From the IMG/VR virus record IMGVR_UViG_3300033150_000600, positions 1-49,729 of that record: a stretch of 49,729 nucleotides of DNA. One strand, given 5' to 3'. How positions within the stretch are numbered: position 1 is the stretch's first letter; each line of letters opens with the position of its first letter. Below the pieces are notes generated by a model. That model was not told where the DNA came from. It ran no database searches and was given only the letters and a program-made list of their open reading frames with translations. This document shows, in pieces, positions 1 through 49,729 of the stretch. The position numbers and the translations under genes are program-made. The DNA is from a virus.

Positions 1-114
1 CCAAAACCTATTTTAAAGTTTTCGTCAAATAATCCAACCTTATCCATAATTTCTTTTTTTGTAAGCCAGCAACTTCCGAATTCTGCTCCTTTTCCATAAG
101 CCATATAATTCTGT
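1..114. repeat. Terminal direct repeat, left copy (circular overlap)
   Basis: Bases 1-114 are identical to 49616-49729. The repeat lies inside a glycosyltransferase gene that is only complete when the two ends are joined. This is what an assembler leaves at the ends of a circular or circularly permuted genome. It need not be a real virion terminus. Confidence 0.95.
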
Positions 115-575
115 GATAAGTCAATTTCTTTAATTCTTAACGCTTCTTTTGCCTTTCTCGTTTGTTTCATTAAAGCCGGCATAGCAATACCACAATCGGG
201 ATTATCCTCAAAGGTTTTAATCAATGCTTCAAGCCAGCCCTCGTAAACGAATACATCGTTATTCATACAACATATCCAATCGCCACGGGCCAATTTAAAG
301 CCCTGATTACAACCTTTGGCGAAACCAAGATTTTCCTTATTTCTTATTAAAATATCAGCCCATTTATCTAATAGTTCTTTATCAACTATTGAACCATTAT
401 CTATTAAAACTAATTCATAAGGAATTTTCGTGTATTTTTTTATTCTTTTGAAGCAATGTTCAGCGAACCAAGACGACTCGTCTCTATCTTTAATAACCTT
501 GCCTGATTTACCGGTAAAATAATTCGGGATAACAATTGATACAAGTTTTGGCTTTGTTTTAATCTTTAAGGCCAT
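1..575 (-). CDS. Family 2 glycosyltransferase, N-terminal part (gene crosses the join)
   Basis: The ATG is at 573-575 and the frame is open to base 1. It continues at 49615 and stops at 49447, giving one protein of about 247 residues. The N-terminus reads LVSIVIPNYF, followed by ELVLIDNGS, NLGFAKGCNQGF and an acidic metal-site motif CCMNNDVFV, the usual order of a GT-A (GT2, rhamnosyltransferase-like) nucleotide-sugar transferase. The C-terminal half, annotated at the other end, has GLFDENFKIGFGEDRDYWRR, typical of the acceptor side of this family. The start overlaps the stop of the upstream glycosyltransferase by about 10 bases, suggesting translational coupling. The sugar and acceptor cannot be told. 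Confidence 0.9.
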   Translation of the reverse strand, partial: MALKIKTKPKLVSIVIPNYFTGKSGKVIKDRDESSWFAEHCFKRIKKYTKIPYELVLIDNGSIVDKELLDKWADILIRNKENLGFAKGCNQGFKLARGDWICCMNNDVFVYEGWLEALIKTFEDNPDCGIAMPALMKQTRKAKEALRIKEIDLSQNYMAYGKGAEFGSCWLTKKEIMDKVGLFDENFKIGF

Positions 576-1258
576 AAATTTTCAGGCAATTCTTTAACTA
601 ATTTCTTGTCATCAATCATTTTCCTATACTCTTTGTCATAGATATAGTCCCGACCTGCTCTGGCATATTTTCTTGCCCTGTTTTCTTCTGTCATATAACC
701 ATAATGAAGAATTGGCGTATCTGAATGAAATCTTGTTTCTTTGGGTAAATGAATAAAAGTCGTTGGACAAGCATATCCGGCGTATTTAGGCAAATAAGTA
801 ATGTTCGGTTGCCATTTATAAGCCCTGACGTGGTGAATGCTTTTCCAAAGCCGGTCATTTCTGAAAGTTTTTTCGCTATCCCACAAATAAATCAATCTAA
901 ACCAAAATGTTTTCTTTTTTTCATCTTGCCAAAACTTTTCTAATTGTTCTTTTAGGTTCTTGGGATAAATTTCATCTGAATCGGGAAATAATACTATATC
1001 CGGTTTAACATCATCGAGCATTCTAATCGTGTTATCTCTTTGAAGGCCTTGATTCCATCTTCCATTATTCTTTGTTTCTATATACTTGACAACTTTCGGG
1101 TGGTTAACCACCGCTTTGCGGATATAAGGCGTCGGCTCGTTAAGATTTACATAAATCTCGTCAACATATTTAGATAAATCTTCTAAAACCATATCAATAT
1201 AATCATCATCATCGTGAGCCATAAAACAAGCAACAATTTTGGGACTTTTTTTAACCAT
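566..1258 (-). CDS. Glycosyltransferase (GT-A, GT2-like), 230 aa
   Basis: The protein begins MVKKSPKIVACFMAHDDDDY, followed by an acidic loop DIVLFPDSDEIYP at about residue 90 that fits the DXD-type metal and nucleotide-sugar site of GT-A enzymes. It is rich in Trp and Tyr, as in sugar-binding proteins. The family resembles small phage and bacterial GT2-like transferases that begin with a KIVA-type strand. I chose the ATG at 1258 because it overlaps the stop of the upstream gene by 8 bases; an ATG 18 bases upstream is also in frame. The stop overlaps the next glycosyltransferase. Donor and acceptor are unknown. Confidence 0.8.
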   Translation of the reverse strand: MVKKSPKIVACFMAHDDDDYIDMVLEDLSKYVDEIYVNLNEPTPYIRKAVVNHPKVVKYIETKNNGRWNQGLQRDNTIRMLDDVKPDIVLFPDSDEIYPKNLKEQLEKFWQDEKKKTFWFRLIYLWDSEKTFRNDRLWKSIHHVRAYKWQPNITYLPKYAGYACPTTFIHLPKETRFHSDTPILHYGYMTEENRARKYARAGRDYIYDKEYRKMIDDKKLVKELPENLWP

Positions 1259-1451
1259 TTTTCTCAAAGGGTTCAACGCAAATTTCGAAATGAAATTTTA
1301 GGGTTTTCCCTTTTGGGCAAATCTCTTTTATTCCTTCTCCGTTTGGTAATTTTAGTTCAAAAACTTCTCCTTCTTCTAAAGCGAAATCGCAATGGTAGGC
1401 GTGTTCTTCTCTGTGTTTTTTGTATTTTGTTAAAGGTTTCCAAATTATCAT
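1251..1451 (-). CDS. Hypothetical protein, 66 aa
   Basis: I do not recognise this protein. It is a small soluble product starting MIIWKPLTKYKKHREE, with alternating charged and aliphatic residues (EGEVFELKLPNGEGIKEICP) suggesting a small beta-rich domain. It is joined to the upstream methyltransferase by an ATGA stop/start overlap and overlaps the downstream glycosyltransferase start, so it is translated as part of the glycan operon. Its place between a methyltransferase and a glycosyltransferase suggests an accessory role, which is inference only. Confidence 0.7.
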   Translation of the reverse strand: MIIWKPLTKYKKHREEHAYHCDFALEEGEVFELKLPNGEGIKEICPKGKTLKFHFEICVEPFEKNG

Positions 1452-1993
1452 ATTTTCTGAATTATACCCATTCCTGGTATTAAATGACCTTTTCCATAAA
1501 TTGTACTCCCGTACTCTAAATTGACTTTAGGATATCTAATTTCTTTCCAGAAATCCCTGACTCCTTCCCTGATATTAACCGTGTCGTGCATCAATATCAA
1601 TCCTCTATCTTTAACTAATGGTACATACATTTCAAAATCTTTTTTTACTCCTTTGTAACTATGGTCTCCATCTATCAATAAAAGCTCGTATTGACCAAAT
1701 TGTTTGACTTTCTCAAATACTTCTTTTGAATGTGAATTGCCAACTACTAAATGCCAATAAGGTCTTAATTCTTCCGGAACTCTATTCGTTCTATCTCTTA
1801 AATCAATTGAAACAAGTTTTCCTTTTCCGTTTTCTTTTAGGGCGGACAAAAAGGTTCTGGTACTTTGAGCTTGTCCAACTCCAATCTCTAATATCAAATC
1901 TGGTTTACTTTCTAAAACAATCTCGTAAAGCATTAAAACATATACCCTCATTGCCCTTCTCATTTGTTTCATCTGGAGTACAATTTCGTTCAT
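1448..1993 (-). CDS. SAM-dependent methyltransferase (Methyltransf_24 / cephalosporin hydroxylase-like), 181 aa
   Basis: The motif LILEIGVGQAQSTRTFLSAL (residues about 34-53) is a Rossmann glycine-rich SAM-binding loop. It is followed by LVSIDLRDR (acidic end of strand 2) and LLLIDGDHSYKGVKKDF (about residue 107), which is the signature of the class I methyltransferase family that includes cephalosporin hydroxylase-like and glycan methyltransferases. The HDTVN motif near residue 135 also fits. Length is close to that of the isolated domain. It sits between glycosyltransferase genes with ATGA overlaps at both ends, so O-methylation of a sugar is the likely role; this is inferred from context. 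Confidence 0.85.
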   Translation of the reverse strand: MNEIVLQMKQMRRAMRVYVLMLYEIVLESKPDLILEIGVGQAQSTRTFLSALKENGKGKLVSIDLRDRTNRVPEELRPYWHLVVGNSHSKEVFEKVKQFGQYELLLIDGDHSYKGVKKDFEMYVPLVKDRGLILMHDTVNIREGVRDFWKEIRYPKVNLEYGSTIYGKGHLIPGMGIIQKI

Positions 1994-2631
1994 CTTTCTT
2001 TGTGATAATAAATGAAAGTTGGCTTGTGAATTATATGGACTTTATCCATTCCTTCAAACATTGCTATTTTTTCAATCAATTCCCAATCATAAGTGATTTT
2101 TCTTCTTGGTCTTGGTTTAAATCCACCATATTTCTCAAATATATCTTTCTTGTAAAGGAAACTTCCTAAATCACATTGTTGGGGTTTTATCTGGCATTTT
2201 AAAATATGTCTGTAATCTTTATTTATTACTCCTCTTATTTCCATATCAACTCCTATTAAAACCGCTTCCGGTTTTTGTTTGTGTCCTTCAACTAATGTTT
2301 CTAAATGGTCCGGATACCATAAATTATCATCGTCTAAAAAACAAATCCATTCATCTCCCCATTCTCTTTGACTATCTTTTAGATAAGCAAAGGAGATGAC
2401 TGCCCCAACATTTCTGGCAAATCCGCCGAAATAGTGGGTTCTTACTCCCAAATCAACCCAGTGTCTGTTTTTGTTTCCTCTACATATCTTTGGTAATTTC
2501 CATCTTAATTCGGAATTATTATCATTAACTATAATGTGTTGCCATTTCTTGTAAGTTTGATTGTCAACGCATTCAATTACTCTTCTTACTCCTTCTAATC
2601 GCCAACCCGCTGTTATTATTGTAATGTTCAT
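1990..2631 (-). CDS. Family 2 glycosyltransferase, 213 aa
   Basis: The N-terminus MNITIITAGWRLEGVRRVIE is the first GT-A strand. HIIVNDNNSE and the DXD-type motif WICFLDDDNLWYPDHLETL (about residues 100-118) form the nucleotide-sugar and metal site. A second conserved block, FLYKKDIFEKYGGFKPRPRR, follows. The frame is open for 31 more codons upstream, but I start at 2631 because this ATG forms an ATGA overlap with the upstream glycosyltransferase, the rule throughout this operon. It is a typical GT2 enzyme of unknown donor; the C-terminus is short, ending soon after the acceptor-side motif. Confidence 0.88.
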   Translation of the reverse strand: MNITIITAGWRLEGVRRVIECVDNQTYKKWQHIIVNDNNSELRWKLPKICRGNKNRHWVDLGVRTHYFGGFARNVGAVISFAYLKDSQREWGDEWICFLDDDNLWYPDHLETLVEGHKQKPEAVLIGVDMEIRGVINKDYRHILKCQIKPQQCDLGSFLYKKDIFEKYGGFKPRPRRKITYDWELIEKIAMFEGMDKVHIIHKPTFIYYHKER

Positions 2632-3344
2632 TTTAAAAGTTTTAATGGGATATTTGTTTTTGGGTCTATTTTCGGATATGGTTTTCTCAAATAATCTTGT
2701 TTCTGTCTTACCGGAAAACTCCATTGTCTATTATACCAATCCGGATAACCTCTATTCTTACAATATCCTAAATGGTTCAACCATAAATTATTTGCCCAAC
2801 TACATTCTTTGCCTAATTTATTCCTCATTCTTTTAAGGAATTCAGCGTCATCCCAATATCTGTTTCCAAGTCCGCCCATCGCAATATAATCAGATTTTCT
2901 TTGAATTCTGAAATAAGCTGATAATGCCTTTCTTGCCCTGCTTAAATCTCCTTTTGTCCATTTCATATTGGGAATTCTCTGTATCCTACAACCTATGCCT
3001 CCGTGATTGGGATATTTTTTCATTAAACCAATCAACTGCTGAATAACATCTGGTTCAAGTTCGGGAACTATAATGTCGTCTTGCATCATAATAAAGAACT
3101 CTGACTCAACGAACTCAAACCCTTGGTCATAAGCAAAGCATAAAGTAACTTCTTTTTTGTTTGAAACGAGCTTGTAAATCTTGCCTTCTCTTTTTAATTT
3201 CTCCAGATACTCTAATGTTCCATCTCTTGAAGCGTTGTCAACCACTATCAATCTAAACGGAGTTTTTACTCTCTTATAAAGCTCTTCAATACTTCTTTTG
3301 GTGAAATGTAATCGGTTACAAGTAAGTAATACTATGTCAATCAT
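2628..3344 (-). CDS. Family 2 glycosyltransferase, 238 aa
   Basis: The sequence MIDIVLLTCNRLHFTKRSIE, then LIVVDNASRDGTLEYLEKL and EFFIMMQDDIIVPEL, gives the GT2 order of first strand, UDP-sugar Asp and DXD-like DD. The C-terminus ends YPKIDPKTNIPLKLLK. The upstream fusion enzyme carries the same tail (YPDIDPETNIPVKI) after its own glycosyltransferase domain, and the two domains match along their length, so they are paralogues made by duplication. ATGA overlaps couple it on both sides. Donor sugar is unknown. Confidence 0.88.
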   Translation of the reverse strand: MIDIVLLTCNRLHFTKRSIEELYKRVKTPFRLIVVDNASRDGTLEYLEKLKREGKIYKLVSNKKEVTLCFAYDQGFEFVESEFFIMMQDDIIVPELEPDVIQQLIGLMKKYPNHGGIGCRIQRIPNMKWTKGDLSRARKALSAYFRIQRKSDYIAMGGLGNRYWDDAEFLKRMRNKLGKECSWANNLWLNHLGYCKNRGYPDWYNRQWSFPVRQKQDYLRKPYPKIDPKTNIPLKLLK

Positions 3345-4636
3345 CTTTTCTTATAAACGCAAAGGATTGACTTTTGGGCATTGTGTCCTTTCAATTCAGT
3401 CATATTCCTATGCTCTATTGGTTTATATCCAAGCCAATGTTTTAAAAGATAATGAAGAACTGGTTTTGTCAAAGCAACCTTATGTCCTTCTTCTAAAATT
3501 GTTTTCGGCCCCAATTCGCCATCAGGGACAATTATTCCTAATATCCCGCCCTTTTTTAAAACTCTGTCCCATTCTTTTAAAGTTTTCTTTGTGTCCGAAA
3601 AATGCTCTAATGAATGACAAGCCATTACATAATCTAATTCTTCGTCTCTAAACATCCATAAATCATCTCCGGAAATCCCAACTATATCTACTCCCGGAAA
3701 AGGGAACAAATCAATGCCAATCGCATCTGGGTGAACTTTCCTATAACCACAACCGACATCTATTCCTCGACCTTGACAATACTTGGCAAGCAAACTTCTT
3801 TGCCCTTCACATTGTTTTGTCCACTTTTCAGTCGGCACTCCCTTTTCTTTCATTCTTTTCTCTCTTCTTTGTTGCTCTCTTTCATCATAAGGGTGATTTA
3901 TCTTTACTGGTATATTCGTTTCAGGGTCAATATCCGGATATGGTTTCTGCTCTCCTTGTTTAACTCTTTCTGGGCTATAAGTGAAATAATCTTTAAATCC
4001 TTTAACATACCCTTTGTTTTCTGGCATAAAACCAATATGGTTAGCATAAAGATAAGTTGCCATCGCATACTTCTTTTTAAGTTTTTTCATTGTATTGGCG
4101 AAAGTATGCGACTCCCAATGCCTTAATCTGCCAAATGGTCTATCTCCTAATTGAGCTAAATCGCTTCTCTTCTGAATCCGGAAAACAGAAGGCATACTTT
4201 TTATTGTATCAATCAATTCTCTGTCTTCGTCTATCTCTAATCTTGCTGTCCTTTGTATCCTCATACATATCGCTCCATAATCCGGATAGTATTTGTTAAA
4301 TAAATGAACTAATCTCTCCAACCAACAAGGTCGTAAGTTCGGAGGGATTAGGTCATCTTGGGTCGTAACAAATACTTCTGACTCAACCAGTTTAAATCCT
4401 TCATTTAATGCTTTAGGTTGACCTATGTTTTGGGATAGAAAAATATGCTCGCTAATCTTTCCAATCTTTTTACAATGTTTCAAGTAATCTTTTGTACCAT
4501 CGGTTGAAGCATTATCAATCACTATCAATCTGTAAGGATAAAAAGTTCTTTTGTAAATCTCGTCAATTGTTCTTTTAAGGAAATGAACTCTTTGGTATGT
4601 AACTAACAGAATATCAATTGGCTTGGTTTTTTCCAT
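3341..4636 (-). CDS. Fused GT2 glycosyltransferase and SAM methyltransferase, 431 aa
   Basis: Residues 1 to about 250 are a GT2 domain (IDILLVTYQRVHFLKRTIDE, LIVIDNASTDGTKDYL, EVFVTTQDDLIPP). After a charged linker, residues about 285-431 are a class I methyltransferase (GRGIDVGCGYRKVHPDAIGI as the SAM loop, then MACHSLEHFSDTKKTLKEW and VLKKGGILGIIVPD). The methyltransferase type matches those at 15.6, 20.0 and 20.5 kb. A fusion like this suggests that a sugar is transferred and methylated, or capped, by one protein. The glycosyltransferase half is a paralogue of the downstream gene. There is a 1-base gap to the upstream GT4 gene. Confidence 0.88.
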   Translation of the reverse strand: MEKTKPIDILLVTYQRVHFLKRTIDEIYKRTFYPYRLIVIDNASTDGTKDYLKHCKKIGKISEHIFLSQNIGQPKALNEGFKLVESEVFVTTQDDLIPPNLRPCWLERLVHLFNKYYPDYGAICMRIQRTARLEIDEDRELIDTIKSMPSVFRIQKRSDLAQLGDRPFGRLRHWESHTFANTMKKLKKKYAMATYLYANHIGFMPENKGYVKGFKDYFTYSPERVKQGEQKPYPDIDPETNIPVKINHPYDEREQQRREKRMKEKGVPTEKWTKQCEGQRSLLAKYCQGRGIDVGCGYRKVHPDAIGIDLFPFPGVDIVGISGDDLWMFRDEELDYVMACHSLEHFSDTKKTLKEWDRVLKKGGILGIIVPDGELGPKTILEEGHKVALTKPVLHYLLKHWLGYKPIEHRNMTELKGHNAQKSILCVYKKR

Positions 4637-4637
4637 T

Positions 4638-5828
4638 TTAATAATCTTCTAATAAAATCGGTTCTAATTGTTTTTTGTAAATAATATCTATGTTACAGGA
4701 ATTTTTAATCCTCAAAAACTGCTGATTTATCTTACTATTCTTTAGATATTCATCTATTTTTTTGGCTAACTTCAGATAAGCATCATCAGTTACACTCGTA
4801 AAACTCAATTTTCGAACCGAACCAAAACTATGAGCTAAAACACTTTTATTTTCCTCGCCAAAGTCAAATAAAGGCGGAAAATCTTTGTTAAGAACAAGCA
4901 ATTGTTTAGTCATTGATGCTTCTAAAAGGACGTTTGAGCATACTTCTGAAGTTGTTGGGAAAATAAATAAGTTTGAAATTTGCATAAGGTCTCTTACCAC
5001 ATCTCTTGGGACTCCCCCAATTGTTTCCGGTGATAAAGTTGAAGTAAAAACAATTTCGTCTTTACTTAAACCCTTTTCGTAAGCAAATTTCAGTTTAGCT
5101 TCAATCTGTTCTTTTAACCTCCTTGCGTTAGCATTACAAATAATCAATAAAACCTTATTTCCTATCTCTTTTAATTTAGCAAATACTTCTATAACCTTAT
5201 CTATTCCCTTGGCGTCCATTCTGGTTGAGCAAATCGGGTAGGTTTGAATAATATCCCGATTAAATAAATCATACTTATCTGCTAACTGGTAAGTGATAGG
5301 GTGCCAGTCAAAAAACAATCTGGGGTCTTTGTTATTAAATACCACTCTAACATCGCTTTCGCTTACGCCAATCGCTTTGGCAAATCTCGGGACATCGGTA
5401 TAGTTCATATAAACATACCTGCTTCTGGGCATTTTAAGATTTAACCCTCCGCTTATCGCTGAATGTGCCCAATGTATCCATTTAACATTCGAAACACCAC
5501 ACTCCATAATAGCTTTTCGATAAGTATAATATGCTTGTAGGTATATCAAGTCGTGTTCAATAGCTACATCAAATTCCTTCAACTCCTTTTTAAAAATTTC
5601 AATGAGCTGTTTTTTAATTTCTGGGTTCTCTACATTCTTCTCCATTCTAAATCTCGGAAATATCGCTTTCATTTCGCATTCTATTCCCTCTCCTTTACAG
5701 CCTTCTTGAGCAAAGAAAACTACTTTATGACCATATTTATTCAAGGTCTTAATCTGGTCTCGAACGTCATTCACCAATGAATAACTTTCCGGCATATTTC
5801 TAAAAGCTGTAAGGATTGCTATCTTCAT
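4638..5828 (-). CDS. GT-B (GT4-like) glycosyltransferase, 396 aa
   Basis: The protein opens MKIAILTAFRNMPESYSLVN, followed by a long N-terminal Rossmann half. The C-terminal half has ICSTRMDAKGIDKVIEVF and then LFIFPTTSEVCSNVLLEAS, the GT4 E-x7-E nucleotide-sugar motif. Length is normal for GT4. It starts with an ATGA overlap on the small head-associated gene, so sugar genes directly follow capsid genes in the same transcript. This layout suggests late expression together with virion proteins (inference). Confidence 0.88.
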   Translation of the reverse strand: MKIAILTAFRNMPESYSLVNDVRDQIKTLNKYGHKVVFFAQEGCKGEGIECEMKAIFPRFRMEKNVENPEIKKQLIEIFKKELKEFDVAIEHDLIYLQAYYTYRKAIMECGVSNVKWIHWAHSAISGGLNLKMPRSRYVYMNYTDVPRFAKAIGVSESDVRVVFNNKDPRLFFDWHPITYQLADKYDLFNRDIIQTYPICSTRMDAKGIDKVIEVFAKLKEIGNKVLLIICNANARRLKEQIEAKLKFAYEKGLSKDEIVFTSTLSPETIGGVPRDVVRDLMQISNLFIFPTTSEVCSNVLLEASMTKQLLVLNKDFPPLFDFGEENKSVLAHSFGSVRKLSFTSVTDDAYLKLAKKIDEYLKNSKINQQFLRIKNSCNIDIIYKKQLEPILLEDY

Positions 5829-6037
5829 TTTGTTATGTACTTACCCTTTTTCAATTTCTTTGCTTCTTTTTGGGGCCTCATCATTCTATCCATTGGTGGT
5901 TTTCTTAATGATTTTCTTTTAGTAGCAATCTTTGCTACTCCAAGTTCAATCAAACCGTGAGCAACATTGTTGCTTACAATTTCAATCTCTCCTTTTTTAT
6001 GACCCTTATAATCTTTTAAATAAATTATTCTCTGCAC
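5825..6037 (-). CDS. Small capsid-associated hypothetical protein, 70 aa, GTG start
   Basis: The frame opens at a GTG (MQRIIYLKDYKGHKKGEIEI) and contains SNNVAHGLIELGVAKIATKR, a short pattern of the kind often encoded directly after major capsid genes in HK97-like phages. The rest is strongly basic (Lys/Arg tail). A head or decoration role is possible, but only by position. It is separated from the capsid gene by a stable hairpin and is coupled to the GT4 gene by ATGA. Confidence 0.65.
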   Translation of the reverse strand: MQRIIYLKDYKGHKKGEIEIVSNNVAHGLIELGVAKIATKRKSLRKPPMDRMMRPQKEAKKLKKGKYITK

Positions 6038-6049
6038 AGTTTGTTGGAA

Positions 6050-6107
6050 GGAGACAAAGGAGAAGATAGTCCAGAAGGCACGAAACTATCCTCTACTCTT
6101 TGTCTCC
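6050..6107 (-). other. Stable hairpin just after the major capsid gene
   Basis: A 10-bp outer stem (6050-6059 with 6098-6107) and a 6-bp inner stem (6065-6070 with 6085-6090) enclose a 14-base loop. There is no U-tract, so it is not a good intrinsic terminator. It could protect the 3' end of capsid mRNA or be an RNase III site, giving more capsid than downstream glycosyltransferase message (inference). Confidence 0.65.
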
Positions 6108-6126
6108 ACTCCAAGTTAGTTTATCA

Positions 6127-7338
6127 CTAAGGAATACCAGTAAGTTTCCTAATAGCGTTTTCAAGGACACAATTTCCAGCTATTCTTTCAACAACCCTGA
6201 TACCAACTTGGTCTTTCTCCCAAGCATCGCCTGCTTCACGAGAAATCGTAACGGTCATTCTTTTTCTGTCGCCGAGCCAATAACCTCTCTTGTAATCTCC
6301 GAAATAAATTTCGGATTCAGGAAGCCAGTTATTCTCAATGACAGGATAACCGTAAATCGTGGCGGGTTGGCCTGGAGCTACTGCTTCTTGCCAGATGTAC
6401 CTATTCTGGCTATCCTTGATTTTTCTCAACTCCTTGATATTCGTGTTGTGAACCAAGAACTTGGCATTTGCCCTGTACTTGGAAGGCAACAGATAAATCA
6501 AGTTAATAATGTCGTCAAAATCAAGGTTTCCAGAACAAGCAACACTACCAATTGAGCAATTAGTCAAACCAGTTGGTTGGCCAGTACCACTACCAGCGGT
6601 AATGACTTTGTCCTCTTCATCTCTAATTGCCTCGGCAAATAGACTGATGATTAACCTTACAACATCGAAAGTGTCGCAATCTTCAACCAATTCTTCACTG
6701 GCATAAAGAATAGCGGCAACTTTGTAAGCAGTAAGGGTTTTTTCGGAAAAATCGGCTGTAGTGGTAGATTTGGTGGCATTTTCCGAAGTCCAAGTAACCT
6801 TTGGCTTGCTTCCGAGTTTCGGGATTTTCATTACGTCCCTTTTCATCGGAACAACCCTAACAAGGCCACGCATGTGATGCGGGTCTTCTAAGTCCTTAAT
6901 AAGTTCAGCCCGGAACTCATCAGGAAATAGATAACCACCATCGGCCGCAACTCCTTCGCTCAATGCTTTAAGAACAGCATGGTCACCATTGACAAGGGCT
7001 TGAAAGAATCCAACGATTTTTTCTTCCTTGCTCAAGCTATCCACGCCCTTCCTAACATCGACGGGAGTATAAAGCTTGCTGGCCATATCTGGTCTCCTGC
7101 CGGCCAACTCGTCTAATTTCTCTTTCAATTCTTTTAAGTTCAATTTTTTCTCAATTTTCTTAACCACTTTTTCAACTGCTTCCTCAACTTCTTCTTCGGT
7201 TTCTTCTGTTTCCTCTTCAGTTTCTTCAACTGCTTCTTCGGTTTCCTCTTCTTTTGGTGCTTCTTCCTCCTCTTCTAATTGTTTCCTCAATTCGTCTATC
7301 TCGGCTAACTTTTTCTTGAGTTCATCTTTTGCGCTCAT
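6127..7338 (-). CDS. Major capsid protein, HK97 fold, 403 aa
   Basis: Residues 1 to about 100 are a Glu/Lys-rich coiled coil (repeated EEETEE), the delta-domain scaffold expected to be removed by the protease. The mature part begins near SLSKEEKIVGFFQALV and has the HK97-family order: GVAADGGYLFPDEFRAELI (N-arm), VRVVPMKRDVMKIPKLGS, an E-loop region KVTWTSENATKSTT, ILYASEELVEDCD, then TAGSGTGQPTGL and the C-terminal GYPVIENNWLPESEIYFGDY. Length is typical for phage_capsid family proteins. It overlaps the end of the protease gene by 17 bases. Confidence 0.95.
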   Translation of the reverse strand: MSAKDELKKKLAEIDELRKQLEEEEEAPKEEETEEAVEETEEETEETEEEVEEAVEKVVKKIEKKLNLKELKEKLDELAGRRPDMASKLYTPVDVRKGVDSLSKEEKIVGFFQALVNGDHAVLKALSEGVAADGGYLFPDEFRAELIKDLEDPHHMRGLVRVVPMKRDVMKIPKLGSKPKVTWTSENATKSTTTADFSEKTLTAYKVAAILYASEELVEDCDTFDVVRLIISLFAEAIRDEEDKVITAGSGTGQPTGLTNCSIGSVACSGNLDFDDIINLIYLLPSKYRANAKFLVHNTNIKELRKIKDSQNRYIWQEAVAPGQPATIYGYPVIENNWLPESEIYFGDYKRGYWLGDRKRMTVTISREAGDAWEKDQVGIRVVERIAGNCVLENAIRKLTGIP

Positions 7339-8917
7339 TTTTCTTTGACTTCTTAACTTCTTTTAATACGAAGTTAGAATCTTTGTTTATTCTTTGCAAA
7401 GCCCGCAATATAACCTTGTTCATCAATGGTTTCTTTGCCATCTTTGCTCGACCTTTCGATTCGCCTTCACTGTCCCGAACAGCATCTGCTTTAAGCAGTC
7501 CCTGTAGGACAGCAATCGTCCTTTTTAATTCTTGTATGGCATTTTCTATAATCTGTCTGTTTTCACCAAGTTTAATTTTAGGCTCTGAAATTCTATCTAA
7601 TTCTCTTTTTAATCTTTCTTCTAATTCATCGAGTGTATCAGCACTACTAATATCAAACATTTCAAATAATTCAGCTTTGGTATATTCTCTTAATTCTGGT
7701 GGTTCTTTGTCAAACTCTTTATAGTGCTTTACAAGATGATTGTATACTCCTTTCTTATCATTATCAGGTATATCAACTCCGCCTCTTGCCCCTAACAATA
7801 CAGCCATTGCGGCCGCAACCCCCCTCCAAACTGTTTTCAAACCTCCACCAATAACATCGTGGTGAGGAAGTTTGTAAGCTCGTAGATTTTCAGTATCGCC
7901 ACTATCATACCAAGTAAATGCCTGTCTGTATTTTGTCCAGTTGATATTATCTTTATCCGGACCACCTGCCCATCTTCTTACTCTTGCTTCGGCGGCACGA
8001 GCGTCCCAACTAACTCCTTCATCTGCTAAAGCAAACTTCTTGAACGGAACCACCCCTTTCTTTTCTGCTTCCGTTTCTTCCCTTGTCGCCGGCTCAAATG
8101 TTCCATTATGGGACTTACAATGTGCCCTTGCCGAACCTTCAGTCCAAACTTCTTTGTTATAACGCATTGATTGGACTTCTGCCTTACCCTCTTTAATACC
8201 AAAGATATAATCTATACATTTGTCATCGTGTTTACGATAACAATTCTTTCTTTTAAATCTTTCGTATTTATCAGGGCTTTTTAATCGGCAAGAGTGTTCA
8301 TTTGGGTAAGGTTTAATCACCATTTCTTTTTCTAAAACCTCAGAAGCTGTGGTAAATACTTCTGAAATTTCTTCTTCTGCAAGAGTCTCATTTTCTTCGT
8401 CTGACTGGTCTTCTAATGCCTTTATTTCTCCTTTGACCCAATCATTTACTGCTTCTTTGTCTTTATCAGTAAATTCTTTTGAAAGGGTTAAGGCGCTTGC
8501 TAAAGCGGGGACAGGAACAGCTGAAATTTCAAGCAGTTCTTGCTTTAAAATCACGTGAGGGTCTTTTTCATCAACTTTCAAAGGAATAAACCCAACAGAA
8601 AATGCTCTCATAATTGGCGGCTCTGCTTCATACATTTCTTTTACTTGTTTAGCAAACGGAGTAATTTCATGAAAAACTGGTTCAAACACCAAATTCTTTC
8701 CTTCAACTCTGATGTTTTTAGCAATACCAACTGGCGGAATGGAATAATTATGGGCAAATTGAATAACAGGGTTTTTCTTGAAGTTATCAAGAACCCAGCC
8801 ATCAACTTTAACAATATCGCCCATTCTATCTTTATCTTCCGAAGAAGCGATTGCTACCAGCTTACCTTCTCTTTTCTCAATTAGAGCTTCAATTGATTTC
8901 TTTTTTTGTTCTGCCAT
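7322..8917 (-). CDS. Prohead serine protease (HK97 family) with long C-terminal extension, 531 aa
   Basis: Residues 1 to about 150 are the HK97 prohead protease fold: AIASSEDKDRMGDIVKVDGW, catalytic His56 in QFAHNYSIPPVG and Ser107 in MRAFSVGFIPL, then LLEISAVPVPALASAL. The extension has a Cys/His-rich segment (HSCRLKSP ... RAHCKSHNGTFEPA, about 205-275) and YKLPHHDVIGGGLKTVWRG with AAMAVLLGARGGVDIPD (about 350-385). Related segments are known in the C-terminal parts of other phage proteases. The last part is a coiled-coil region. It lies between portal and capsid, as expected for head maturation. An AAAGGTCGA box precedes the start. Confidence 0.92.
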   Translation of the reverse strand: MAEQKKKSIEALIEKREGKLVAIASSEDKDRMGDIVKVDGWVLDNFKKNPVIQFAHNYSIPPVGIAKNIRVEGKNLVFEPVFHEITPFAKQVKEMYEAEPPIMRAFSVGFIPLKVDEKDPHVILKQELLEISAVPVPALASALTLSKEFTDKDKEAVNDWVKGEIKALEDQSDEENETLAEEEISEVFTTASEVLEKEMVIKPYPNEHSCRLKSPDKYERFKRKNCYRKHDDKCIDYIFGIKEGKAEVQSMRYNKEVWTEGSARAHCKSHNGTFEPATREETEAEKKGVVPFKKFALADEGVSWDARAAEARVRRWAGGPDKDNINWTKYRQAFTWYDSGDTENLRAYKLPHHDVIGGGLKTVWRGVAAAMAVLLGARGGVDIPDNDKKGVYNHLVKHYKEFDKEPPELREYTKAELFEMFDISSADTLDELEERLKRELDRISEPKIKLGENRQIIENAIQELKRTIAVLQGLLKADAVRDSEGESKGRAKMAKKPLMNKVILRALQRINKDSNFVLKEVKKSKKNERKR

Positions 8918-8956
8918 TTTTTTAAGCTTAATTAGTTTAGCATCGACCTTTGACCA

Positions 8957-11206
8957 TCATTCCAATAAAACAGGAATAATGGTACATCTACAAGCGACGT
9001 GGAGGGGTGGTTGTCCAACGTCCTCGTAATCGAATTTAATTCCCATAAAACTATCGCCTTTTTTAAAATACTTTTCTTCTAAGCCTACAATTTTACCATT
9101 CATTGCCGCACATCTTTCACAAGTTCTTTCGTCAAAAGCGGTTAACCATTCTTTTGCTTTGACTACGCCTGATTGTTTGTATGCTTCTAATGTTGCGAAA
9201 TTAGTTGCTCTTGACGTTTCTGTCCTTGCTATTTGTTGCGCTCTTATTCCTTTTGCTCGCTTAAACACATCTTCTATTCTTTTGGTTAGTTTAGTAATAC
9301 TTTCTCCTTCTGCTATTCCTTCTTTAAGAACTCTCCTAATTTCTTTATTGGTTCTTTTATTAACAGAATTGGCAAACTTTATTGGTTGTTCTTGTAAAAA
9401 TTTAATGACTTCTTCAGTGGTTGTATTAAACTGCCCATACTCTCCCATATTTACTAAAGTATAATTTCCTTCTGTTTCAATAATATCCTGAATAAGAGAA
9501 GTTAGAGAAACAACAAATCTTTTATTTTCCTCTTTGACATCGAGAAGAACCCGAGGAATACTTAATTTCATTTCGTGCCAATACTTTTTGGGTCTGCTTG
9601 CCGAATCAACTTGGGCCATCTTATTAACCACCGCCAAGCATTGTCTTTGTTCTTTTCTTAATCTTTTTAAAGTTTCTTTTTCTTGTTCTCTAAAAATAGT
9701 TTTTAACCGGCTAATAAATCTTTCTTCTTCTCTTTCGGCTAATTTTATTTGTCCTTCCCAGAATAATTTTTTATCTTTTATTCCTTGTCTTTTTTTAATA
9801 GCTTTTTTATTTATATCTTTTTTTTTATGATTTTTATGATGTTTAAGATGAGCTTTAACAACTTTTCTGATAGTTTCATCAATATCTTCTATCTCTTTTC
9901 TTTCAGCATTCCTCGCATCAAGAGAAACTAATTTTCTTGAATATCTTGGGGCTATCTTTTCTTTCATCGATTTTGTCCCGCCGATTGGTATGTAATTTAT
10001 CGGTAAATAAATACTATCGCCGCCCTCTTTAAGCGGTTCTAATCTTTCTGCTTTTCTAACTTCATTGATTGTCATCCAGCCATTTCTCAATGCGTTTTCG
10101 TAAACTTTTAGTTTTAATTCAGAATTCTCCGGGACAGGGTCATCAAAATCAAGGAAAAGATTTTCACTATTAGGAAATCGAGGAACAAAAAACTCGTTCA
10201 GTTGTTCAACGAGTTTCTGCATCTTTGGTTTAATTGTCCAACGAGCAAAAGAATAAGCGGCAACTTCTGCGTTTGCTCTGTTAACTTCTTCTGTAATTGC
10301 TACAATTGGTTTTGGTACTCTAAAAATTGAAAGTATCTTGTCCCTGCCAAATCTTTGCTGGGCAAGGAACTCCATATCTTTAGCACTTAATTGAACTGCC
10401 TTGTAATCAAGTCCATCGTGTAAAATGGCTGTCTTGGCGTGTTTCTCAACGCCTCGATACATCTTATTCCATTCTTTCTTTAATCTGTTTATCTGTTCTT
10501 TTGTTAATCTTTTATCTGTTCTTAAAATAGCATCTGGTCTGGCTGAATTGTAGAAAAATTGGACATTCCATTGTTCTGAATACTTATCTAAATCATAAGT
10601 TCTTGCGGCCGCTTCCAATGTTCCTCTCCCTCTGAATGGTTTTAACGGGTGAGGATATTTAAGCATTATAATTTGTTCTGGTTTAAAGGAAATTTCTTTT
10701 CCATCTTCTAATCGGTAAATATATCCGCCGATAACTTTTTCTTTATCCCACTTAATTTCTAATCTGTCTGGTCTTAAAAGATAAATATCAAAAAATTTTC
10801 CTCTTTTATCTAATAGCCACGGGGCCTCGCCCGTTAACTCAAGATAGGTCTGACTTAACCAAATATGGTCGAATTTGGTTGTGAAGTTGTTAATTCTGTA
10901 TAAGCTGTCAAGGATTGGGTGACTATTAACTTCTTGAACTTCTGTCTTGTTTCCTTTCTTGACTCTTTTATAAAGTCGAAAATTGATGGTCGCAATTTCA
11001 TCAGCAATCGCTGAAACGCATACATAGACCCAACTTTCAGCGGCTTTCAAATAATCCTCTTCTCTTAATTTTGGCGGAATACTACCCCAAGCCGGGGCAA
11101 TAGCAGAAAGTCCTTGATTACTTCCGGTTTCTTCTCTTTCTTCTAATTGACTCCAAGTAATTTTTTGGTAGCCAAACTTTTTAAATACTTTATCAATAAA
11201 TGACAT
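8957..11206 (-). CDS. Portal protein fused to a MuF/SPP1 gp7-like minor head protein, 749 aa
   Basis: Residues 1 to about 430 match HK97-type portals: YLKAAESWVYVCVSAIADEI, PEQIIMLKYPHPL, RFGRDKILSIFRVPKPIVAI and NGWMTINEVRKAERLEPLKE. Residues about 450-749 form a second protein: a Lys-rich helical linker, then ARTETSRATNFATLEAYKQS, ERTCERCAAMNGKIV and PPLHVACRCTIIPVLLE, the head morphogenesis (Mu gpF/SPP1 gp7) signature. In most phages these are two genes; here there is no stop between them. The leader carries a promoter and a terminator-like hairpin. Confidence 0.93.
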   Translation of the reverse strand: MSFIDKVFKKFGYQKITWSQLEEREETGSNQGLSAIAPAWGSIPPKLREEDYLKAAESWVYVCVSAIADEIATINFRLYKRVKKGNKTEVQEVNSHPILDSLYRINNFTTKFDHIWLSQTYLELTGEAPWLLDKRGKFFDIYLLRPDRLEIKWDKEKVIGGYIYRLEDGKEISFKPEQIIMLKYPHPLKPFRGRGTLEAAARTYDLDKYSEQWNVQFFYNSARPDAILRTDKRLTKEQINRLKKEWNKMYRGVEKHAKTAILHDGLDYKAVQLSAKDMEFLAQQRFGRDKILSIFRVPKPIVAITEEVNRANAEVAAYSFARWTIKPKMQKLVEQLNEFFVPRFPNSENLFLDFDDPVPENSELKLKVYENALRNGWMTINEVRKAERLEPLKEGGDSIYLPINYIPIGGTKSMKEKIAPRYSRKLVSLDARNAERKEIEDIDETIRKVVKAHLKHHKNHKKKDINKKAIKKRQGIKDKKLFWEGQIKLAEREEERFISRLKTIFREQEKETLKRLRKEQRQCLAVVNKMAQVDSASRPKKYWHEMKLSIPRVLLDVKEENKRFVVSLTSLIQDIIETEGNYTLVNMGEYGQFNTTTEEVIKFLQEQPIKFANSVNKRTNKEIRRVLKEGIAEGESITKLTKRIEDVFKRAKGIRAQQIARTETSRATNFATLEAYKQSGVVKAKEWLTAFDERTCERCAAMNGKIVGLEEKYFKKGDSFMGIKFDYEDVGQPPLHVACRCTIIPVLLE

Positions 11207-11210
11207 TTTA

Positions 11211-11244
11211 ACAAAAAACGGTCAACGCAAAAATTGTTGACCGT
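11211..11244 (-). terminator. Intrinsic terminator or attenuator in the portal leader
   Basis: A perfect 9-bp stem (11218-11226 with 11236-11244) with a 9-base loop is followed on the minus strand by a run of six T. It ends only a few bases before the portal ATG at 11206. It could end the TerL transcript, or act as an attenuator for the promoter at 11280-11308, which lies upstream of it. Confidence 0.8.
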
Positions 11245-11279
11245 CGGTTTTCCCTTCGGGCCTAATAGATTATTACTAT

Positions 11280-11308
11280 AATTTATATCGATTAAAAGAC
11301 CTTGTCAA
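11280..11308 (-). promoter_or_regulatory. Sigma70-like promoter upstream of the portal gene
   Basis: TTGACA (11303-11308) is followed after 17 bases by TAAATT (11280-11285); a TATAAA with a 15-base spacer overlaps it. It sits in the only sizeable gap of the packaging/head block, directly after the TerL stop. The transcript would begin near 11273 and meet the terminator hairpin before the portal start. Confidence 0.6.
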
Positions 11309-11312
11309 GAAG

Positions 11313-12731
11313 TCAAAACACTTCAATGCCAGGTTCGGTCGCAATAATACTCATTAACCCTTGCACCAAAAGCACAAAAGCGTCAACTAAATCATCGTGA
11401 GCTTCCACCCCAAATCCTGTTAATTGAATTATTAAATCCTCACAACCTCTCCTTGGAAAAAGAACTGTCCCGTTTTGAATGTAAGTTGCGATTGTTCTTA
11501 ATCTTGCTCTTTTATCAGTGCTAACCTTTACTCCTTCTACTGGTAATCCTACTCTTTCCATCGACTCAATTTGCATCCTTTGATAAGCAACATCTTCAAC
11601 CCATAAAGTTGTTAATCCTTTTTCATCTCCCAAAGACAAACTAACTTGCTTTGCTCTTTCAGTTGTCTCAAATCCGCTTAATCTTTCATTGACTGGGTTG
11701 GGTAAAATATAAATTTTAGGATTTCCATTGATAAATGCTAACTTGCCAGAAACCATTGCTGTATAATCTGCCGTTTCTTTTTTACTAATAGCAAGGTCAA
11801 CTCCTGTTCCCTCGCACTCAACTAATTCATTAGGAATTCTATCATAATAACGTATCCAATTATCACGAACTTCTTGTCCTTCTTCTGGAATTATTTTTAA
11901 AAGATACTCTCGTTGCCAAGTCCTCATATCGTTTACTTTATCTCTCTCTTTTTGAATATCTGCTTCAGTTGGAAACTTTTCAGCCCATAACGCTTTACCA
12001 TCTTTGTCGAGAAAAGGATATTCTTTTACTACGCCCTTTCTTTCGCCTCTTTCTATTTCTCCTTTAATCCTACTCATTATCGAATCACGATGAAGTAAAT
12101 TTCCAATTATTATATATCTTGTATTTACATCGCCTGCCGGAATTACATCACCATTAAACCAACGAAATGTTTTATCACGCTGTTCTTTCGTTCTTACCAT
12201 TTCAAGGTTTTCAATATCATCAATTATAAACAAATCTGGTCGATATTGTTTATGTCTTATTCCTCTTGTTTTTTGTCCTGTTGATTTAGCTGTAATCCTA
12301 ACACCATATTTAGGCAATACAATGTTAGTTGCTGTCCACTCTTCTTTACCCTCAAATGGCCCCCAATCTTCAATTAACTGTCTATTCATTTCAAGCTCTG
12401 TTTTTAAATTATAAATATGAAGCTTGGCTTGTGGAAAAGTATCAGCGGTTAAAACAGGAAATTTTACTCGTCTTGATATTATTGCCCAAATAGGCAAAGC
12501 GAGCATTGCTATCGTTGATTTAGCACTTCCTCTAAAAGCAATTATTTCTACAAATTTTAAACTCCAATCTTGAAGAAGAGTATAAATTTCTTTCTGAAAC
12601 TCTGCTGTCGGATAAACAATATAATGAGGAAAATAAGTATGGCTAAACCAATAAAAACTCTGAGCAGTTATTTCTTTTCTGAAAACAACATCATTTATTA
12701 TCTTCTGTTTTATCTTTTCGTAATCCCGCAT
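11313..12731 (-). CDS. terL: Terminase large subunit, 472 aa
   Basis: Walker A is IIAFRGSAKSTIAML (about residues 63-77) and Walker B is PDLFIIDDIENLEM (about 165-178), forming the packaging ATPase. The C-terminal nuclease has TGVDLAISKKETADYTAMV with the first metal Asp, then WVEDVAYQRMQIE and AHDDLVDAFVLL, the last acidic cluster of the RNase H-like fold. Length and order are normal for TerL. The start is taken at the ATG of MRDYEKIKQ; two upstream codons in frame begin with TTG. It overlaps the TerS gene by 41 bases. Confidence 0.95.
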   Translation of the reverse strand: MRDYEKIKQKIINDVVFRKEITAQSFYWFSHTYFPHYIVYPTAEFQKEIYTLLQDWSLKFVEIIAFRGSAKSTIAMLALPIWAIISRRVKFPVLTADTFPQAKLHIYNLKTELEMNRQLIEDWGPFEGKEEWTATNIVLPKYGVRITAKSTGQKTRGIRHKQYRPDLFIIDDIENLEMVRTKEQRDKTFRWFNGDVIPAGDVNTRYIIIGNLLHRDSIMSRIKGEIERGERKGVVKEYPFLDKDGKALWAEKFPTEADIQKERDKVNDMRTWQREYLLKIIPEEGQEVRDNWIRYYDRIPNELVECEGTGVDLAISKKETADYTAMVSGKLAFINGNPKIYILPNPVNERLSGFETTERAKQVSLSLGDEKGLTTLWVEDVAYQRMQIESMERVGLPVEGVKVSTDKRARLRTIATYIQNGTVLFPRRGCEDLIIQLTGFGVEAHDDLVDAFVLLVQGLMSIIATEPGIEVF

Positions 12732-13131
12732 ATTCAAGTGCTTTCTCTAAAAGCTTTCTGTCTTCTTTGTTTAATTTTCTTTCTATTTCGCCTTCAAGCT
12801 TTACAACCTGTTTTTCGTCCCAATCCTCAAAGTATTTAAGCCATAATTTCACTTCAGCGGCATTACCTTCGGCTATTGCTTTCTTATAAAGCCCGAGAAT
12901 AACCGTTGGAGTTCTCTCTCGTCCCCATTCTTTTCTTATTTTACCAACTTCTTCCCAAAAACCTTCTACCCTTTTCCATCTCGATAAAGTTGTAAAATCA
13001 ACTCCTAATTCTTTTGCTAATTCTAATTGTGTTTGTGGTTCTCTAACGGGACTTGGTAAAGCCATCCATCTTACAAATTTTTCAAATTCTTCCCATTTTT
13101 CTATGCGTTCTTTTTTAGCTTGTTTTGGCAT
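12691..13131 (-). CDS. terS: Terminase small subunit, 146 aa
   Basis: The N-terminal half holds a helix-turn-helix: QTQLELAKELGVDFTTLSRW (about residues 33-52), like the DNA-recognition domain of phBC6A51/Nu1-type small terminases. A helical oligomerisation region follows (TVILGLYKKAIAEGNAAEVK) with an acidic then basic C-terminus. It is directly upstream of TerL with a 41-base overlap. It should recognise the packaging site and stimulate the TerL ATPase. The pac or cos site itself was not located. Confidence 0.85.
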   Translation of the reverse strand: MPKQAKKERIEKWEEFEKFVRWMALPSPVREPQTQLELAKELGVDFTTLSRWKRVEGFWEEVGKIRKEWGRERTPTVILGLYKKAIAEGNAAEVKLWLKYFEDWDEKQVVKLEGEIERKLNKEDRKLLEKALEYAGLRKDKTEDNK

Positions 13132-13187
13132 AATTTAAGTTTATTAACTTGCTAAATAATCAGCACAAATCAACTCTTAAAAAATTA

Positions 13188-13559
13188 TTATCCATAAGTT
13201 ACAGAAGCATCTGGACTTTCGTAAACGGAAACCCAAACACGACCCTTTAAGCTTTTCTTTGTTAACAATAAATTTATTTCTTCCCACAAATAACGGGCAA
13301 GATTTTCTGCGGTTGGGTTGAAACCTAAAATATCATTTAGAAGCTGATGGTCAAGACTCTTAATAACTTTTTTAATCTCTGAAAAATCAACTATCATTCC
13401 ATTTTTGTCCAACTCTTCTGTCTCAATCATAACAACTACCTCCCAACGATGTCCGTGTAAATTTCCACAAGGGCTTGGGTAATCAAGTTCCAAATAATGG
13501 GCGGAGTCAAAATGATATTTTAATTTAAGGGTATATTTAGTCCCCATAACTTTCTTCAT
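13188..13559 (-). CDS. queD: QueD-like 6-carboxytetrahydropterin synthase, 123 aa
   Basis: The zinc ligands are visible as His21 in YHFDSAHYL and His35/His37 in CGNLHGHRWEV. Catalytic Cys31 precedes GNLHGH, and Asp70-His71 lie in KSLDHQLLN. GMIVDFSEIK and NPTAENLARYLWEE complete the family signature. QueD makes the precursor of preQ0, used for queuosine tRNA and, in some phages, for 7-deazaguanine DNA modification. No queC, queE, folE or dpdA is visible in this genome, so it would need host partners. An in-frame ATG at 13547 is an alternative start. Confidence 0.92.
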   Translation of the reverse strand: MKKVMGTKYTLKLKYHFDSAHYLELDYPSPCGNLHGHRWEVVVMIETEELDKNGMIVDFSEIKKVIKSLDHQLLNDILGFNPTAENLARYLWEEINLLLTKKSLKGRVWVSVYESPDASVTYG

Positions 13560-13737
13560 CTTTAACTGTTTTAACTAATAAAATACTTTTTTGTGTCTCA
13601 ATAACCTGATAAGGTTTACCATTTTTTATTTTTAACTTAACCTCACCATATTTTGTTTTAATGATATGGTTTACTAATTTGATGAATTCGTAATCAGTAT
13701 CAGCGTAAAGAATTACTTTTCCTTCTTTTATTTCCAT
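13537..13737 (-). CDS. Hypothetical protein, 66 aa
   Basis: I do not recognise this protein. It is a small product (MEIKEGKVILYADTDYEFIK ...) with alternating Lys and aliphatic residues and a C-terminal acidic DEESYGD. It overlaps both the upstream glycosyltransferase (38 bases) and QueD (23 bases), so it is translated within the same message. A short beta-hairpin fold is likely from the pattern; no function can be given. Confidence 0.65.
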   Translation of the reverse strand: MEIKEGKVILYADTDYEFIKLVNHIIKTKYGEVKLKIKNGKPYQVIETQKSILLVKTVKDEESYGD

Positions 13738-14551
13738 AACTTATTTGGTTGATTAAGTCTTTAAATTCTTTAACACTTAACCGGACGTCATATTTTTCTT
13801 TTACTTCTTTCAATCTTTTCTTTGCTTCTTTTTTTCTTTCTTCTGGGTCTAAAAATCTTTTAAGTTCTTCTATGTTTGTTGCTACCGGCATTCCTAAGGC
13901 CCAAGCTTTAGTAATCTTGTTGTTACTTTTAAATCTTCCTCTCGGCCTTGTGTCCGGAGGCATAACTACAAAATCACATTTCAATATCTCATCATTTATT
14001 GTTTCTAACTCCCATTTTATATTCTTGTCTGCTTTTTGATAAAATGGCCTCAAATTTGAAATAACAACAAGTTCTAATCCAAAACTTTTAATTGACCAAA
14101 TGGCTTTATCTAAAACTTTAGCATTATGAGAATATCCATACCAACAAACTTTCTTAGCTCTTCCTTTGTGAACTTTTTGTTTGTTGTGAAATTCTAAATC
14201 CTGTCTGTCAGGAATAAATATAACTGGTTTGTCTGTAAACTTTTGAACTTCATCTCGTAAAGCTTCAGTAGAAGTAGTAACCGCATCACAATAATCAATT
14301 ACTTCTTTGATTGGTAAAGTATCAAGCCAATCAGGGTCACATAAATCAAAAATTTTTATACCATTAAACGCTCTAACATATTCCGGCCAATAACATTTCT
14401 GAAAAATAACAACATCATACTTTCCGCCTTGTTGAAAAACCTCTGCCTCTGGCCAATACTTAATAAGCCAATGCCCTCTAATTCGTGAACTACCAACATT
14501 TTCTCTTCCGTGCCATTGTTCAAAAAGCAAAATTCCAACTTTCTTTTTCAT
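13700..14551 (-). CDS. GT-B glycosyltransferase-like protein, 283 aa
   Basis: The start MKKKVGILLFEQWHGRENVG forms an ATGA overlap with the upstream GT4 gene. The protein has a GT-B layout: VVIFQKCYWPEYVRAFNGIK and KIFDLCDPDWLDTLPIKEVI in the N-terminal half, VCWYGYSHNAKVLDKAIWSI opening the C-terminal Rossmann half, and KITKAWALGMPVATNIEELK at the donor site. The usual E-x7-E is replaced by NNKITKAWA, so the donor site is atypical. The N-terminal half is short for GT4. It is probably a divergent GT1/GT4 enzyme. Confidence 0.75.
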   Translation of the reverse strand: MKKKVGILLFEQWHGRENVGSSRIRGHWLIKYWPEAEVFQQGGKYDVVIFQKCYWPEYVRAFNGIKIFDLCDPDWLDTLPIKEVIDYCDAVTTSTEALRDEVQKFTDKPVIFIPDRQDLEFHNKQKVHKGRAKKVCWYGYSHNAKVLDKAIWSIKSFGLELVVISNLRPFYQKADKNIKWELETINDEILKCDFVVMPPDTRPRGRFKSNNKITKAWALGMPVATNIEELKRFLDPEERKKEAKKRLKEVKEKYDVRLSVKEFKDLINQISYGNKRRKSNSLR

Positions 14552-15594
14552 TTCTTTTTCCATTTTTCTAATACTTTATCAACAAGAGTTAACCAATCTT
14601 CTCTAAATCTTTCACCATTAAAAACCTTAATTGCAGTTTCACGACCTTTTTGACCTATTTGAACTGCTTTTTTATAGTCAAAAATCATATTGGCAATTAA
14701 CTTGGCTGAATGTTCAGGATTGTCTTTACAAATCCAGCCATTAATTCCATTTTTAATAAACCTATCCGCTCCTTGATGCTTTGTCGTAACAACGCAACAA
14801 CCACTAAACATTGCTTCTGTCCTTGTTCTTGGCATTGGCGAGCCAAAAGTAGGATTAAAATAAACAAGTGAACGGCCCAAGAAATCTCTATAATCGTCCC
14901 AATCTTTACAATACTTATCTGTTCCTATCCAAACAAGTTCAATTCCATATTTCTCTTTTAAAATTGTTCTTGTATCGTGAAAAAGACGCCTACCATAATA
15001 CTTATCTCCTATTCCTGCCGGAGAAATGAAAGTAACCACTCTTGGTTCTTTTGGTAAGTCCCACCATTCTTCTTTGTCAAGTCCGTGAATAATCGGGTGT
15101 CCCCAACCCCACATCTCGACGGCTTCATAAGAATTGACAACCATTTCAGCAACTCCTTCTAATGCTTCTTTCATTTTTTGTCTGGCCCATTTAATCCCGT
15201 TTTCTTCTGTTGGTTCCATACCATCTTCTTCTGCTTTTTGGGGAAAAACCTCAGGATAAACCGGCGTTCCGTGGTTAATCACAATAATAGGAATATCTTT
15301 GATTTGTCCTCTTACTTCTCTAAAAAGCATTGTTTTACCATAAGCAATTTTTGGTGAAAGACATTGCTGGTCAATATGTAAAAGAGCAAAATCATATTTG
15401 CCGGGTTCATAATAAGCAACCCATTTTAAATGTTTCGGCATTGGCCTGGCTTGATGTCCCCATTTACGAACGTGCTGAATAAGATAATGCCATTCAAATG
15501 GTAATTTCAATAACTCATACTGGTGGCTTGTATGCCAAGGCAAGCTGAAAACTTTAATCTTGCCCCATTTTCTTAAAAATTCTTCTTTTATCAT
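14548..15594 (-). CDS. GT4-like glycosyltransferase, 348 aa
   Basis: It begins MIKEEFLRKWGKIKVFSLPW and has HINHG-like NHGTPVYPEV in the acceptor half. VVTFISPAGIGDKYYGRRLF and ELVWIGTDKYCKDW lie in the donor half, followed by SPMPRTRTEAMFSGCCVVTT and NGINGWICKDNPEHSAKLIA, the normal GT4 C-terminal pattern (Glu of TEAM as the second E). Length is normal. ATGA overlaps join it to the tandem methyltransferase upstream and the GT-B gene downstream. The donor sugar is unknown. Confidence 0.87.
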   Translation of the reverse strand: MIKEEFLRKWGKIKVFSLPWHTSHQYELLKLPFEWHYLIQHVRKWGHQARPMPKHLKWVAYYEPGKYDFALLHIDQQCLSPKIAYGKTMLFREVRGQIKDIPIIVINHGTPVYPEVFPQKAEEDGMEPTEENGIKWARQKMKEALEGVAEMVVNSYEAVEMWGWGHPIIHGLDKEEWWDLPKEPRVVTFISPAGIGDKYYGRRLFHDTRTILKEKYGIELVWIGTDKYCKDWDDYRDFLGRSLVYFNPTFGSPMPRTRTEAMFSGCCVVTTKHQGADRFIKNGINGWICKDNPEHSAKLIANMIFDYKKAVQIGQKGRETAIKVFNGERFREDWLTLVDKVLEKWKKK

Positions 15595-16445
15595 TTTATC
15601 GGTCTTAATTGAGCATAAATTACCACTCCTTTTTCTTCTGCTTTCACTATTTCAAATTTATGCCCTGGGTTAATATCATAATATGTTGGTTTCACTTTGG
15701 TAAAATAACTAAAAGTATTTTCAGTAAAAAAGCTTTGATGAGTTGGGTCTCTAAAAGACGTATCTGTTCCTGCGATTGGAACAACAATATCTAAAATTCC
15801 ATCTTTTTTCAAAACCCGATGACATTCTCGCATCACATAAAGCAAATCATAAGAAGATAAATGCTCTAAAACACTATGGGCTTTTACTCTCGTGAAAGTA
15901 TCATCAGAAAAAGGCAGTCCTTTTGTAATGTCCCAAACTATCTCTTGTCCATAATCTTCCCAATCAATCCCAATAGCATTTCTATCTTTTGCTCTTCCAC
16001 AACCAATATCTAATTCATTTGGCAATCTTTTAATAACTTTTTCTTTTACTGGTTGTAACTTAATGTGAATATCTGGTCTGTCATTGATATTCTTCTCTAA
16101 TATCTTCCATTTTCTTTTTACAGCATCAGTTTCTAAAGCATCAAAAGTATACTCATTGAAATATCTTTTATGTCTTAAAGCATATGCTTTGATATTGTCT
16201 TTGTGAGGAACTATTATCCAAGCTTTTCCGTGAGGTTTTAAAACTCGCCAAAATTCATCAATAACAAACATTGGGTCATCAAGATGCTCTAAAACATGTT
16301 GACAAAAAATTTCGTCTATTGTGCTATCAGAAAAAGGTAAACATTCTTTCTCAATATCTCTTATGATTTCTTGTCCATAATCTTCTTTGTCAATCCCTAT
16401 GTATCCCTGGCGAGGATTTTTACCACAACCAATATCAAGTCGCAT
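15591..16445 (-). CDS. Tandem two-domain SAM methyltransferase, 284 aa
   Basis: Two class I methyltransferase domains lie in one chain. The first has MRLDIGCGKNPRQGYIGIDK and CQHVLEHLDDPMFVIDEFWR; the second, from about residue 140, has NELDIGCGRAKDRNAIGIDW and AHSVLEHLSSYDLLYVMREC. Both keep the SAM loop GCG and the Asp of strand 2, so both may be active. The first lacks the usual C-terminal strands and looks shortened. The start at 16445 overlaps the upstream stop. Sugar O-methylation is the likely role, from context. Confidence 0.87.
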   Translation of the reverse strand: MRLDIGCGKNPRQGYIGIDKEDYGQEIIRDIEKECLPFSDSTIDEIFCQHVLEHLDDPMFVIDEFWRVLKPHGKAWIIVPHKDNIKAYALRHKRYFNEYTFDALETDAVKRKWKILEKNINDRPDIHIKLQPVKEKVIKRLPNELDIGCGRAKDRNAIGIDWEDYGQEIVWDITKGLPFSDDTFTRVKAHSVLEHLSSYDLLYVMRECHRVLKKDGILDIVVPIAGTDTSFRDPTHQSFFTENTFSYFTKVKPTYYDINPGHKFEIVKAEEKGVVIYAQLRPIK

Positions 16446-16719
16446 TTTGTTTTCTTTTTGACCTTCTTTCAAGGTCTTTTTTATAATCTTTGTTAATTTC
16501 CCAAAAATCCTTATCCCAATCAAATTTATATTCATGTAATTTTCTATCCATTTTTTTAGCCATTTCGTAAACAGTTTTTAATCTAACCCTTATTTCTTCT
16601 CTAACCGTTTCGTCATTAACAGCAAAAGTCAAATCATAAATCTCTCTAATAACCTCGCAAATAGTTCTTCGTTTATCAGCATATCGGTCAATGTTATCTA
16701 AAATTTCTTTATTTACCAT
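16435..16719 (-). CDS. Hypothetical helical protein, 94 aa
   Basis: I do not recognise this protein. It is almost entirely charged helix (MVNKEILDNIDRYADKRRTI, later VRLKTVYEMAKKMDRKLHEY) with a basic C-terminus. The start codon overlaps the end of the NUMOD3-HNH gene and the stop overlaps the tandem methyltransferase. A similar charged helical protein lies at 23.9 kb, but no clear similarity is visible. Confidence 0.6.
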   Translation of the reverse strand: MVNKEILDNIDRYADKRRTICEVIREIYDLTFAVNDETVREEIRVRLKTVYEMAKKMDRKLHEYKFDWDKDFWEINKDYKKDLERRSKRKQNAT

Positions 16720-17335
16720 ACATCTTGCGATGACAATTTCGGCATAATGTTATACCATTTCTAATCACAAATCTCAATTTAGGATATTTAGCAAAAGATT
16801 TGATATGATGTGCCTCTAATACAATTCTTCTTTTTAATTCTCTATTCCATCCACCTTTCAATCCGCATTTTTGGCAAGTATAATTATCTCGCCTTAAAAC
16901 ATTTTGCCTCCATTTTCTATACTTAGGTGAATTTCTTATTTCATTATTTTTTGGAGTAATCCCACCCTTCCAATTTGGATGTTCTCTCCCTTTTTTGAAT
17001 CCTTCGGTAGGTTTATGTTTTCTGGTTTTCTGTGCTATACTTATTAATCTCTTTTGCCATTCGGGAAGACGACGCCCTTTGTTTGCTTTACTAATCTTCT
17101 TTTTCGTGTCTTCGGGCATTTTATAGCCCCTATGAGACTCACTCAGCTTTCTTTTATGCTCTTCGGATAATTTCCTTCCTTTAAGTGCCCTACTTATCTT
17201 ATTAGCCCAAGTAATTTTCCTACCCTTCATTAACTTACTTATTTTCAACTTCGTTATCTCAGAATGACGTTTTCCTAAATTGATTTCTCTTAATTTTTCT
17301 TTAGTTTCTTTTGTATGATGTGTTCCTTTTTTCAT
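16709..17335 (-). CDS. Free-standing HNH homing endonuclease with NUMOD3 repeats, 208 aa
   Basis: Residues 1 to about 105 are repeated NUMOD3 DNA-binding helices (HTKETKEKLREINLGKRHSE, LSEEHKRKLSESHRG, MPEDTKKKISKANKGRR). Residues about 125-208 are the nuclease: HPNWKGGI, KWRQNVLRRDNYTCQKCG, EAHHIKSFAKYPKLRF and NGITLCRNCHRKMYGK, with two CxxC zinc pairs and the HH of the HNH motif. It is a selfish DNA element of the type that spreads among phages. The gene at 23.3-23.7 kb is a shorter relative with the same C-terminal sequence pattern. Confidence 0.92.
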   Translation of the reverse strand: MKKGTHHTKETKEKLREINLGKRHSEITKLKISKLMKGRKITWANKISRALKGRKLSEEHKRKLSESHRGYKMPEDTKKKISKANKGRRLPEWQKRLISIAQKTRKHKPTEGFKKGREHPNWKGGITPKNNEIRNSPKYRKWRQNVLRRDNYTCQKCGLKGGWNRELKRRIVLEAHHIKSFAKYPKLRFVIRNGITLCRNCHRKMYGK

Positions 17336-17366
17336 TATCTAATTATAATATATCCCACCATACCTA

Positions 17367-19958
17367 TCAAATCCCATAAAGCTTCCATAATAGAAACTTC
17401 ATTTTCCAAAGAGATTCTTTTTTTCTATATTTTGATTTTGACGAAAGGATTTCTTTAGCCCGAGCGAATGGCAAGTATCTAAACTTAAACCCTTGACTTT
17501 TAAACCTCGTAGAAATCTCTTGTGTAGTTCCGCCCCATTCTGTAATTCTTTCGTTAAACATACCTGCTCGAATAAGATAGCTTCTCCTGACAGCACTAAA
17601 GTTTTCAACGAAACTCCTCTTGCCGCTTCCCTTATTTCCAAAATACCAAACTTTTTCTTTGTCCCTTAAAACTCTTTTGGCAAATTGATAAATAGCATCC
17701 TCGTATGGTTTTAATCTGCTATCACAAAAAACTATTGCTTCTCCATCCGCCTCAATCACTGCCATATTTCTTGCCATTGCTAAATTGTATCCATCCCGAT
17801 TTGTATTTAAATACTTAATCGGGTATCTTACCTTCTCTCGCATTGATTTTACTGCCGATTCTGTTCCATCAACGGAGTTATCATCAGCTATAATCGCTTC
17901 TATGTTTTGATAATTTTGTTCATCTAATGCTTCTAAAATCTCAAGTACTTGTTTCTTTCTATTATAAGTTGGAATAATTACTGAAACCAATGGTTCTTCG
18001 AAAAGAACTTTATTATATAATCTGGCATATCGACGGGCCATTTTAGCATCTGAAAAATCTTTTACCGTTTTCCAACCTTCCTCTCTTAATTCTAACATTC
18101 TCTTTCTGTTATCCATCAATGCTTTTAATTCATTTTTTAAATCTTCCAAATCTTCTGTCTTGCCTGACCTTACTACCATATTCTTCTCGTTATAAATATC
18201 TGGAACGTGTCCAACATTTCGAGTAAGAACCGGCACCCCCATAGCCATTGCTTCAAGAATTGGCAAAGTTCCTGAATTTCCGCAAAACATTGTTTTCTTA
18301 TTTCTTCTAACAAGCAAAATATGATTAGGCACTTCTAAACAATAAACCTTTCCGTTATACTTAATTTTTTTCAAATCAAGATTTTTTCTGACATAACTTT
18401 CCAACTTTTTAGACTTTTCATAAATAACATATTCTATTTCATTAGTATTTGCCCAGTGGTCAACAATCCATCGCTTCTTTTTTCTTTTCCTTTTAGAAAT
18501 ATAAACATTCTTGCCTATTTTCAATAAACATTCTTGTATCCCATCTGCCAACTTTTCTGAACTTGTAAAAAAAATCCTGTTTCCATTATATTTCATTCCA
18601 TCTCCATAACTAAACCATTCAAGGAATTCGTTTATATACTTTGGCCTCGCATTAAGAATTTCTTTCGGAACAAATTTTTCTGGTGCTTTCCCAAATTGCT
18701 CAAGATATCTTCCAAACTTATATCTATATCCCTTGTTTTGTCTTTCGCTAAATCTAAAACCATCTTTTATCTCTTGAAAATCAAATCCCATTTTTGTCAA
18801 AAGCCCTCTTATTTTCTTTTTTTCTTCTTTCTTCACCGCCGATATAGTAATTCTACAACTATTTTTACTTTGTCTATAAACACTTCCTTCTGCTAACCAA
18901 ATCCCCATAAATCTATACCAATCTATACTGCCTTCTTTATATCTATTCCCTTTCCATTTACAGGTTCTTTGTATCTTAAAAGACTGGGGCAAGTCCTTTG
19001 CCTCAACAAATCTGTATGGCTTGTATATTGCTTTTCTATTCTTGTCAGTAGTTCTTGTAGAAACCCACATCTTATGATTTGGCGTCACAGCAAAACTTAA
19101 ACTTCTATTGTCAACAGAATAAAGAACACCTTTATAATCATAAACCATTTTTCTAATTGGTTTCTGAAATTCTAAATAATTGCTCTGCGGATTGAGAGTC
19201 GCAACTTTTTCATTTTTTACATCTTTAATTTTTTTCCATCCATCTTCAGTTAGAACTTCCGTTTTATCATCATAACATTCAAAATTATCCACCGAGTTAC
19301 AAACCAAAACCGTCATTCTTTTATATAAATTCCTCAATTCTTCATCTGTAACGTCTTCTTTGAATTCAACTCCTATATCTAATATCTGTTTCATATAGGC
19401 AGGTCTTGAAACTCTCCCTACTAAAAGAAAACGATAGCCCAAATCAGCACACGCTTGAGCTACTTCTCTTATTCCTTTTTTTCCTTCTATTCTTGCGGCT
19501 ACCATTCCAACCGTCTTACATCTATGTAAACAGGCATTACAATCTTTATTAGGACAATAATTTTCATTGAACTGAAAGAAATCTAAATCAACTGATAAAG
19601 GAATATAAATTGACCCCGGCAGTTCTCTTTGTTGTGTCAGGTTATTCACAACTACCGCATTAAATTCTCTCCAATCTCTCTGATGTAAATCATAAGGATT
19701 ATGATGAGTAAGAATTTTGGGTTTACTTTGTAAAAAAGCATATCTTTTTAAAAGCATTACCGCACTCTTCCAATACTGGAAATGTATCAAGTCCGCTTCT
19801 CTGGCTAATTCTTCAAATCTTTTCAAGACGTCTAATCCGGGTCTCTTAGGGTGAACTGGCAAAACTGTTGGACATAAATGCTCGTTATATTTAGCGATTG
19901 ATAATGATAATCTATCAATCGCCGACCCCGGTTTAACTGATACAATTAAAAGTTTCAT
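17367..19958 (-). CDS. GT4-GT2 bifunctional glycosyltransferase interrupted by an intein, 863 aa
   Basis: The N-terminal extein (residues 1-227) is the first part of a GT4 enzyme (MKLLIVSVKPGSAIDRLSLS, TVGMVAARIEGKKGIREVAQ). A 334-residue intein follows. The chain then resumes with SGTLPILEAMAMGVPVLTR, so the spliced donor site reads E-SGTLPIL-E, the E-x7-E motif. From about residue 650 a GT2 domain follows (LVSVIIPTYNRKKQVLEILE, IIADDNSVDGTESAV, AIVFCDSRLKPY). Spliced length is about 529. The ATG at 19958 is chosen because it directly follows the upstream stop. Two glycosyltransferases in one chain suggest two successive sugar transfers. Confidence 0.92.
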   Translation of the reverse strand: MKLLIVSVKPGSAIDRLSLSIAKYNEHLCPTVLPVHPKRPGLDVLKRFEELAREADLIHFQYWKSAVMLLKRYAFLQSKPKILTHHNPYDLHQRDWREFNAVVVNNLTQQRELPGSIYIPLSVDLDFFQFNENYCPNKDCNACLHRCKTVGMVAARIEGKKGIREVAQACADLGYRFLLVGRVSRPAYMKQILDIGVEFKEDVTDEELRNLYKRMTVLVCNSVDNFECYDDKTEVLTEDGWKKIKDVKNEKVATLNPQSNYLEFQKPIRKMVYDYKGVLYSVDNRSLSFAVTPNHKMWVSTRTTDKNRKAIYKPYRFVEAKDLPQSFKIQRTCKWKGNRYKEGSIDWYRFMGIWLAEGSVYRQSKNSCRITISAVKKEEKKKIRGLLTKMGFDFQEIKDGFRFSERQNKGYRYKFGRYLEQFGKAPEKFVPKEILNARPKYINEFLEWFSYGDGMKYNGNRIFFTSSEKLADGIQECLLKIGKNVYISKRKRKKKRWIVDHWANTNEIEYVIYEKSKKLESYVRKNLDLKKIKYNGKVYCLEVPNHILLVRRNKKTMFCGNSGTLPILEAMAMGVPVLTRNVGHVPDIYNEKNMVVRSGKTEDLEDLKNELKALMDNRKRMLELREEGWKTVKDFSDAKMARRYARLYNKVLFEEPLVSVIIPTYNRKKQVLEILEALDEQNYQNIEAIIADDNSVDGTESAVKSMREKVRYPIKYLNTNRDGYNLAMARNMAVIEADGEAIVFCDSRLKPYEDAIYQFAKRVLRDKEKVWYFGNKGSGKRSFVENFSAVRRSYLIRAGMFNERITEWGGTTQEISTRFKSQGFKFRYLPFARAKEILSSKSKYRKKESLWKMKFLLWKLYGI
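18276..19277 (-). mobile_element. LAGLIDADG intein in the GT4-GT2 gene, 334 aa
   Basis: The intein starts at Cys (CYDDKTEVLTEDGWKKIKDV, block A) and has FAVTPNHKMWV (block B). Two LAGLIDADG motifs follow, FMGIWLAEGSVY and FLEWFSYGDGMKY. Its C-terminal block is YCLEVPNHILLVRRN ... MFCGN, followed by Ser as the +1 residue. The penultimate residue is Gly instead of the usual His, which in known inteins can slow Asn cyclisation. Both LAGLIDADG motifs keep an acidic residue, so the homing nuclease may be active. Confidence 0.93.
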
Positions 19959-19959
19959 A

Positions 19960-20514
19960 TTATTTGTAGCAAATCGCAATAAGTTTATAAATGTTGTCCT
20001 TCCATTGAATCTTTTGAAAACCTGCTTTTATTAAATTTATCTTTAAAATCTCTTTAGTAAAAACATTTCGATGATAATCATAACTATGTTTCTGGGCCCC
20101 CGTGAAAGCATAAATCCAACGAGTCGTATTTATTTTTGCCTTACCCCCACATATCCAACAATCTGGGTTCGCTTTAAAATCTTCTATTCTCTTTGCTTTG
20201 CGAGGAACGCAACCACAAACCTGACCATTAACATAGTACTCACACATCTTGCCTATATCTGGAACTTGAATCGTTAATTTACCGCCCTTTTTTAAAATTC
20301 GATACCATTCTTTAAGAACTTTTAAGGTCTTTTTAAAACTGATGTGTTCTAATACTTCTTGAGCAACAATCTCTTCTGCACTCTCATCTTTCCAAGGATA
20401 AGGAATTTTAGTCAAATCAAGGACAACTTCTGTTATTCCATTCCAATCTAAAGCATCTACATTTACAAAACCCGGTATTATTTTGGGACCTCCGCCAAGA
20501 TTTAACTTAAGCAT
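19960..20514 (-). CDS. SAM-dependent methyltransferase with Cys-rich insert, 184 aa
   Basis: It begins MLKLNLGGGPKIIPGFVNVD, a shortened SAM loop in the manner of sugar methyltransferases (Methyltransf_11 group), followed by IVAQEVLEHISFKKTLKVLK and ILKKGGKLTIQVPDIGKMCE. An insert at about residues 95-130 holds CGC, CWIC and GG, a possible metal knuckle. The protein ends with a normal last strand (NIYKLIAICYK). It is 1 base from the GT4-GT2 gene, so both probably act on the same glycan. Confidence 0.87.
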   Translation of the reverse strand: MLKLNLGGGPKIIPGFVNVDALDWNGITEVVLDLTKIPYPWKDESAEEIVAQEVLEHISFKKTLKVLKEWYRILKKGGKLTIQVPDIGKMCEYYVNGQVCGCVPRKAKRIEDFKANPDCWICGGKAKINTTRWIYAFTGAQKHSYDYHRNVFTKEILKINLIKAGFQKIQWKDNIYKLIAICYK

Positions 20515-20525
20515 AATTTAGTATA

Positions 20526-21092
20526 TTAAACCTTTTTTGCTGTAATAAGTGAACCAATCACATTTTGAGGGATATCTTTTCTAACTCTCATCTGATTCCG
20601 TTGATACATTTCTTCAATTCCATTTCCAATTCTATACTTATGCTCTAAAATCTCAAATTCAGTTCTTTTAAGTAATTCTTCTACTCCTTCTGGGGTATAT
20701 CTTAAAAAATCAGTCCCAACAGGACGATGTATTCCATAAATGAAGTGAAACGAAATATACAAAATTCCACCTTCTTTAAGGAAATAACCGATATTTTTTA
20801 ATGCTTGAAGCGGATTATACCAATACTCCGCAACCTCAAGACAAAATACAATATCATATCCGGGCCCAGCTTCAAGCATTGGTTCTTCATCTTGAATATC
20901 CATCAGAATATCTGGTTCTTTTTTTGTCTCATGGGGTTCGGGTAAATCTAATATGTTATAAATCTCAACTTCCCAAGATTTAGTTCTGCCTTTGACCGGT
21001 AATTGAGAACCGCCAATATCAAGTACTCTTTCCGCTTTTACATCAATTGTCTTCAGCCATTTTTCCAATTGAATTCTGGTAAAAGATGCCAT
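20526..21092 (-). CDS. SAM-dependent methyltransferase, 188 aa
   Basis: VKAERVLDIGGSQLPVKGR (about residues 18-36) is the SAM loop, YNILDLPEPHETKKEPDI carries the acidic residues after strand 2, and YDIVFCLEVAEYWYNPLQAL with IGYFLKEGGILYISFHF are motifs IV and V of a class I methyltransferase. The FIYGIHRPVGTDFLRYTPEG segment is typical of small glycan or ubiquinone-type methyltransferases. It is the fourth methyltransferase gene on the strand before TerL. The target is unknown. Confidence 0.85.
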   Translation of the reverse strand: MASFTRIQLEKWLKTIDVKAERVLDIGGSQLPVKGRTKSWEVEIYNILDLPEPHETKKEPDILMDIQDEEPMLEAGPGYDIVFCLEVAEYWYNPLQALKNIGYFLKEGGILYISFHFIYGIHRPVGTDFLRYTPEGVEELLKRTEFEILEHKYRIGNGIEEMYQRNQMRVRKDIPQNVIGSLITAKKV

Positions 21093-21095
21093 ATT

Positions 21096-21302
21096 TTAGC
21101 CTTTTTTTGCCTCGCTAACAGCATCAAAAATACTAATTATCCAAAATACAATTCCCGGAATAATTAAAAACATACCCCCAAAGGTAGCAATGAAAAATAA
21201 AATTCCTTTAATTGCATTTCCCGCATATATTTGCCCTAATCCCGGGATAAGAAACGAAAGGATACCAGCTAAAGTTGGGTCTTTTTTAATTTTATTGCTC
21301 AT
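21096..21302 (-). CDS. TM2-domain membrane protein, 68 aa
   Basis: After a basic start (MSNKIKKDPTLAGILSFLIP) come two hydrophobic helices joined by GLGQIYAGNAIKGILFFIAT and ending FWIISIFDAVSEAKKG. LAGILSFLIPGLGQIYAG and IFDA match the TM2 domain, which is a small two-helix membrane module of poorly known role. It overlaps the GT4 gene upstream by 11 bases and so is made with glycan enzymes. It may anchor or partner a membrane step; this is inference. Confidence 0.85.
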   Translation of the reverse strand: MSNKIKKDPTLAGILSFLIPGLGQIYAGNAIKGILFFIATFGGMFLIIPGIVFWIISIFDAVSEAKKG

Positions 21303-22155
21303 ATTTTAATACTTTATTAAAGACTTCTAAATATCTCTCTCCCATAAATTTTAACGTTAATTGTTCTTTAGGTGCTTTCATAATTTCCCACGCACTACCC
21401 ATACCATCAGTTCTTAAAATAATTTTCATTCCACACATAATTGCTTCTACCAAAACATTACTACAAGCGTCCATTTCATAAGTGTAAAGCAGATAATCGG
21501 CTCCCCTATAAATCATTGCCATTTCTTCTGGGCTTTTAACTACCCCAAAATATCTATATCTTTTTTCGGCCCCGCCAAAAAAATCAAAATGATACTTTTC
21601 TTGTTCTGGACTAAATCTTCCAACTATCCATAAATGGGCTTCTGGGTTTTCATAATAAATCTTTTGGAAATCATACCAAGCTCTTTCCCATCTTTTTGTT
21701 TCATCTCGATTATATCTGGAATAAAGATACTGAGGGTTTCCTTCTTTTGGTATCTTCGGCCCTTCTGGTTTAAAAATTGTTTCATCTGTGCCATTTAAAA
21801 TTATTACTCCTTCTCTTTTAATGAACGGATAAATCCATCGCCTTGCCCATTCTGATTGATAAATAACTTCATCTGCTAATTGAGAATAATCATATAAACG
21901 GAATGTTCCTGTATTTCGGTTTCTGCTATTTCGAGGTACATTATCAATTCGCAGAACAATTTTCTTTTTTAAACCTTTTACTTTTTTGACTTCATTTCTT
22001 TCGGCAAGCGTAGAACCGGGAATAAAATAAATATCACAATCTTCTAAAGAATTAACAAACTGAACCTTACCACCCAATGCTTTTTGTATATTTCTCGTAA
22101 AAGTCCACCCACCACCAATTCCATATTTAGCTCTTTGCGGAATATAAATTTTCAT
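21292..22155 (-). CDS. GT4-like glycosyltransferase, 287 aa
   Basis: MKIYIPQRAKYGIGGGWTFT is a GT-B opening with a glycine-rich acceptor loop. VIYQSEWARRWIYPF and VIILNGTDETIFKPE are family 4 signatures. LWIVGRFSPEQEKYHFDFFG and YRGADYLLYTYEMDACSNVL with VEAIMCGMKIILR contain the E-x7-E donor motif. It is short for GT4 because the acceptor half is reduced. Length and context suggest a sugar polymer or glycoprotein transferase of unknown specificity. Confidence 0.87.
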   Translation of the reverse strand: MKIYIPQRAKYGIGGGWTFTRNIQKALGGKVQFVNSLEDCDIYFIPGSTLAERNEVKKVKGLKKKIVLRIDNVPRNSRNRNTGTFRLYDYSQLADEVIYQSEWARRWIYPFIKREGVIILNGTDETIFKPEGPKIPKEGNPQYLYSRYNRDETKRWERAWYDFQKIYYENPEAHLWIVGRFSPEQEKYHFDFFGGAEKRYRYFGVVKSPEEMAMIYRGADYLLYTYEMDACSNVLVEAIMCGMKIILRTDGMGSAWEIMKAPKEQLTLKFMGERYLEVFNKVLKYEQ

Positions 22156-22337
22156 TACTCAAATGACCCGCCTGCTAAAAACCATTTAACAATTTTGAAT
22201 AGGAAATATCCAACTCGAGAAGCAAGAACTAAAGCGAAAACCACAATTATCATTGAACCCCAACTTTTCCAGTTTTTTTTCTCTATTCCAATCAACATTA
22301 TTATAAATAAAGCAATAGCTATAATCTCAAAAATCAT
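22155..22337 (-). CDS. Small membrane protein, 60 aa
   Basis: Two hydrophobic stretches, MIFEIIAIALFIIMLIGI and SMIIVVFALVLASRVGYFLF, are separated by a short KKNWKSW loop, predicting a two-helix hairpin membrane protein. The C-terminus carries a short amphipathic segment. It overlaps both neighbours by a few bases. I recognise no family; a membrane partner of the glycan enzymes, or a holin-like protein, cannot be excluded. Confidence 0.7.
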   Translation of the reverse strand: MIFEIIAIALFIIMLIGIEKKNWKSWGSMIIVVFALVLASRVGYFLFKIVKWFLAGGSFE

Positions 22338-22606
22338 TTCAGTTTTCTTACTTTAATTATCGCCTTCTTCGGAATAGTCATTAGCATTCCAATTTGGTCA
22401 TCTGTTTCCCGCCTTGATTGACAAACACTAATAAAAACATCTGTTTCTCTAATTAGGTATCCAACCGTTTTGTGTAAAGAACTATTTTCTATCATATTCC
22501 AATTAACCAAGGAGTTTAGACACCAAATTGGGCGATTTGTTACAACAGAATCAAGCCATTCTATTTCTACTATATCCCACTTATTTATTTTGATTTTTTT
22601 TGGCAT
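22334..22606 (-). CDS. Hypothetical protein, 90 aa
   Basis: I do not recognise it with certainty. The sequence (MPKKIKINKWDIVEIEWLDS, TVGYLIRETDVFISVCQSRR, then IGMLMTIPKKAIIKVRKLK) resembles small phage beta-barrel proteins with a terminal basic strand. It overlaps the deacetylase gene by 22 bases and the small membrane protein by an ATGA. No catalytic motif is visible. Confidence 0.7.
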   Translation of the reverse strand: MPKKIKINKWDIVEIEWLDSVVTNRPIWCLNSLVNWNMIENSSLHKTVGYLIRETDVFISVCQSRRETDDQIGMLMTIPKKAIIKVRKLK

Positions 22607-23289
22607 AATCTCGGATAGTTAATTTCTTTCATTCTCTTGTCCATATACCACAGAAAATCCTCTAAAAACTCCCATTGGTTATAAAGTTCTATTTCATAGC
22701 TATGACCCCATAATTCAAATCTTCCCCCTTCTTCTATTACTTTATCAAAAAGCTGGTGAGCATAATCAATCCAAGTTTTATCGCCGTATTCTTTTCTTTC
22801 TGGGTAAACATGAATAGTAGGTTTTGTCATAAACGGGTCTTTAGGAAACTTTATGTTTAAGACATCAACCGTTCTCGCTTCTTTAAACCCTGCCAACTTA
22901 ACTTTTTCTTTTACTCTATCATCATATCTCCCAGATGGGTAACAAAATTTCGTGACTGGCATTTCAATAATTTGTTCTAAATAAACTTTTGAACCCGCAA
23001 TTTCTTCTGTTAATTTCCTATCGTCTAATTTCTTCAAATCTTCAGGATGCGACAAAGAATGCGACCCGATTTCAAACAACCCTTTCATTTTTTTGCTTAA
23101 TGAACAAGAACCAACGCCGGCAAGACATCTAATCTGTCCTTCTGTTAAATCACAATTAGCTGGGATATAAAAAATAGAGGGTATCTTATACTCTAAAAGC
23201 AAATCAGCTAATGTCATATCTAATTGGTTTCCATCGTCCCAAGAACTTAAAATTTTTATTTTCTTCCCGTTTTTGTTAAATCGTGACAT
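22585..23289 (-). CDS. Polysaccharide deacetylase, NodB type (CE4), 234 aa
   Basis: The CE4 motifs are in order: LSSWDDGNQLDM with the base and metal Asp pair, IGSHSLSHPED with the H-x3-H zinc pair, TKFCYPSGRYDDRV, and FELWGHSYEIELYNQW as the last motif. The enzyme removes N-acetyl groups from sugar polymers. It may edit the phage-made glycan or attack host envelope sugar. There is no signal peptide, so action inside the cell fits. The only ATG lies inside the HNH gene, with a 34-base overlap, so the HNH gene may have been inserted at this start. Confidence 0.92.
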   Translation of the reverse strand: MSRFNKNGKKIKILSSWDDGNQLDMTLADLLLEYKIPSIFYIPANCDLTEGQIRCLAGVGSCSLSKKMKGLFEIGSHSLSHPEDLKKLDDRKLTEEIAGSKVYLEQIIEMPVTKFCYPSGRYDDRVKEKVKLAGFKEARTVDVLNIKFPKDPFMTKPTIHVYPERKEYGDKTWIDYAHQLFDKVIEEGGRFELWGHSYEIELYNQWEFLEDFLWYMDKRMKEINYPRLCQKKSK

Positions 23290-23714
23290 CTTCTACATAA
23301 TGTTACTCCATTATTAACATCAAACCTTAGTTTTGGATATTTGCTCCACGGTTTAATATGATGAGCTTCTAAATAAACGCCTCTAATTCCACAAAACTGA
23401 CAAGTAAAATCATCTCTCATAAACACCGCCATTCTCCATTTTTTATATCTTATACTCCTTACTGGTCTTTGATTTTTCGAAACCCCACCTTTCCAATTAG
23501 GATTTTTTTCTCCAGTTATATCCAATCTTGGTTTTCCTTTATTTGCCGGCGAGATACCTTTTCTTGATGGAGGGACATTTTTGCCTTTTTTAACTAATTC
23601 CTTGTGTATTTCGCTCAATTTTTTCCTGTAAGGAAGTTTTTTACCTTTCCAAAAACCACCTGAACCTTTAACAAACCTTCCTTTTTTATCTCTTTTTGCC
23701 CAATCCTTTTTCAT
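23256..23714 (-). CDS. HNH homing endonuclease, 152 aa
   Basis: A basic N-terminus (MKKDWAKRDKKGRFVKGSGG, KGKKLPYRKKLSEIHKELVK), related to NUMOD-type DNA-binding elements, is followed by NPNWKGGVSK, KWRMAVFMRDDFTCQFCG, EAHHIKPWSKYPKLRFDVNN and GVTLCRRCHDLTKTGRK. The HH pair and the two CxxC zinc knuckles of an HNH nuclease are intact. It is a relative of the gene at 16.7-17.3 kb but with a shorter DNA-binding arm. It overlaps the deacetylase start, a common result of homing endonuclease insertion. Confidence 0.9.
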   Translation of the reverse strand: MKKDWAKRDKKGRFVKGSGGFWKGKKLPYRKKLSEIHKELVKKGKNVPPSRKGISPANKGKPRLDITGEKNPNWKGGVSKNQRPVRSIRYKKWRMAVFMRDDFTCQFCGIRGVYLEAHHIKPWSKYPKLRFDVNNGVTLCRRCHDLTKTGRK

Positions 23715-23742
23715 TATTTAATTATAAGCATCTTTTTATTCT

Positions 23743-23940
23743 TCATTCTGTTTCTGGTTTAAGTAATTTAGCAAACTCTTCCAAGCTTGGGAAAATATCG
23801 TTTCTGAAAAAATTAAAAGTAAAAGTATTATGGTATAGTTTCTCACCTTCTCTTCTGGTTATTAACACAAGATAACCATCGCATTTCTTGGCTTTCTCAA
23901 TCGCTTGTTCAAGAGTTAATTTTTCCTTTCTTTTTGACAT
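23743..23940 (-). CDS. Hypothetical protein, 65 aa
   Basis: I do not recognise this product. It has a short basic start (MSKRKEKLTLEQAIEKAKKC) and a compact alpha/beta pattern (GYLVLITRREGEKLYHNTFT, then NDIFPSLEEFAKLLKPETE). It begins inside the upstream coiled-coil gene (32-base overlap). Its size and composition resemble small accessory proteins of other phages, but nothing specific can be said. Confidence 0.65.
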   Translation of the reverse strand: MSKRKEKLTLEQAIEKAKKCDGYLVLITRREGEKLYHNTFTFNFFRNDIFPSLEEFAKLLKPETE

Positions 23941-24349
23941 ACTCTTTTTCTATATAATCATTAGTTCTTTTATAAAATCGTTCAGGATTTTTAATTGCCT
24001 TATCGATTAAATCAACAAACTCTTTTGCTCTCACAAGTGTATCCACAATGAAAGGTGCTTCATTTAAGCTATTTTCTAATTTCCTCAATTCTTCGTTTAT
24101 TTCTCTTGCCCTACTTTCAAGATTTAATATCTTTTCTTTGGTTTTAGACGATTGTCCTTTTGTTATTTGAAGAACGCTCAAATCTTTTCTTATCCTTTCA
24201 AGCTCTTCTTTCAATGCGTCATACTTTTTCTTCCATTGAGAAGCCATTTCAAGACGATAATTCAAGTCTATCCTTAATTTAACAAGGTTGTCTTTTTTTT
24301 CTTCTAAAACTTCTTTAAGAACTCTCTCTATTCTTTTAATATCTTTCAT
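23909..24349 (-). CDS. Coiled-coil hypothetical protein, 146 aa
   Basis: Residues 1 to about 100 are long charged helices with heptad-like spacing (MKDIKRIERVLKEVLEEKKD, YDALKEELERIRKDLSV, LESRAREINEELRKLENSLN), predicting a coiled coil. The C-terminal part is helical and Lys-rich. It follows the UDP-sugar dehydrogenase gene after a short AT-rich leader carrying an AAAAGGTCGA box. No catalytic or binding motif is visible; a scaffold or structural role is possible. Confidence 0.7.
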   Translation of the reverse strand: MKDIKRIERVLKEVLEEKKDNLVKLRIDLNYRLEMASQWKKKYDALKEELERIRKDLSVLQITKGQSSKTKEKILNLESRAREINEELRKLENSLNEAPFIVDTLVRAKEFVDLIDKAIKNPERFYKRTNDYIEKEYVKKKGKINS

Positions 24350-24366
24350 GTTTATTTCTGTTTTAT

Positions 24367-25182
24367 CTAATCGACCTTTTTGTCTCTAAATCGTTTGTTT
24401 GAATCTATCACTTCTTTTAAGAGTTTAGGCTCATAACCCGCCTTCTCGCTTGCTTTAACAATAGCATTAACGTCTTTAGGAAAACATTTCCCGCCAAATC
24501 CACGATTATACTTAAATACAGCAGTATGTATCCTTTCTGTCCTTCCGTCTAAAAGAAACAACTCTCTTAATTCTCTGTAATCAACGCCAAGCGTTTCCGC
24601 TATCTCATAAAATTCATTACAAAAAGTCACTTTCATCGCTCCCCAAGCATTCTCCATATACTTAACCAATTCGGCTGTGGTTGAATTTGTCTGCCAGTAC
24701 CTACAATCTGGACCAAGTATTGTCTGAAATATCTCAATTATCTCATTAGTGTCTTCTCTTTCTCCACCGATAATCATAAAACTGTGCCATTTCACATCTG
24801 TTGGGTGAGGATATTTCCAAAAAGGAACTGAATACTTACCCTCTCCCAAATACTCTGGGCTAAAGCAAATTCTTTTCTTGTATTTCTTTTTAAGATATTC
24901 TGTCGTTCCGGGACTAATCGTCGATTTAACTAAAATAAGTGGCGTTTCAAGCCACCTAATACTTTCTTCTACAATAGAAGTGTCACAAGAACCATCTTTT
25001 GCCATAGGGGTCGGGACACAAATTATGCTTAAATAGCATTCATTGACTTCTTCTTTTGTGTTTAGGTCAGGATAAGCAGGGTCATATACTCTTGTTTCGT
25101 ATTTGTCTTTAAAGAAGTTGTAAAATGCTTTACCAACATAACCATATCCTACAATCCCTATTTTGAGTTTTTCTCTGTTCAT
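24367..25182 (-). CDS. UDP-glucose/UDP-N-acetylmannosamine dehydrogenase-like protein, 271 aa
   Basis: LKIGIVGYGYVGKAFYNFFK is the NAD-binding loop. VPTPMAKDGSCDTS and LVKSTISPGTTEYL are typical of the family, SPEYLGEGK is near the substrate site, and GFGGKCFPKDVNAIV holds the catalytic Cys. Such enzymes oxidise UDP-sugars to UDP-uronic acids for capsule and glycan synthesis. At 271 residues it is much shorter than the usual 390-440: it ends after the central helix and lacks the C-terminal UDP-binding Rossmann domain. It may act as a dimer with a host enzyme or be inactive. The ATG at 25182 is preferred to an upstream TTG. Confidence 0.88.
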   Translation of the reverse strand: MNREKLKIGIVGYGYVGKAFYNFFKDKYETRVYDPAYPDLNTKEEVNECYLSIICVPTPMAKDGSCDTSIVEESIRWLETPLILVKSTISPGTTEYLKKKYKKRICFSPEYLGEGKYSVPFWKYPHPTDVKWHSFMIIGGEREDTNEIIEIFQTILGPDCRYWQTNSTTAELVKYMENAWGAMKVTFCNEFYEIAETLGVDYRELRELFLLDGRTERIHTAVFKYNRGFGGKCFPKDVNAIVKASEKAGYEPKLLKEVIDSNKRFRDKKVD

Positions 25183-25202
25183 TTTTGACAATACAAATTT
25201 AA

Positions 25203-25583
25203 TTAGTTATTCATCGACCTTTTCAAAAAATTTTTTAATCTCTTGATATTTTCTTCGTAATATGCGGTCGTTTTATAACTTGTTGTTCTTTTTTTACTCT
25301 TCTCCTCTAAAAGATTGTACCACTTTATTCCTCTTTTAGCAATAATTTTCTGGTGAATAGTCGGGTCGCCTTGGTGATGTTTAAAATGACATCGCTGGCA
25401 AATAACTATACCATTATCTAAATCGTATCTTAATAAACTATACTGGCCTTTCGGAAAAAAATGATGAACCTGATTTGCTTGATTCCCACAAACCTCACAT
25501 CTTCTTCCATATTTTTCCAAGCAAACCATAGACCAAAGCTTATCTGCTTCGGAACAAAGTTTTTGTTTTTTAGTCCTTGCCAT
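25203..25583 (-). CDS. HNH nuclease, NinG/Rap-like, 126 aa
   Basis: GRRCEVCGNQANQVHHFFPK, then YDLDNGIVICQRCHFKHHQG, gives the paired CxxC zinc knuckles and the HH of an HNH fold as seen in lambda NinG/Rap recombination nucleases. The N-terminus (MARTKKQKLCSEADKLWSMV) and the basic tail also fit NinG. It may process recombination or replication intermediates, or be a free-standing homing nuclease; the lack of a NUMOD arm favours the first. It overlaps the upstream gene by 14 bases. Confidence 0.82.
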   Translation of the reverse strand: MARTKKQKLCSEADKLWSMVCLEKYGRRCEVCGNQANQVHHFFPKGQYSLLRYDLDNGIVICQRCHFKHHQGDPTIHQKIIAKRGIKWYNLLEEKSKKRTTSYKTTAYYEENIKRLKNFLKRSMNN

Positions 25584-26103
25584 TCAAATAACAATATCCG
25601 CTATAAGGCCGCCAATGTCTATCTCCATCTTTGGCCAACAACCACTTTCCAACTATTAGATTACATTCGGCATCAAATATCGCTTCTGTTCTTTCTTCAC
25701 TAACTGGCAAATAGATTTTTTCATTACATTTTTCTGGTAGATAAGCTTCTTCTTCTATCATTCTGTCTAATGTTTCGTTCCAGGTTGACGGAATAAAACC
25801 AACTAATCCCATTCCGGCTATACAACCATATTCTAAATTACACGCCTTAGGATTACCACTTGATTCACAAAAAATTATATCCTCTATTGAAACTAATTTT
25901 TCTAAATTATTAACCGGAGAAGTAGCTATAAATGTATTCTCTTGCATAACTAACGTTTCATTACATACTTCTAAAAAACAGTTAGAAACATCCATTTCTT
26001 CTTGAGTCAATCCGGATAATAACGGAATAAATAATCCTATTATTGTTGTAGCAAATGCCCGAACAATAAATCTCTGTAAGGGCGGGTCATTTTCTCCTTC
26101 CAT
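25570..26103 (-). CDS. Membrane-anchored lysozyme-like (transglycosylase/Rpf-like) protein, 177 aa
   Basis: An N-terminal hydrophobic helix (FIVRAFATTIIGLFIPLLSG) is followed by an extracellular part with Cys pairs. IIFCESSGNPKACNLE and GMGLVGFIPSTWNETLDRM match the catalytic region of lysozyme-fold transglycosylases (the Glu in CESSGNP would be the acid). It has more Cys than most relatives, suggesting disulfides outside the membrane. It lies at the start of the late transcript rather than with the lysis genes, so it may act at infection or in glycan export. A promoter lies directly upstream. Confidence 0.75.
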   Translation of the reverse strand: MEGENDPPLQRFIVRAFATTIIGLFIPLLSGLTQEEMDVSNCFLEVCNETLVMQENTFIATSPVNNLEKLVSIEDIIFCESSGNPKACNLEYGCIAGMGLVGFIPSTWNETLDRMIEEEAYLPEKCNEKIYLPVSEERTEAIFDAECNLIVGKWLLAKDGDRHWRPYSGYCYLNGKD

Positions 26104-26135
26104 ATAAATGAAGTTTTAATAATGACCTTTTTAAA

Positions 26136-26164
26136 ATTTTAATTCAAACAGAAAATGATGTCAA
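26136..26164 (-). promoter_or_regulatory. Sigma70-like promoter for the late/glycan transcript
   Basis: TTGACA (26159-26164) and TAAAAT (26136-26141) are separated by exactly 17 bases, 33 bases ahead of the ATG of the lysozyme-like gene. This would drive the leftward transcript through the glycan and head genes. The -35 box overlaps the stop of the resolvase-like remnant. A GGTCATT element follows at 26123-26131. Confidence 0.7.
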
Positions 26165-26223
26165 GATTCATAACAGACCACCTCCCTCTCGGCATTATTA
26201 CCTTTTCGCTTTGGGTTGGTCAT
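26161..26223 (-). pseudogene. Truncated Holliday-junction-resolvase-like N-terminus, 20 codons
   Basis: The frame reads MTNPKRKGNNAEREVVCYES then stops. KGNNAEREV is the start signature of Hjc-type resolvases and related restriction-fold nucleases (KGxxAERE-). Normal relatives are 120-150 residues, so this is a remnant or a tiny leader. It sits in the higher-GC cassette downstream of the metallophosphoesterase and its last bases became the -35 box of the promoter. Confidence 0.45.
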
Positions 26224-26247
26224 TTTTCTTTAACTTTCTCTCTCCTT

Positions 26248-26316
26248 CTGCGGGAGGCAATTGCCAGAAGGCCTTTCCCGCAGGAGAAGCCCGAAACGAA
26301 CTTACCTCGTTTCAGG
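26248..26316 (-). other. Two adjacent hairpins after the metallophosphoesterase gene
   Basis: The first has an 8-bp stem (26248-26255 with 26276-26283) around a GGCAATTGCC palindrome. The second pairs 26290-26299 with 26307-26316 (9 of 10). Neither is followed by a U-tract. They are GC-rich, like the cassette, and separate it from the promoter. Confidence 0.55.
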
Positions 26317-26331
26317 CCTCAGAGGTGATGG

Positions 26332-27243
26332 CTAATCCAGACGGACTTTGTATCTCCACGTCACCCCTTTGCGAGGGTGAACTCCAAACGTCCATTGAAC
26401 GGTCGAACTGGAAAGTCCCAACCTTTTTAGCACCCATTGGTCATCGCTGACAAAAGCCCCGTTGACAAAAATTTCCATATCGTTCCAGTCAAGCGAACTG
26501 GCCAAGTGAAAGTGTCCAAGACACATATAGTGAAACGGAGGGCCGGGTAGAGAACCCTGCCAACGCATTGCCCTGGTGGTGATTCCATACCAAGGAAGAG
26601 TCAGGTGCATCGGTATCTGGTCTCCGTGAACCAAAAGAAAGCACCACTTCCAGATTTTCACTTTTTGCCAGAACATCTTCCTTTCGATATGGAATTTAAT
26701 TGTCTTTTGGTTCTTCAACTGCCCAGCGACTGCCAAATAGGTTACCGTGTCCCAGTTGGTCTTAATGGCCGCATATTTGCCCAAAGAGCCGTGATTGCCG
26801 TCTACCGTGTAAACATCTACCTGCTCATAATGTTGGGCAAACGTCAGAAGCATCTCGCTCAAAGTAGGCACTGCTACCTCGAACACCTGGTCCATTACCA
26901 CCATTTCCAGCTCGTCCAAGCTGACCACTCGACCAATCCTGTCGTTTTGAACCACATCTCCTTCCAGAAAGACCACCAGTCTTCGGATAGGATAGGCCTG
27001 ACGATGGATTGTTGCCAGCTTGATTGTCCTGTCCGCTAATCTTCGGGCACGATTGCGGATAATTCGGGCTGTTGTCGATGGAGTTTGATGCCCAATCTGG
27101 AAATCACTCAACATCAGCACCTGCACCTCTTCATCTCCGTCGCCATACTCAATTGGAACGCTCAAAGGCTGAACCTCTGGCAAAGAAACAACATATTTCT
27201 CCGTCAATTGAGTGGCAATTTGAATTGCCTTTTCAGTTTTCAC
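26332..27243 (-). CDS. Calcineurin-like metallophosphoesterase, 303 aa, GTG start
   Basis: The metal motifs are LMLSDFQIGHQ (DxH-type), VVFLEGDVVQND (GD), VDGNHGSLGK (GNH), FLLVHGDQIP (H) and CLGHFHLASS (GHxH), in the order of calcineurin-like/Mre11-SbcD phosphoesterases. Phage relatives are often DNA phosphodiesterases or nucleases. I start at the GTG at 27243 because AAAGGAGGT lies 8 bases ahead, one of the few strong Shine-Dalgarno sites here. The gene and its upstream neighbour are visibly richer in GC than the rest of the genome, suggesting recent transfer. Confidence 0.9.
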   Translation of the reverse strand: MKTEKAIQIATQLTEKYVVSLPEVQPLSVPIEYGDGDEEVQVLMLSDFQIGHQTPSTTARIIRNRARRLADRTIKLATIHRQAYPIRRLVVFLEGDVVQNDRIGRVVSLDELEMVVMDQVFEVAVPTLSEMLLTFAQHYEQVDVYTVDGNHGSLGKYAAIKTNWDTVTYLAVAGQLKNQKTIKFHIERKMFWQKVKIWKWCFLLVHGDQIPMHLTLPWYGITTRAMRWQGSLPGPPFHYMCLGHFHLASSLDWNDMEIFVNGAFVSDDQWVLKRLGLSSSTVQWTFGVHPRKGVTWRYKVRLD

Positions 27244-27454
27244 TTCTCTCACCTCCTTTCTTCGCATATTCCCAAGTCGGCGTCCAAAGTCCCTTGCGGT
27301 TAAATGGTGCGAAGATTACCTTGTAGAAAAGCAAATCCCACTCTGCCCCGCATTGAAGGCAATCATAGTAAATAGGACTGCCATCTCTGGGTATCATTTT
27401 TACCAATTCACCGCCGCACTTTGGGCACTTTACTTCAATCCGCAGAATTGCCAT
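27233..27454 (-). CDS. Zinc-ribbon protein, 73 aa
   Basis: MAILRIEVKCPKCGGELVKM with a later YDCLQCGAEWDLL gives two CxxC pairs, a single zinc ribbon. I place the start at 27454, where AAAGGAGG lies 5 bases upstream; the same frame is open 39 codons further but without a ribosome site. It belongs to the higher-GC cassette and overlaps the metallophosphoesterase start by 11 bases. It may recognise nucleic acid for that enzyme (inference). The 110 bases upstream hold two direct copies of AGCTCTTTA. Confidence 0.78.
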   Translation of the reverse strand: MAILRIEVKCPKCGGELVKMIPRDGSPIYYDCLQCGAEWDLLFYKVIFAPFNRKGLWTPTWEYAKKGGERSEN

Positions 27455-27564
27455 ACCTGCCTCCTTTAAAGAGCTGTAAAGAGCTGTTATTCCAATAACC
27501 TGAAAAGCACCCAGAAAAAGATATATAGCAAGATAGCGTGGGAAACGAAAACTATTTAAACAAA

Positions 27565-27825
27565 TTACCATTCATCTTCTAAATCTTCATATTCTTTTAA
27601 ATCTCCATATTCCGTCCATCTTTCTTCATCTTTTTTAGCAAAAAAATATAATTCACAATCTTTACAAACCAATCCAAACGATGTCTCTGTTACTAAATCA
27701 TCATCTTTTAAAACACGACCACATTCTATACATATCTCATCATCGGGCCTGCCCAACGATTCCTCCTGGCACGTCACTTCTTCCATTACTTCTTCGTATT
27801 TATTTTTCTTTTGTTTTTTGGTCAT
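27565..27825 (-). CDS. Small zinc-ribbon protein, 86 aa
   Basis: It starts MTKKQKKNKYEEVMEEVTCQ, with the recurrent Lys/Gln-rich opening of this block. CIECGRVLKDDDL and LVCKDCELYFF form a zinc ribbon, and the C-terminus is acidic (YGDLKEYEDLEDEW). The ATG at 27825 is chosen for its ATGA overlap with the upstream stop. It may bind nucleic acid or act as an adaptor; function unknown. Confidence 0.75.
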   Translation of the reverse strand: MTKKQKKNKYEEVMEEVTCQEESLGRPDDEICIECGRVLKDDDLVTETSFGLVCKDCELYFFAKKDEERWTEYGDLKEYEDLEDEW

Positions 27826-28064
27826 AGACATAAATAATGTTTAATTTCTCTAAAAACTTTTCTAAGTGCCGCCCCGATATTTCTTTTGATGGGAACAGCA
27901 AAGGAAATTCCGTGTCCGCTGGGTTGTTTTATCTCAACTAAATAGAATTTATCTTTATACTCTTTACAATATCTGTTTCCCCAAACCTTTCTTACTCGTC
28001 TAATTTTAATAGTATATTCAAGAAATTCCTCGTCTTTATATCTTTTCTTTTGTTTTTTAGTCAT
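27822..28064 (-). CDS. Hypothetical basic protein, 80 aa
   Basis: It starts MTKKQKKRYKDEEFLEYTIK at 28064, where ATGA joins it to the upstream 32-codon gene. The rest is basic and beta-rich (KIRRVRKVWGNRYCKEYKDK, VEIKQPSGHGISFAVPIKRN). A longer upstream frame exists but runs through the small genes. No family is recognised. Confidence 0.7.
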   Translation of the reverse strand: MTKKQKKRYKDEEFLEYTIKIRRVRKVWGNRYCKEYKDKFYLVEIKQPSGHGISFAVPIKRNIGAALRKVFREIKHYLCL

Positions 28065-28159
28065 AAACCTAATTTTTTTCTTGTGTATAATTCCCAGTAA
28101 TCGTCTCCTAACCATAAACCCAATCTACTTTTATTTTTCTTTTGTTTCTTGGTCTCCAT
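28061..28159 (-). CDS. Very small protein, 32 aa
   Basis: ATG at 28157-28159; the peptide begins METKKQKKNKSRLGLWLGDD and ends YWELYTRKKLGL. Its stop forms an ATGA with the next gene and its start lies inside the 44-codon gene. The KKQKKNK opening is shared with three neighbours. Coding is supported by the overlap pattern more than by content. Confidence 0.55.
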   Translation of the reverse strand: METKKQKKNKSRLGLWLGDDYWELYTRKKLGL

Positions 28160-28265
28160 AGTCCCATTTAGGCGTAATTTGAAAAATGACCTTTGACCCT
28201 CTGACAATAGTTTTGCCTTCAAGAGTTAATTTGACTTTTGGGTGTTTTTTCTTTTGGTTTTTCAT
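28131..28265 (-). CDS. Small protein, 44 aa
   Basis: The ATG at 28263-28265 opens MKNQKKKHPKVKLTLEGKTI, followed by VRGSKVIFQITPKWDYGD, a beta-rich pattern, and KEK at the end. It follows the structured element at 28285-28371 and has the AAATAAACCT leader typical of this block before its ATG. No family is recognised. Confidence 0.6.
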   Translation of the reverse strand: MKNQKKKHPKVKLTLEGKTIVRGSKVIFQITPKWDYGDQETKEK

Positions 28266-28284
28266 AGGTTTATTTCCTAACTCC

Positions 28285-28371
28285 TAATCTCTGGGGAGAA
28301 AGTCTGGGAACGCCCAGCCTTTTACTGAAACTACTCCCATTCGGGATTTATCTCAAACTCCCCAGAGATTA
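28285..28371 (-). ncRNA. Structured RNA element: 14-bp stem closing two hairpins
   Basis: Bases 28285-28298 and 28358-28371 form a perfect 14-bp inverted repeat. Inside lie two further hairpins, CTGGG/CCCAG around AACG (304-317 of the 28 kb) and TCCC/GGGA around ATTC (335-346), so a multi-branched fold is likely. It overlaps the stop of the upstream gene and ends 20 bases before the next ATG. The lack of a U-tract argues against a terminator. It may be a cis-regulatory RNA or a processing site. Confidence 0.6.
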
Positions 28372-28653
28372 AAAGTTTTCTTTTAGCCATTTTGCTTGGG
28401 TTTGGTTAATCTCTTTTAGAGCTTGGTTATAGCCTTGTTGATAAATTTGTTCAACTTCATCTCCTATTTCTATGTTACCTTCTTCTATCTTTGTCTCCTC
28501 TATAAAGCGTTGAAAGGTTTGTTTAAACAAATCCACTATCTTATCAATCTCTTCATCTGTTAATTTTAAATAGCCTGTATCGCCTTTTTCTTTAGACGGG
28601 ACGCTGATTATTTTCATTATCTCTCCTTTAATTATTTTCTTTTGTGTTGCCAT
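28369..28653 (-). CDS. Hypothetical protein, 94 aa
   Basis: It opens MATQKKIIKGEIMKIISVPS, then KEKGDTGYLKLTDEEIDKIV, and ends with charged helices (GYNQALKEINQTQAKWLKEN). There is an acidic middle. No family is recognised. Its stop codon lies inside the first arm of the structured element downstream. Confidence 0.65.
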   Translation of the reverse strand: MATQKKIIKGEIMKIISVPSKEKGDTGYLKLTDEEIDKIVDLFKQTFQRFIEETKIEEGNIEIGDEVEQIYQQGYNQALKEINQTQAKWLKENF

Positions 28654-28670
28654 ATACTTGTAATAATTAT

Positions 28671-28904
28671 TTAATTCTCCATTTCTTTGAAAATTCTTTC
28701 TAAATTTACATTTTTTCCCAAATATAAACTTCCCGCTGTCATTACAAGCCATTCTTTTTCTTTTTCTGATAATTTATTCCACATTCTTTCTCCAACTAAA
28801 TCAATCCATTCTTTTTCTGCTTTTTTGTAAGGAACTTTAAAATTCTTCCCTTTATTTTCGGTGGTTAGATTATAAATAATTTTGAATTTTGGTTTATTTT
28901 TCAT
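28671..28904 (-). CDS. Hypothetical protein, 77 aa
   Basis: A basic start (MKNKPKFKIIYNLTTENKGK) is followed by helices rich in Trp, Glu and Lys (KAEKEWIDLVGERMWNKLSE). It overlaps the upstream gene by 11 bases. The content is helical and charged with no catalytic motif. I do not recognise it. Confidence 0.65.
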   Translation of the reverse strand: MKNKPKFKIIYNLTTENKGKNFKVPYKKAEKEWIDLVGERMWNKLSEKEKEWLVMTAGSLYLGKNVNLERIFKEMEN

Positions 28905-29139
28905 AAATTACCCAACAATTAGGAAGGTTCTCAAATGGTCTCTTAATCTCTAAAACCTGTTCTGCGATAGCATCCCCCAATGTCTTTCCCGCATATTTTC
29001 CCATTAAATAATAAATCCATAATCCAGCTTCATTATAGTCCATTACAGATACAAACTTGCCACTGGGAAGTCTATATCCTATCTCTTTCTTTATTTTTAT
29101 AAATCTTAATTTTAATAATAATTTAATTAGCCGATTCAT
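28894..29139 (-). CDS. Hypothetical protein, 81 aa
   Basis: The sequence MNRLIKLLLKLRFIKIKKEI is an amphipathic basic start. A domain with conserved-looking GYRLPSGKFVSVMDYNEAG and CWVIYEK follows. The start forms an ATGA-type overlap with the 91-residue gene. No family is recognised. Confidence 0.65.
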   Translation of the reverse strand: MNRLIKLLLKLRFIKIKKEIGYRLPSGKFVSVMDYNEAGLWIYYLMGKYAGKTLGDAIAEQVLEIKRPFENLPNCWVIYEK

Positions 29140-29411
29140 ATAGTCATTAATTTATTTTTCTTTTGTCTTTTGGTCATAATAGTTTTATTTTTCTCTCTAA
29201 TTTTCTCACGAAAAATCCTTTCTATCTCTTCATTTTCTTCCATAGAATTAAAATACTTTTGAGCCAAATCTTCGGGCACTTCTATAACCCCACTGGCATA
29301 ACCATTTTCTTCTGGGTTGCCAAACAAGCATTCTTCTTGAGGCTTTCGGGAAAAATAGAAAATCCCATCGTCATTATAAAATCCTATTTTGGTTTTCTTT
29401 TCTTTTGGCAT
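29136..29411 (-). CDS. Hypothetical protein, 91 aa
   Basis: It begins MPKEKKTKIGFYNDDGIFYF and has acidic and aromatic stretches. Its last 13 codons repeat the MTKRQKKNK opening seen at the start of neighbouring genes, so the 3' end may be a fused or duplicated small leader; an ATG is in frame there. No function can be given. Confidence 0.62.
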   Translation of the reverse strand: MPKEKKTKIGFYNDDGIFYFSRKPQEECLFGNPEENGYASGVIEVPEDLAQKYFNSMEENEEIERIFREKIREKNKTIMTKRQKKNKLMTI

Positions 29412-29436
29412 AGGTTTATTTAGGTTTTTGGATTAT

Positions 29437-30438
29437 CTATTTCCATAAATTCTTAAAATGTTCTTTAATCGTCTGTTTTGAAATTTTAACGCCATCTATT
29501 TCTATCATTTCTCCTTCATTTATTTCTTCATTTTCCTTTGGCAAACCAATCTCTTTTAGTTTTCCATATTTAATATCACCGCTGATAAACTTGCCACAAG
29601 TCAAAGTTTCTTCTTCCTCTGTTGTCTTTCTCCACTCGCAAACACCAATGAACACTTTACCCTCTACTTCGTATTTGCCTTTTACTTTAGAATAAAGTGC
29701 TACTCTGGAAGATTTTGCTTTTAAATCTCCACCAATTTTTTGAAACCCACCAATCTCTTGAGACCAGCCAATTTTTTGAGACCCACCAATCTCTTGAAAC
29801 CCATCAATTTTTTGAGACCCACCAATCTCTTGAAACCCACCAATCTTTTGAAACCAGTCAATTTTTTGAGACCCACCAATTTTTTGAGGCCCACCAATCT
29901 CTTGAGACCAGCCAATTTTTTGAGACCCACCAATCTCTTGAAACCCATCAATTTTTTGAGACCCACCAATCTTTTGAAACCCATCAATTTTTTGAGACCC
30001 ACCAATCTTTTGAAACCCATCAATTTTTTGAGACCCACCAATCTTTTGAGGCCCACCAATCTCTTGAAACCCATCAATCTTTTGAGGCCCACCAATCTCT
30101 TGAGACCCATCAATTTTTTGAGACCCACCAATCTCTTGAGACCCACCAATTTTTTGAGGCCCACCAATCTCTTGAGACCAGCCAATTTTTTGAGACCCAC
30201 CAATCTCTTCCCATTCATATACTTTATACGACTTATAAACATATATTGACTTCTCACATTTAAGATATTTAACCTCTAATCTACCTGTTATTTCAACATC
30301 GTTCTTAAAATAAACCGCTTCGTCTGGTTTAATAAAATCACCTTCTATTTTTTTGCCTGTATAAACATTGAATTTTATTCCGTAGAATTTTTTTGTTTTC
30401 ATAGATTTATTTAGTTCTTTTGGTTGGGTTTTGGTCAT
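29437..30438 (-). CDS. Repeat protein with 26 hexapeptide repeats, 333 aa
   Basis: Residues 78-233 are 26 copies of a hexapeptide, consensus (K/E)-I-(G/D)-G-(S/P/F)-Q, plus one degenerate copy. An Ile every six residues suggests a beta-solenoid (a three-turn hexapeptide or bactofilin-like helix). The flanks have a similar polymer-like style (FIKPDEAVYFKNDVEITGRL; later GKFISGDIKYGKLKEIGLPK). An ATG at 30402 (MKTKKFYGIKF), after an AAATAAATCT leader, may be the true start; 30438 forms an ATGA overlap. A filament or surface-patch role is inference. Confidence 0.82.
   Translation of the reverse strand: MTKTQPKELNKSMKTKKFYGIKFNVYTGKKIEGDFIKPDEAVYFKNDVEITGRLEVKYLKCEKSIYVYKSYKVYEWEEIGGSQKIGWSQEIGGPQKIGGSQEIGGSQKIDGSQEIGGPQKIDGFQEIGGPQKIGGSQKIDGFQKIGGSQKIDGFQKIGGSQKIDGFQEIGGSQKIGWSQEIGGPQKIGGSQKIDWFQKIGGFQEIGGSQKIDGFQEIGGSQKIGWSQEIGGFQKIGGDLKAKSSRVALYSKVKGKYEVEGKVFIGVCEWRKTTEEEETLTCGKFISGDIKYGKLKEIGLPKENEEINEGEMIEIDGVKISKQTIKEHFKNLWK
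29740..30207 (-). repeat. 26 tandem 18-bp coding repeats
   Basis: The unit reads about GGGTCTCAAAAAATTGGT on the minus strand, with one or two changes per copy. It encodes the hexapeptide array. All three plus-strand frames stay open because the unit is 18 bases and lacks stops. Copy number is likely to vary between strains. Confidence 0.92.
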
Positions 30439-30755
30439 AAGTCTTTTATATATTTACCATTTTTCTTAATATAATCTATTACTTTTTCACCTCTTTGGTC
30501 TCTAAAACCAAAACTCTTTTGGATTACTCCGCCATTTCTAAAATCATCTAAAGACACATTTTCTATTTGATTTGCAAATTCGTAGTATTCCGGTAAAAAT
30601 TCTTTTCCTTCTTGATATGCTTTTATCTTTCTCTCAAAAATTTCCATATGATATTGGGTCAAGATAATCTGGACTTTTCCTTTTTGAGCTTTCTGATAAA
30701 TTAGATAACATTCTTTCGGGGTTAAACTATAGCTATCTACTACTATTATTTCCAT
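30435..30755 (-). CDS. Hypothetical protein, 106 aa
   Basis: MEIIVVDSYSLTPKECYLIY and IILTQYHMEIFERKIKAYQE suggest a small alpha/beta fold. The rest is charged (FRNGGVIQKSFGFRDQRG). I do not recognise it. It lies between the small membrane protein and the repeat protein and joins the latter by ATGA. Confidence 0.65.
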   Translation of the reverse strand: MEIIVVDSYSLTPKECYLIYQKAQKGKVQIILTQYHMEIFERKIKAYQEGKEFLPEYYEFANQIENVSLDDFRNGGVIQKSFGFRDQRGEKVIDYIKKNGKYIKDL

Positions 30756-30761
30756 AGTTTT

Positions 30762-30959
30762 TTATTTAGTTCCTTCTAACAACTCCCTCCTCTGTCTTTC
30801 AAGCATCTCATCGCACCTAATTTGCTCCAATCTTGAAACCTTTTCCTCGCATTGTGCCTCTATTTCTTCTCTCCTTGCGACCTTAAACAAGGCACAATAG
30901 AAAAACCCTATCCAGAAGCCGATAAAAGAAGCGATAAGGGCGATGATTAGTTTGAGCAT
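30762..30959 (-). CDS. Single-pass membrane protein with coiled tail, 65 aa
   Basis: An N-terminal hydrophobic helix (MLKLIIALIASFIGFWIGFF) is followed by a charged helix (VARREEIEAQCEEKVSRLEQ). This is the layout of small phage membrane proteins such as spanin-like or DUF3789-type products, but no lipobox is present. The function is unknown. Confidence 0.7.
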   Translation of the reverse strand: MLKLIIALIASFIGFWIGFFYCALFKVARREEIEAQCEEKVSRLEQIRCDEMLERQRRELLEGTK

Positions 30960-30980
30960 ATTAAGATTTATTTAATTTAA

Positions 30981-31012
30981 GTTTGGGGTAGGTTTGGGGT
31001 AGGTTTGGGGTA
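30981..31012. repeat. Three tandem 11-bp repeats, GTTTGGGGTAG
   Basis: Two complete copies and one of ten bases follow each other without spacer in the gap between two genes. Eleven bases is about one helical turn, so the copies face the same side of the DNA, as iterons or operators do. The plus strand has G-runs that might also fold. Confidence 0.8.
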
Positions 31013-31014
31013 AA

Positions 31015-31392
31015 TCAGACACAATATCTTAAATAAAAATCACGAACTTTCTGGTCTTCTTTAGATAATTTTCTCCAATGACGCCGGGAAAGAAAAATCT
31101 GACTTCGATGGTCTTCTTTTTTGTTTTTGAAGTGAAAATATACTGCTTTCTTTTTAAACTCTTCTGCTGTAACTTCATAAACTATACCTTTCTCTTTTTC
31201 GTGAACTTGAATTTTATAATTATTCGGAAGTAATACATCAGTAAAATAATCGGCATCAATTCCCCACGCATCATAGACCCTGAATAAATGTTTTGACTCT
31301 AAAACGCTTTTCTTAAAAATCTTATTTTTCGGGTCTAAAATCCCAATCACTCTTTCATTTGGTTTACCTATGTTTATTCTTACTACCGGCAT
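31015..31392 (-). CDS. Hypothetical protein, 125 aa
   Basis: MPVVRINIGKPNERVIGILD and DPKNKIFKKSVLESKHLFRV begin a small alpha/beta domain. It continues DADYFTDVLLPNNYKIQVHE and ends with a basic helix (FLSRRHWRKLSKEDQKVRDF). I do not recognise it. The three 11-bp repeats follow the stop directly. Confidence 0.68.
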   Translation of the reverse strand: MPVVRINIGKPNERVIGILDPKNKIFKKSVLESKHLFRVYDAWGIDADYFTDVLLPNNYKIQVHEKEKGIVYEVTAEEFKKKAVYFHFKNKKEDHRSQIFLSRRHWRKLSKEDQKVRDFYLRYCV

Positions 31393-31402
31393 TTTTATAA
31401 TT

Positions 31403-31837
31403 TTATTCTAAAGTAAATATATAACCACAATTCGGACACTTTATTTTCTTTTCTGTTTTCGTTCTTTCTCTTCTTGTATCTGGTAGATATTTATTGACCA
31501 GTTTATACCAGCTAATGTTTTTCCCTTCAGGTAATTTTTCTAATACATTAGAAAAGTCATTAAACTGATACTTTTCATAGAATCTTACGCAAGCATAAAT
31601 ATCACTTTGGCTTCTACCCAAATCTCTTGCTATTTTTTGAATAAACGACCTTTTATTTTTTTGTCCTTGTATTTTTTCATAGCTTGGGTCATTTACAATC
31701 CTTTGACCAATCAACCATTTTCCTTTAATAAGTTCTATTCGAGAAATCCAGACGCTTTCAACAATTATTGAACGTAAATCTTCAAGTAAAAAAACATACT
31801 TTTCATTATAATTTACAATTTCATTTGTTTTTGTCAT
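31403..31837 (-). CDS. DUF1016-N-like or HTH regulator with C-terminal zinc ribbon, 144 aa
   Basis: The central part (LIKGKWLIGQRIVND, FIQKIARDLGRSQSDIYACV, RFYEKYQFNDFSNVLEKLPE) resembles the N-terminal helix-turn-helix region of DUF1016/PDDEXK nuclease-associated proteins. The end has CPNCGYIF, a half zinc ribbon. It may bind DNA as a regulator of early genes. Confidence in the family is moderate. It follows the primosome-like gene by 12 bases. Confidence 0.68.
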   Translation of the reverse strand: MTKTNEIVNYNEKYVFLLEDLRSIIVESVWISRIELIKGKWLIGQRIVNDPSYEKIQGQKNKRSFIQKIARDLGRSQSDIYACVRFYEKYQFNDFSNVLEKLPEGKNISWYKLVNKYLPDTRRERTKTEKKIKCPNCGYIFTLE

Positions 31838-31849
31838 AGCATTTAAAAT

Positions 31850-32638
31850 TTATTTTTTGTAAATCGCCCGCATCACTATCTTGCCGTCGGGCATTTTTAC
31901 TTCTTCATAACGAACCGGTTCCGGTTCTTTATTTCTTTTAGCGGCCATTATATCATTGATAAACTTACCAACGGTTTCTAAAGTCCATTTGTGAAGCCAC
32001 TCGGTTTTTTGTAATGCCTTCATTGTTTCAATAATATCGTCGTCATCATATCCTACAAGGTCTTTAGCCGCTTTTAAGTTTCTCCGGAGTTCCATTCTGG
32101 CTTGTTCAACATTGTCAAATTTATACTTTTTAAATTCCCAATAAAGAGCAATAATCTGAATGTGTCTTGCTTTTTCTTTCATTTCCTTCAAGTAAGTCGA
32201 AAAGGAGAACTCATCAGCTTTGCTGATATTATTATTTAATTTTTGTTCTTTATTATTATTCGTGCCTTTCTTTTTTAGTGGTCCTACCCGTTCTTTTTTA
32301 GTGGTCTTATTTTCTTTTTTAGTGCTTAAATTTTTTAAGTGCTTTGTTTTTAATAAAGTATAAAGTGAAACTTTACCGCTTCTTCTTAAAATACTTATCG
32401 CTTTTGCTTCTTCTAATTTCTTTAATGACTTTAATACAGTTGGTTGTGTAAGGCCAGTCAATTCCATTATAGTTCTCGTTGATGGCCGGCATTTCTGTTT
32501 TTGGTTAACAAAATAAGCAAGGGCGTGATAGACAAGTTTATCAGACGCATTGAATTTTTTATATTGTAAAATTGCTCTTTCAACCCAATACCAATCTCCA
32601 TTTCTTAAATCTCTAACTTCAAAGTTTTCTTCTTTCAT
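31850..32638 (-). CDS. Primosome-like replication protein with winged helix, 262 aa
   Basis: Residues about 1-95 hold a winged helix of the HTH_36 type: YKKFNASDKLVYHALAYFVN, CRPSTRTIMELTGLTQPTVL, KSLKKLEEAKAISILRRSG. A Lys/Asn-rich linker follows. The C-terminal part (about 145-250) is helical with YDDDDIIETMKALQKTEWLH and KFINDIMAAKRNK, like DnaD/replication-initiator tails. It probably begins phage replication by loading the host helicase. It is read from the strong promoter at 32.75 kb, after a 30-codon leader ORF joined by ATGA. Confidence 0.8.
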   Translation of the reverse strand: MKEENFEVRDLRNGDWYWVERAILQYKKFNASDKLVYHALAYFVNQKQKCRPSTRTIMELTGLTQPTVLKSLKKLEEAKAISILRRSGKVSLYTLLKTKHLKNLSTKKENKTTKKERVGPLKKKGTNNNKEQKLNNNISKADEFSFSTYLKEMKEKARHIQIIALYWEFKKYKFDNVEQARMELRRNLKAAKDLVGYDDDDIIETMKALQKTEWLHKWTLETVGKFINDIMAAKRNKEPEPVRYEEVKMPDGKIVMRAIYKK

Positions 32639-32727
32639 ATAACCAAAAAGGAGTATTCAATGGCAGGAATAGAAATCCAAAAACTTCTTCCTTTTGAATA
32701 CTCCTTTTTGATTTCTATTCCTACCAT
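32635..32727 (-). CDS. Leader ORF of 30 codons, possibly leaderless
   Basis: The ATG at 32725-32727 opens MVGIEIKKEYSKGRSFWISI, followed by ten more residues, and its TGA overlaps the ATG of the primosome-like gene. The predicted transcription start (seven bases after the -10 box) is at or one base before this ATG. The coding strand itself is made of the two inverted repeats, so translation of this peptide would control which hairpin can form. Confidence 0.5.
   Translation of the reverse strand: MVGIEIKKEYSKGRSFWISIPAIEYSFLVI
32645..32725 (-). promoter_or_regulatory. Two interleaved inverted repeats: mutually exclusive hairpins
   Basis: Arm A (32645-32660) is the exact reverse complement of A' (32694-32709), 16 of 16. 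Arm B (32662-32677) is the reverse complement of B' (32710-32725), 15 of 16. The order A-B-A'-B' means A:A' and B:B' cannot both form as long stems. The region lies between the promoter and the primosome-like gene and looks like an attenuator or translation switch. Confidence 0.75.
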
Positions 32728-32734
32728 ATAATTT

Positions 32735-32763
32735 ATTCTATTAAATTTTTAAAGTGAAGTCAA
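32735..32763 (-). promoter_or_regulatory. Sigma70 promoter for the primosome-like operon
   Basis: TTGACT (32758-32763), 17 bases and TAGAAT (32735-32740). It is one of the best-formed promoters in the window. The predicted start is near 32728, at the ATG of the leader ORF. Confidence 0.8.
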
Positions 32764-32772
32764 GAGATACGG

Positions 32773-32836
32773 GGGCTGAATAGGAATTGAACCTATTATT
32801 TGTCGCCAAGACCAGCCCATAGCCCCTTCTGGGGCT
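32773..32836 (-). ncRNA. tRNA-like element: acceptor stem and T-arm only, with upstream hairpin
   Basis: On the minus strand GGGCTGG (32818-32812) pairs over 7 bp with TCAGCCC (32779-32773). Directly inside it ATAGG-TTCAATT-CCTAT is a perfect T-arm (5 bp, 7-base loop). The D and anticodon arms are replaced by 15 bases. The whole is 46 nt. A 6-bp hairpin (AGCCCC/GGGGCT, 32821-32836) stands upstream. Acceptor plus T-arm is the minimal substrate of RNase P, so cleavage near 32818 is predicted. No CCA is encoded; a decayed tRNA is the alternative. Confidence 0.6.
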
Positions 32837-32841
32837 AAATA

Positions 32842-33141
32842 TCACTCACCTTTTGGAGTATACTTTTCCCATTGTTTCCAAAAAAATCCACCAGTTTTAT
32901 ATTGACCTAATTGAGAACGAGCGTTACAATCCTCGCAAATAACTTTTACGAAAGTATAAGTCCCTTCATCAGTGGTTGCTTTATTGCTTGTTAAGTGAAC
33001 ATTATCGCTTCCGCAAAGTTTACATTTACTTGGCATTGAGGACAAAAATCCAGCCATTGACATTGCGTCTAATTCATTTTTTTCCTCAATTTCAAACAAG
33101 TAAGTGATGCTACCAAGTTTCTTAATGACTTGTATTTTCAT
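32842..33141 (-). CDS. Zinc-ribbon protein, 99 aa
   Basis: The middle holds CKLCGSDNVHLTSN and VICEDCNARSQLGQ, a zinc ribbon, after a beta-rich start (MKIQVIKKLGSITYLFEIEE). The end GGFFWKQWEKYTPKGE is aromatic and basic. Proteins with this layout accompany phage recombination nucleases. It follows the PD-(D/E)XK gene and may bind single-stranded nucleic acid; this is inference. Confidence 0.72.
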   Translation of the reverse strand: MKIQVIKKLGSITYLFEIEEKNELDAMSMAGFLSSMPSKCKLCGSDNVHLTSNKATTDEGTYTFVKVICEDCNARSQLGQYKTGGFFWKQWEKYTPKGE

Positions 33142-33155
33142 ATTTTGAATTTAAA

Positions 33156-34052
33156 TTAACTTTTTCGACCTTTTAATAATTGATTTTTTTTCCGAAGTTC
33201 TTTCTTAACCTCTTTTTCCCACTCTTTTTTTGTTTTACCGGTGATTTTGGTTAGATATAAAGACCTTGCTATTCTCCAATTGATTTCATATTTATGTTTC
33301 GTTTCGTTAAAGATTATATCTGGTTCTTTTGGCGGAACAATATCTTTTCGATAATAATTGGTCATTGTCTTTACATCTTCTTCCCACATTTTTCTTAAAT
33401 TCTGGTCATTTAAGAAAATAATTCCTTCTTGAAGAGTCAAATCGTCTTTGGAGATATAAAACAATCTCCCCTCTTCAATTCCGGTTGCTATCAAATAGGT
33501 ATAAAGTTGTAGCTTGTGATGAAGATAACCGCTACCAATATAATCTTTTTTAGCCCAAAAAGCATTAGAGTTAACCGATTTTATTTCTGCTATTAAAGGA
33601 GTAAGCCCCTTAGGATATTCTTTTTCTAAATTATCAATAATTTTTAAACTTACCGCTTCAACAAATTCGGAAAATCCATACTCCTTTACTCTTTTTCTTG
33701 CTTCGTTCCAATTAGTAAATCCGCCGAGTTTCATATCAAAATAACCAACAATAGGAAGCATTTCTTTATTTTCAGGAATTTCCACTCTTTTTTCTTTTTC
33801 TTGAAGAACACCAATTTTTTCAAAAACTTTACAAAGTAAATGATGAAATTCTTTACCAGTAGAAAAGATTCTTAAAACTCTATCATCATAAGGATTAGTA
33901 GGCTGAATACCTTTCATTTTGTAATATCTGTCAAGAAAAGGACCTCCTAAATCACTGGCATTGATATAATTTCTTGGCTTTACCTCTCTTCTTTCAATCT
34001 CTAATGATTTGTTCCAAATTTCTTGAATACTCCATCTAACTTTAGTTGTCAT
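33156..34052 (-). CDS. PD-(D/E)XK nuclease (RecB/Cas4-like), 298 aa
   Basis: NYINASDLGGPFLDRYYKMK is the N-terminal block of this nuclease group. GYFDMKLGG gives the metal Asp, LIAEIKSVNSNAF the E-x-K pair, and HHKLQLYTYLIATG the QxxxY helix, in the family order. The C-terminal part is basic. Such enzymes resect DNA ends in phage recombination and replication. It is preceded by an AAAAGGTCGA box and follows the winged-helix gene. Confidence 0.87.
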   Translation of the reverse strand: MTTKVRWSIQEIWNKSLEIERREVKPRNYINASDLGGPFLDRYYKMKGIQPTNPYDDRVLRIFSTGKEFHHLLCKVFEKIGVLQEKEKRVEIPENKEMLPIVGYFDMKLGGFTNWNEARKRVKEYGFSEFVEAVSLKIIDNLEKEYPKGLTPLIAEIKSVNSNAFWAKKDYIGSGYLHHKLQLYTYLIATGIEEGRLFYISKDDLTLQEGIIFLNDQNLRKMWEEDVKTMTNYYRKDIVPPKEPDIIFNETKHKYEINWRIARSLYLTKITGKTKKEWEKEVKKELRKKNQLLKGRKS

Positions 34053-34084
34053 ATTTATTTTTCTTTTTAACGATAGTCGACCTT

Positions 34085-34363
34085 TTATTTAATCTTAATG
34101 TTTCTTTTTATCAAAGGCACTAATTCAATCCAACCTTTTTCTTCTAATCTTTTTAGCCTGTACTGGACTAATTGCGGGCTAATGTGTAAAGCGTCAGCTA
34201 TTTCTGTTCTCAAGGGAGTTACCTTGTAATCGCAAAGGAATTCAAGAATAAACTCCCAAAGTTCTTGCTCTTGTTTGGTCAATTTTGATTTTCTTTTCGT
34301 TTTTAATGCCTTTACTTTTTTGTTGTTGATTCTTTTAAAGATTTGTCTAATTTGTCTTTTCAT
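34085..34363 (-). CDS. LexA-like winged-helix protein, 92 aa
   Basis: A Lys/Arg-rich start is followed by KLTKQEQELWEFILEFLCDY, then TPLRTEIADALHISPQLVQY and RLKRLEEKGWIELVP, a winged helix like the DNA-binding half of LexA. It has no protease domain. It may repress or time the early operon. Its start overlaps the upstream zinc-ribbon gene by ATGA. Confidence 0.78.
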   Translation of the reverse strand: MKRQIRQIFKRINNKKVKALKTKRKSKLTKQEQELWEFILEFLCDYKVTPLRTEIADALHISPQLVQYRLKRLEEKGWIELVPLIKRNIKIK

Positions 34364-34716
34364 TTTTGTTCTTTAATTATTTTCCAGCATTCTTTACAGA
34401 ATTCTGGGTGATTTAAATAATATTCTCCGTGTTTTTTGCCACAATGATGGCAAACCCTTTTATTTGAAAGGACTATTTCACATCTTTTACATCTATTCAT
34501 ATCACATTTAGGACAAAGCCAAAGCTCTGAAGTCACCTGTTTCCAGCCCTTTTTTGTTTTCCAACACAATACCTTTTTAATCTTATTTTTCTTGCGATTG
34601 AAGTAAGTTCTTAAAACCTGATGAATTATAGCAGTCGTTTCTTTACAGCTATAACATTTTATTTTTCTTTTCTCTCCTGTTTTTTCTTCTTTTAAAAGTT
34701 CAATTAGCTGGTTCAT
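34360..34716 (-). CDS. Multi-zinc-ribbon protein, 118 aa
   Basis: CysX2Cys pairs recur: KCYSCKETT, WLCPKCDMNRCKRCE, RVCHHCGKKHGEYY and EFCKECWKII, giving two or more zinc fingers. A basic stretch lies in the middle (YFNRKKNKIKKVLC). Nucleic-acid or protein binding is likely. It is joined by ATGA to genes on both sides. Confidence 0.75.
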   Translation of the reverse strand: MNQLIELLKEEKTGEKRKIKCYSCKETTAIIHQVLRTYFNRKKNKIKKVLCWKTKKGWKQVTSELWLCPKCDMNRCKRCEIVLSNKRVCHHCGKKHGEYYLNHPEFCKECWKIIKEQK

Positions 34717-34907
34717 GGTTTTTTTATAAATTTTAAATAACCTAATCCTGCTTTTTCAACTTTGTATTTTGGAAATAGTTGTTGAACTTGCTTTAATTCT
34801 TCTTTTGTTATTTCTCCGAAGTGAGCGATAAACTCTTTTGCCTTTGTTCTTCTTCTTATTCCCAAAACTGCTATTTTGATATTATCAAGTTGTCTTTCTT
34901 GAAACAT
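34713..34907 (-). CDS. Hypothetical basic protein, 64 aa
   Basis: MFQERQLDNIKIAVLGIRRR is followed by TKAKEFIAHFGEITKEELKQ and LFPKYKVEKAGLGYLKFIKK, a small alpha/beta pattern rich in Lys. No family is recognised. It follows the structured region at 34.96-35.07 kb after 50 bases of AT-rich leader. Confidence 0.65.
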   Translation of the reverse strand: MFQERQLDNIKIAVLGIRRRTKAKEFIAHFGEITKEELKQVQQLFPKYKVEKAGLGYLKFIKKP

Positions 34908-34958
34908 TTTATTTTACTTAACTTTAATTTTATAATCTTTTGTTTTTATTAGCCATTC

Positions 34959-35067
34959 ATTTTTGCCCCCCAGCCAATCCTCCGCGTATTCACGCTTTAT
35001 GTTTCCGCCCTTGCGAGAATTTTAGCGTAGAATTGTGGCCACAAGGACTCGCCATTGAGGGGCAAAA
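34959..35067 (-). ncRNA. GC-rich structured region, possible RNA element
   Basis: A 9-bp closing stem pairs 34961-34969 with 35059-35067. Inside are a GCGT/ACGC hairpin (34984-34995), a GCGAG/CTCGC pairing (35013-35017 with 35048-35052) and the 12-bp palindrome TTGTGGCCACAA. The region is much richer in GC than its surroundings. One minus-strand frame (IKREYAEDWLGGKNEWLIK ...) looks coding and runs to a stop at 34916, but begins at ATA after AAGGGCGG. So this is either a folded RNA or a damaged small gene. Confidence 0.4.
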
Positions 35068-35079
35068 TCAAGGGCCAAT

Positions 35080-35313
35080 CTATAACCTTAATTTTCTTTC
35101 TAACATTTCCTTTTCTATCTCAATATCATATACTTCAACCGTACCACCATAAGGATTGTTTTCTGAATAATCTCCTTTCCTTATATAAGCGGGAGTATCA
35201 TAATAACTCCATTCGAGGTTATACAATAAATCTTGTAATGCTATCAATACCTCGTTCTGTGAATCCTCGTACCTTTTTAATGCTTGTAAAAGTTCTTTAA
35301 TTGGGTTTTTCAT
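35080..35313 (-). CDS. Hypothetical protein, 77 aa
   Basis: Helical and acidic (MKNPIKELLQALKRYEDSQN, VLIALQDLLYNLEWSYYDTP), then GDYSENNPYGGTVEVYDIEI. I do not recognise it. It is the second gene of the early operon, with an AAAAAGGTCAG box about 30 bases upstream. Confidence 0.65.
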   Translation of the reverse strand: MKNPIKELLQALKRYEDSQNEVLIALQDLLYNLEWSYYDTPAYIRKGDYSENNPYGGTVEVYDIEIEKEMLERKLRL

Positions 35314-35327
35314 TTTCTGTTAATGTT

Positions 35328-35465
35328 TTATGTTTTTTTATCTGACCTTTTTATTATCTCTTCTAATTCTTCTTCTTCTAATTCATCTTCTAATCCCATA
35401 TCCTCTATAGTTTCGCCTGTAATACTTTCTATTTTTTCTTTAACTGTCTCTTTTTGTTTTTCCAT
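35328..35465 (-). CDS. Small acidic protein, 45 aa, first early gene
   Basis: The ATG is at 35463-35465. The product begins MEKQKETVKEKIESITGETI and continues with an acidic helix (LEDELEEEELEEII), ending KRSDKKT. The first gene after the tandem promoters, small and acidic, has the look of a phage protein that binds host factors such as RNA polymerase or nucleases; this is inference from position and charge. An AAAAGGTCGA box and AAATAA leader precede it. Confidence 0.65.
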   Translation of the reverse strand: MEKQKETVKEKIESITGETIEDMGLEDELEEEELEEIIKRSDKKT

Positions 35466-35535
35466 AATTTCTATTTATTTTATGCTTTATTATTCGACCT
35501 TTTGTTTGTTTTTATTATTTAACCTTTATTATTTA

Positions 35536-35563
35536 ATTTTAATGGTTTATAAAAACTTGTCAA
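35536..35563 (-). promoter_or_regulatory. Early promoter, second of a tandem pair
   Basis: TTGACA (35558-35563), 16 bases, TAAAAT (35536-35541). It repeats the upstream promoter almost base for base over about 40 bases, 75 bases away. It lies about 70 bases from the first early gene. Confidence 0.8.
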
Positions 35564-35572
35564 GGGGTAACC

Positions 35573-35581
35573 TGTGGAAAA
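35573..35581 (-). other. DnaA-box-like site between the tandem promoters
   Basis: The minus strand reads TTTTCCACA, one base from the DnaA box TTATCCACA. It is surrounded by AT-rich DNA and the two early promoters. It could be part of an origin or a DnaA-controlled promoter; a single box is weak evidence. Confidence 0.4.
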
Positions 35582-35610
35582 CTCATTTCTGTAAAACCTT
35601 TTATTATTTA

Positions 35611-35638
35611 ATTTTAATGATTTATAAAAACCTGTCAA
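35611..35638 (-). promoter_or_regulatory. Early promoter, first of a tandem pair
   Basis: TTGACA (35633-35638), 16 bases, TAAAAT (35611-35616). It lies just downstream of the lysis-operon terminator and has the same flanks as its partner. The stretch 35466-35730 holds no gene but both promoters, the DnaA-like site and the terminator. Confidence 0.82.
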
Positions 35639-35675
35639 GGGCTAATAACAAAATTAAGCCAGTTTATAAAATTAT

Positions 35676-35701
35676 AAAAAGCCCTCTTTTTCAAGAGGGC
35701 T
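35676..35701 (-). terminator. Intrinsic terminator of the late operon
   Basis: AGCCCTCTT and AAGAGGGCT form a perfect 9-bp stem with a GAAA loop, followed by four to five T on the minus strand. It lies 30 bases after the holin stop and ends the lysis end of the late transcript before the early promoters. Confidence 0.92.
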
Positions 35702-35730
35702 AACTGGAAGGGGGTCAATTTAATCCGCTT

Positions 35731-35979
35731 TCACTTGCTTTTTTTAGTTTTGCTCTTCTTCACTTCATCGAAATACTGCTTAAAGAATACAACCAAAGTG
35801 TTAAGCAAAGGGCCTAACCAACCATACTTTGCCAGATAAGAAGTCGCTTCCGGAGTGACTAACCAAGCCCCTACCCAAACAGTCAACCAAGAACCAAACG
35901 AGTAAATCATTGCTTTTAAAAATCCATCGCTAACCAGTGCATTGGCTGGTGCAGAAAATAGTAATTTTTTTGCTTTCAT
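35731..35979 (-). CDS. Putative holin, 82 aa
   Basis: MKAKKLLFSAPANALVSDGF begins the protein. Two hydrophobic stretches follow (MIYSFGSWLTVWVGAWLV, then WLGPLLNTLVVFFKQYF) and a strongly basic tail (KKSKTKKSK). Size, two membrane helices and a charged C-terminus are typical of class II holins. It lies directly after the endolysin, the last gene before the terminator. The start is the ATG at 35979, since the longer frame would overlap the endolysin stop. Confidence 0.78.
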   Translation of the reverse strand: MKAKKLLFSAPANALVSDGFLKAMIYSFGSWLTVWVGAWLVTPEATSYLAKYGWLGPLLNTLVVFFKQYFDEVKKSKTKKSK

Positions 35980-35980
35980 T

Positions 35981-38005
35981 TTACTTAAAAATATAATTAA
36001 GTTTTTTACGAGTTTTTGGTCCGACCTTTTTGCCTTGTAATAATTCAATTTCTTCTAATGGGGCAACTTGATATTTAATTTGGAACTCATAGACTGCTTT
36101 AGCTGTAATTCTACCATAATAACCAGTACTCGGGACATTAACAGGAAACAATTCCTCATATTTCAGGCATTCTTGGAGCATTGCTACTTCATAGTTTCGC
36201 ATACCATAAGATAAATCTTTTTCAAACTTATGCTTTGGTTTTTCTTTATCAATTTCATCTCTCCAAGTGTTCTTAAGAAACTGGAAGTATCCCCAAGCTC
36301 GAATAGGTTGGTCTTCTGTTATTATTCCTTGTCCATCAAATCCCCACTTATAATCCCAGCTATTATCAAAAATAATCGCCTTCTTGCCTTTCCATAAACA
36401 ATAATCAACTCCGGCAACCAAATGTCCATACTTACCATCTTTTCTGTTAACAACCTCTCCTTTTTTCCAATCGCCGGGGTTAAATCTACAAGCAAGAGCC
36501 ACGCCTTTGCCTTGAGAAATAACAGTCGCAATTGCATCAAAATCTATTTCTTTTGACTGGACATAATTGCCTGCTTTTCCAACTAAAGCCACTTGTTCAT
36601 CTATTGTCTTTCTGTCATCAAACTTATTCATTTCTTCTTCATTAAGGCCCTGTGATGGCATCAGTTGCTCGAAAGTAGCCCCATATTTATAACCAATGTG
36701 AAGACCATTCTGGAGCCACATTCCTTTTGAGCCATAATTAGTCCTTCTCGAATAAATATCTCTTGCTGAATAATGAACAAACTTTCCTTCTTCAACAAAA
36801 TTTTCAATGCCTAAAAGTTTAGCAATAGTTTGGGCCACACAATTATGGACAGCAATAGAATTTACAATGTAAGAGTTATCATCTTCTATTTCTAAATTAT
36901 AAAGATGACCTCCAGAGTATTCCGGAACTTTTGTGATTTTTCTTATTTTTCTAAACAAATAATCCTTTCTTTCAAGAGTATATCTGTTAGTTTTGTTCTC
37001 CTCAGGATATACGACTAAATCCCAAACAGGTAATTTATTTTTTTCTTTTTTTCTTTTTAAAATAGAACTTCTAATTTTATTGCGTAAAAGAATATGATAC
37101 ATTTGCCAAATCAATTCTTCGGAGGTAGAAACGCCTATATTTCTTTTCTCTCTTCTATGCCCATCGCCTTCTTTCCATCCTTCGTAAATCTTAAATTGTA
37201 ATTCAGGATTAAGAAACATCAATCTTTTATTTATTCTTTTTTTATCACATTTTTCATTACCTAATTCTAAAAATAGTTTTCTTAGTTCTTTATTTCCGAA
37301 AACAATATTTGTGCTGGTAGGTTTTGAAAGATTTTCTTTAATATGAAAATTAAAATTCAATCTTTTAAGAGTATTGATTATTTTTTTCTTAAAAATTTCC
37401 TCATGTCTGCCAATAGATAAAGTTATTTGATAATCTCCTAAATATCCTTCAGCTAAATATACTCCTAAAAGCCACAAAAAATCTGGATTTTTTTCAATTT
37501 GATAAATAGTTTTATCAGCAACAATATTATCTAAATAAGGAATAGCAATATAATCATTTTTTGTTAAATCTTTTGCTTCTTTCCAACCATTTAAGGTTAA
37601 AAAAGGATGCTCTAAACTACATTCAATTTCTCTATACATTCCATAAATTTGAATTTTAAGAGTATTCCCTTGCCACTTTCGTTTAAATTTTTTAATAACT
37701 TTTTTTACATTCCCAAGATGAGTTATCACATAATCTCCTTCTCTAATTTCTCCAATCGGCCTATAACTAAAATTTTCCATTAAAATTGGAGTATTATAAT
37801 GAAAACAACTTCCACTCCCATCTTGATTGAAAATAGGAAACTTACGCCAATCTTTTGGTTGTTTCGTTTCCCATTTAACTGCTTCAGCTGTTAAGACCTC
37901 TTCTGCTAAGTAATCTAAATCTCTTTCTTTTTTAGGTCTTGGGTCTTTAACAAGACCAGTTCCCGGCGGAACATAAAATTTTTTAAACCTTTTAAAAAAT
38001 AACAT
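35981..38005 (-). CDS. Papain-like (C1A) cysteine peptidase with peptidoglycan-binding domain and intein; probable endolysin, 674 aa
   Basis: The spliced protein is about 352 residues. KFPIFNQDGSGS, then the intein (67-388), then CVAQTIAKLLG gives Q-x5-C, the papain oxyanion Gln and catalytic Cys389. The catalytic His528 is in KYGHLVAGVDY and Asn548 in IFDNSWDYKWGFDGQG, as in papain. Residues about 597-671 are a PG_binding_1 domain (GMRNYEVAMLQECLKYEELF, GRITAKAVYEFQIKYQV). It lies between an XhlA-like and a holin-like gene, so it is probably the endolysin, cutting peptide bridges. A papain-fold peptidase is rare for that role. Confidence 0.88.
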   Translation of the reverse strand: MLFFKRFKKFYVPPGTGLVKDPRPKKERDLDYLAEEVLTAEAVKWETKQPKDWRKFPIFNQDGSGSCFHYNTPILMENFSYRPIGEIREGDYVITHLGNVKKVIKKFKRKWQGNTLKIQIYGMYREIECSLEHPFLTLNGWKEAKDLTKNDYIAIPYLDNIVADKTIYQIEKNPDFLWLLGVYLAEGYLGDYQITLSIGRHEEIFKKKIINTLKRLNFNFHIKENLSKPTSTNIVFGNKELRKLFLELGNEKCDKKRINKRLMFLNPELQFKIYEGWKEGDGHRREKRNIGVSTSEELIWQMYHILLRNKIRSSILKRKKEKNKLPVWDLVVYPEENKTNRYTLERKDYLFRKIRKITKVPEYSGGHLYNLEIEDDNSYIVNSIAVHNCVAQTIAKLLGIENFVEEGKFVHYSARDIYSRRTNYGSKGMWLQNGLHIGYKYGATFEQLMPSQGLNEEEMNKFDDRKTIDEQVALVGKAGNYVQSKEIDFDAIATVISQGKGVALACRFNPGDWKKGEVVNRKDGKYGHLVAGVDYCLWKGKKAIIFDNSWDYKWGFDGQGIITEDQPIRAWGYFQFLKNTWRDEIDKEKPKHKFEKDLSYGMRNYEVAMLQECLKYEELFPVNVPSTGYYGRITAKAVYEFQIKYQVAPLEEIELLQGKKVGPKTRKKLNYIFK
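36842..37807 (-). mobile_element. LAGLIDADG intein in the endolysin, 322 aa
   Basis: It starts CFHYNTPILMENFSYRPIGE (block A) and has CSLEHPFLTLNGW (block B). LLGVYLAEGYLGDY and IYEGWKEGDGHRREK are two LAGLIDADG motifs. The end is HLYNLEIEDDNSYIV ... AVHN followed by Cys. All splicing residues are standard (Cys1, block B His, HN, +1 Cys). The +1 Cys is also the catalytic Cys of the peptidase, so the unspliced protein cannot have a normal active site. Confidence 0.95.
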
Positions 38006-38006
38006 A

Positions 38007-38213
38007 TTATTTTTTTATAATTAAAGAAATAGCAATGCTAACAAGTGTTCCTAAAATGAAAATCCAGAAAATCCAATCAACTCTGTTCCTTAAATGCTGA
38101 AAATCATTATCAATAAAATTATCTAATCTGTCTTGAATACCACTTATCTTGCCTTCCAATTTTCCGATTTTATAAGAAACATTATTTAATTGTTTACTAT
38201 TTTCTTCCTTCAT
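38007..38213 (-). CDS. XhlA-like holin/haemolysin-type membrane protein, 68 aa
   Basis: A charged coiled helix (KLEGKISGIQDRLDNFIDND) leads to FQHLRNRVDWIFWIFILGTL and VSIAISLIIKK, one C-terminal membrane helix with a basic end. This is the layout of XhlA proteins, which assist holin lysis. It is 1 base from the endolysin gene. Its position fits a lysis cassette of XhlA-like, endolysin and holin. Confidence 0.8.
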   Translation of the reverse strand: MKEENSKQLNNVSYKIGKLEGKISGIQDRLDNFIDNDFQHLRNRVDWIFWIFILGTLVSIAISLIIKK

Positions 38214-38218
38214 AATTT

Positions 38219-39766
38219 TTATTCATAACTTAACTTGTGAATTGCCATAAAAGTAACATTCTCTCCATAATAAACATTTAGACCATAGCCAGAATCCTCC
38301 CACACCCACAGCTCAAGATAATCCCCGGCATCAAGATAAATAATATCGCTATGACTCGCCCCTCCTCCGTGCCCCAGGTTTTCGCCGAAAGAAACTTGAG
38401 AGACAGAGCTTCCATTTTTGTAAAATGCTATTACCACCTTGGTTATTTGCCCCACGCTTGAAAGCTCTAAAGCGGCGGTAACTAAATAATAACCCGCCCG
38501 CTTGGCTGTAAATCTATGATTAACAACATCAAACTCTCCTCGTTTGTCATAACTCTCGGCATTAAGCTGGACTTTTGTCCAGGTTGAATCGCTAATTGAC
38601 TGGTTAGATGATGCCCTATAAGCCCTGGCTCGAGATTCTAAAACCAACATATCAGTCGAAACTTCGTCTAACTCTCTTGTTAATTCTTCTTGTCTGTCAA
38701 TTATTCCGGCTTTTAATGGTTCAATATAAATCCTTGCCTTGTCCAATTCATAATCAACCTGCGTGATTAACATATTGTATTCAAAAGTTTCTGATAGTGA
38801 AACATCAAATCCTTCAAAGACGCAAGTATCTCCCGGTTCTATACTTTCAATATCATAACCTAAATTCGGGTCTTCATTGTTATCAATAATTTCAGCAATA
38901 ACTTTAACATCGGGGTCTTTATGTTCATTAACAAATGATTCGCCTATTTTTTGAGCGGTTGAGGAATCACCCACTCTTGAAGTAACCTTTTTAACTAATC
39001 TTCTGTCATAATCAGCGATTGAAGCGTCATCTTCATAAAACTGGTCAAATGAAATCCTGTCATAAAAATAAACAACATTCTTTATTTTCTCCATACTTTT
39101 TATTACTTTGATGGACTTGAAATGTCTTCCCAAAATGAACCTGTGAGTCGGTGAAGTAGGTTTGCTTTGGAATTTAACTTCGTTATAGGCATTAACATAC
39201 CAAAACCAGCCAGACGGGGCCATTTCTCTAATTCTTTCAATCGCATCTTTGTAAGTCATCATTTTGAAAGTGTAAGTCCCAGTCGTTCCGGTAGTTTTAA
39301 TGCTATCTAAACTATATGTTAATTTCGGGTTGAAACTTTCAGCACGATACCTATCCATTAAGTTTCTAAACATTTGGCCAATATCTGTTGAACTTTCTTC
39401 AATGGTAGTATTGCTTCCATTCTTGTAAATATCTTGAGCTAATTTCGTGTAATAGCCAAGCAGATTAACTACCACGCCTTCTTCTTTCCCGTCCATCCAC
39501 GGTTGATAACTTGAAATATAACCTGAATAAATCAAAGTACCAAGATTATCAGTATCACCATCAGAAATCCAAATCTGAACTTCATTGTTTAACTTTATGT
39601 CGTCATATTCTCCATAATTATCAAATTTCCGACCAAGTTTTATAACACAAGGACCAAGTCCACCATTTATCTTTTTGGAAAACCCAACGAACTCGGCATC
39701 AGCCCAGTTTTCAGCTTTCATTTCTCCACGAGAATTATAAACTTTAAAAAAAACTTTCTTGCTCAT
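38219..39766 (-). CDS. Tail hub/minor tail protein with C1q-like C-terminal domain, 515 aa
   Basis: Residues 1 to about 370 resemble siphovirus tail-hub (Tal/gp37-like) proteins: WADAEFVGFSKKINGGLGPC, VQIWISDGDTDNLGTLIYSG, RIREMAPSGWFWYVNAYNEV and NVVYFYDRISFDQFYEDDAS. Residues about 380-515 have RAYRASSNQSISDSTWTKVQ, HRFTAKRAGYYLVTAALELS and GDYLELWVWEDSGYGLNVYY, the pattern of C1q/TNF-like jelly-roll trimers. This head may bind the host receptor. No peptidase motif is seen. It overlaps the distal tail gene by ATGA. Confidence 0.82.
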   Translation of the reverse strand: MSKKVFFKVYNSRGEMKAENWADAEFVGFSKKINGGLGPCVIKLGRKFDNYGEYDDIKLNNEVQIWISDGDTDNLGTLIYSGYISSYQPWMDGKEEGVVVNLLGYYTKLAQDIYKNGSNTTIEESSTDIGQMFRNLMDRYRAESFNPKLTYSLDSIKTTGTTGTYTFKMMTYKDAIERIREMAPSGWFWYVNAYNEVKFQSKPTSPTHRFILGRHFKSIKVIKSMEKIKNVVYFYDRISFDQFYEDDASIADYDRRLVKKVTSRVGDSSTAQKIGESFVNEHKDPDVKVIAEIIDNNEDPNLGYDIESIEPGDTCVFEGFDVSLSETFEYNMLITQVDYELDKARIYIEPLKAGIIDRQEELTRELDEVSTDMLVLESRARAYRASSNQSISDSTWTKVQLNAESYDKRGEFDVVNHRFTAKRAGYYLVTAALELSSVGQITKVVIAFYKNGSSVSQVSFGENLGHGGGASHSDIIYLDAGDYLELWVWEDSGYGLNVYYGENVTFMAIHKLSYE

Positions 39767-41040
39767 AAGAAATAAGGATAATAATCAATGACAATCGAAA
39801 TTTGTATAGTACCGGCAGTTCTCTTGCCTCCAACAAAAATTTCAAAATTATAATCATTATCCGGGTCATCTGTCCAATTAGACCCCGCATCTGCTGTCGA
39901 GGAAGCATTACCTTTGTTGTAAAAATCACCGCCATATCTAATCCAGTTATAACAATTACTGGCATCGCCGGCGGTAGTTTTAGCAACCAACCAATATCTT
40001 GTATTTGCTTCCAAAGTGATAGCGCTTGAAAAATAGAACTTATAGTCATCGCCAAGTCCGGGTAAACTCCCTGCCGGAGTTGAGATTTCAGCGTTTGGGT
40101 CGGCTAAAGTTCCTGATGGTTTTCCGCCATTATCAGTTTCAATTCTTAATACCAAATCATTTGGTGGAGTTCCTGTCGTTGTGAAATGAGCGGCAATACA
40201 CATTATTGACTCGTCTTTCCAAGGTATCATAAAACCTTGAGCTTTCCAGTTATCTCCATAAACCTGTTGGCCAGAACCACCTTTTGTGACATCCCCCTCA
40301 ATGGAAATTTCCCCTAACTCGATATAAAAAGTATTACTTCCAAGAGTAAATTCAGGAAAAGGGCCGTAAAACCCAACCTCGCTGAAAGAACCGCCGGAAG
40401 GTTTAAAATCAACTATCTTATCTTCGCAGTTTATTCTTAATTTATCTCCATCGCTGAAATTAGACGATTGAGTATAAATCAATTTCTTCCCTCCACACCT
40501 AAAAGAAAATCCTTTTCTGTCTGCGGGAACATCTGTAAATGTTATTTCAATCGAGTATGGCTTCGGGGTTTTGCTTCCTTGGGAAAAACTAACAGTATCA
40601 TTCCCCGTATCAGCAGTAAACGAATCATTATATACCTGTTGAGTTGAGCCTTTGCCAATACCAGATGGGACAATAAATTCAGCTGTCCAAGGGGCAAATA
40701 AGAGATGCATATAATCTCTGTTAAAATTATGCTTTATACAGGTTGCCTTGTAGGTTCTTGACCCGCCTGCCCAAGAAATAACTAAATCTTTGTTGACCCG
40801 ACTAAATAATTCTTTAAAATCATCAATACTACTTTCTAAAGATGACTGACTCGATGCTTTGATGTTTCCAGCTATAATAATTCTTTTAGTTCTATACTTT
40901 TCCGCAACTAAAACAGCCCCGTCTTCTCTGGCTAATTCCAGAAGGGTTAAAGCTCTTTCCGGCATCGATTCGTGTTTAACAAATCGAGGCACATAAGTTG
41001 TATTTACTATTTCTGTTCCGTCAAACGTAACACTTGGCAT
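39763..41040 (-). CDS. Distal tail protein with inserted carbohydrate-binding-like domain, 425 aa
   Basis: The first part (FDGTEIVNTTYVPRFVKHES, RTKRIIIAGNIKASSQSSLE, DDFKELFSRVNKDLVISWAG) is the Dit N-terminal domain of siphovirus tail tips. FTADTGNDTVSFSQGSKTPK and PYSIEITFTDVPADRKGFSF follow. The C-terminal part (GSGQQVYGDNWKAQGFMIPW to GNASSTADAGSNWTDDPDN) has a choice-of-anchor or sugar-binding jelly-roll pattern. The start is taken at the ATG at 41040; a TTG at 41055 would overlap the tape measure stop. Confidence 0.82.
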   Translation of the reverse strand: MPSVTFDGTEIVNTTYVPRFVKHESMPERALTLLELAREDGAVLVAEKYRTKRIIIAGNIKASSQSSLESSIDDFKELFSRVNKDLVISWAGGSRTYKATCIKHNFNRDYMHLLFAPWTAEFIVPSGIGKGSTQQVYNDSFTADTGNDTVSFSQGSKTPKPYSIEITFTDVPADRKGFSFRCGGKKLIYTQSSNFSDGDKLRINCEDKIVDFKPSGGSFSEVGFYGPFPEFTLGSNTFYIELGEISIEGDVTKGGSGQQVYGDNWKAQGFMIPWKDESIMCIAAHFTTTGTPPNDLVLRIETDNGGKPSGTLADPNAEISTPAGSLPGLGDDYKFYFSSAITLEANTRYWLVAKTTAGDASNCYNWIRYGGDFYNKGNASSTADAGSNWTDDPDNDYNFEIFVGGKRTAGTIQISIVIDYYPYFL

Positions 41041-41041
41041 A

Positions 41042-42724
41042 TTATTGTCCGCCAATGGCTCTTAATTCTGACTCTCGGTTTAATGCTTCTATTATTTGTC
41101 TTTTGAAGCTATCAACATCGCCAATAAAAGCCCCTCGAAAGTCAAAATTAAAAGTATTGCCAACTCTTTTATCTGGTGGGACTACTAATTCCCCGCCGTG
41201 AACAATAGCAGGGACAGGGGCCCCAATTGGGCCGGGGACAATCCCGCCTTCTTGTAAACGAATACCTGCGAAAGGAACTTGCTTTGTCCATATACCAGAA
41301 GGAAGTAAAAATCTTTTTATATCACTTATTTTTCCTTTCAGAATATCCCATTTTCCTAAAAACCAATCTATTTTATCTGTAATCCATTCAAAAACGCTAC
41401 CAACGATATTTTTAATCGAGTTAAAAGCAACAATAAACTGAAACTCTACTTCACTAACAGCATCAATTAGCGGGTCAATCCAATCTCTTTTTAATTTCCC
41501 TCCCCAATTTATTAAAACATTAAAGGAGTCAATAAGATAGCTAATCCATTCATCGCATTTTCGCATAAATTCTGTCAACCAATTACTAATTGATTTAATA
41601 ACAGTATCAAAACTCTTTCCAACTTGTCTTGTTCTCTCTGTAACAATATCTCCCCAGAAATCCCAGTTTTCAATGAACTCTTTAATAATTGGAATCAAGG
41701 GCAAAAACAATAAACCATAAGGCAACAATATCGCTTTCAAAAACAATAATGCTTCTGATAAATTCTTTATAGTCGCAATTAACTGCCCAAAAACAATTAA
41801 AACTGGCCCCAATGCTCCAATAGCCCCAATTATTCCTATAATTGTTAATTGCCATTTCTTGTCTAATCCTGTAAATGCTTCTACTATTCTTTTTATCGTA
41901 TCAACTATCATCGGCCCTACTTCTTCCCATATCTCAGCAAAAGCATCAATTAACGTATTAACTACCGGTATCAATTGTGTACCAATTTCATCTCTCAAAT
42001 CTTTCATTCTTGCTTTCATTGCTTGCATCTTTTCAGCAACACTTGCCCCTTCAATCTTGATATTCCCATAGTTATCTTCTAAAAGCGAAAGAACATGTCT
42101 TAAATCTGCTGTTTTTCTTTCGCTTTCGGTCAATTCTTCTCTTGTCTTGCCTAATTGTTTTGCCCATTCTTCTTCTGCTCTGGTAAGGTCGACAGTAATG
42201 CCCAAGTTGTCTAAAATCATTTTAGAACCCCTACCAACACCTAAAACAATACTATCCCAAAGATAATCCATACTAAAACCAGTTGCTCTTGCCGCCTTTC
42301 TTACATAGTCAGCCATATTAGCAAAATCTTTCTGGAAATCACCAAATGCTTCTTTGCCAATCAATGACAAAGCCCTGTTAGCACTTGTAAGAATATCATA
42401 ATTTGAAAGCGTCCCTGCTGTCGCAACCTTCATTGCCCGGAGAAAATCATCAGTATCGCTAACCATTCCTCTGGTCATTGTTTCAAATGATTCCTTAACC
42501 ATCTTGAACTTACTTGCTTCTTCGGTAAATTTCTTAACACCTAAAGCCATTCCCGCCAAAGGAACTGTAATGCCGACTGACATCTTCTTTCCTAAATCAG
42601 TCATTCTCTTCCCAAGGTCTCCAAAACCCTTGCCAAGGGTGTCCATTCTTCTCTGAACATCTTTGATTGTCTTGCCGGTCTTATCTATTGCGGAAATTAT
42701 AACTTGTACTTGTTGGGTTGGCAT
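41042..42724 (-). CDS. Tape measure protein, 560 aa
   Basis: It begins MPTQQVQVIISAIDKTGKTI and continues with long helices and glycine-rich turns (GKGFGDLGKRMTDLGKKMSV). A membrane-like stretch lies at about residues 290-350 (WQLTIIGIIGAIGALGPVLI). The C-terminus carries EGGIVPGPIGAPVPAIVHGG, common in phage tape measures. It has a good ribosome site (AAGGAG, 5 bases ahead). The length suggests a short tail of roughly 80-90 nm by the usual rule. No muralytic domain is seen. Confidence 0.92.
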   Translation of the reverse strand: MPTQQVQVIISAIDKTGKTIKDVQRRMDTLGKGFGDLGKRMTDLGKKMSVGITVPLAGMALGVKKFTEEASKFKMVKESFETMTRGMVSDTDDFLRAMKVATAGTLSNYDILTSANRALSLIGKEAFGDFQKDFANMADYVRKAARATGFSMDYLWDSIVLGVGRGSKMILDNLGITVDLTRAEEEWAKQLGKTREELTESERKTADLRHVLSLLEDNYGNIKIEGASVAEKMQAMKARMKDLRDEIGTQLIPVVNTLIDAFAEIWEEVGPMIVDTIKRIVEAFTGLDKKWQLTIIGIIGAIGALGPVLIVFGQLIATIKNLSEALLFLKAILLPYGLLFLPLIPIIKEFIENWDFWGDIVTERTRQVGKSFDTVIKSISNWLTEFMRKCDEWISYLIDSFNVLINWGGKLKRDWIDPLIDAVSEVEFQFIVAFNSIKNIVGSVFEWITDKIDWFLGKWDILKGKISDIKRFLLPSGIWTKQVPFAGIRLQEGGIVPGPIGAPVPAIVHGGELVVPPDKRVGNTFNFDFRGAFIGDVDSFKRQIIEALNRESELRAIGGQ

Positions 42725-42886
42725 ATTTTCTCCTTATTTTCTCTATTTCTCTTTTCTCTCTTTCAAGATAATCCAAGCAAGCCCTAATAAACGGCCAACT
42801 GGTCTGTTTGATTTCTTGTTCAGTCCAACCAAACTCTTTACATAACCCTATGGTTACTATTTCCCAGTCGCTTCTTTTTTTTTAAA
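42681..42886 (-). CDS. Frameshift extension of the tail assembly chaperone (-1)
   Basis: At 42875-42886 the upstream frame reads TTT AAA AAA AAA G. A -1 slip there enters a frame that runs 64 codons (RSDWEIVTIGLCKEFGWTEQ, EIKQTSWPFIRACLDYLERE) to a stop at 42681, 44 bases inside the tape measure gene. The fused product is about 168 residues. This is the gpG/gpGT arrangement of siphoviruses. Confidence 0.9.
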
Positions 42887-43186
42887 TTCTCTTAATTCTC
42901 CACTCTTAAAATCGGTCTGAGATACAAGATGGAAAATATCATCAATAGAAAATCTTTCAAGAGTCGCTTCGGTAATTGGTAGTTTCTCTCCTTTTTCATC
43001 TGTTAAATTCCAATCTTTGATTAAGCAAACCAATGCTTTTCTAACTCTCGCAATATCAGAAATATCAAGGGTATAAATCTTCTCCATATCTCCCCAAAGC
43101 AAGGTATTCCAAATTTCAACCTCGCTTCCTTTAACGCTGGGAAGCTCAACTTTTTTGACCGTTCTTGGGTCTTTAAATACGGGCAT
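42857..43186 (-). CDS. Tail assembly chaperone, unshifted form, 109 aa
   Basis: MPVFKDPRTVKKVELPSVKG begins it, followed by KIYTLDISDIARVRKALVCL and DIFHLVSQTDFKSGELREFK. It stops five codons after the A-rich slippery site. Position, size and slip site fit the gpG role, coating the tape measure during tail assembly. An AAAGGTCG box precedes it. Sequence alone is weak for this fast-evolving family; the frameshift gives most of the support. Confidence 0.87.
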   Translation of the reverse strand: MPVFKDPRTVKKVELPSVKGSEVEIWNTLLWGDMEKIYTLDISDIARVRKALVCLIKDWNLTDEKGEKLPITEATLERFSIDDIFHLVSQTDFKSGELREFKKKEATGK

Positions 43187-43215
43187 ATTGATACAGTTTC
43201 TTAATTAGACGACCT

Positions 43216-44199
43216 TTAGTAACTTGACTGGGTATTGATTAACTGCATCGTACTCCAAAGCCGTACCGGACTGGTAGAGATGTCAAGCAATACTTCGAAG
43301 TTAATTGTCTGGGTAGCAACTTCGTCTAACTCTCTTGTCGGCTCCCAAGTGTGAAAATGAACCTTTGGGAAAACCATATCGAATTTCGGTTTAGTCGTTG
43401 TGCCAATGGTTAAGTTCTTGCTTTCCAATTCAATCTGCATCGCTCTTACATTTCCGTTAAGCATATAATCTCGCCAAGTCCTATCTTCGTAGTTTAACTC
43501 TATTGTCCCGTTGATTTTCATTCCTTTGTTAACAATATCTTCTGGGTCAAAACTACCAAGAGTTTCTATTCTTTCAACCAGCTTCTCAAAAGTAATCGAT
43601 AAACTCTTAACGCTAATCTTTGAAGCCGCAGATAATCCACTTACATTATTTGCCACCTTGAAAGTTAAATCAGGGGCAATAAAGTGATAATCCTTTGACC
43701 AACTTGGTGTCGAACTTGTATCCTTATGATATTTGGAAATAAAGTTCGCCGAGAATTTAACTATCTCGCCCGGATTGATATTGATTGTCATCGAGTTAAT
43801 CATTGCTAACTCGAATCTCATATCTCCTACTGGGTCGGAAACATGGATAGTCAAACTATCGCAAGCATTGTCGTCTTGAAATGTGTAATTGTGGGTATAT
43901 ACTCCCGATTCTGGCGTATCAGCACTTGTGCTAACTGTTCCAAATAAAGCTAACAACAATAATCCAAAAGAATTGATATTTATCTCTCCCTCGATGTTTC
44001 CTTCTGCCCATCTACCAACCACATAAGCACTTAATGGGGCGGCAATGCTTCCATAACTTCCAACAACAAAATCTTTATTGACTTTATCATCGAAAGTAAT
44101 AGCGGTTTTAGGCAACCAATGTGAGGCCGCAACTCCCGTCCCACGGCTTGTTTCCTTCCCAATACCGACTGATACTCTTCTGCCTGTGAATACACTCAT
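43216..44199 (-). CDS. Major tail tube protein, 327 aa
   Basis: It opens MSVFTGRRVSVGIGKETSRG, then VAASHWLPKTAITFDDKVNK, a pattern of phage tail tube proteins. NPGEIVKFSANFISKYHKDT and KISVKSLSITFEKLVERIET continue the beta-rich fold, with the C-terminus ending TINFEVLLDISTSPVRLWST. It follows the tail terminator gene and precedes the chaperone, as in other siphoviruses. The leader has an AAAAGGTCGA box. Confidence 0.88.
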   Translation of the reverse strand: MSVFTGRRVSVGIGKETSRGTGVAASHWLPKTAITFDDKVNKDFVVGSYGSIAAPLSAYVVGRWAEGNIEGEININSFGLLLLALFGTVSTSADTPESGVYTHNYTFQDDNACDSLTIHVSDPVGDMRFELAMINSMTININPGEIVKFSANFISKYHKDTSSTPSWSKDYHFIAPDLTFKVANNVSGLSAASKISVKSLSITFEKLVERIETLGSFDPEDIVNKGMKINGTIELNYEDRTWRDYMLNGNVRAMQIELESKNLTIGTTTKPKFDMVFPKVHFHTWEPTRELDEVATQTINFEVLLDISTSPVRLWSTMQLINTQSSY

Positions 44200-44237
44200 A
44201 TTTGTAATTATTTATTTAATTTTAATTTATCGACCTT

Positions 44238-44663
44238 TTAAATTTGGGTATCAAATTGGACAACCACCCTCACTTCTAATTCTGCTACTACATATTTGGG
44301 GTCTTCCCATATTTGTGATAGCACTGGAAAACTAATTATCATTGTCTCATTGCTTGGCAAACTTATTCCCGTCAAAAGCTGGTCTTGGTCAAATGCTTCA
44401 ATCACATCATCAACAACTCCTTCAATAATTCTCCTTGCTTTTCTAATATCTTGGCTTTCTATCTCTTGTAATATATAAACCGTAAAAATATAAACTCTCT
44501 GGTTTTGAGTCGTCGTCTGGAATTCGGCATCATTTCTTGTTGATTTTACAATAGCGGCAGGAAAACCGCCAAACTCTTCTGTCGGATAATCGTGAACTTC
44601 TTGAATCGAATCTATGCTTTCCAGTTTCGTTTTTAATTGGTTTCTTATTGGTTCAAATGCCAT
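44238..44663 (-). CDS. Tail terminator-like protein, 141 aa
   Basis: MAFEPIRNQLKTKLESIDSI, FPAAIVKSTRNDAEFQTTTQ and YIFTVYILQEIESQDIRKAR resemble gpU/gp17-type tail terminators. YVVAELEVRVVVQFDTQI ends the last strand. It lies between the HK97 gp10-like and tail tube genes, the expected place. The call rests on pattern and order. Confidence 0.8.
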   Translation of the reverse strand: MAFEPIRNQLKTKLESIDSIQEVHDYPTEEFGGFPAAIVKSTRNDAEFQTTTQNQRVYIFTVYILQEIESQDIRKARRIIEGVVDDVIEAFDQDQLLTGISLPSNETMIISFPVLSQIWEDPKYVVAELEVRVVVQFDTQI

Positions 44664-44687
44664 CTTGCTATTTATGTTTATTGATAA

Positions 44688-45068
44688 TTATCTTGCCAGT
44701 GCTTTCCTGATTGCTTCTTCGAAAACTCTTCTAATTTCATGTTCAGCTCTTTCGGCCCCAATCTTCATAAATTGCCTTACTGTTCCCGGCATTTTTGGCG
44801 GGATATGTAATGGCCAATTTCTTGTTCCTTCGTGAACAAATATAGCATAATCAACCCTTGGGCCAATAGTCGCCTTAAAAGGTTCTATGTCTTTAGTAAT
44901 ACTTGCTCTTAACCTTCCTGTGTCTACCGGCGTGATTGGTTTTGATTTTCTTTCCACAATGAAAGCAGATTTAATAATTCCTTCTCTCAATTCATTTTTT
45001 ATTTCCCTTGGTAATTTTCCAAACTTTCGATGAACTTTATCTAAACCTTTTATTTCTATTTTTATCAT
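44688..45068 (-). CDS. HK97 gp10-like tail-component protein, 126 aa
   Basis: MIKIEIKGLDKVHRKFGKLP and IVERKSKPITPVDTGRLRAS are the family signature (TPVDTGRLR), and VDYAIFVHEGTRNW follows. It joins the head-completion gene by ATGA. Its role is in the head-tail connection or tail assembly. Confidence 0.92.
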   Translation of the reverse strand: MIKIEIKGLDKVHRKFGKLPREIKNELREGIIKSAFIVERKSKPITPVDTGRLRASITKDIEPFKATIGPRVDYAIFVHEGTRNWPLHIPPKMPGTVRQFMKIGAERAEHEIRRVFEEAIRKALAR

Positions 45069-45379
45069 TTGACTTTGTTAATTATTATTTCTTTGTGAAC
45101 GAAATTTCCCAATTCAGTAGGAATACTGACTGATACAACCTTATATTCGTTTCCATCTTCATCAACAAGTTTATCTCCTTTTTCAATATCAGCATTTTCT
45201 TCGGCATATAATCTAAAAGTTTTGCCAATGGCCCCGCCAATTTCGACTGTTTTCTCATCTGACATTCTTTGAATGTTGCAATACTCGGCAGTAACTGTCG
45301 AATAAGTGGTTTTATCGCCGGAAACAGCAACCAATCTTGAAACTATAATTTTCTGTGTGAATAAATTATAAAGTGTCAT
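45065..45379 (-). CDS. Head-closure (SPP1 gp16-like) protein, 104 aa
   Basis: The sequence MTLYNLFTQKIIVSRLVAVS, then CNIQRMSDEKTVEIGGAIGK and DEDGNEYKVVSVSIPTELGN, fits the small beta-barrel head-closure protein. ATGA overlaps on both sides put it in the usual connector order (adaptor, closure, gp10, terminator). Confidence 0.83.
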   Translation of the reverse strand: MTLYNLFTQKIIVSRLVAVSGDKTTYSTVTAEYCNIQRMSDEKTVEIGGAIGKTFRLYAEENADIEKGDKLVDEDGNEYKVVSVSIPTELGNFVHKEIIINKVK

Positions 45380-45975
45380 ACGTGCATTATCTTATAATGG
45401 TTTAAAATCTCTTTAACTCCTATTCTGTCAGCTATTTTATCTATATCTTGAAAAGTAACCGAGTATTCTCCTAATCTTTCGCTTTTAATGTTGCCTGTTA
45501 TATCTAAATTTCCGTCTTTAATTATTTGGGATACTAACATAGTAGCCGCTAATCTAACATCTTCCGGAACGCTTGAGGAATAACCGAAATCTCCATAAAC
45601 TTTGATATTCTGGTGTCCTTTTGGGAAAACGGCTATCGGGGCATTTGAAGTATTTAAAACAATCCTATATTTTGGCGTTTCATTGGCAGGATAAAGATAA
45701 TACTCATCAGAACTATCAATTGTTTCGTCTACATTTCCGTCTTCATCAAGAATTTCTATCTTTGTCAAACTAACTAAATCATCAATCATCAATTCTCTTG
45801 TCCCATCTCCATCATATAGCTTATAAGAATCACTTTCTGTTTCAAAAGTTGTGCCGGTAAAGTTATCAATCCAAGCTGAAACAGCTGAAATCCATTCGTC
45901 AATCTGGGTTGCGAAACTATCACTGATATTAACCATTAAATAATTTTGTATTCGTGACTTGTTTGTATAGGCCAT
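45376..45975 (-). CDS. Head-tail connector (gp6-like adaptor), 199 aa
   Basis: It begins MAYTNKSRIQNYLMVNISDS, has WISAVSAWIDNFTGTTFETE, and LTKIEILDEDGNVDETIDSS with HQNIKVYGDFGYSSSVPEDV before RLAATMLVSQIIKDG. This is the adaptor family pattern (phage connector gp6/gp15): helical N-terminus, beta insert and ring helix. It follows the Ser/Thr gene by 1 base, so the connector block starts here. Confidence 0.85.
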   Translation of the reverse strand: MAYTNKSRIQNYLMVNISDSFATQIDEWISAVSAWIDNFTGTTFETESDSYKLYDGDGTRELMIDDLVSLTKIEILDEDGNVDETIDSSDEYYLYPANETPKYRIVLNTSNAPIAVFPKGHQNIKVYGDFGYSSSVPEDVRLAATMLVSQIIKDGNLDITGNIKSERLGEYSVTFQDIDKIADRIGVKEILNHYKIMHV

Positions 45976-45976
45976 A

Positions 45977-47862
45977 TTATTTAGGGCAAGTTGGTTTTAA
46001 TTTTGTATACTTACCTCTCTTTTTTGAATAAGGTGAGGTAGCTTCCGAATAAATATCTCTTTTCTTTGAAAGCGATGAAGTCGCTTCTGAATAAATACCT
46101 CGTTTGGGGCAATAAGGGCTAACCGCTAATGAAATTGTTGATGTCGAGCTTGAAGTCGAAGAAGAAGTCGAACTACTGGTGCTGGTACTGGTTGACGAGG
46201 AAGTTGATGACGAAGTCGATGAACTGGTCGATGACGAGGTACTACTGCTTGTGCTTGAAGTTGATGACGATGTTGAAGAGCTGGTCGAAGAAGAAGTCGA
46301 ACTGCTTGTGCTTGAACTTGTACTGCTACTGGTACTGCTACTGGTAGATGACGATGTGCTTGAGCTTGTCGATGACGAGGTGCTACTGGAAGTTGAACTT
46401 GATGTCGAAGAAGAAGTCGAACTCGAAGTCGAACTCGTTGAACTACTGGTGCTACTACTCGTTGAAGAACTGGTACTTGAAGATGTGCTACTGCTGGTAC
46501 TCGAACTCGTCGAGGAACTTGTCGATGATGTTGAGCTTGAAGTACTGCTACTGGTTGATGAACTGGTCGAACTACTGGTCGAGGAAGATGTACTGCTGGT
46601 ACTCGATGAAGTACTACTTGATGTGCTTGACGAGGTCGAACTGCTGGTCGAGGAAGATGTCGATGACGATGTACTGGAGCTTGTTGACGATGAAGTACTA
46701 CTGCTGGTACTTGAAGTACTGGAACTGGTGCTACTGCTTGTCGATGATGAAGTCGATGACGAAGTGCTTGAGCTGGTAGATGATGTACTACTACTGGTCG
46801 AACTTGATGTTGACGAACTCGTTGAGCTACTTGTTGAACTGCTGGTTGATGAAGATGTTGACGAACTGGTAGAACTGGTACTGCTGGAAGTACTGCTTGA
46901 TGTTGAACTGCTTGTTGACGAAGATGTACTGCTACTGGTCGAGGAAGTACTTGAACTCGTTGACGAGCTGGTACTTGACGAGGTTGAGCTTGAAGTCGAA
47001 CTACTGGTCGATGAAGTACTGGAACTGGTCGACGAACTGGTGCTTGAACTGGTCGATGATGAAGTACTGCTACTGGTGCTTGAGGTACTGGAACTTGTAG
47101 AACTCGAGGTACTACTCGAAGTGCTACTTGAGGTCGACGAGCTGGTAGATGAAGTCGATGAACTTGTCGAGCTGGAAGTAGAACTCGAGGTTGACGAGCT
47201 TGTACTTGATGAAGTAGAACTCGAAGTCGACGAGCTGGTAGATGAGCTGGTACTCGAACTGGTTGAACTGGAAGTTGAGCTGGTTGATGAAGAAGTCGAA
47301 GAACTGGTACTGCTTGATGTTGATGAACTGGTAGATGAACTGGTTGACGAGGTTGAACTCGAGGTCGAAGAACTGGTCGAAGAAGAAGTGCTACTCGATG
47401 TTGACGATGAAGTACTGCTCGTTGATGAACTCGTTGAACTACTTGTCGAGCTACTTGTCGATGAAGATGTACTGCTACTGGTAGATGATGAAGTCGAGCT
47501 ACTTGTCGAAGACGTGCTTGATGAAGTACTTGACGATGTTGACGAAGACGTTGAACTGCTGGTGCTCGATGATGTACTCGAAGAAGTAGACGACGAGGTT
47601 GAGCTACTGGTACTGCTACTGGTTGACGACGAGGTGCTTGAGCTGGTACTCGAACTTGTAGATGAAGACGTTGATGAGCTGGTCGAGCTGGAAGTGCTGG
47701 TCGTCGTCGTAGTAACCGCTGTAACTTCATAAATAATATACGGACAACCTAAAACCCACTCAAAGTTTGTATTATCTGTCATAACTGGCGTGCCTAAAAT
47801 CCAATCATACTGGGTTCGATGAACTGTTTTTAATGAACTTAAATTTTTTTTTTATTTTTCAT
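45977..47862 (-). CDS. Ser/Thr-only repeat protein (mucin-like), about 600-630 aa, possible frameshift at its start
   Basis: The uninterrupted frame begins at ATG 47782 (601 aa). Upstream of it the same frame stays open to a TAA just ahead of an A10 run and encodes TVHRTQYDWILGTPV, which is repeated as NFEWVLGCPYIIYEV after the ATG. A better-placed ATG at 47862, five bases after the beta-helix stop, starts MKNKKKI and runs into a stop; a -1 slip joins it to the long frame. Residues 24-549 of the 601 are only Ser and Thr. The C-terminus has three repeats of about 17 residues (CPKRGIYSEATS, SKKRDIYSEATS, SKKRGKYTK). A glycosylated fibre or surface coat is likely. Confidence 0.82.
46136..47713 (-). 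repeat. 1,578-bp tract encoding 526 Ser/Thr residues
   Basis: The unit is T-S-S-S (12 bases), with T-S-S units mixed in. Codons are mixed among all Ser and Thr synonyms (AGT, AGC, TCN, ACN), so the protein repeat is nearly perfect but the DNA repeat is not. The tract is richer in GC than the genome. The plus strand and the third frame are also open here, which is a by-product. Confidence 0.95.
47844..47862 (-). other. Possible -1 frameshift site (A10) ahead of the Ser/Thr gene
   Basis: ATG AAA AAT AAA AAA AAA ATT TAA is the zero frame from 47862. A -1 slip on A-AAA-AAA enters AAT TTA AGT TCA ..., the frame of the Ser/Thr protein. One extra A in the run would have the same effect, so either programmed slippage or an assembly error in a homopolymer is possible. 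Confidence 0.5.
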
Positions 47863-47866
47863 TATG

Positions 47867-49438
47867 CTACGAAATTACTGGTTTAATATCAACATAAATA
47901 CCTGAATTTGCTTCATATTTTTTAAGATAAACTGTTACATACACCCAACCCGCTTGAGATGGAGTAAAAGTTACATCAAATCCTACCCAATTAGTATTAT
48001 CTGTTAAAACATCATTAGAAACCACAGTAGCTCTTGAGGTTCCACTCGCTTGGTCATAATAACTTGCCTCTATATACAATTCAGAAGACGTAGGAAAAGT
48101 AGTCCATCCAAATCCTTTAATATAAATTGTTATTGTTGTTGTTGAAGCCGGGACCCAAATTTTAAAATCTCCGGTCACTGGATTTTCTGTTAGAGTCAGT
48201 GGATAATTCAATCCCACATCAGAAGTTGGTGACATTTTAGCCGAACTGCTTGCTCCTCCTGTCCTTACATTTGTTGTATCTTTTTCTATTGTTCCTTGGA
48301 AATAAATAGTTTTGTGGGCCCCTTGAACTTGTTGGTCATCTTCGCTTCTAATAAATCCACCACGCTCGGCAATTGAATAAGAAGACCATTTACAATCTCT
48401 GGCATAAATAGGTGGACAGTTATTAGCACGGATATCAGCAATATCGTGAGAAGTTGTTAGTCCAAAAGTAGTGCTTATTAAATAAGCTACTCCATAAGCC
48501 ACATTTAAACCATAATCAGTAGTTGCCGCCCCTCCATTAAATACACAATTTTCTATTATTGCTGTTGAGCCCTGCAGATACAAGTTGGTCCACTTATTAC
48601 TATATAATTCGCAACCTTTCAACTTAATTTCAGAATAAATTGCCCTTATTCCTTCTGCGCCACTGGAATAGTTCGAATCTCTAATAACACAATCTTCAAA
48701 CCAAGCTTCTTCACTATTATAAACATATACATTTCCGTTGGGGTCACCGCTTTGTATGATTTCTATATTCTTTAATTTCCAATAATTATCATTATACATA
48801 TTTACTTGATAAGAGTTATCACCAAAATCAATAATTGGCTTTACATCAGAAGAATCTCCCCAAGGGTCATCAGTAGTAGAACAACCTCTAATTTCAATAT
48901 AATCTGTCACTGTTCCATCTTCATCGAAAACAATATCAGCAGTATAACTATGAGTTTGATTAGCTCTTACCTTAGCAATATCTCCCGGCGAACGAACCGT
49001 AACTGAAGTGTATTTAGAAATAGTTTTCCAAGCGGTAGAAGTAGAAAGACCATCATTGCTATCATCTCCATTAACATAATCAATATAATAAATAGTTCCG
49101 ACGGGTTTTCTTTTAACTATTTTCTTTTTTCTAAATTCAATCTCTTTGACTACTGCAATAAATTTATCTTTCAACCTATCTATCTTTTCAGCTTTACATC
49201 GTTCAAATTTCAATCTTTCTTCTTCATTTTGTTCAGGAGTTAATCTGTCATTGTAATCATAAGAAAGAGCTGAAATTTCGGCAATTTTTTTCGGATAAAA
49301 ACTTTCTAAATCTTTTAACTGTTTATCAAATTTATGCTCAAGTCCACGAAATTTTATCTTTTCACACCACTCTTTAACAGTCAAATTCTTATATTTTGTT
49401 AATCCCAATAACTGATTTCTAAGTTGTGTTTTTGTCAT
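47867..49438 (-). CDS. Parallel beta-helix (tail spike or surface) protein, 523 aa
   Basis: A helical N-terminus (MTKTQLRNQLLGLTKYKNLT to KEIEFRKKKIVKRKPV) leads to TIYYIDYVNGDDSNDGLS, which is the opening of DUF1565-type pectate-lyase-like beta helices. Rungs follow (YWKLKNIEIIQSGDPNG, EAWFEDCVIRDSNY, IKLKGCELYSNKW, AIIENCVFNGG). The C-terminal part is a beta-sandwich, perhaps a sugar-binding module (FKIWVPASTTTITIYIKGFG). The N-terminal helix has no clear virion-anchoring motif. The ATG at 49438 is preferred to an upstream GTG. It lies between the glycosyltransferase block and the Ser/Thr gene. Confidence 0.85.
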   Translation of the reverse strand: MTKTQLRNQLLGLTKYKNLTVKEWCEKIKFRGLEHKFDKQLKDLESFYPKKIAEISALSYDYNDRLTPEQNEEERLKFERCKAEKIDRLKDKFIAVVKEIEFRKKKIVKRKPVGTIYYIDYVNGDDSNDGLSTSTAWKTISKYTSVTVRSPGDIAKVRANQTHSYTADIVFDEDGTVTDYIEIRGCSTTDDPWGDSSDVKPIIDFGDNSYQVNMYNDNYWKLKNIEIIQSGDPNGNVYVYNSEEAWFEDCVIRDSNYSSGAEGIRAIYSEIKLKGCELYSNKWTNLYLQGSTAIIENCVFNGGAATTDYGLNVAYGVAYLISTTFGLTTSHDIADIRANNCPPIYARDCKWSSYSIAERGGFIRSEDDQQVQGAHKTIYFQGTIEKDTTNVRTGGASSSAKMSPTSDVGLNYPLTLTENPVTGDFKIWVPASTTTITIYIKGFGWTTFPTSSELYIEASYYDQASGTSRATVVSNDVLTDNTNWVGFDVTFTPSQAGWVYVTVYLKKYEANSGIYVDIKPVIS

Positions 49439-49446
49439 AGCCCTAT

Positions 49447-49729
49447 TTAATAACCCCACTTTTGCTTTAGATATTCTCTATTGGCAAAAGTGTACTTTCT
49501 TCTATTTTCAATTTTCCCTATTGTTACATTGCCCTGATGAAACACCCTTGTCTTGTGTGTCCGGTAGGTTTCATAACCTGCTTTTCTAATCCTTCGCCAA
49601 TAATCTCTATCCTCACCAAAACCTATTTTAAAGTTTTCGTCAAATAATCCAACCTTATCCATAATTTCTTTTTTTGTAAGCCAGCAACTTCCGAATTCTG
49701 CTCCTTTTCCATAAGCCATATAATTCTGT
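49447..49729 (-). CDS. Family 2 glycosyltransferase, C-terminal part (gene crosses the join)
   Basis: This is the end of the gene whose start is at 575. The part outside the repeat begins near GFGEDRDYWRRIRKAGYETY and ends YTFANREYLKQKWGY. The last 114 bases of the window repeat bases 1-114 and encode MAYGKGAEFGSCWLTKKEIM. The stop TAA lies 6 bases upstream of the beta-helix ATG, so the second glycosyltransferase block runs directly into the structural genes. Confidence 0.9.
   Translation of the reverse strand, partial: QNYMAYGKGAEFGSCWLTKKEIMDKVGLFDENFKIGFGEDRDYWRRIRKAGYETYRTHKTRVFHQGNVTIGKIENRRKYTFANREYLKQKWGY
49616..49729. repeat. Terminal direct repeat, right copy (circular overlap)
   Basis: This is the exact copy of bases 1-114. 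Joining the two ends restores the glycosyltransferase gene and gives a circular unit of 49,615 bases. Confidence 0.95.

Follow-up and report, generated by a model that had tools for sequence, protein, structure and literature searches.

Abutting interleaved hairpins ahead of a replication initiator gene: a putative bistable RNA leader in a probable Patescibacteria phage

The replication initiator gene (rep) of a phage genome is directly preceded, on the minus strand, by an element of four abutting arms arranged as P-Q-spacer-P'-Q' (32727-32644 of the window, the whole 49,729-nucleotide stretch of viral DNA that was analysed). The element is real, and it probably represents a new arrangement within a known type, the alternative-hairpin leader, for which we can propose a mechanism. 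We tentatively propose, with somewhat less than even confidence, that the 5' leader of the rep mRNA is a bistable RNA that would set where and how well translation starts. Such a leader would be a simple and testable two-state switch in a phage with very few Shine-Dalgarno sites, and its interleaved topology is unlike the neighbouring-pair logic of textbook attenuators.

A phage genome with a lambda-O-type initiator gene

The window, an IMG/VR virus record, carries a 114-bp direct terminal repeat; the genome is therefore circular and complete, with a length of about 49.6 kb. Nearly every gene lies on the minus strand. Relatives of its terminase in genome contigs were found mostly in Patescibacteria MAGs (Peregrini-, Peri-, Nomura-, Taylor-, Portnoy- and Parcubacteria), which suggests that the host is probably a Patescibacterium. 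To our knowledge, very little is known about gene control in Patescibacteria phages.

The gene at 31850-32638 (minus strand) encodes a protein of 262 amino acids that is, judged by its domain and family matches, a lambda-O-type replication initiator. An N-terminal HTH_36 domain scored 37 bits against a cut-off of 25, and the protein matched phrog_270 (4.7e-9) as well as phrog_8102, phrog_1032 and phrog_428. A repeat scan revealed tandem repeats of 21-23 bp within the gene (32265-32334, minus strand), which by analogy are possible iterons of a lambda-like origin. Shine-Dalgarno sequences are nearly absent before the genes of this phage, rep included, and start/stop overlaps of the ATGA type (gap -4) are common in its genome.

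Elsewhere in the window, the region 35981-38005 encodes a papain-like protein whose C-terminus resembles an endolysin and whose sequence is split by an intein carrying a LAGLIDADG domain; the relative in L047 has no intein. The protein encoded at 29437-30438 contains a long array of 12-residue repeats (GGSQKIDGFQEI..., DNA period 36 bp).

Four abutting arms between the promoter and rep

The original prediction had placed a sigma70 promoter ahead of a short open reading frame (ORF). We found good motifs that match it, a -35 hexamer TTGACT (32758-32763) and a -10 hexamer TAGAAT (32735-32740), both on the minus strand and spaced by 17 nt. Seven nucleotides separate TAGAAT from the ATG at 32727, so that the transcript is predicted to start at this ATG or 1 nt before it. 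This promoter is a prediction from motifs, and motifs of this kind are no commoner than expected from shuffled sequence (31 found, 37 expected). From the same ATG runs a 30-codon leader ORF (MVGIEIKKEYSKGRSFWISIPAIEYSFLVI; 32635-32727, minus strand), a candidate coding sequence whose TGA overlaps the ATG of rep (ATGA, 32635-32638), exactly as had been proposed.

Inverted-repeat scanning and folding defined the parts of the element, all on the minus strand. Arm P (32710-32727, 18 nt) opens with the leader-ORF ATG, which is also the predicted 5' end of the transcript. Arm Q (AAAAAGGAGTATTCAA; 32694-32710) has 16-17 nt, sharing one base with P when the pairing is counted as 17 bp. A 16-nt spacer (32678-32693) is followed by P' (32660-32677), the partner of P, and by Q' (32644-32660), the partner of Q, which ends 5 nt upstream of the rep ATG (32638). 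The interleaved inverted repeats of the earlier claim are therefore present, and we measured their pairing at 17/17 for Q/Q' and 17/18 for P/P'. In the minus-strand RNA the latter becomes 18/18, because the sole mismatch is there a U.G pair. No gap separates P from Q or P' from Q', and the displacement between partners is identical for both pairs, at exactly 50 bp.

We found no interleaved pair of this kind in 40 dinucleotide shuffles of the window, where the best single arm scored 15. Under a zero-gap pattern, a criterion that was fixed only after a second element (L249, below) had been seen, the window element scored 33, the best in about 1.95 Mb of DNA from related phages and Patescibacteria, and shuffled sequence scored at most 18. 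Rfam gave no match in the window at the gathering threshold, with sub-threshold matches only, at E up to 10.

On the opposite strand the element carries a weak promoter motif. An AAGGAG...ATG arrangement on the plus strand was considered as a Shine-Dalgarno start and set aside, since such sites are rare in this genome. Immediately ahead of the promoter, at 32776-32836 (minus strand), lies a tRNA-like sequence without an anticodon arm (GGGCTGGTCTTGGCGACAAATAATAGGTTCAATTCCTATTCAGCCCCC), with a T-arm motif (GGTTCAATTCC) and a closing stem. ARAGORN made no call there and Rfam returned a sub-threshold tRNA-Sec match; possible identities are a tRNA relic, an attachment site and a tRNA-like RNA with a function.

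Two alternative folds of similar stability

The loops that would connect P to Q and P' to Q' have zero length, and the two full helices are therefore predicted to exclude each other. From this geometry, helices of 17-18 bp should be unable to coexist in full, as a full pseudoknot would be sterically impossible, and partial forms may still occur. When either hairpin was enforced in a 128-nt transcript, the folding energies were -34.3 kcal/mol for P-P' and -34.0 kcal/mol for Q-Q', so that the leader has the two exclusive folds of similar stability that characterize alternative-hairpin leaders. The fold of the leader RNA is more stable than that of shuffled sequences (z = -4.4; none of 200 shuffles was as stable). 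Prefix folding showed P-P' to be complete at nucleotide 68, ahead of the synthesis of Q'. The idea of two mutually exclusive hairpins is thus well supported by the abutting arms, the near-equal energies and the recurrence of the layout in a related phage.

These features suggest how a bistable leader might work. P-P' would bury the 5'-terminal leader AUG and leave open the stretch ahead of the rep AUG, and it could form first during transcription. Q-Q' would free the leader AUG and bury positions -22 to -6 relative to the rep AUG. With abutting arms, one full hairpin could form at a time, and one of two neighbouring start codons would be accessible; in the window, rep would be translated either directly or by coupling. 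Candidate triggers that might favour one fold include a ribosome at the leader AUG, the Rep protein and some further factor. With Shine-Dalgarno sites so scarce in this genome, the absence of structure ahead of the AUG would be important, and a stable hairpin directly before it should hinder initiation, which makes control at the level of translation the simplest reading. That the only mismatch between the arms is a U.G pair in the sense RNA, and that the end of P coincides with the predicted start of the transcript, both count in favour of the bistable leader.

Recurrence of the layout in related genomes

A protein scan of viral contigs detected no rep homologues, a protein search with the Cas4-like neighbour found no direct relative, and DNA searches found no homologue of the element. 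This counts against the bistable leader, because no compensatory changes can be counted. A near-identical record (G001) ends inside the gene at 29437-30438 and so does not reach rep.

The phage G1100 (L249) has a terminase 61% identical to that of the window, and it also encodes homologues of Rep and of the LexA-like and DUF1016-like proteins. At L249 157-216 we found AATGAGATGC-AGTGATGGAGCTACCAG-tttggg-GCATCTCATT-CTGGTAGCTCCATCACT, a P-Q-spacer-P'-Q' element in which every pair is perfect and there are no gaps. It lies 10 nt upstream of the ATG of a gene encoding 136 amino acids, and its sequence is unrelated to that of the window element. On the sequences compared, this recurrence is one of shared geometry with unrelated letters and not of covariation. 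The P arm of L249 also holds an ATG, from which the frame is open through the element and in frame with the 136-amino-acid gene, whereas the leader ORF of the window is not in frame with rep. A switch at L249 would determine whether a single protein is made in a long or a short form.

Three features of this phage count against the bistable leader. The Q fold of L249 is far more stable than the P fold (-41.6 versus -19.4), and an equal balance is therefore not a general feature. The element is absent upstream of the rep gene of G1100 itself and is therefore no constant component of rep control. The third is the difference in frame noted above.

We scanned 3,677 start regions of the phage family and found four zero-gap elements 5-13 nt before a start: the window element, L249 and two in G018. 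Five shuffled sets of the same start regions gave 1 match. The two G018 copies, 9 and 13 nt before their starts, are weak, with scores at the limit and P arms that lack an ATG. The layout at start codons in L249 and G018 counts towards a bistable leader, and the marginal nature of the G018 copies and the late choice of the zero-gap criterion count against it.

Template switching yields perfect inverted copies, and two such copies without function could in principle have left the element as a mutational by-product. This account would require two separate copying events whose junctions are exact, and this in each of two related phages, both times just before a start codon; we consider it very improbable.

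Looser interleaved hairpins were found in a survey of phrog_270-type rep genes from Patescibacteria, in 3 of 58 genes (L061, L109 and L110), where they end 14-16 nt before the rep start. No interleaved arms were found in a further 28 Patescibacteria rep genes. The arms are therefore not a general feature of rep genes, and the three cases count in favour of the bistable leader. L061 is a phage with lysin-rep synteny, and its P arm of 7-10 nt could alone be due to chance. Searches for relatives of the rep proteins of L061 and L110, aimed at covariation, found none. Looser interleaved pairs also precede some other mobile-element genes, such as a serine recombinase gene in L140.

The same arms could instead form a transcription attenuator, with Q-Q' and its A-tract and U-run as an intrinsic terminator and P-P' as an antiterminator that traps Q in its loop. 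In the window, CTCCTTTTT stands at the stem end, a run of five U follows Q', and Q' ends only 5 nt from the ATG, which means that transcription of rep from the predicted promoter must cross Q-Q'. Clearer terminators are found in the looser Patescibacteria elements, at the L140 serine recombinase (+29) and in L109 and L110, which have T-runs after Q'. However, the window element has a borderline terminator score (-4.2) and a loop of 33 nt, a simple terminator scan of the window did not list Q-Q', and neither L249 nor G018, the zero-gap relatives, has a U-run after Q'. We regard attenuation as doubtful for this family and as a less likely alternative for the window. The original prediction had compared the element to an attenuation or translation-coupling switch; our data favour an effect of the bistable leader on translation initiation.

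A role of the arms as DNA was also considered. A repressor or initiator might bind them as paired operator or origin sites, or they might form a cruciform. The long inverted arms lie next to a promoter and to the initiator gene, the gene for a LexA-type DNA-binding protein is close by (34085-34363), and in phage G014 a DnaA-box-like inverted pair stands ahead of rep. These points are set against the iteron-like repeats inside rep, which are a more typical place for a lambda-type origin, the unrelated arm sequences in different phages, the exact end of P at the predicted transcript start and the position of the copies 5-13 nt before start codons. On balance we find a DNA-level element quite unlikely.

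The G014 rep gene had itself been examined as a possible bearer of the element and was rejected, as DnaA-box-like sequences and small hairpins, and no interleaved arms, lie upstream of it. The inverted pair there (TGTGGATAA/TTATCCACT; L047 5030-5090, minus strand), directly before rep, is a possible host-DnaA-dependent origin.

Returning to the bistable leader, it is conceivable, if on the doubtful side, that the elements belong to a new class of start-codon selectors in Patescibacteria phages, in which abutting interleaved hairpins with a conserved geometry and free sequence would be used before different genes. One hairpin would hide an upstream start codon and the other that of the gene itself, leaving a single start accessible. 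A leader that keeps its pairing geometry and not its letters would escape ordinary covariance searches.

The 30-codon leader ORF

We examined whether the leader ORF has the properties of a coding sequence. Its codon usage falls at the 36th percentile of real coding fragments, and 7% of out-of-frame open stretches do equally well. A 22-codon ORF on the opposite strand of the element scores higher, which means that codon usage does not discriminate coding status here. We estimate the chance of a 30-codon open frame at 33% GC at about 10%, which is not improbable. The missing Shine-Dalgarno sequence at rep is no argument for translational coupling, because almost no gene of this phage has one.

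These results bear on a leader-peptide switch, in which leaderless translation of the 30-codon ORF would melt the arms and re-initiation at the ATGA would feed rep. The ORF does extend from the predicted 5' end to the ATGA at rep, its codon usage is coding-like, and the ATG in the P arm of L249 also opens a frame through the element. Against this, L061 and L110 have no comparable leader ORF, which is accordingly not a general feature of such elements; a frame of this length is not rare at this GC and is outscored by the opposite-strand ORF; and ATGA-type overlaps are common in the genome. We judge a leader-peptide switch unlikely. The earlier suggestion that translation of the ORF, or its absence, decides which hairpin forms is thus weakly supported: the open frame of L249 speaks for it, the ORF-less elements speak against it, and codon usage does not discriminate.

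Comparison with known leaders

Short leader ORFs at the start of an initiator gene, together with competing RNA structures, are known from repY-repZ of IncI/IncB plasmids (ColIb-P9) and tap-repA of the IncFII plasmid R1, and the coupling in both provides a precedent for re-initiation in the leader-peptide reading. The window resembles them in having a short ORF, of 30 codons, that overlaps the initiator start through ATGA. In these plasmids an antisense RNA is central and repZ has a true short pseudoknot, whereas the helices of the window are too long and too tightly joined for a full pseudoknot, and the antisense RNA is a feature of the plasmids. Transcription attenuators of rep genes are found in pIP501 repR and pT181 repC, which have alternative leader hairpins, one of them terminator-like; there, neighbouring segments compete, driven by an antisense RNA. 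The window element differs from these in its topology, in which pairing 1:3 competes with pairing 2:4, and in its borderline terminator character. Its initiator resembles lambda-O-type genes in the HTH_36 and phrog matches and the possible in-gene iterons, and we know of no interleaved hairpin leader for lambda O.

Structured RNA of the LOOT family (Rfam RF03000) occurs in three of the Patescibacteria loci examined, whereas the window element matches neither RF03000 nor any other Rfam family above threshold. The LOOT matches are at L073 1991-2115, L074 13360-13483 and L129 2886-2999, and one of them overlaps an interleaved repeat before a nuclease-like gene. Two further elements were observed in passing. 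In the Patescibacteria genome L140, a very strong interleaved leader resembling a terminator and antiterminator (2449-2560) precedes the serine recombinase gene. On the minus strand of L052, upstream of the ATG at 4499, there are three copies of the P motif TCTAACAA, one ahead of Q, one within the loop in inverted orientation and one following Q', an arrangement that resembles a hairpin with flanking direct repeats.
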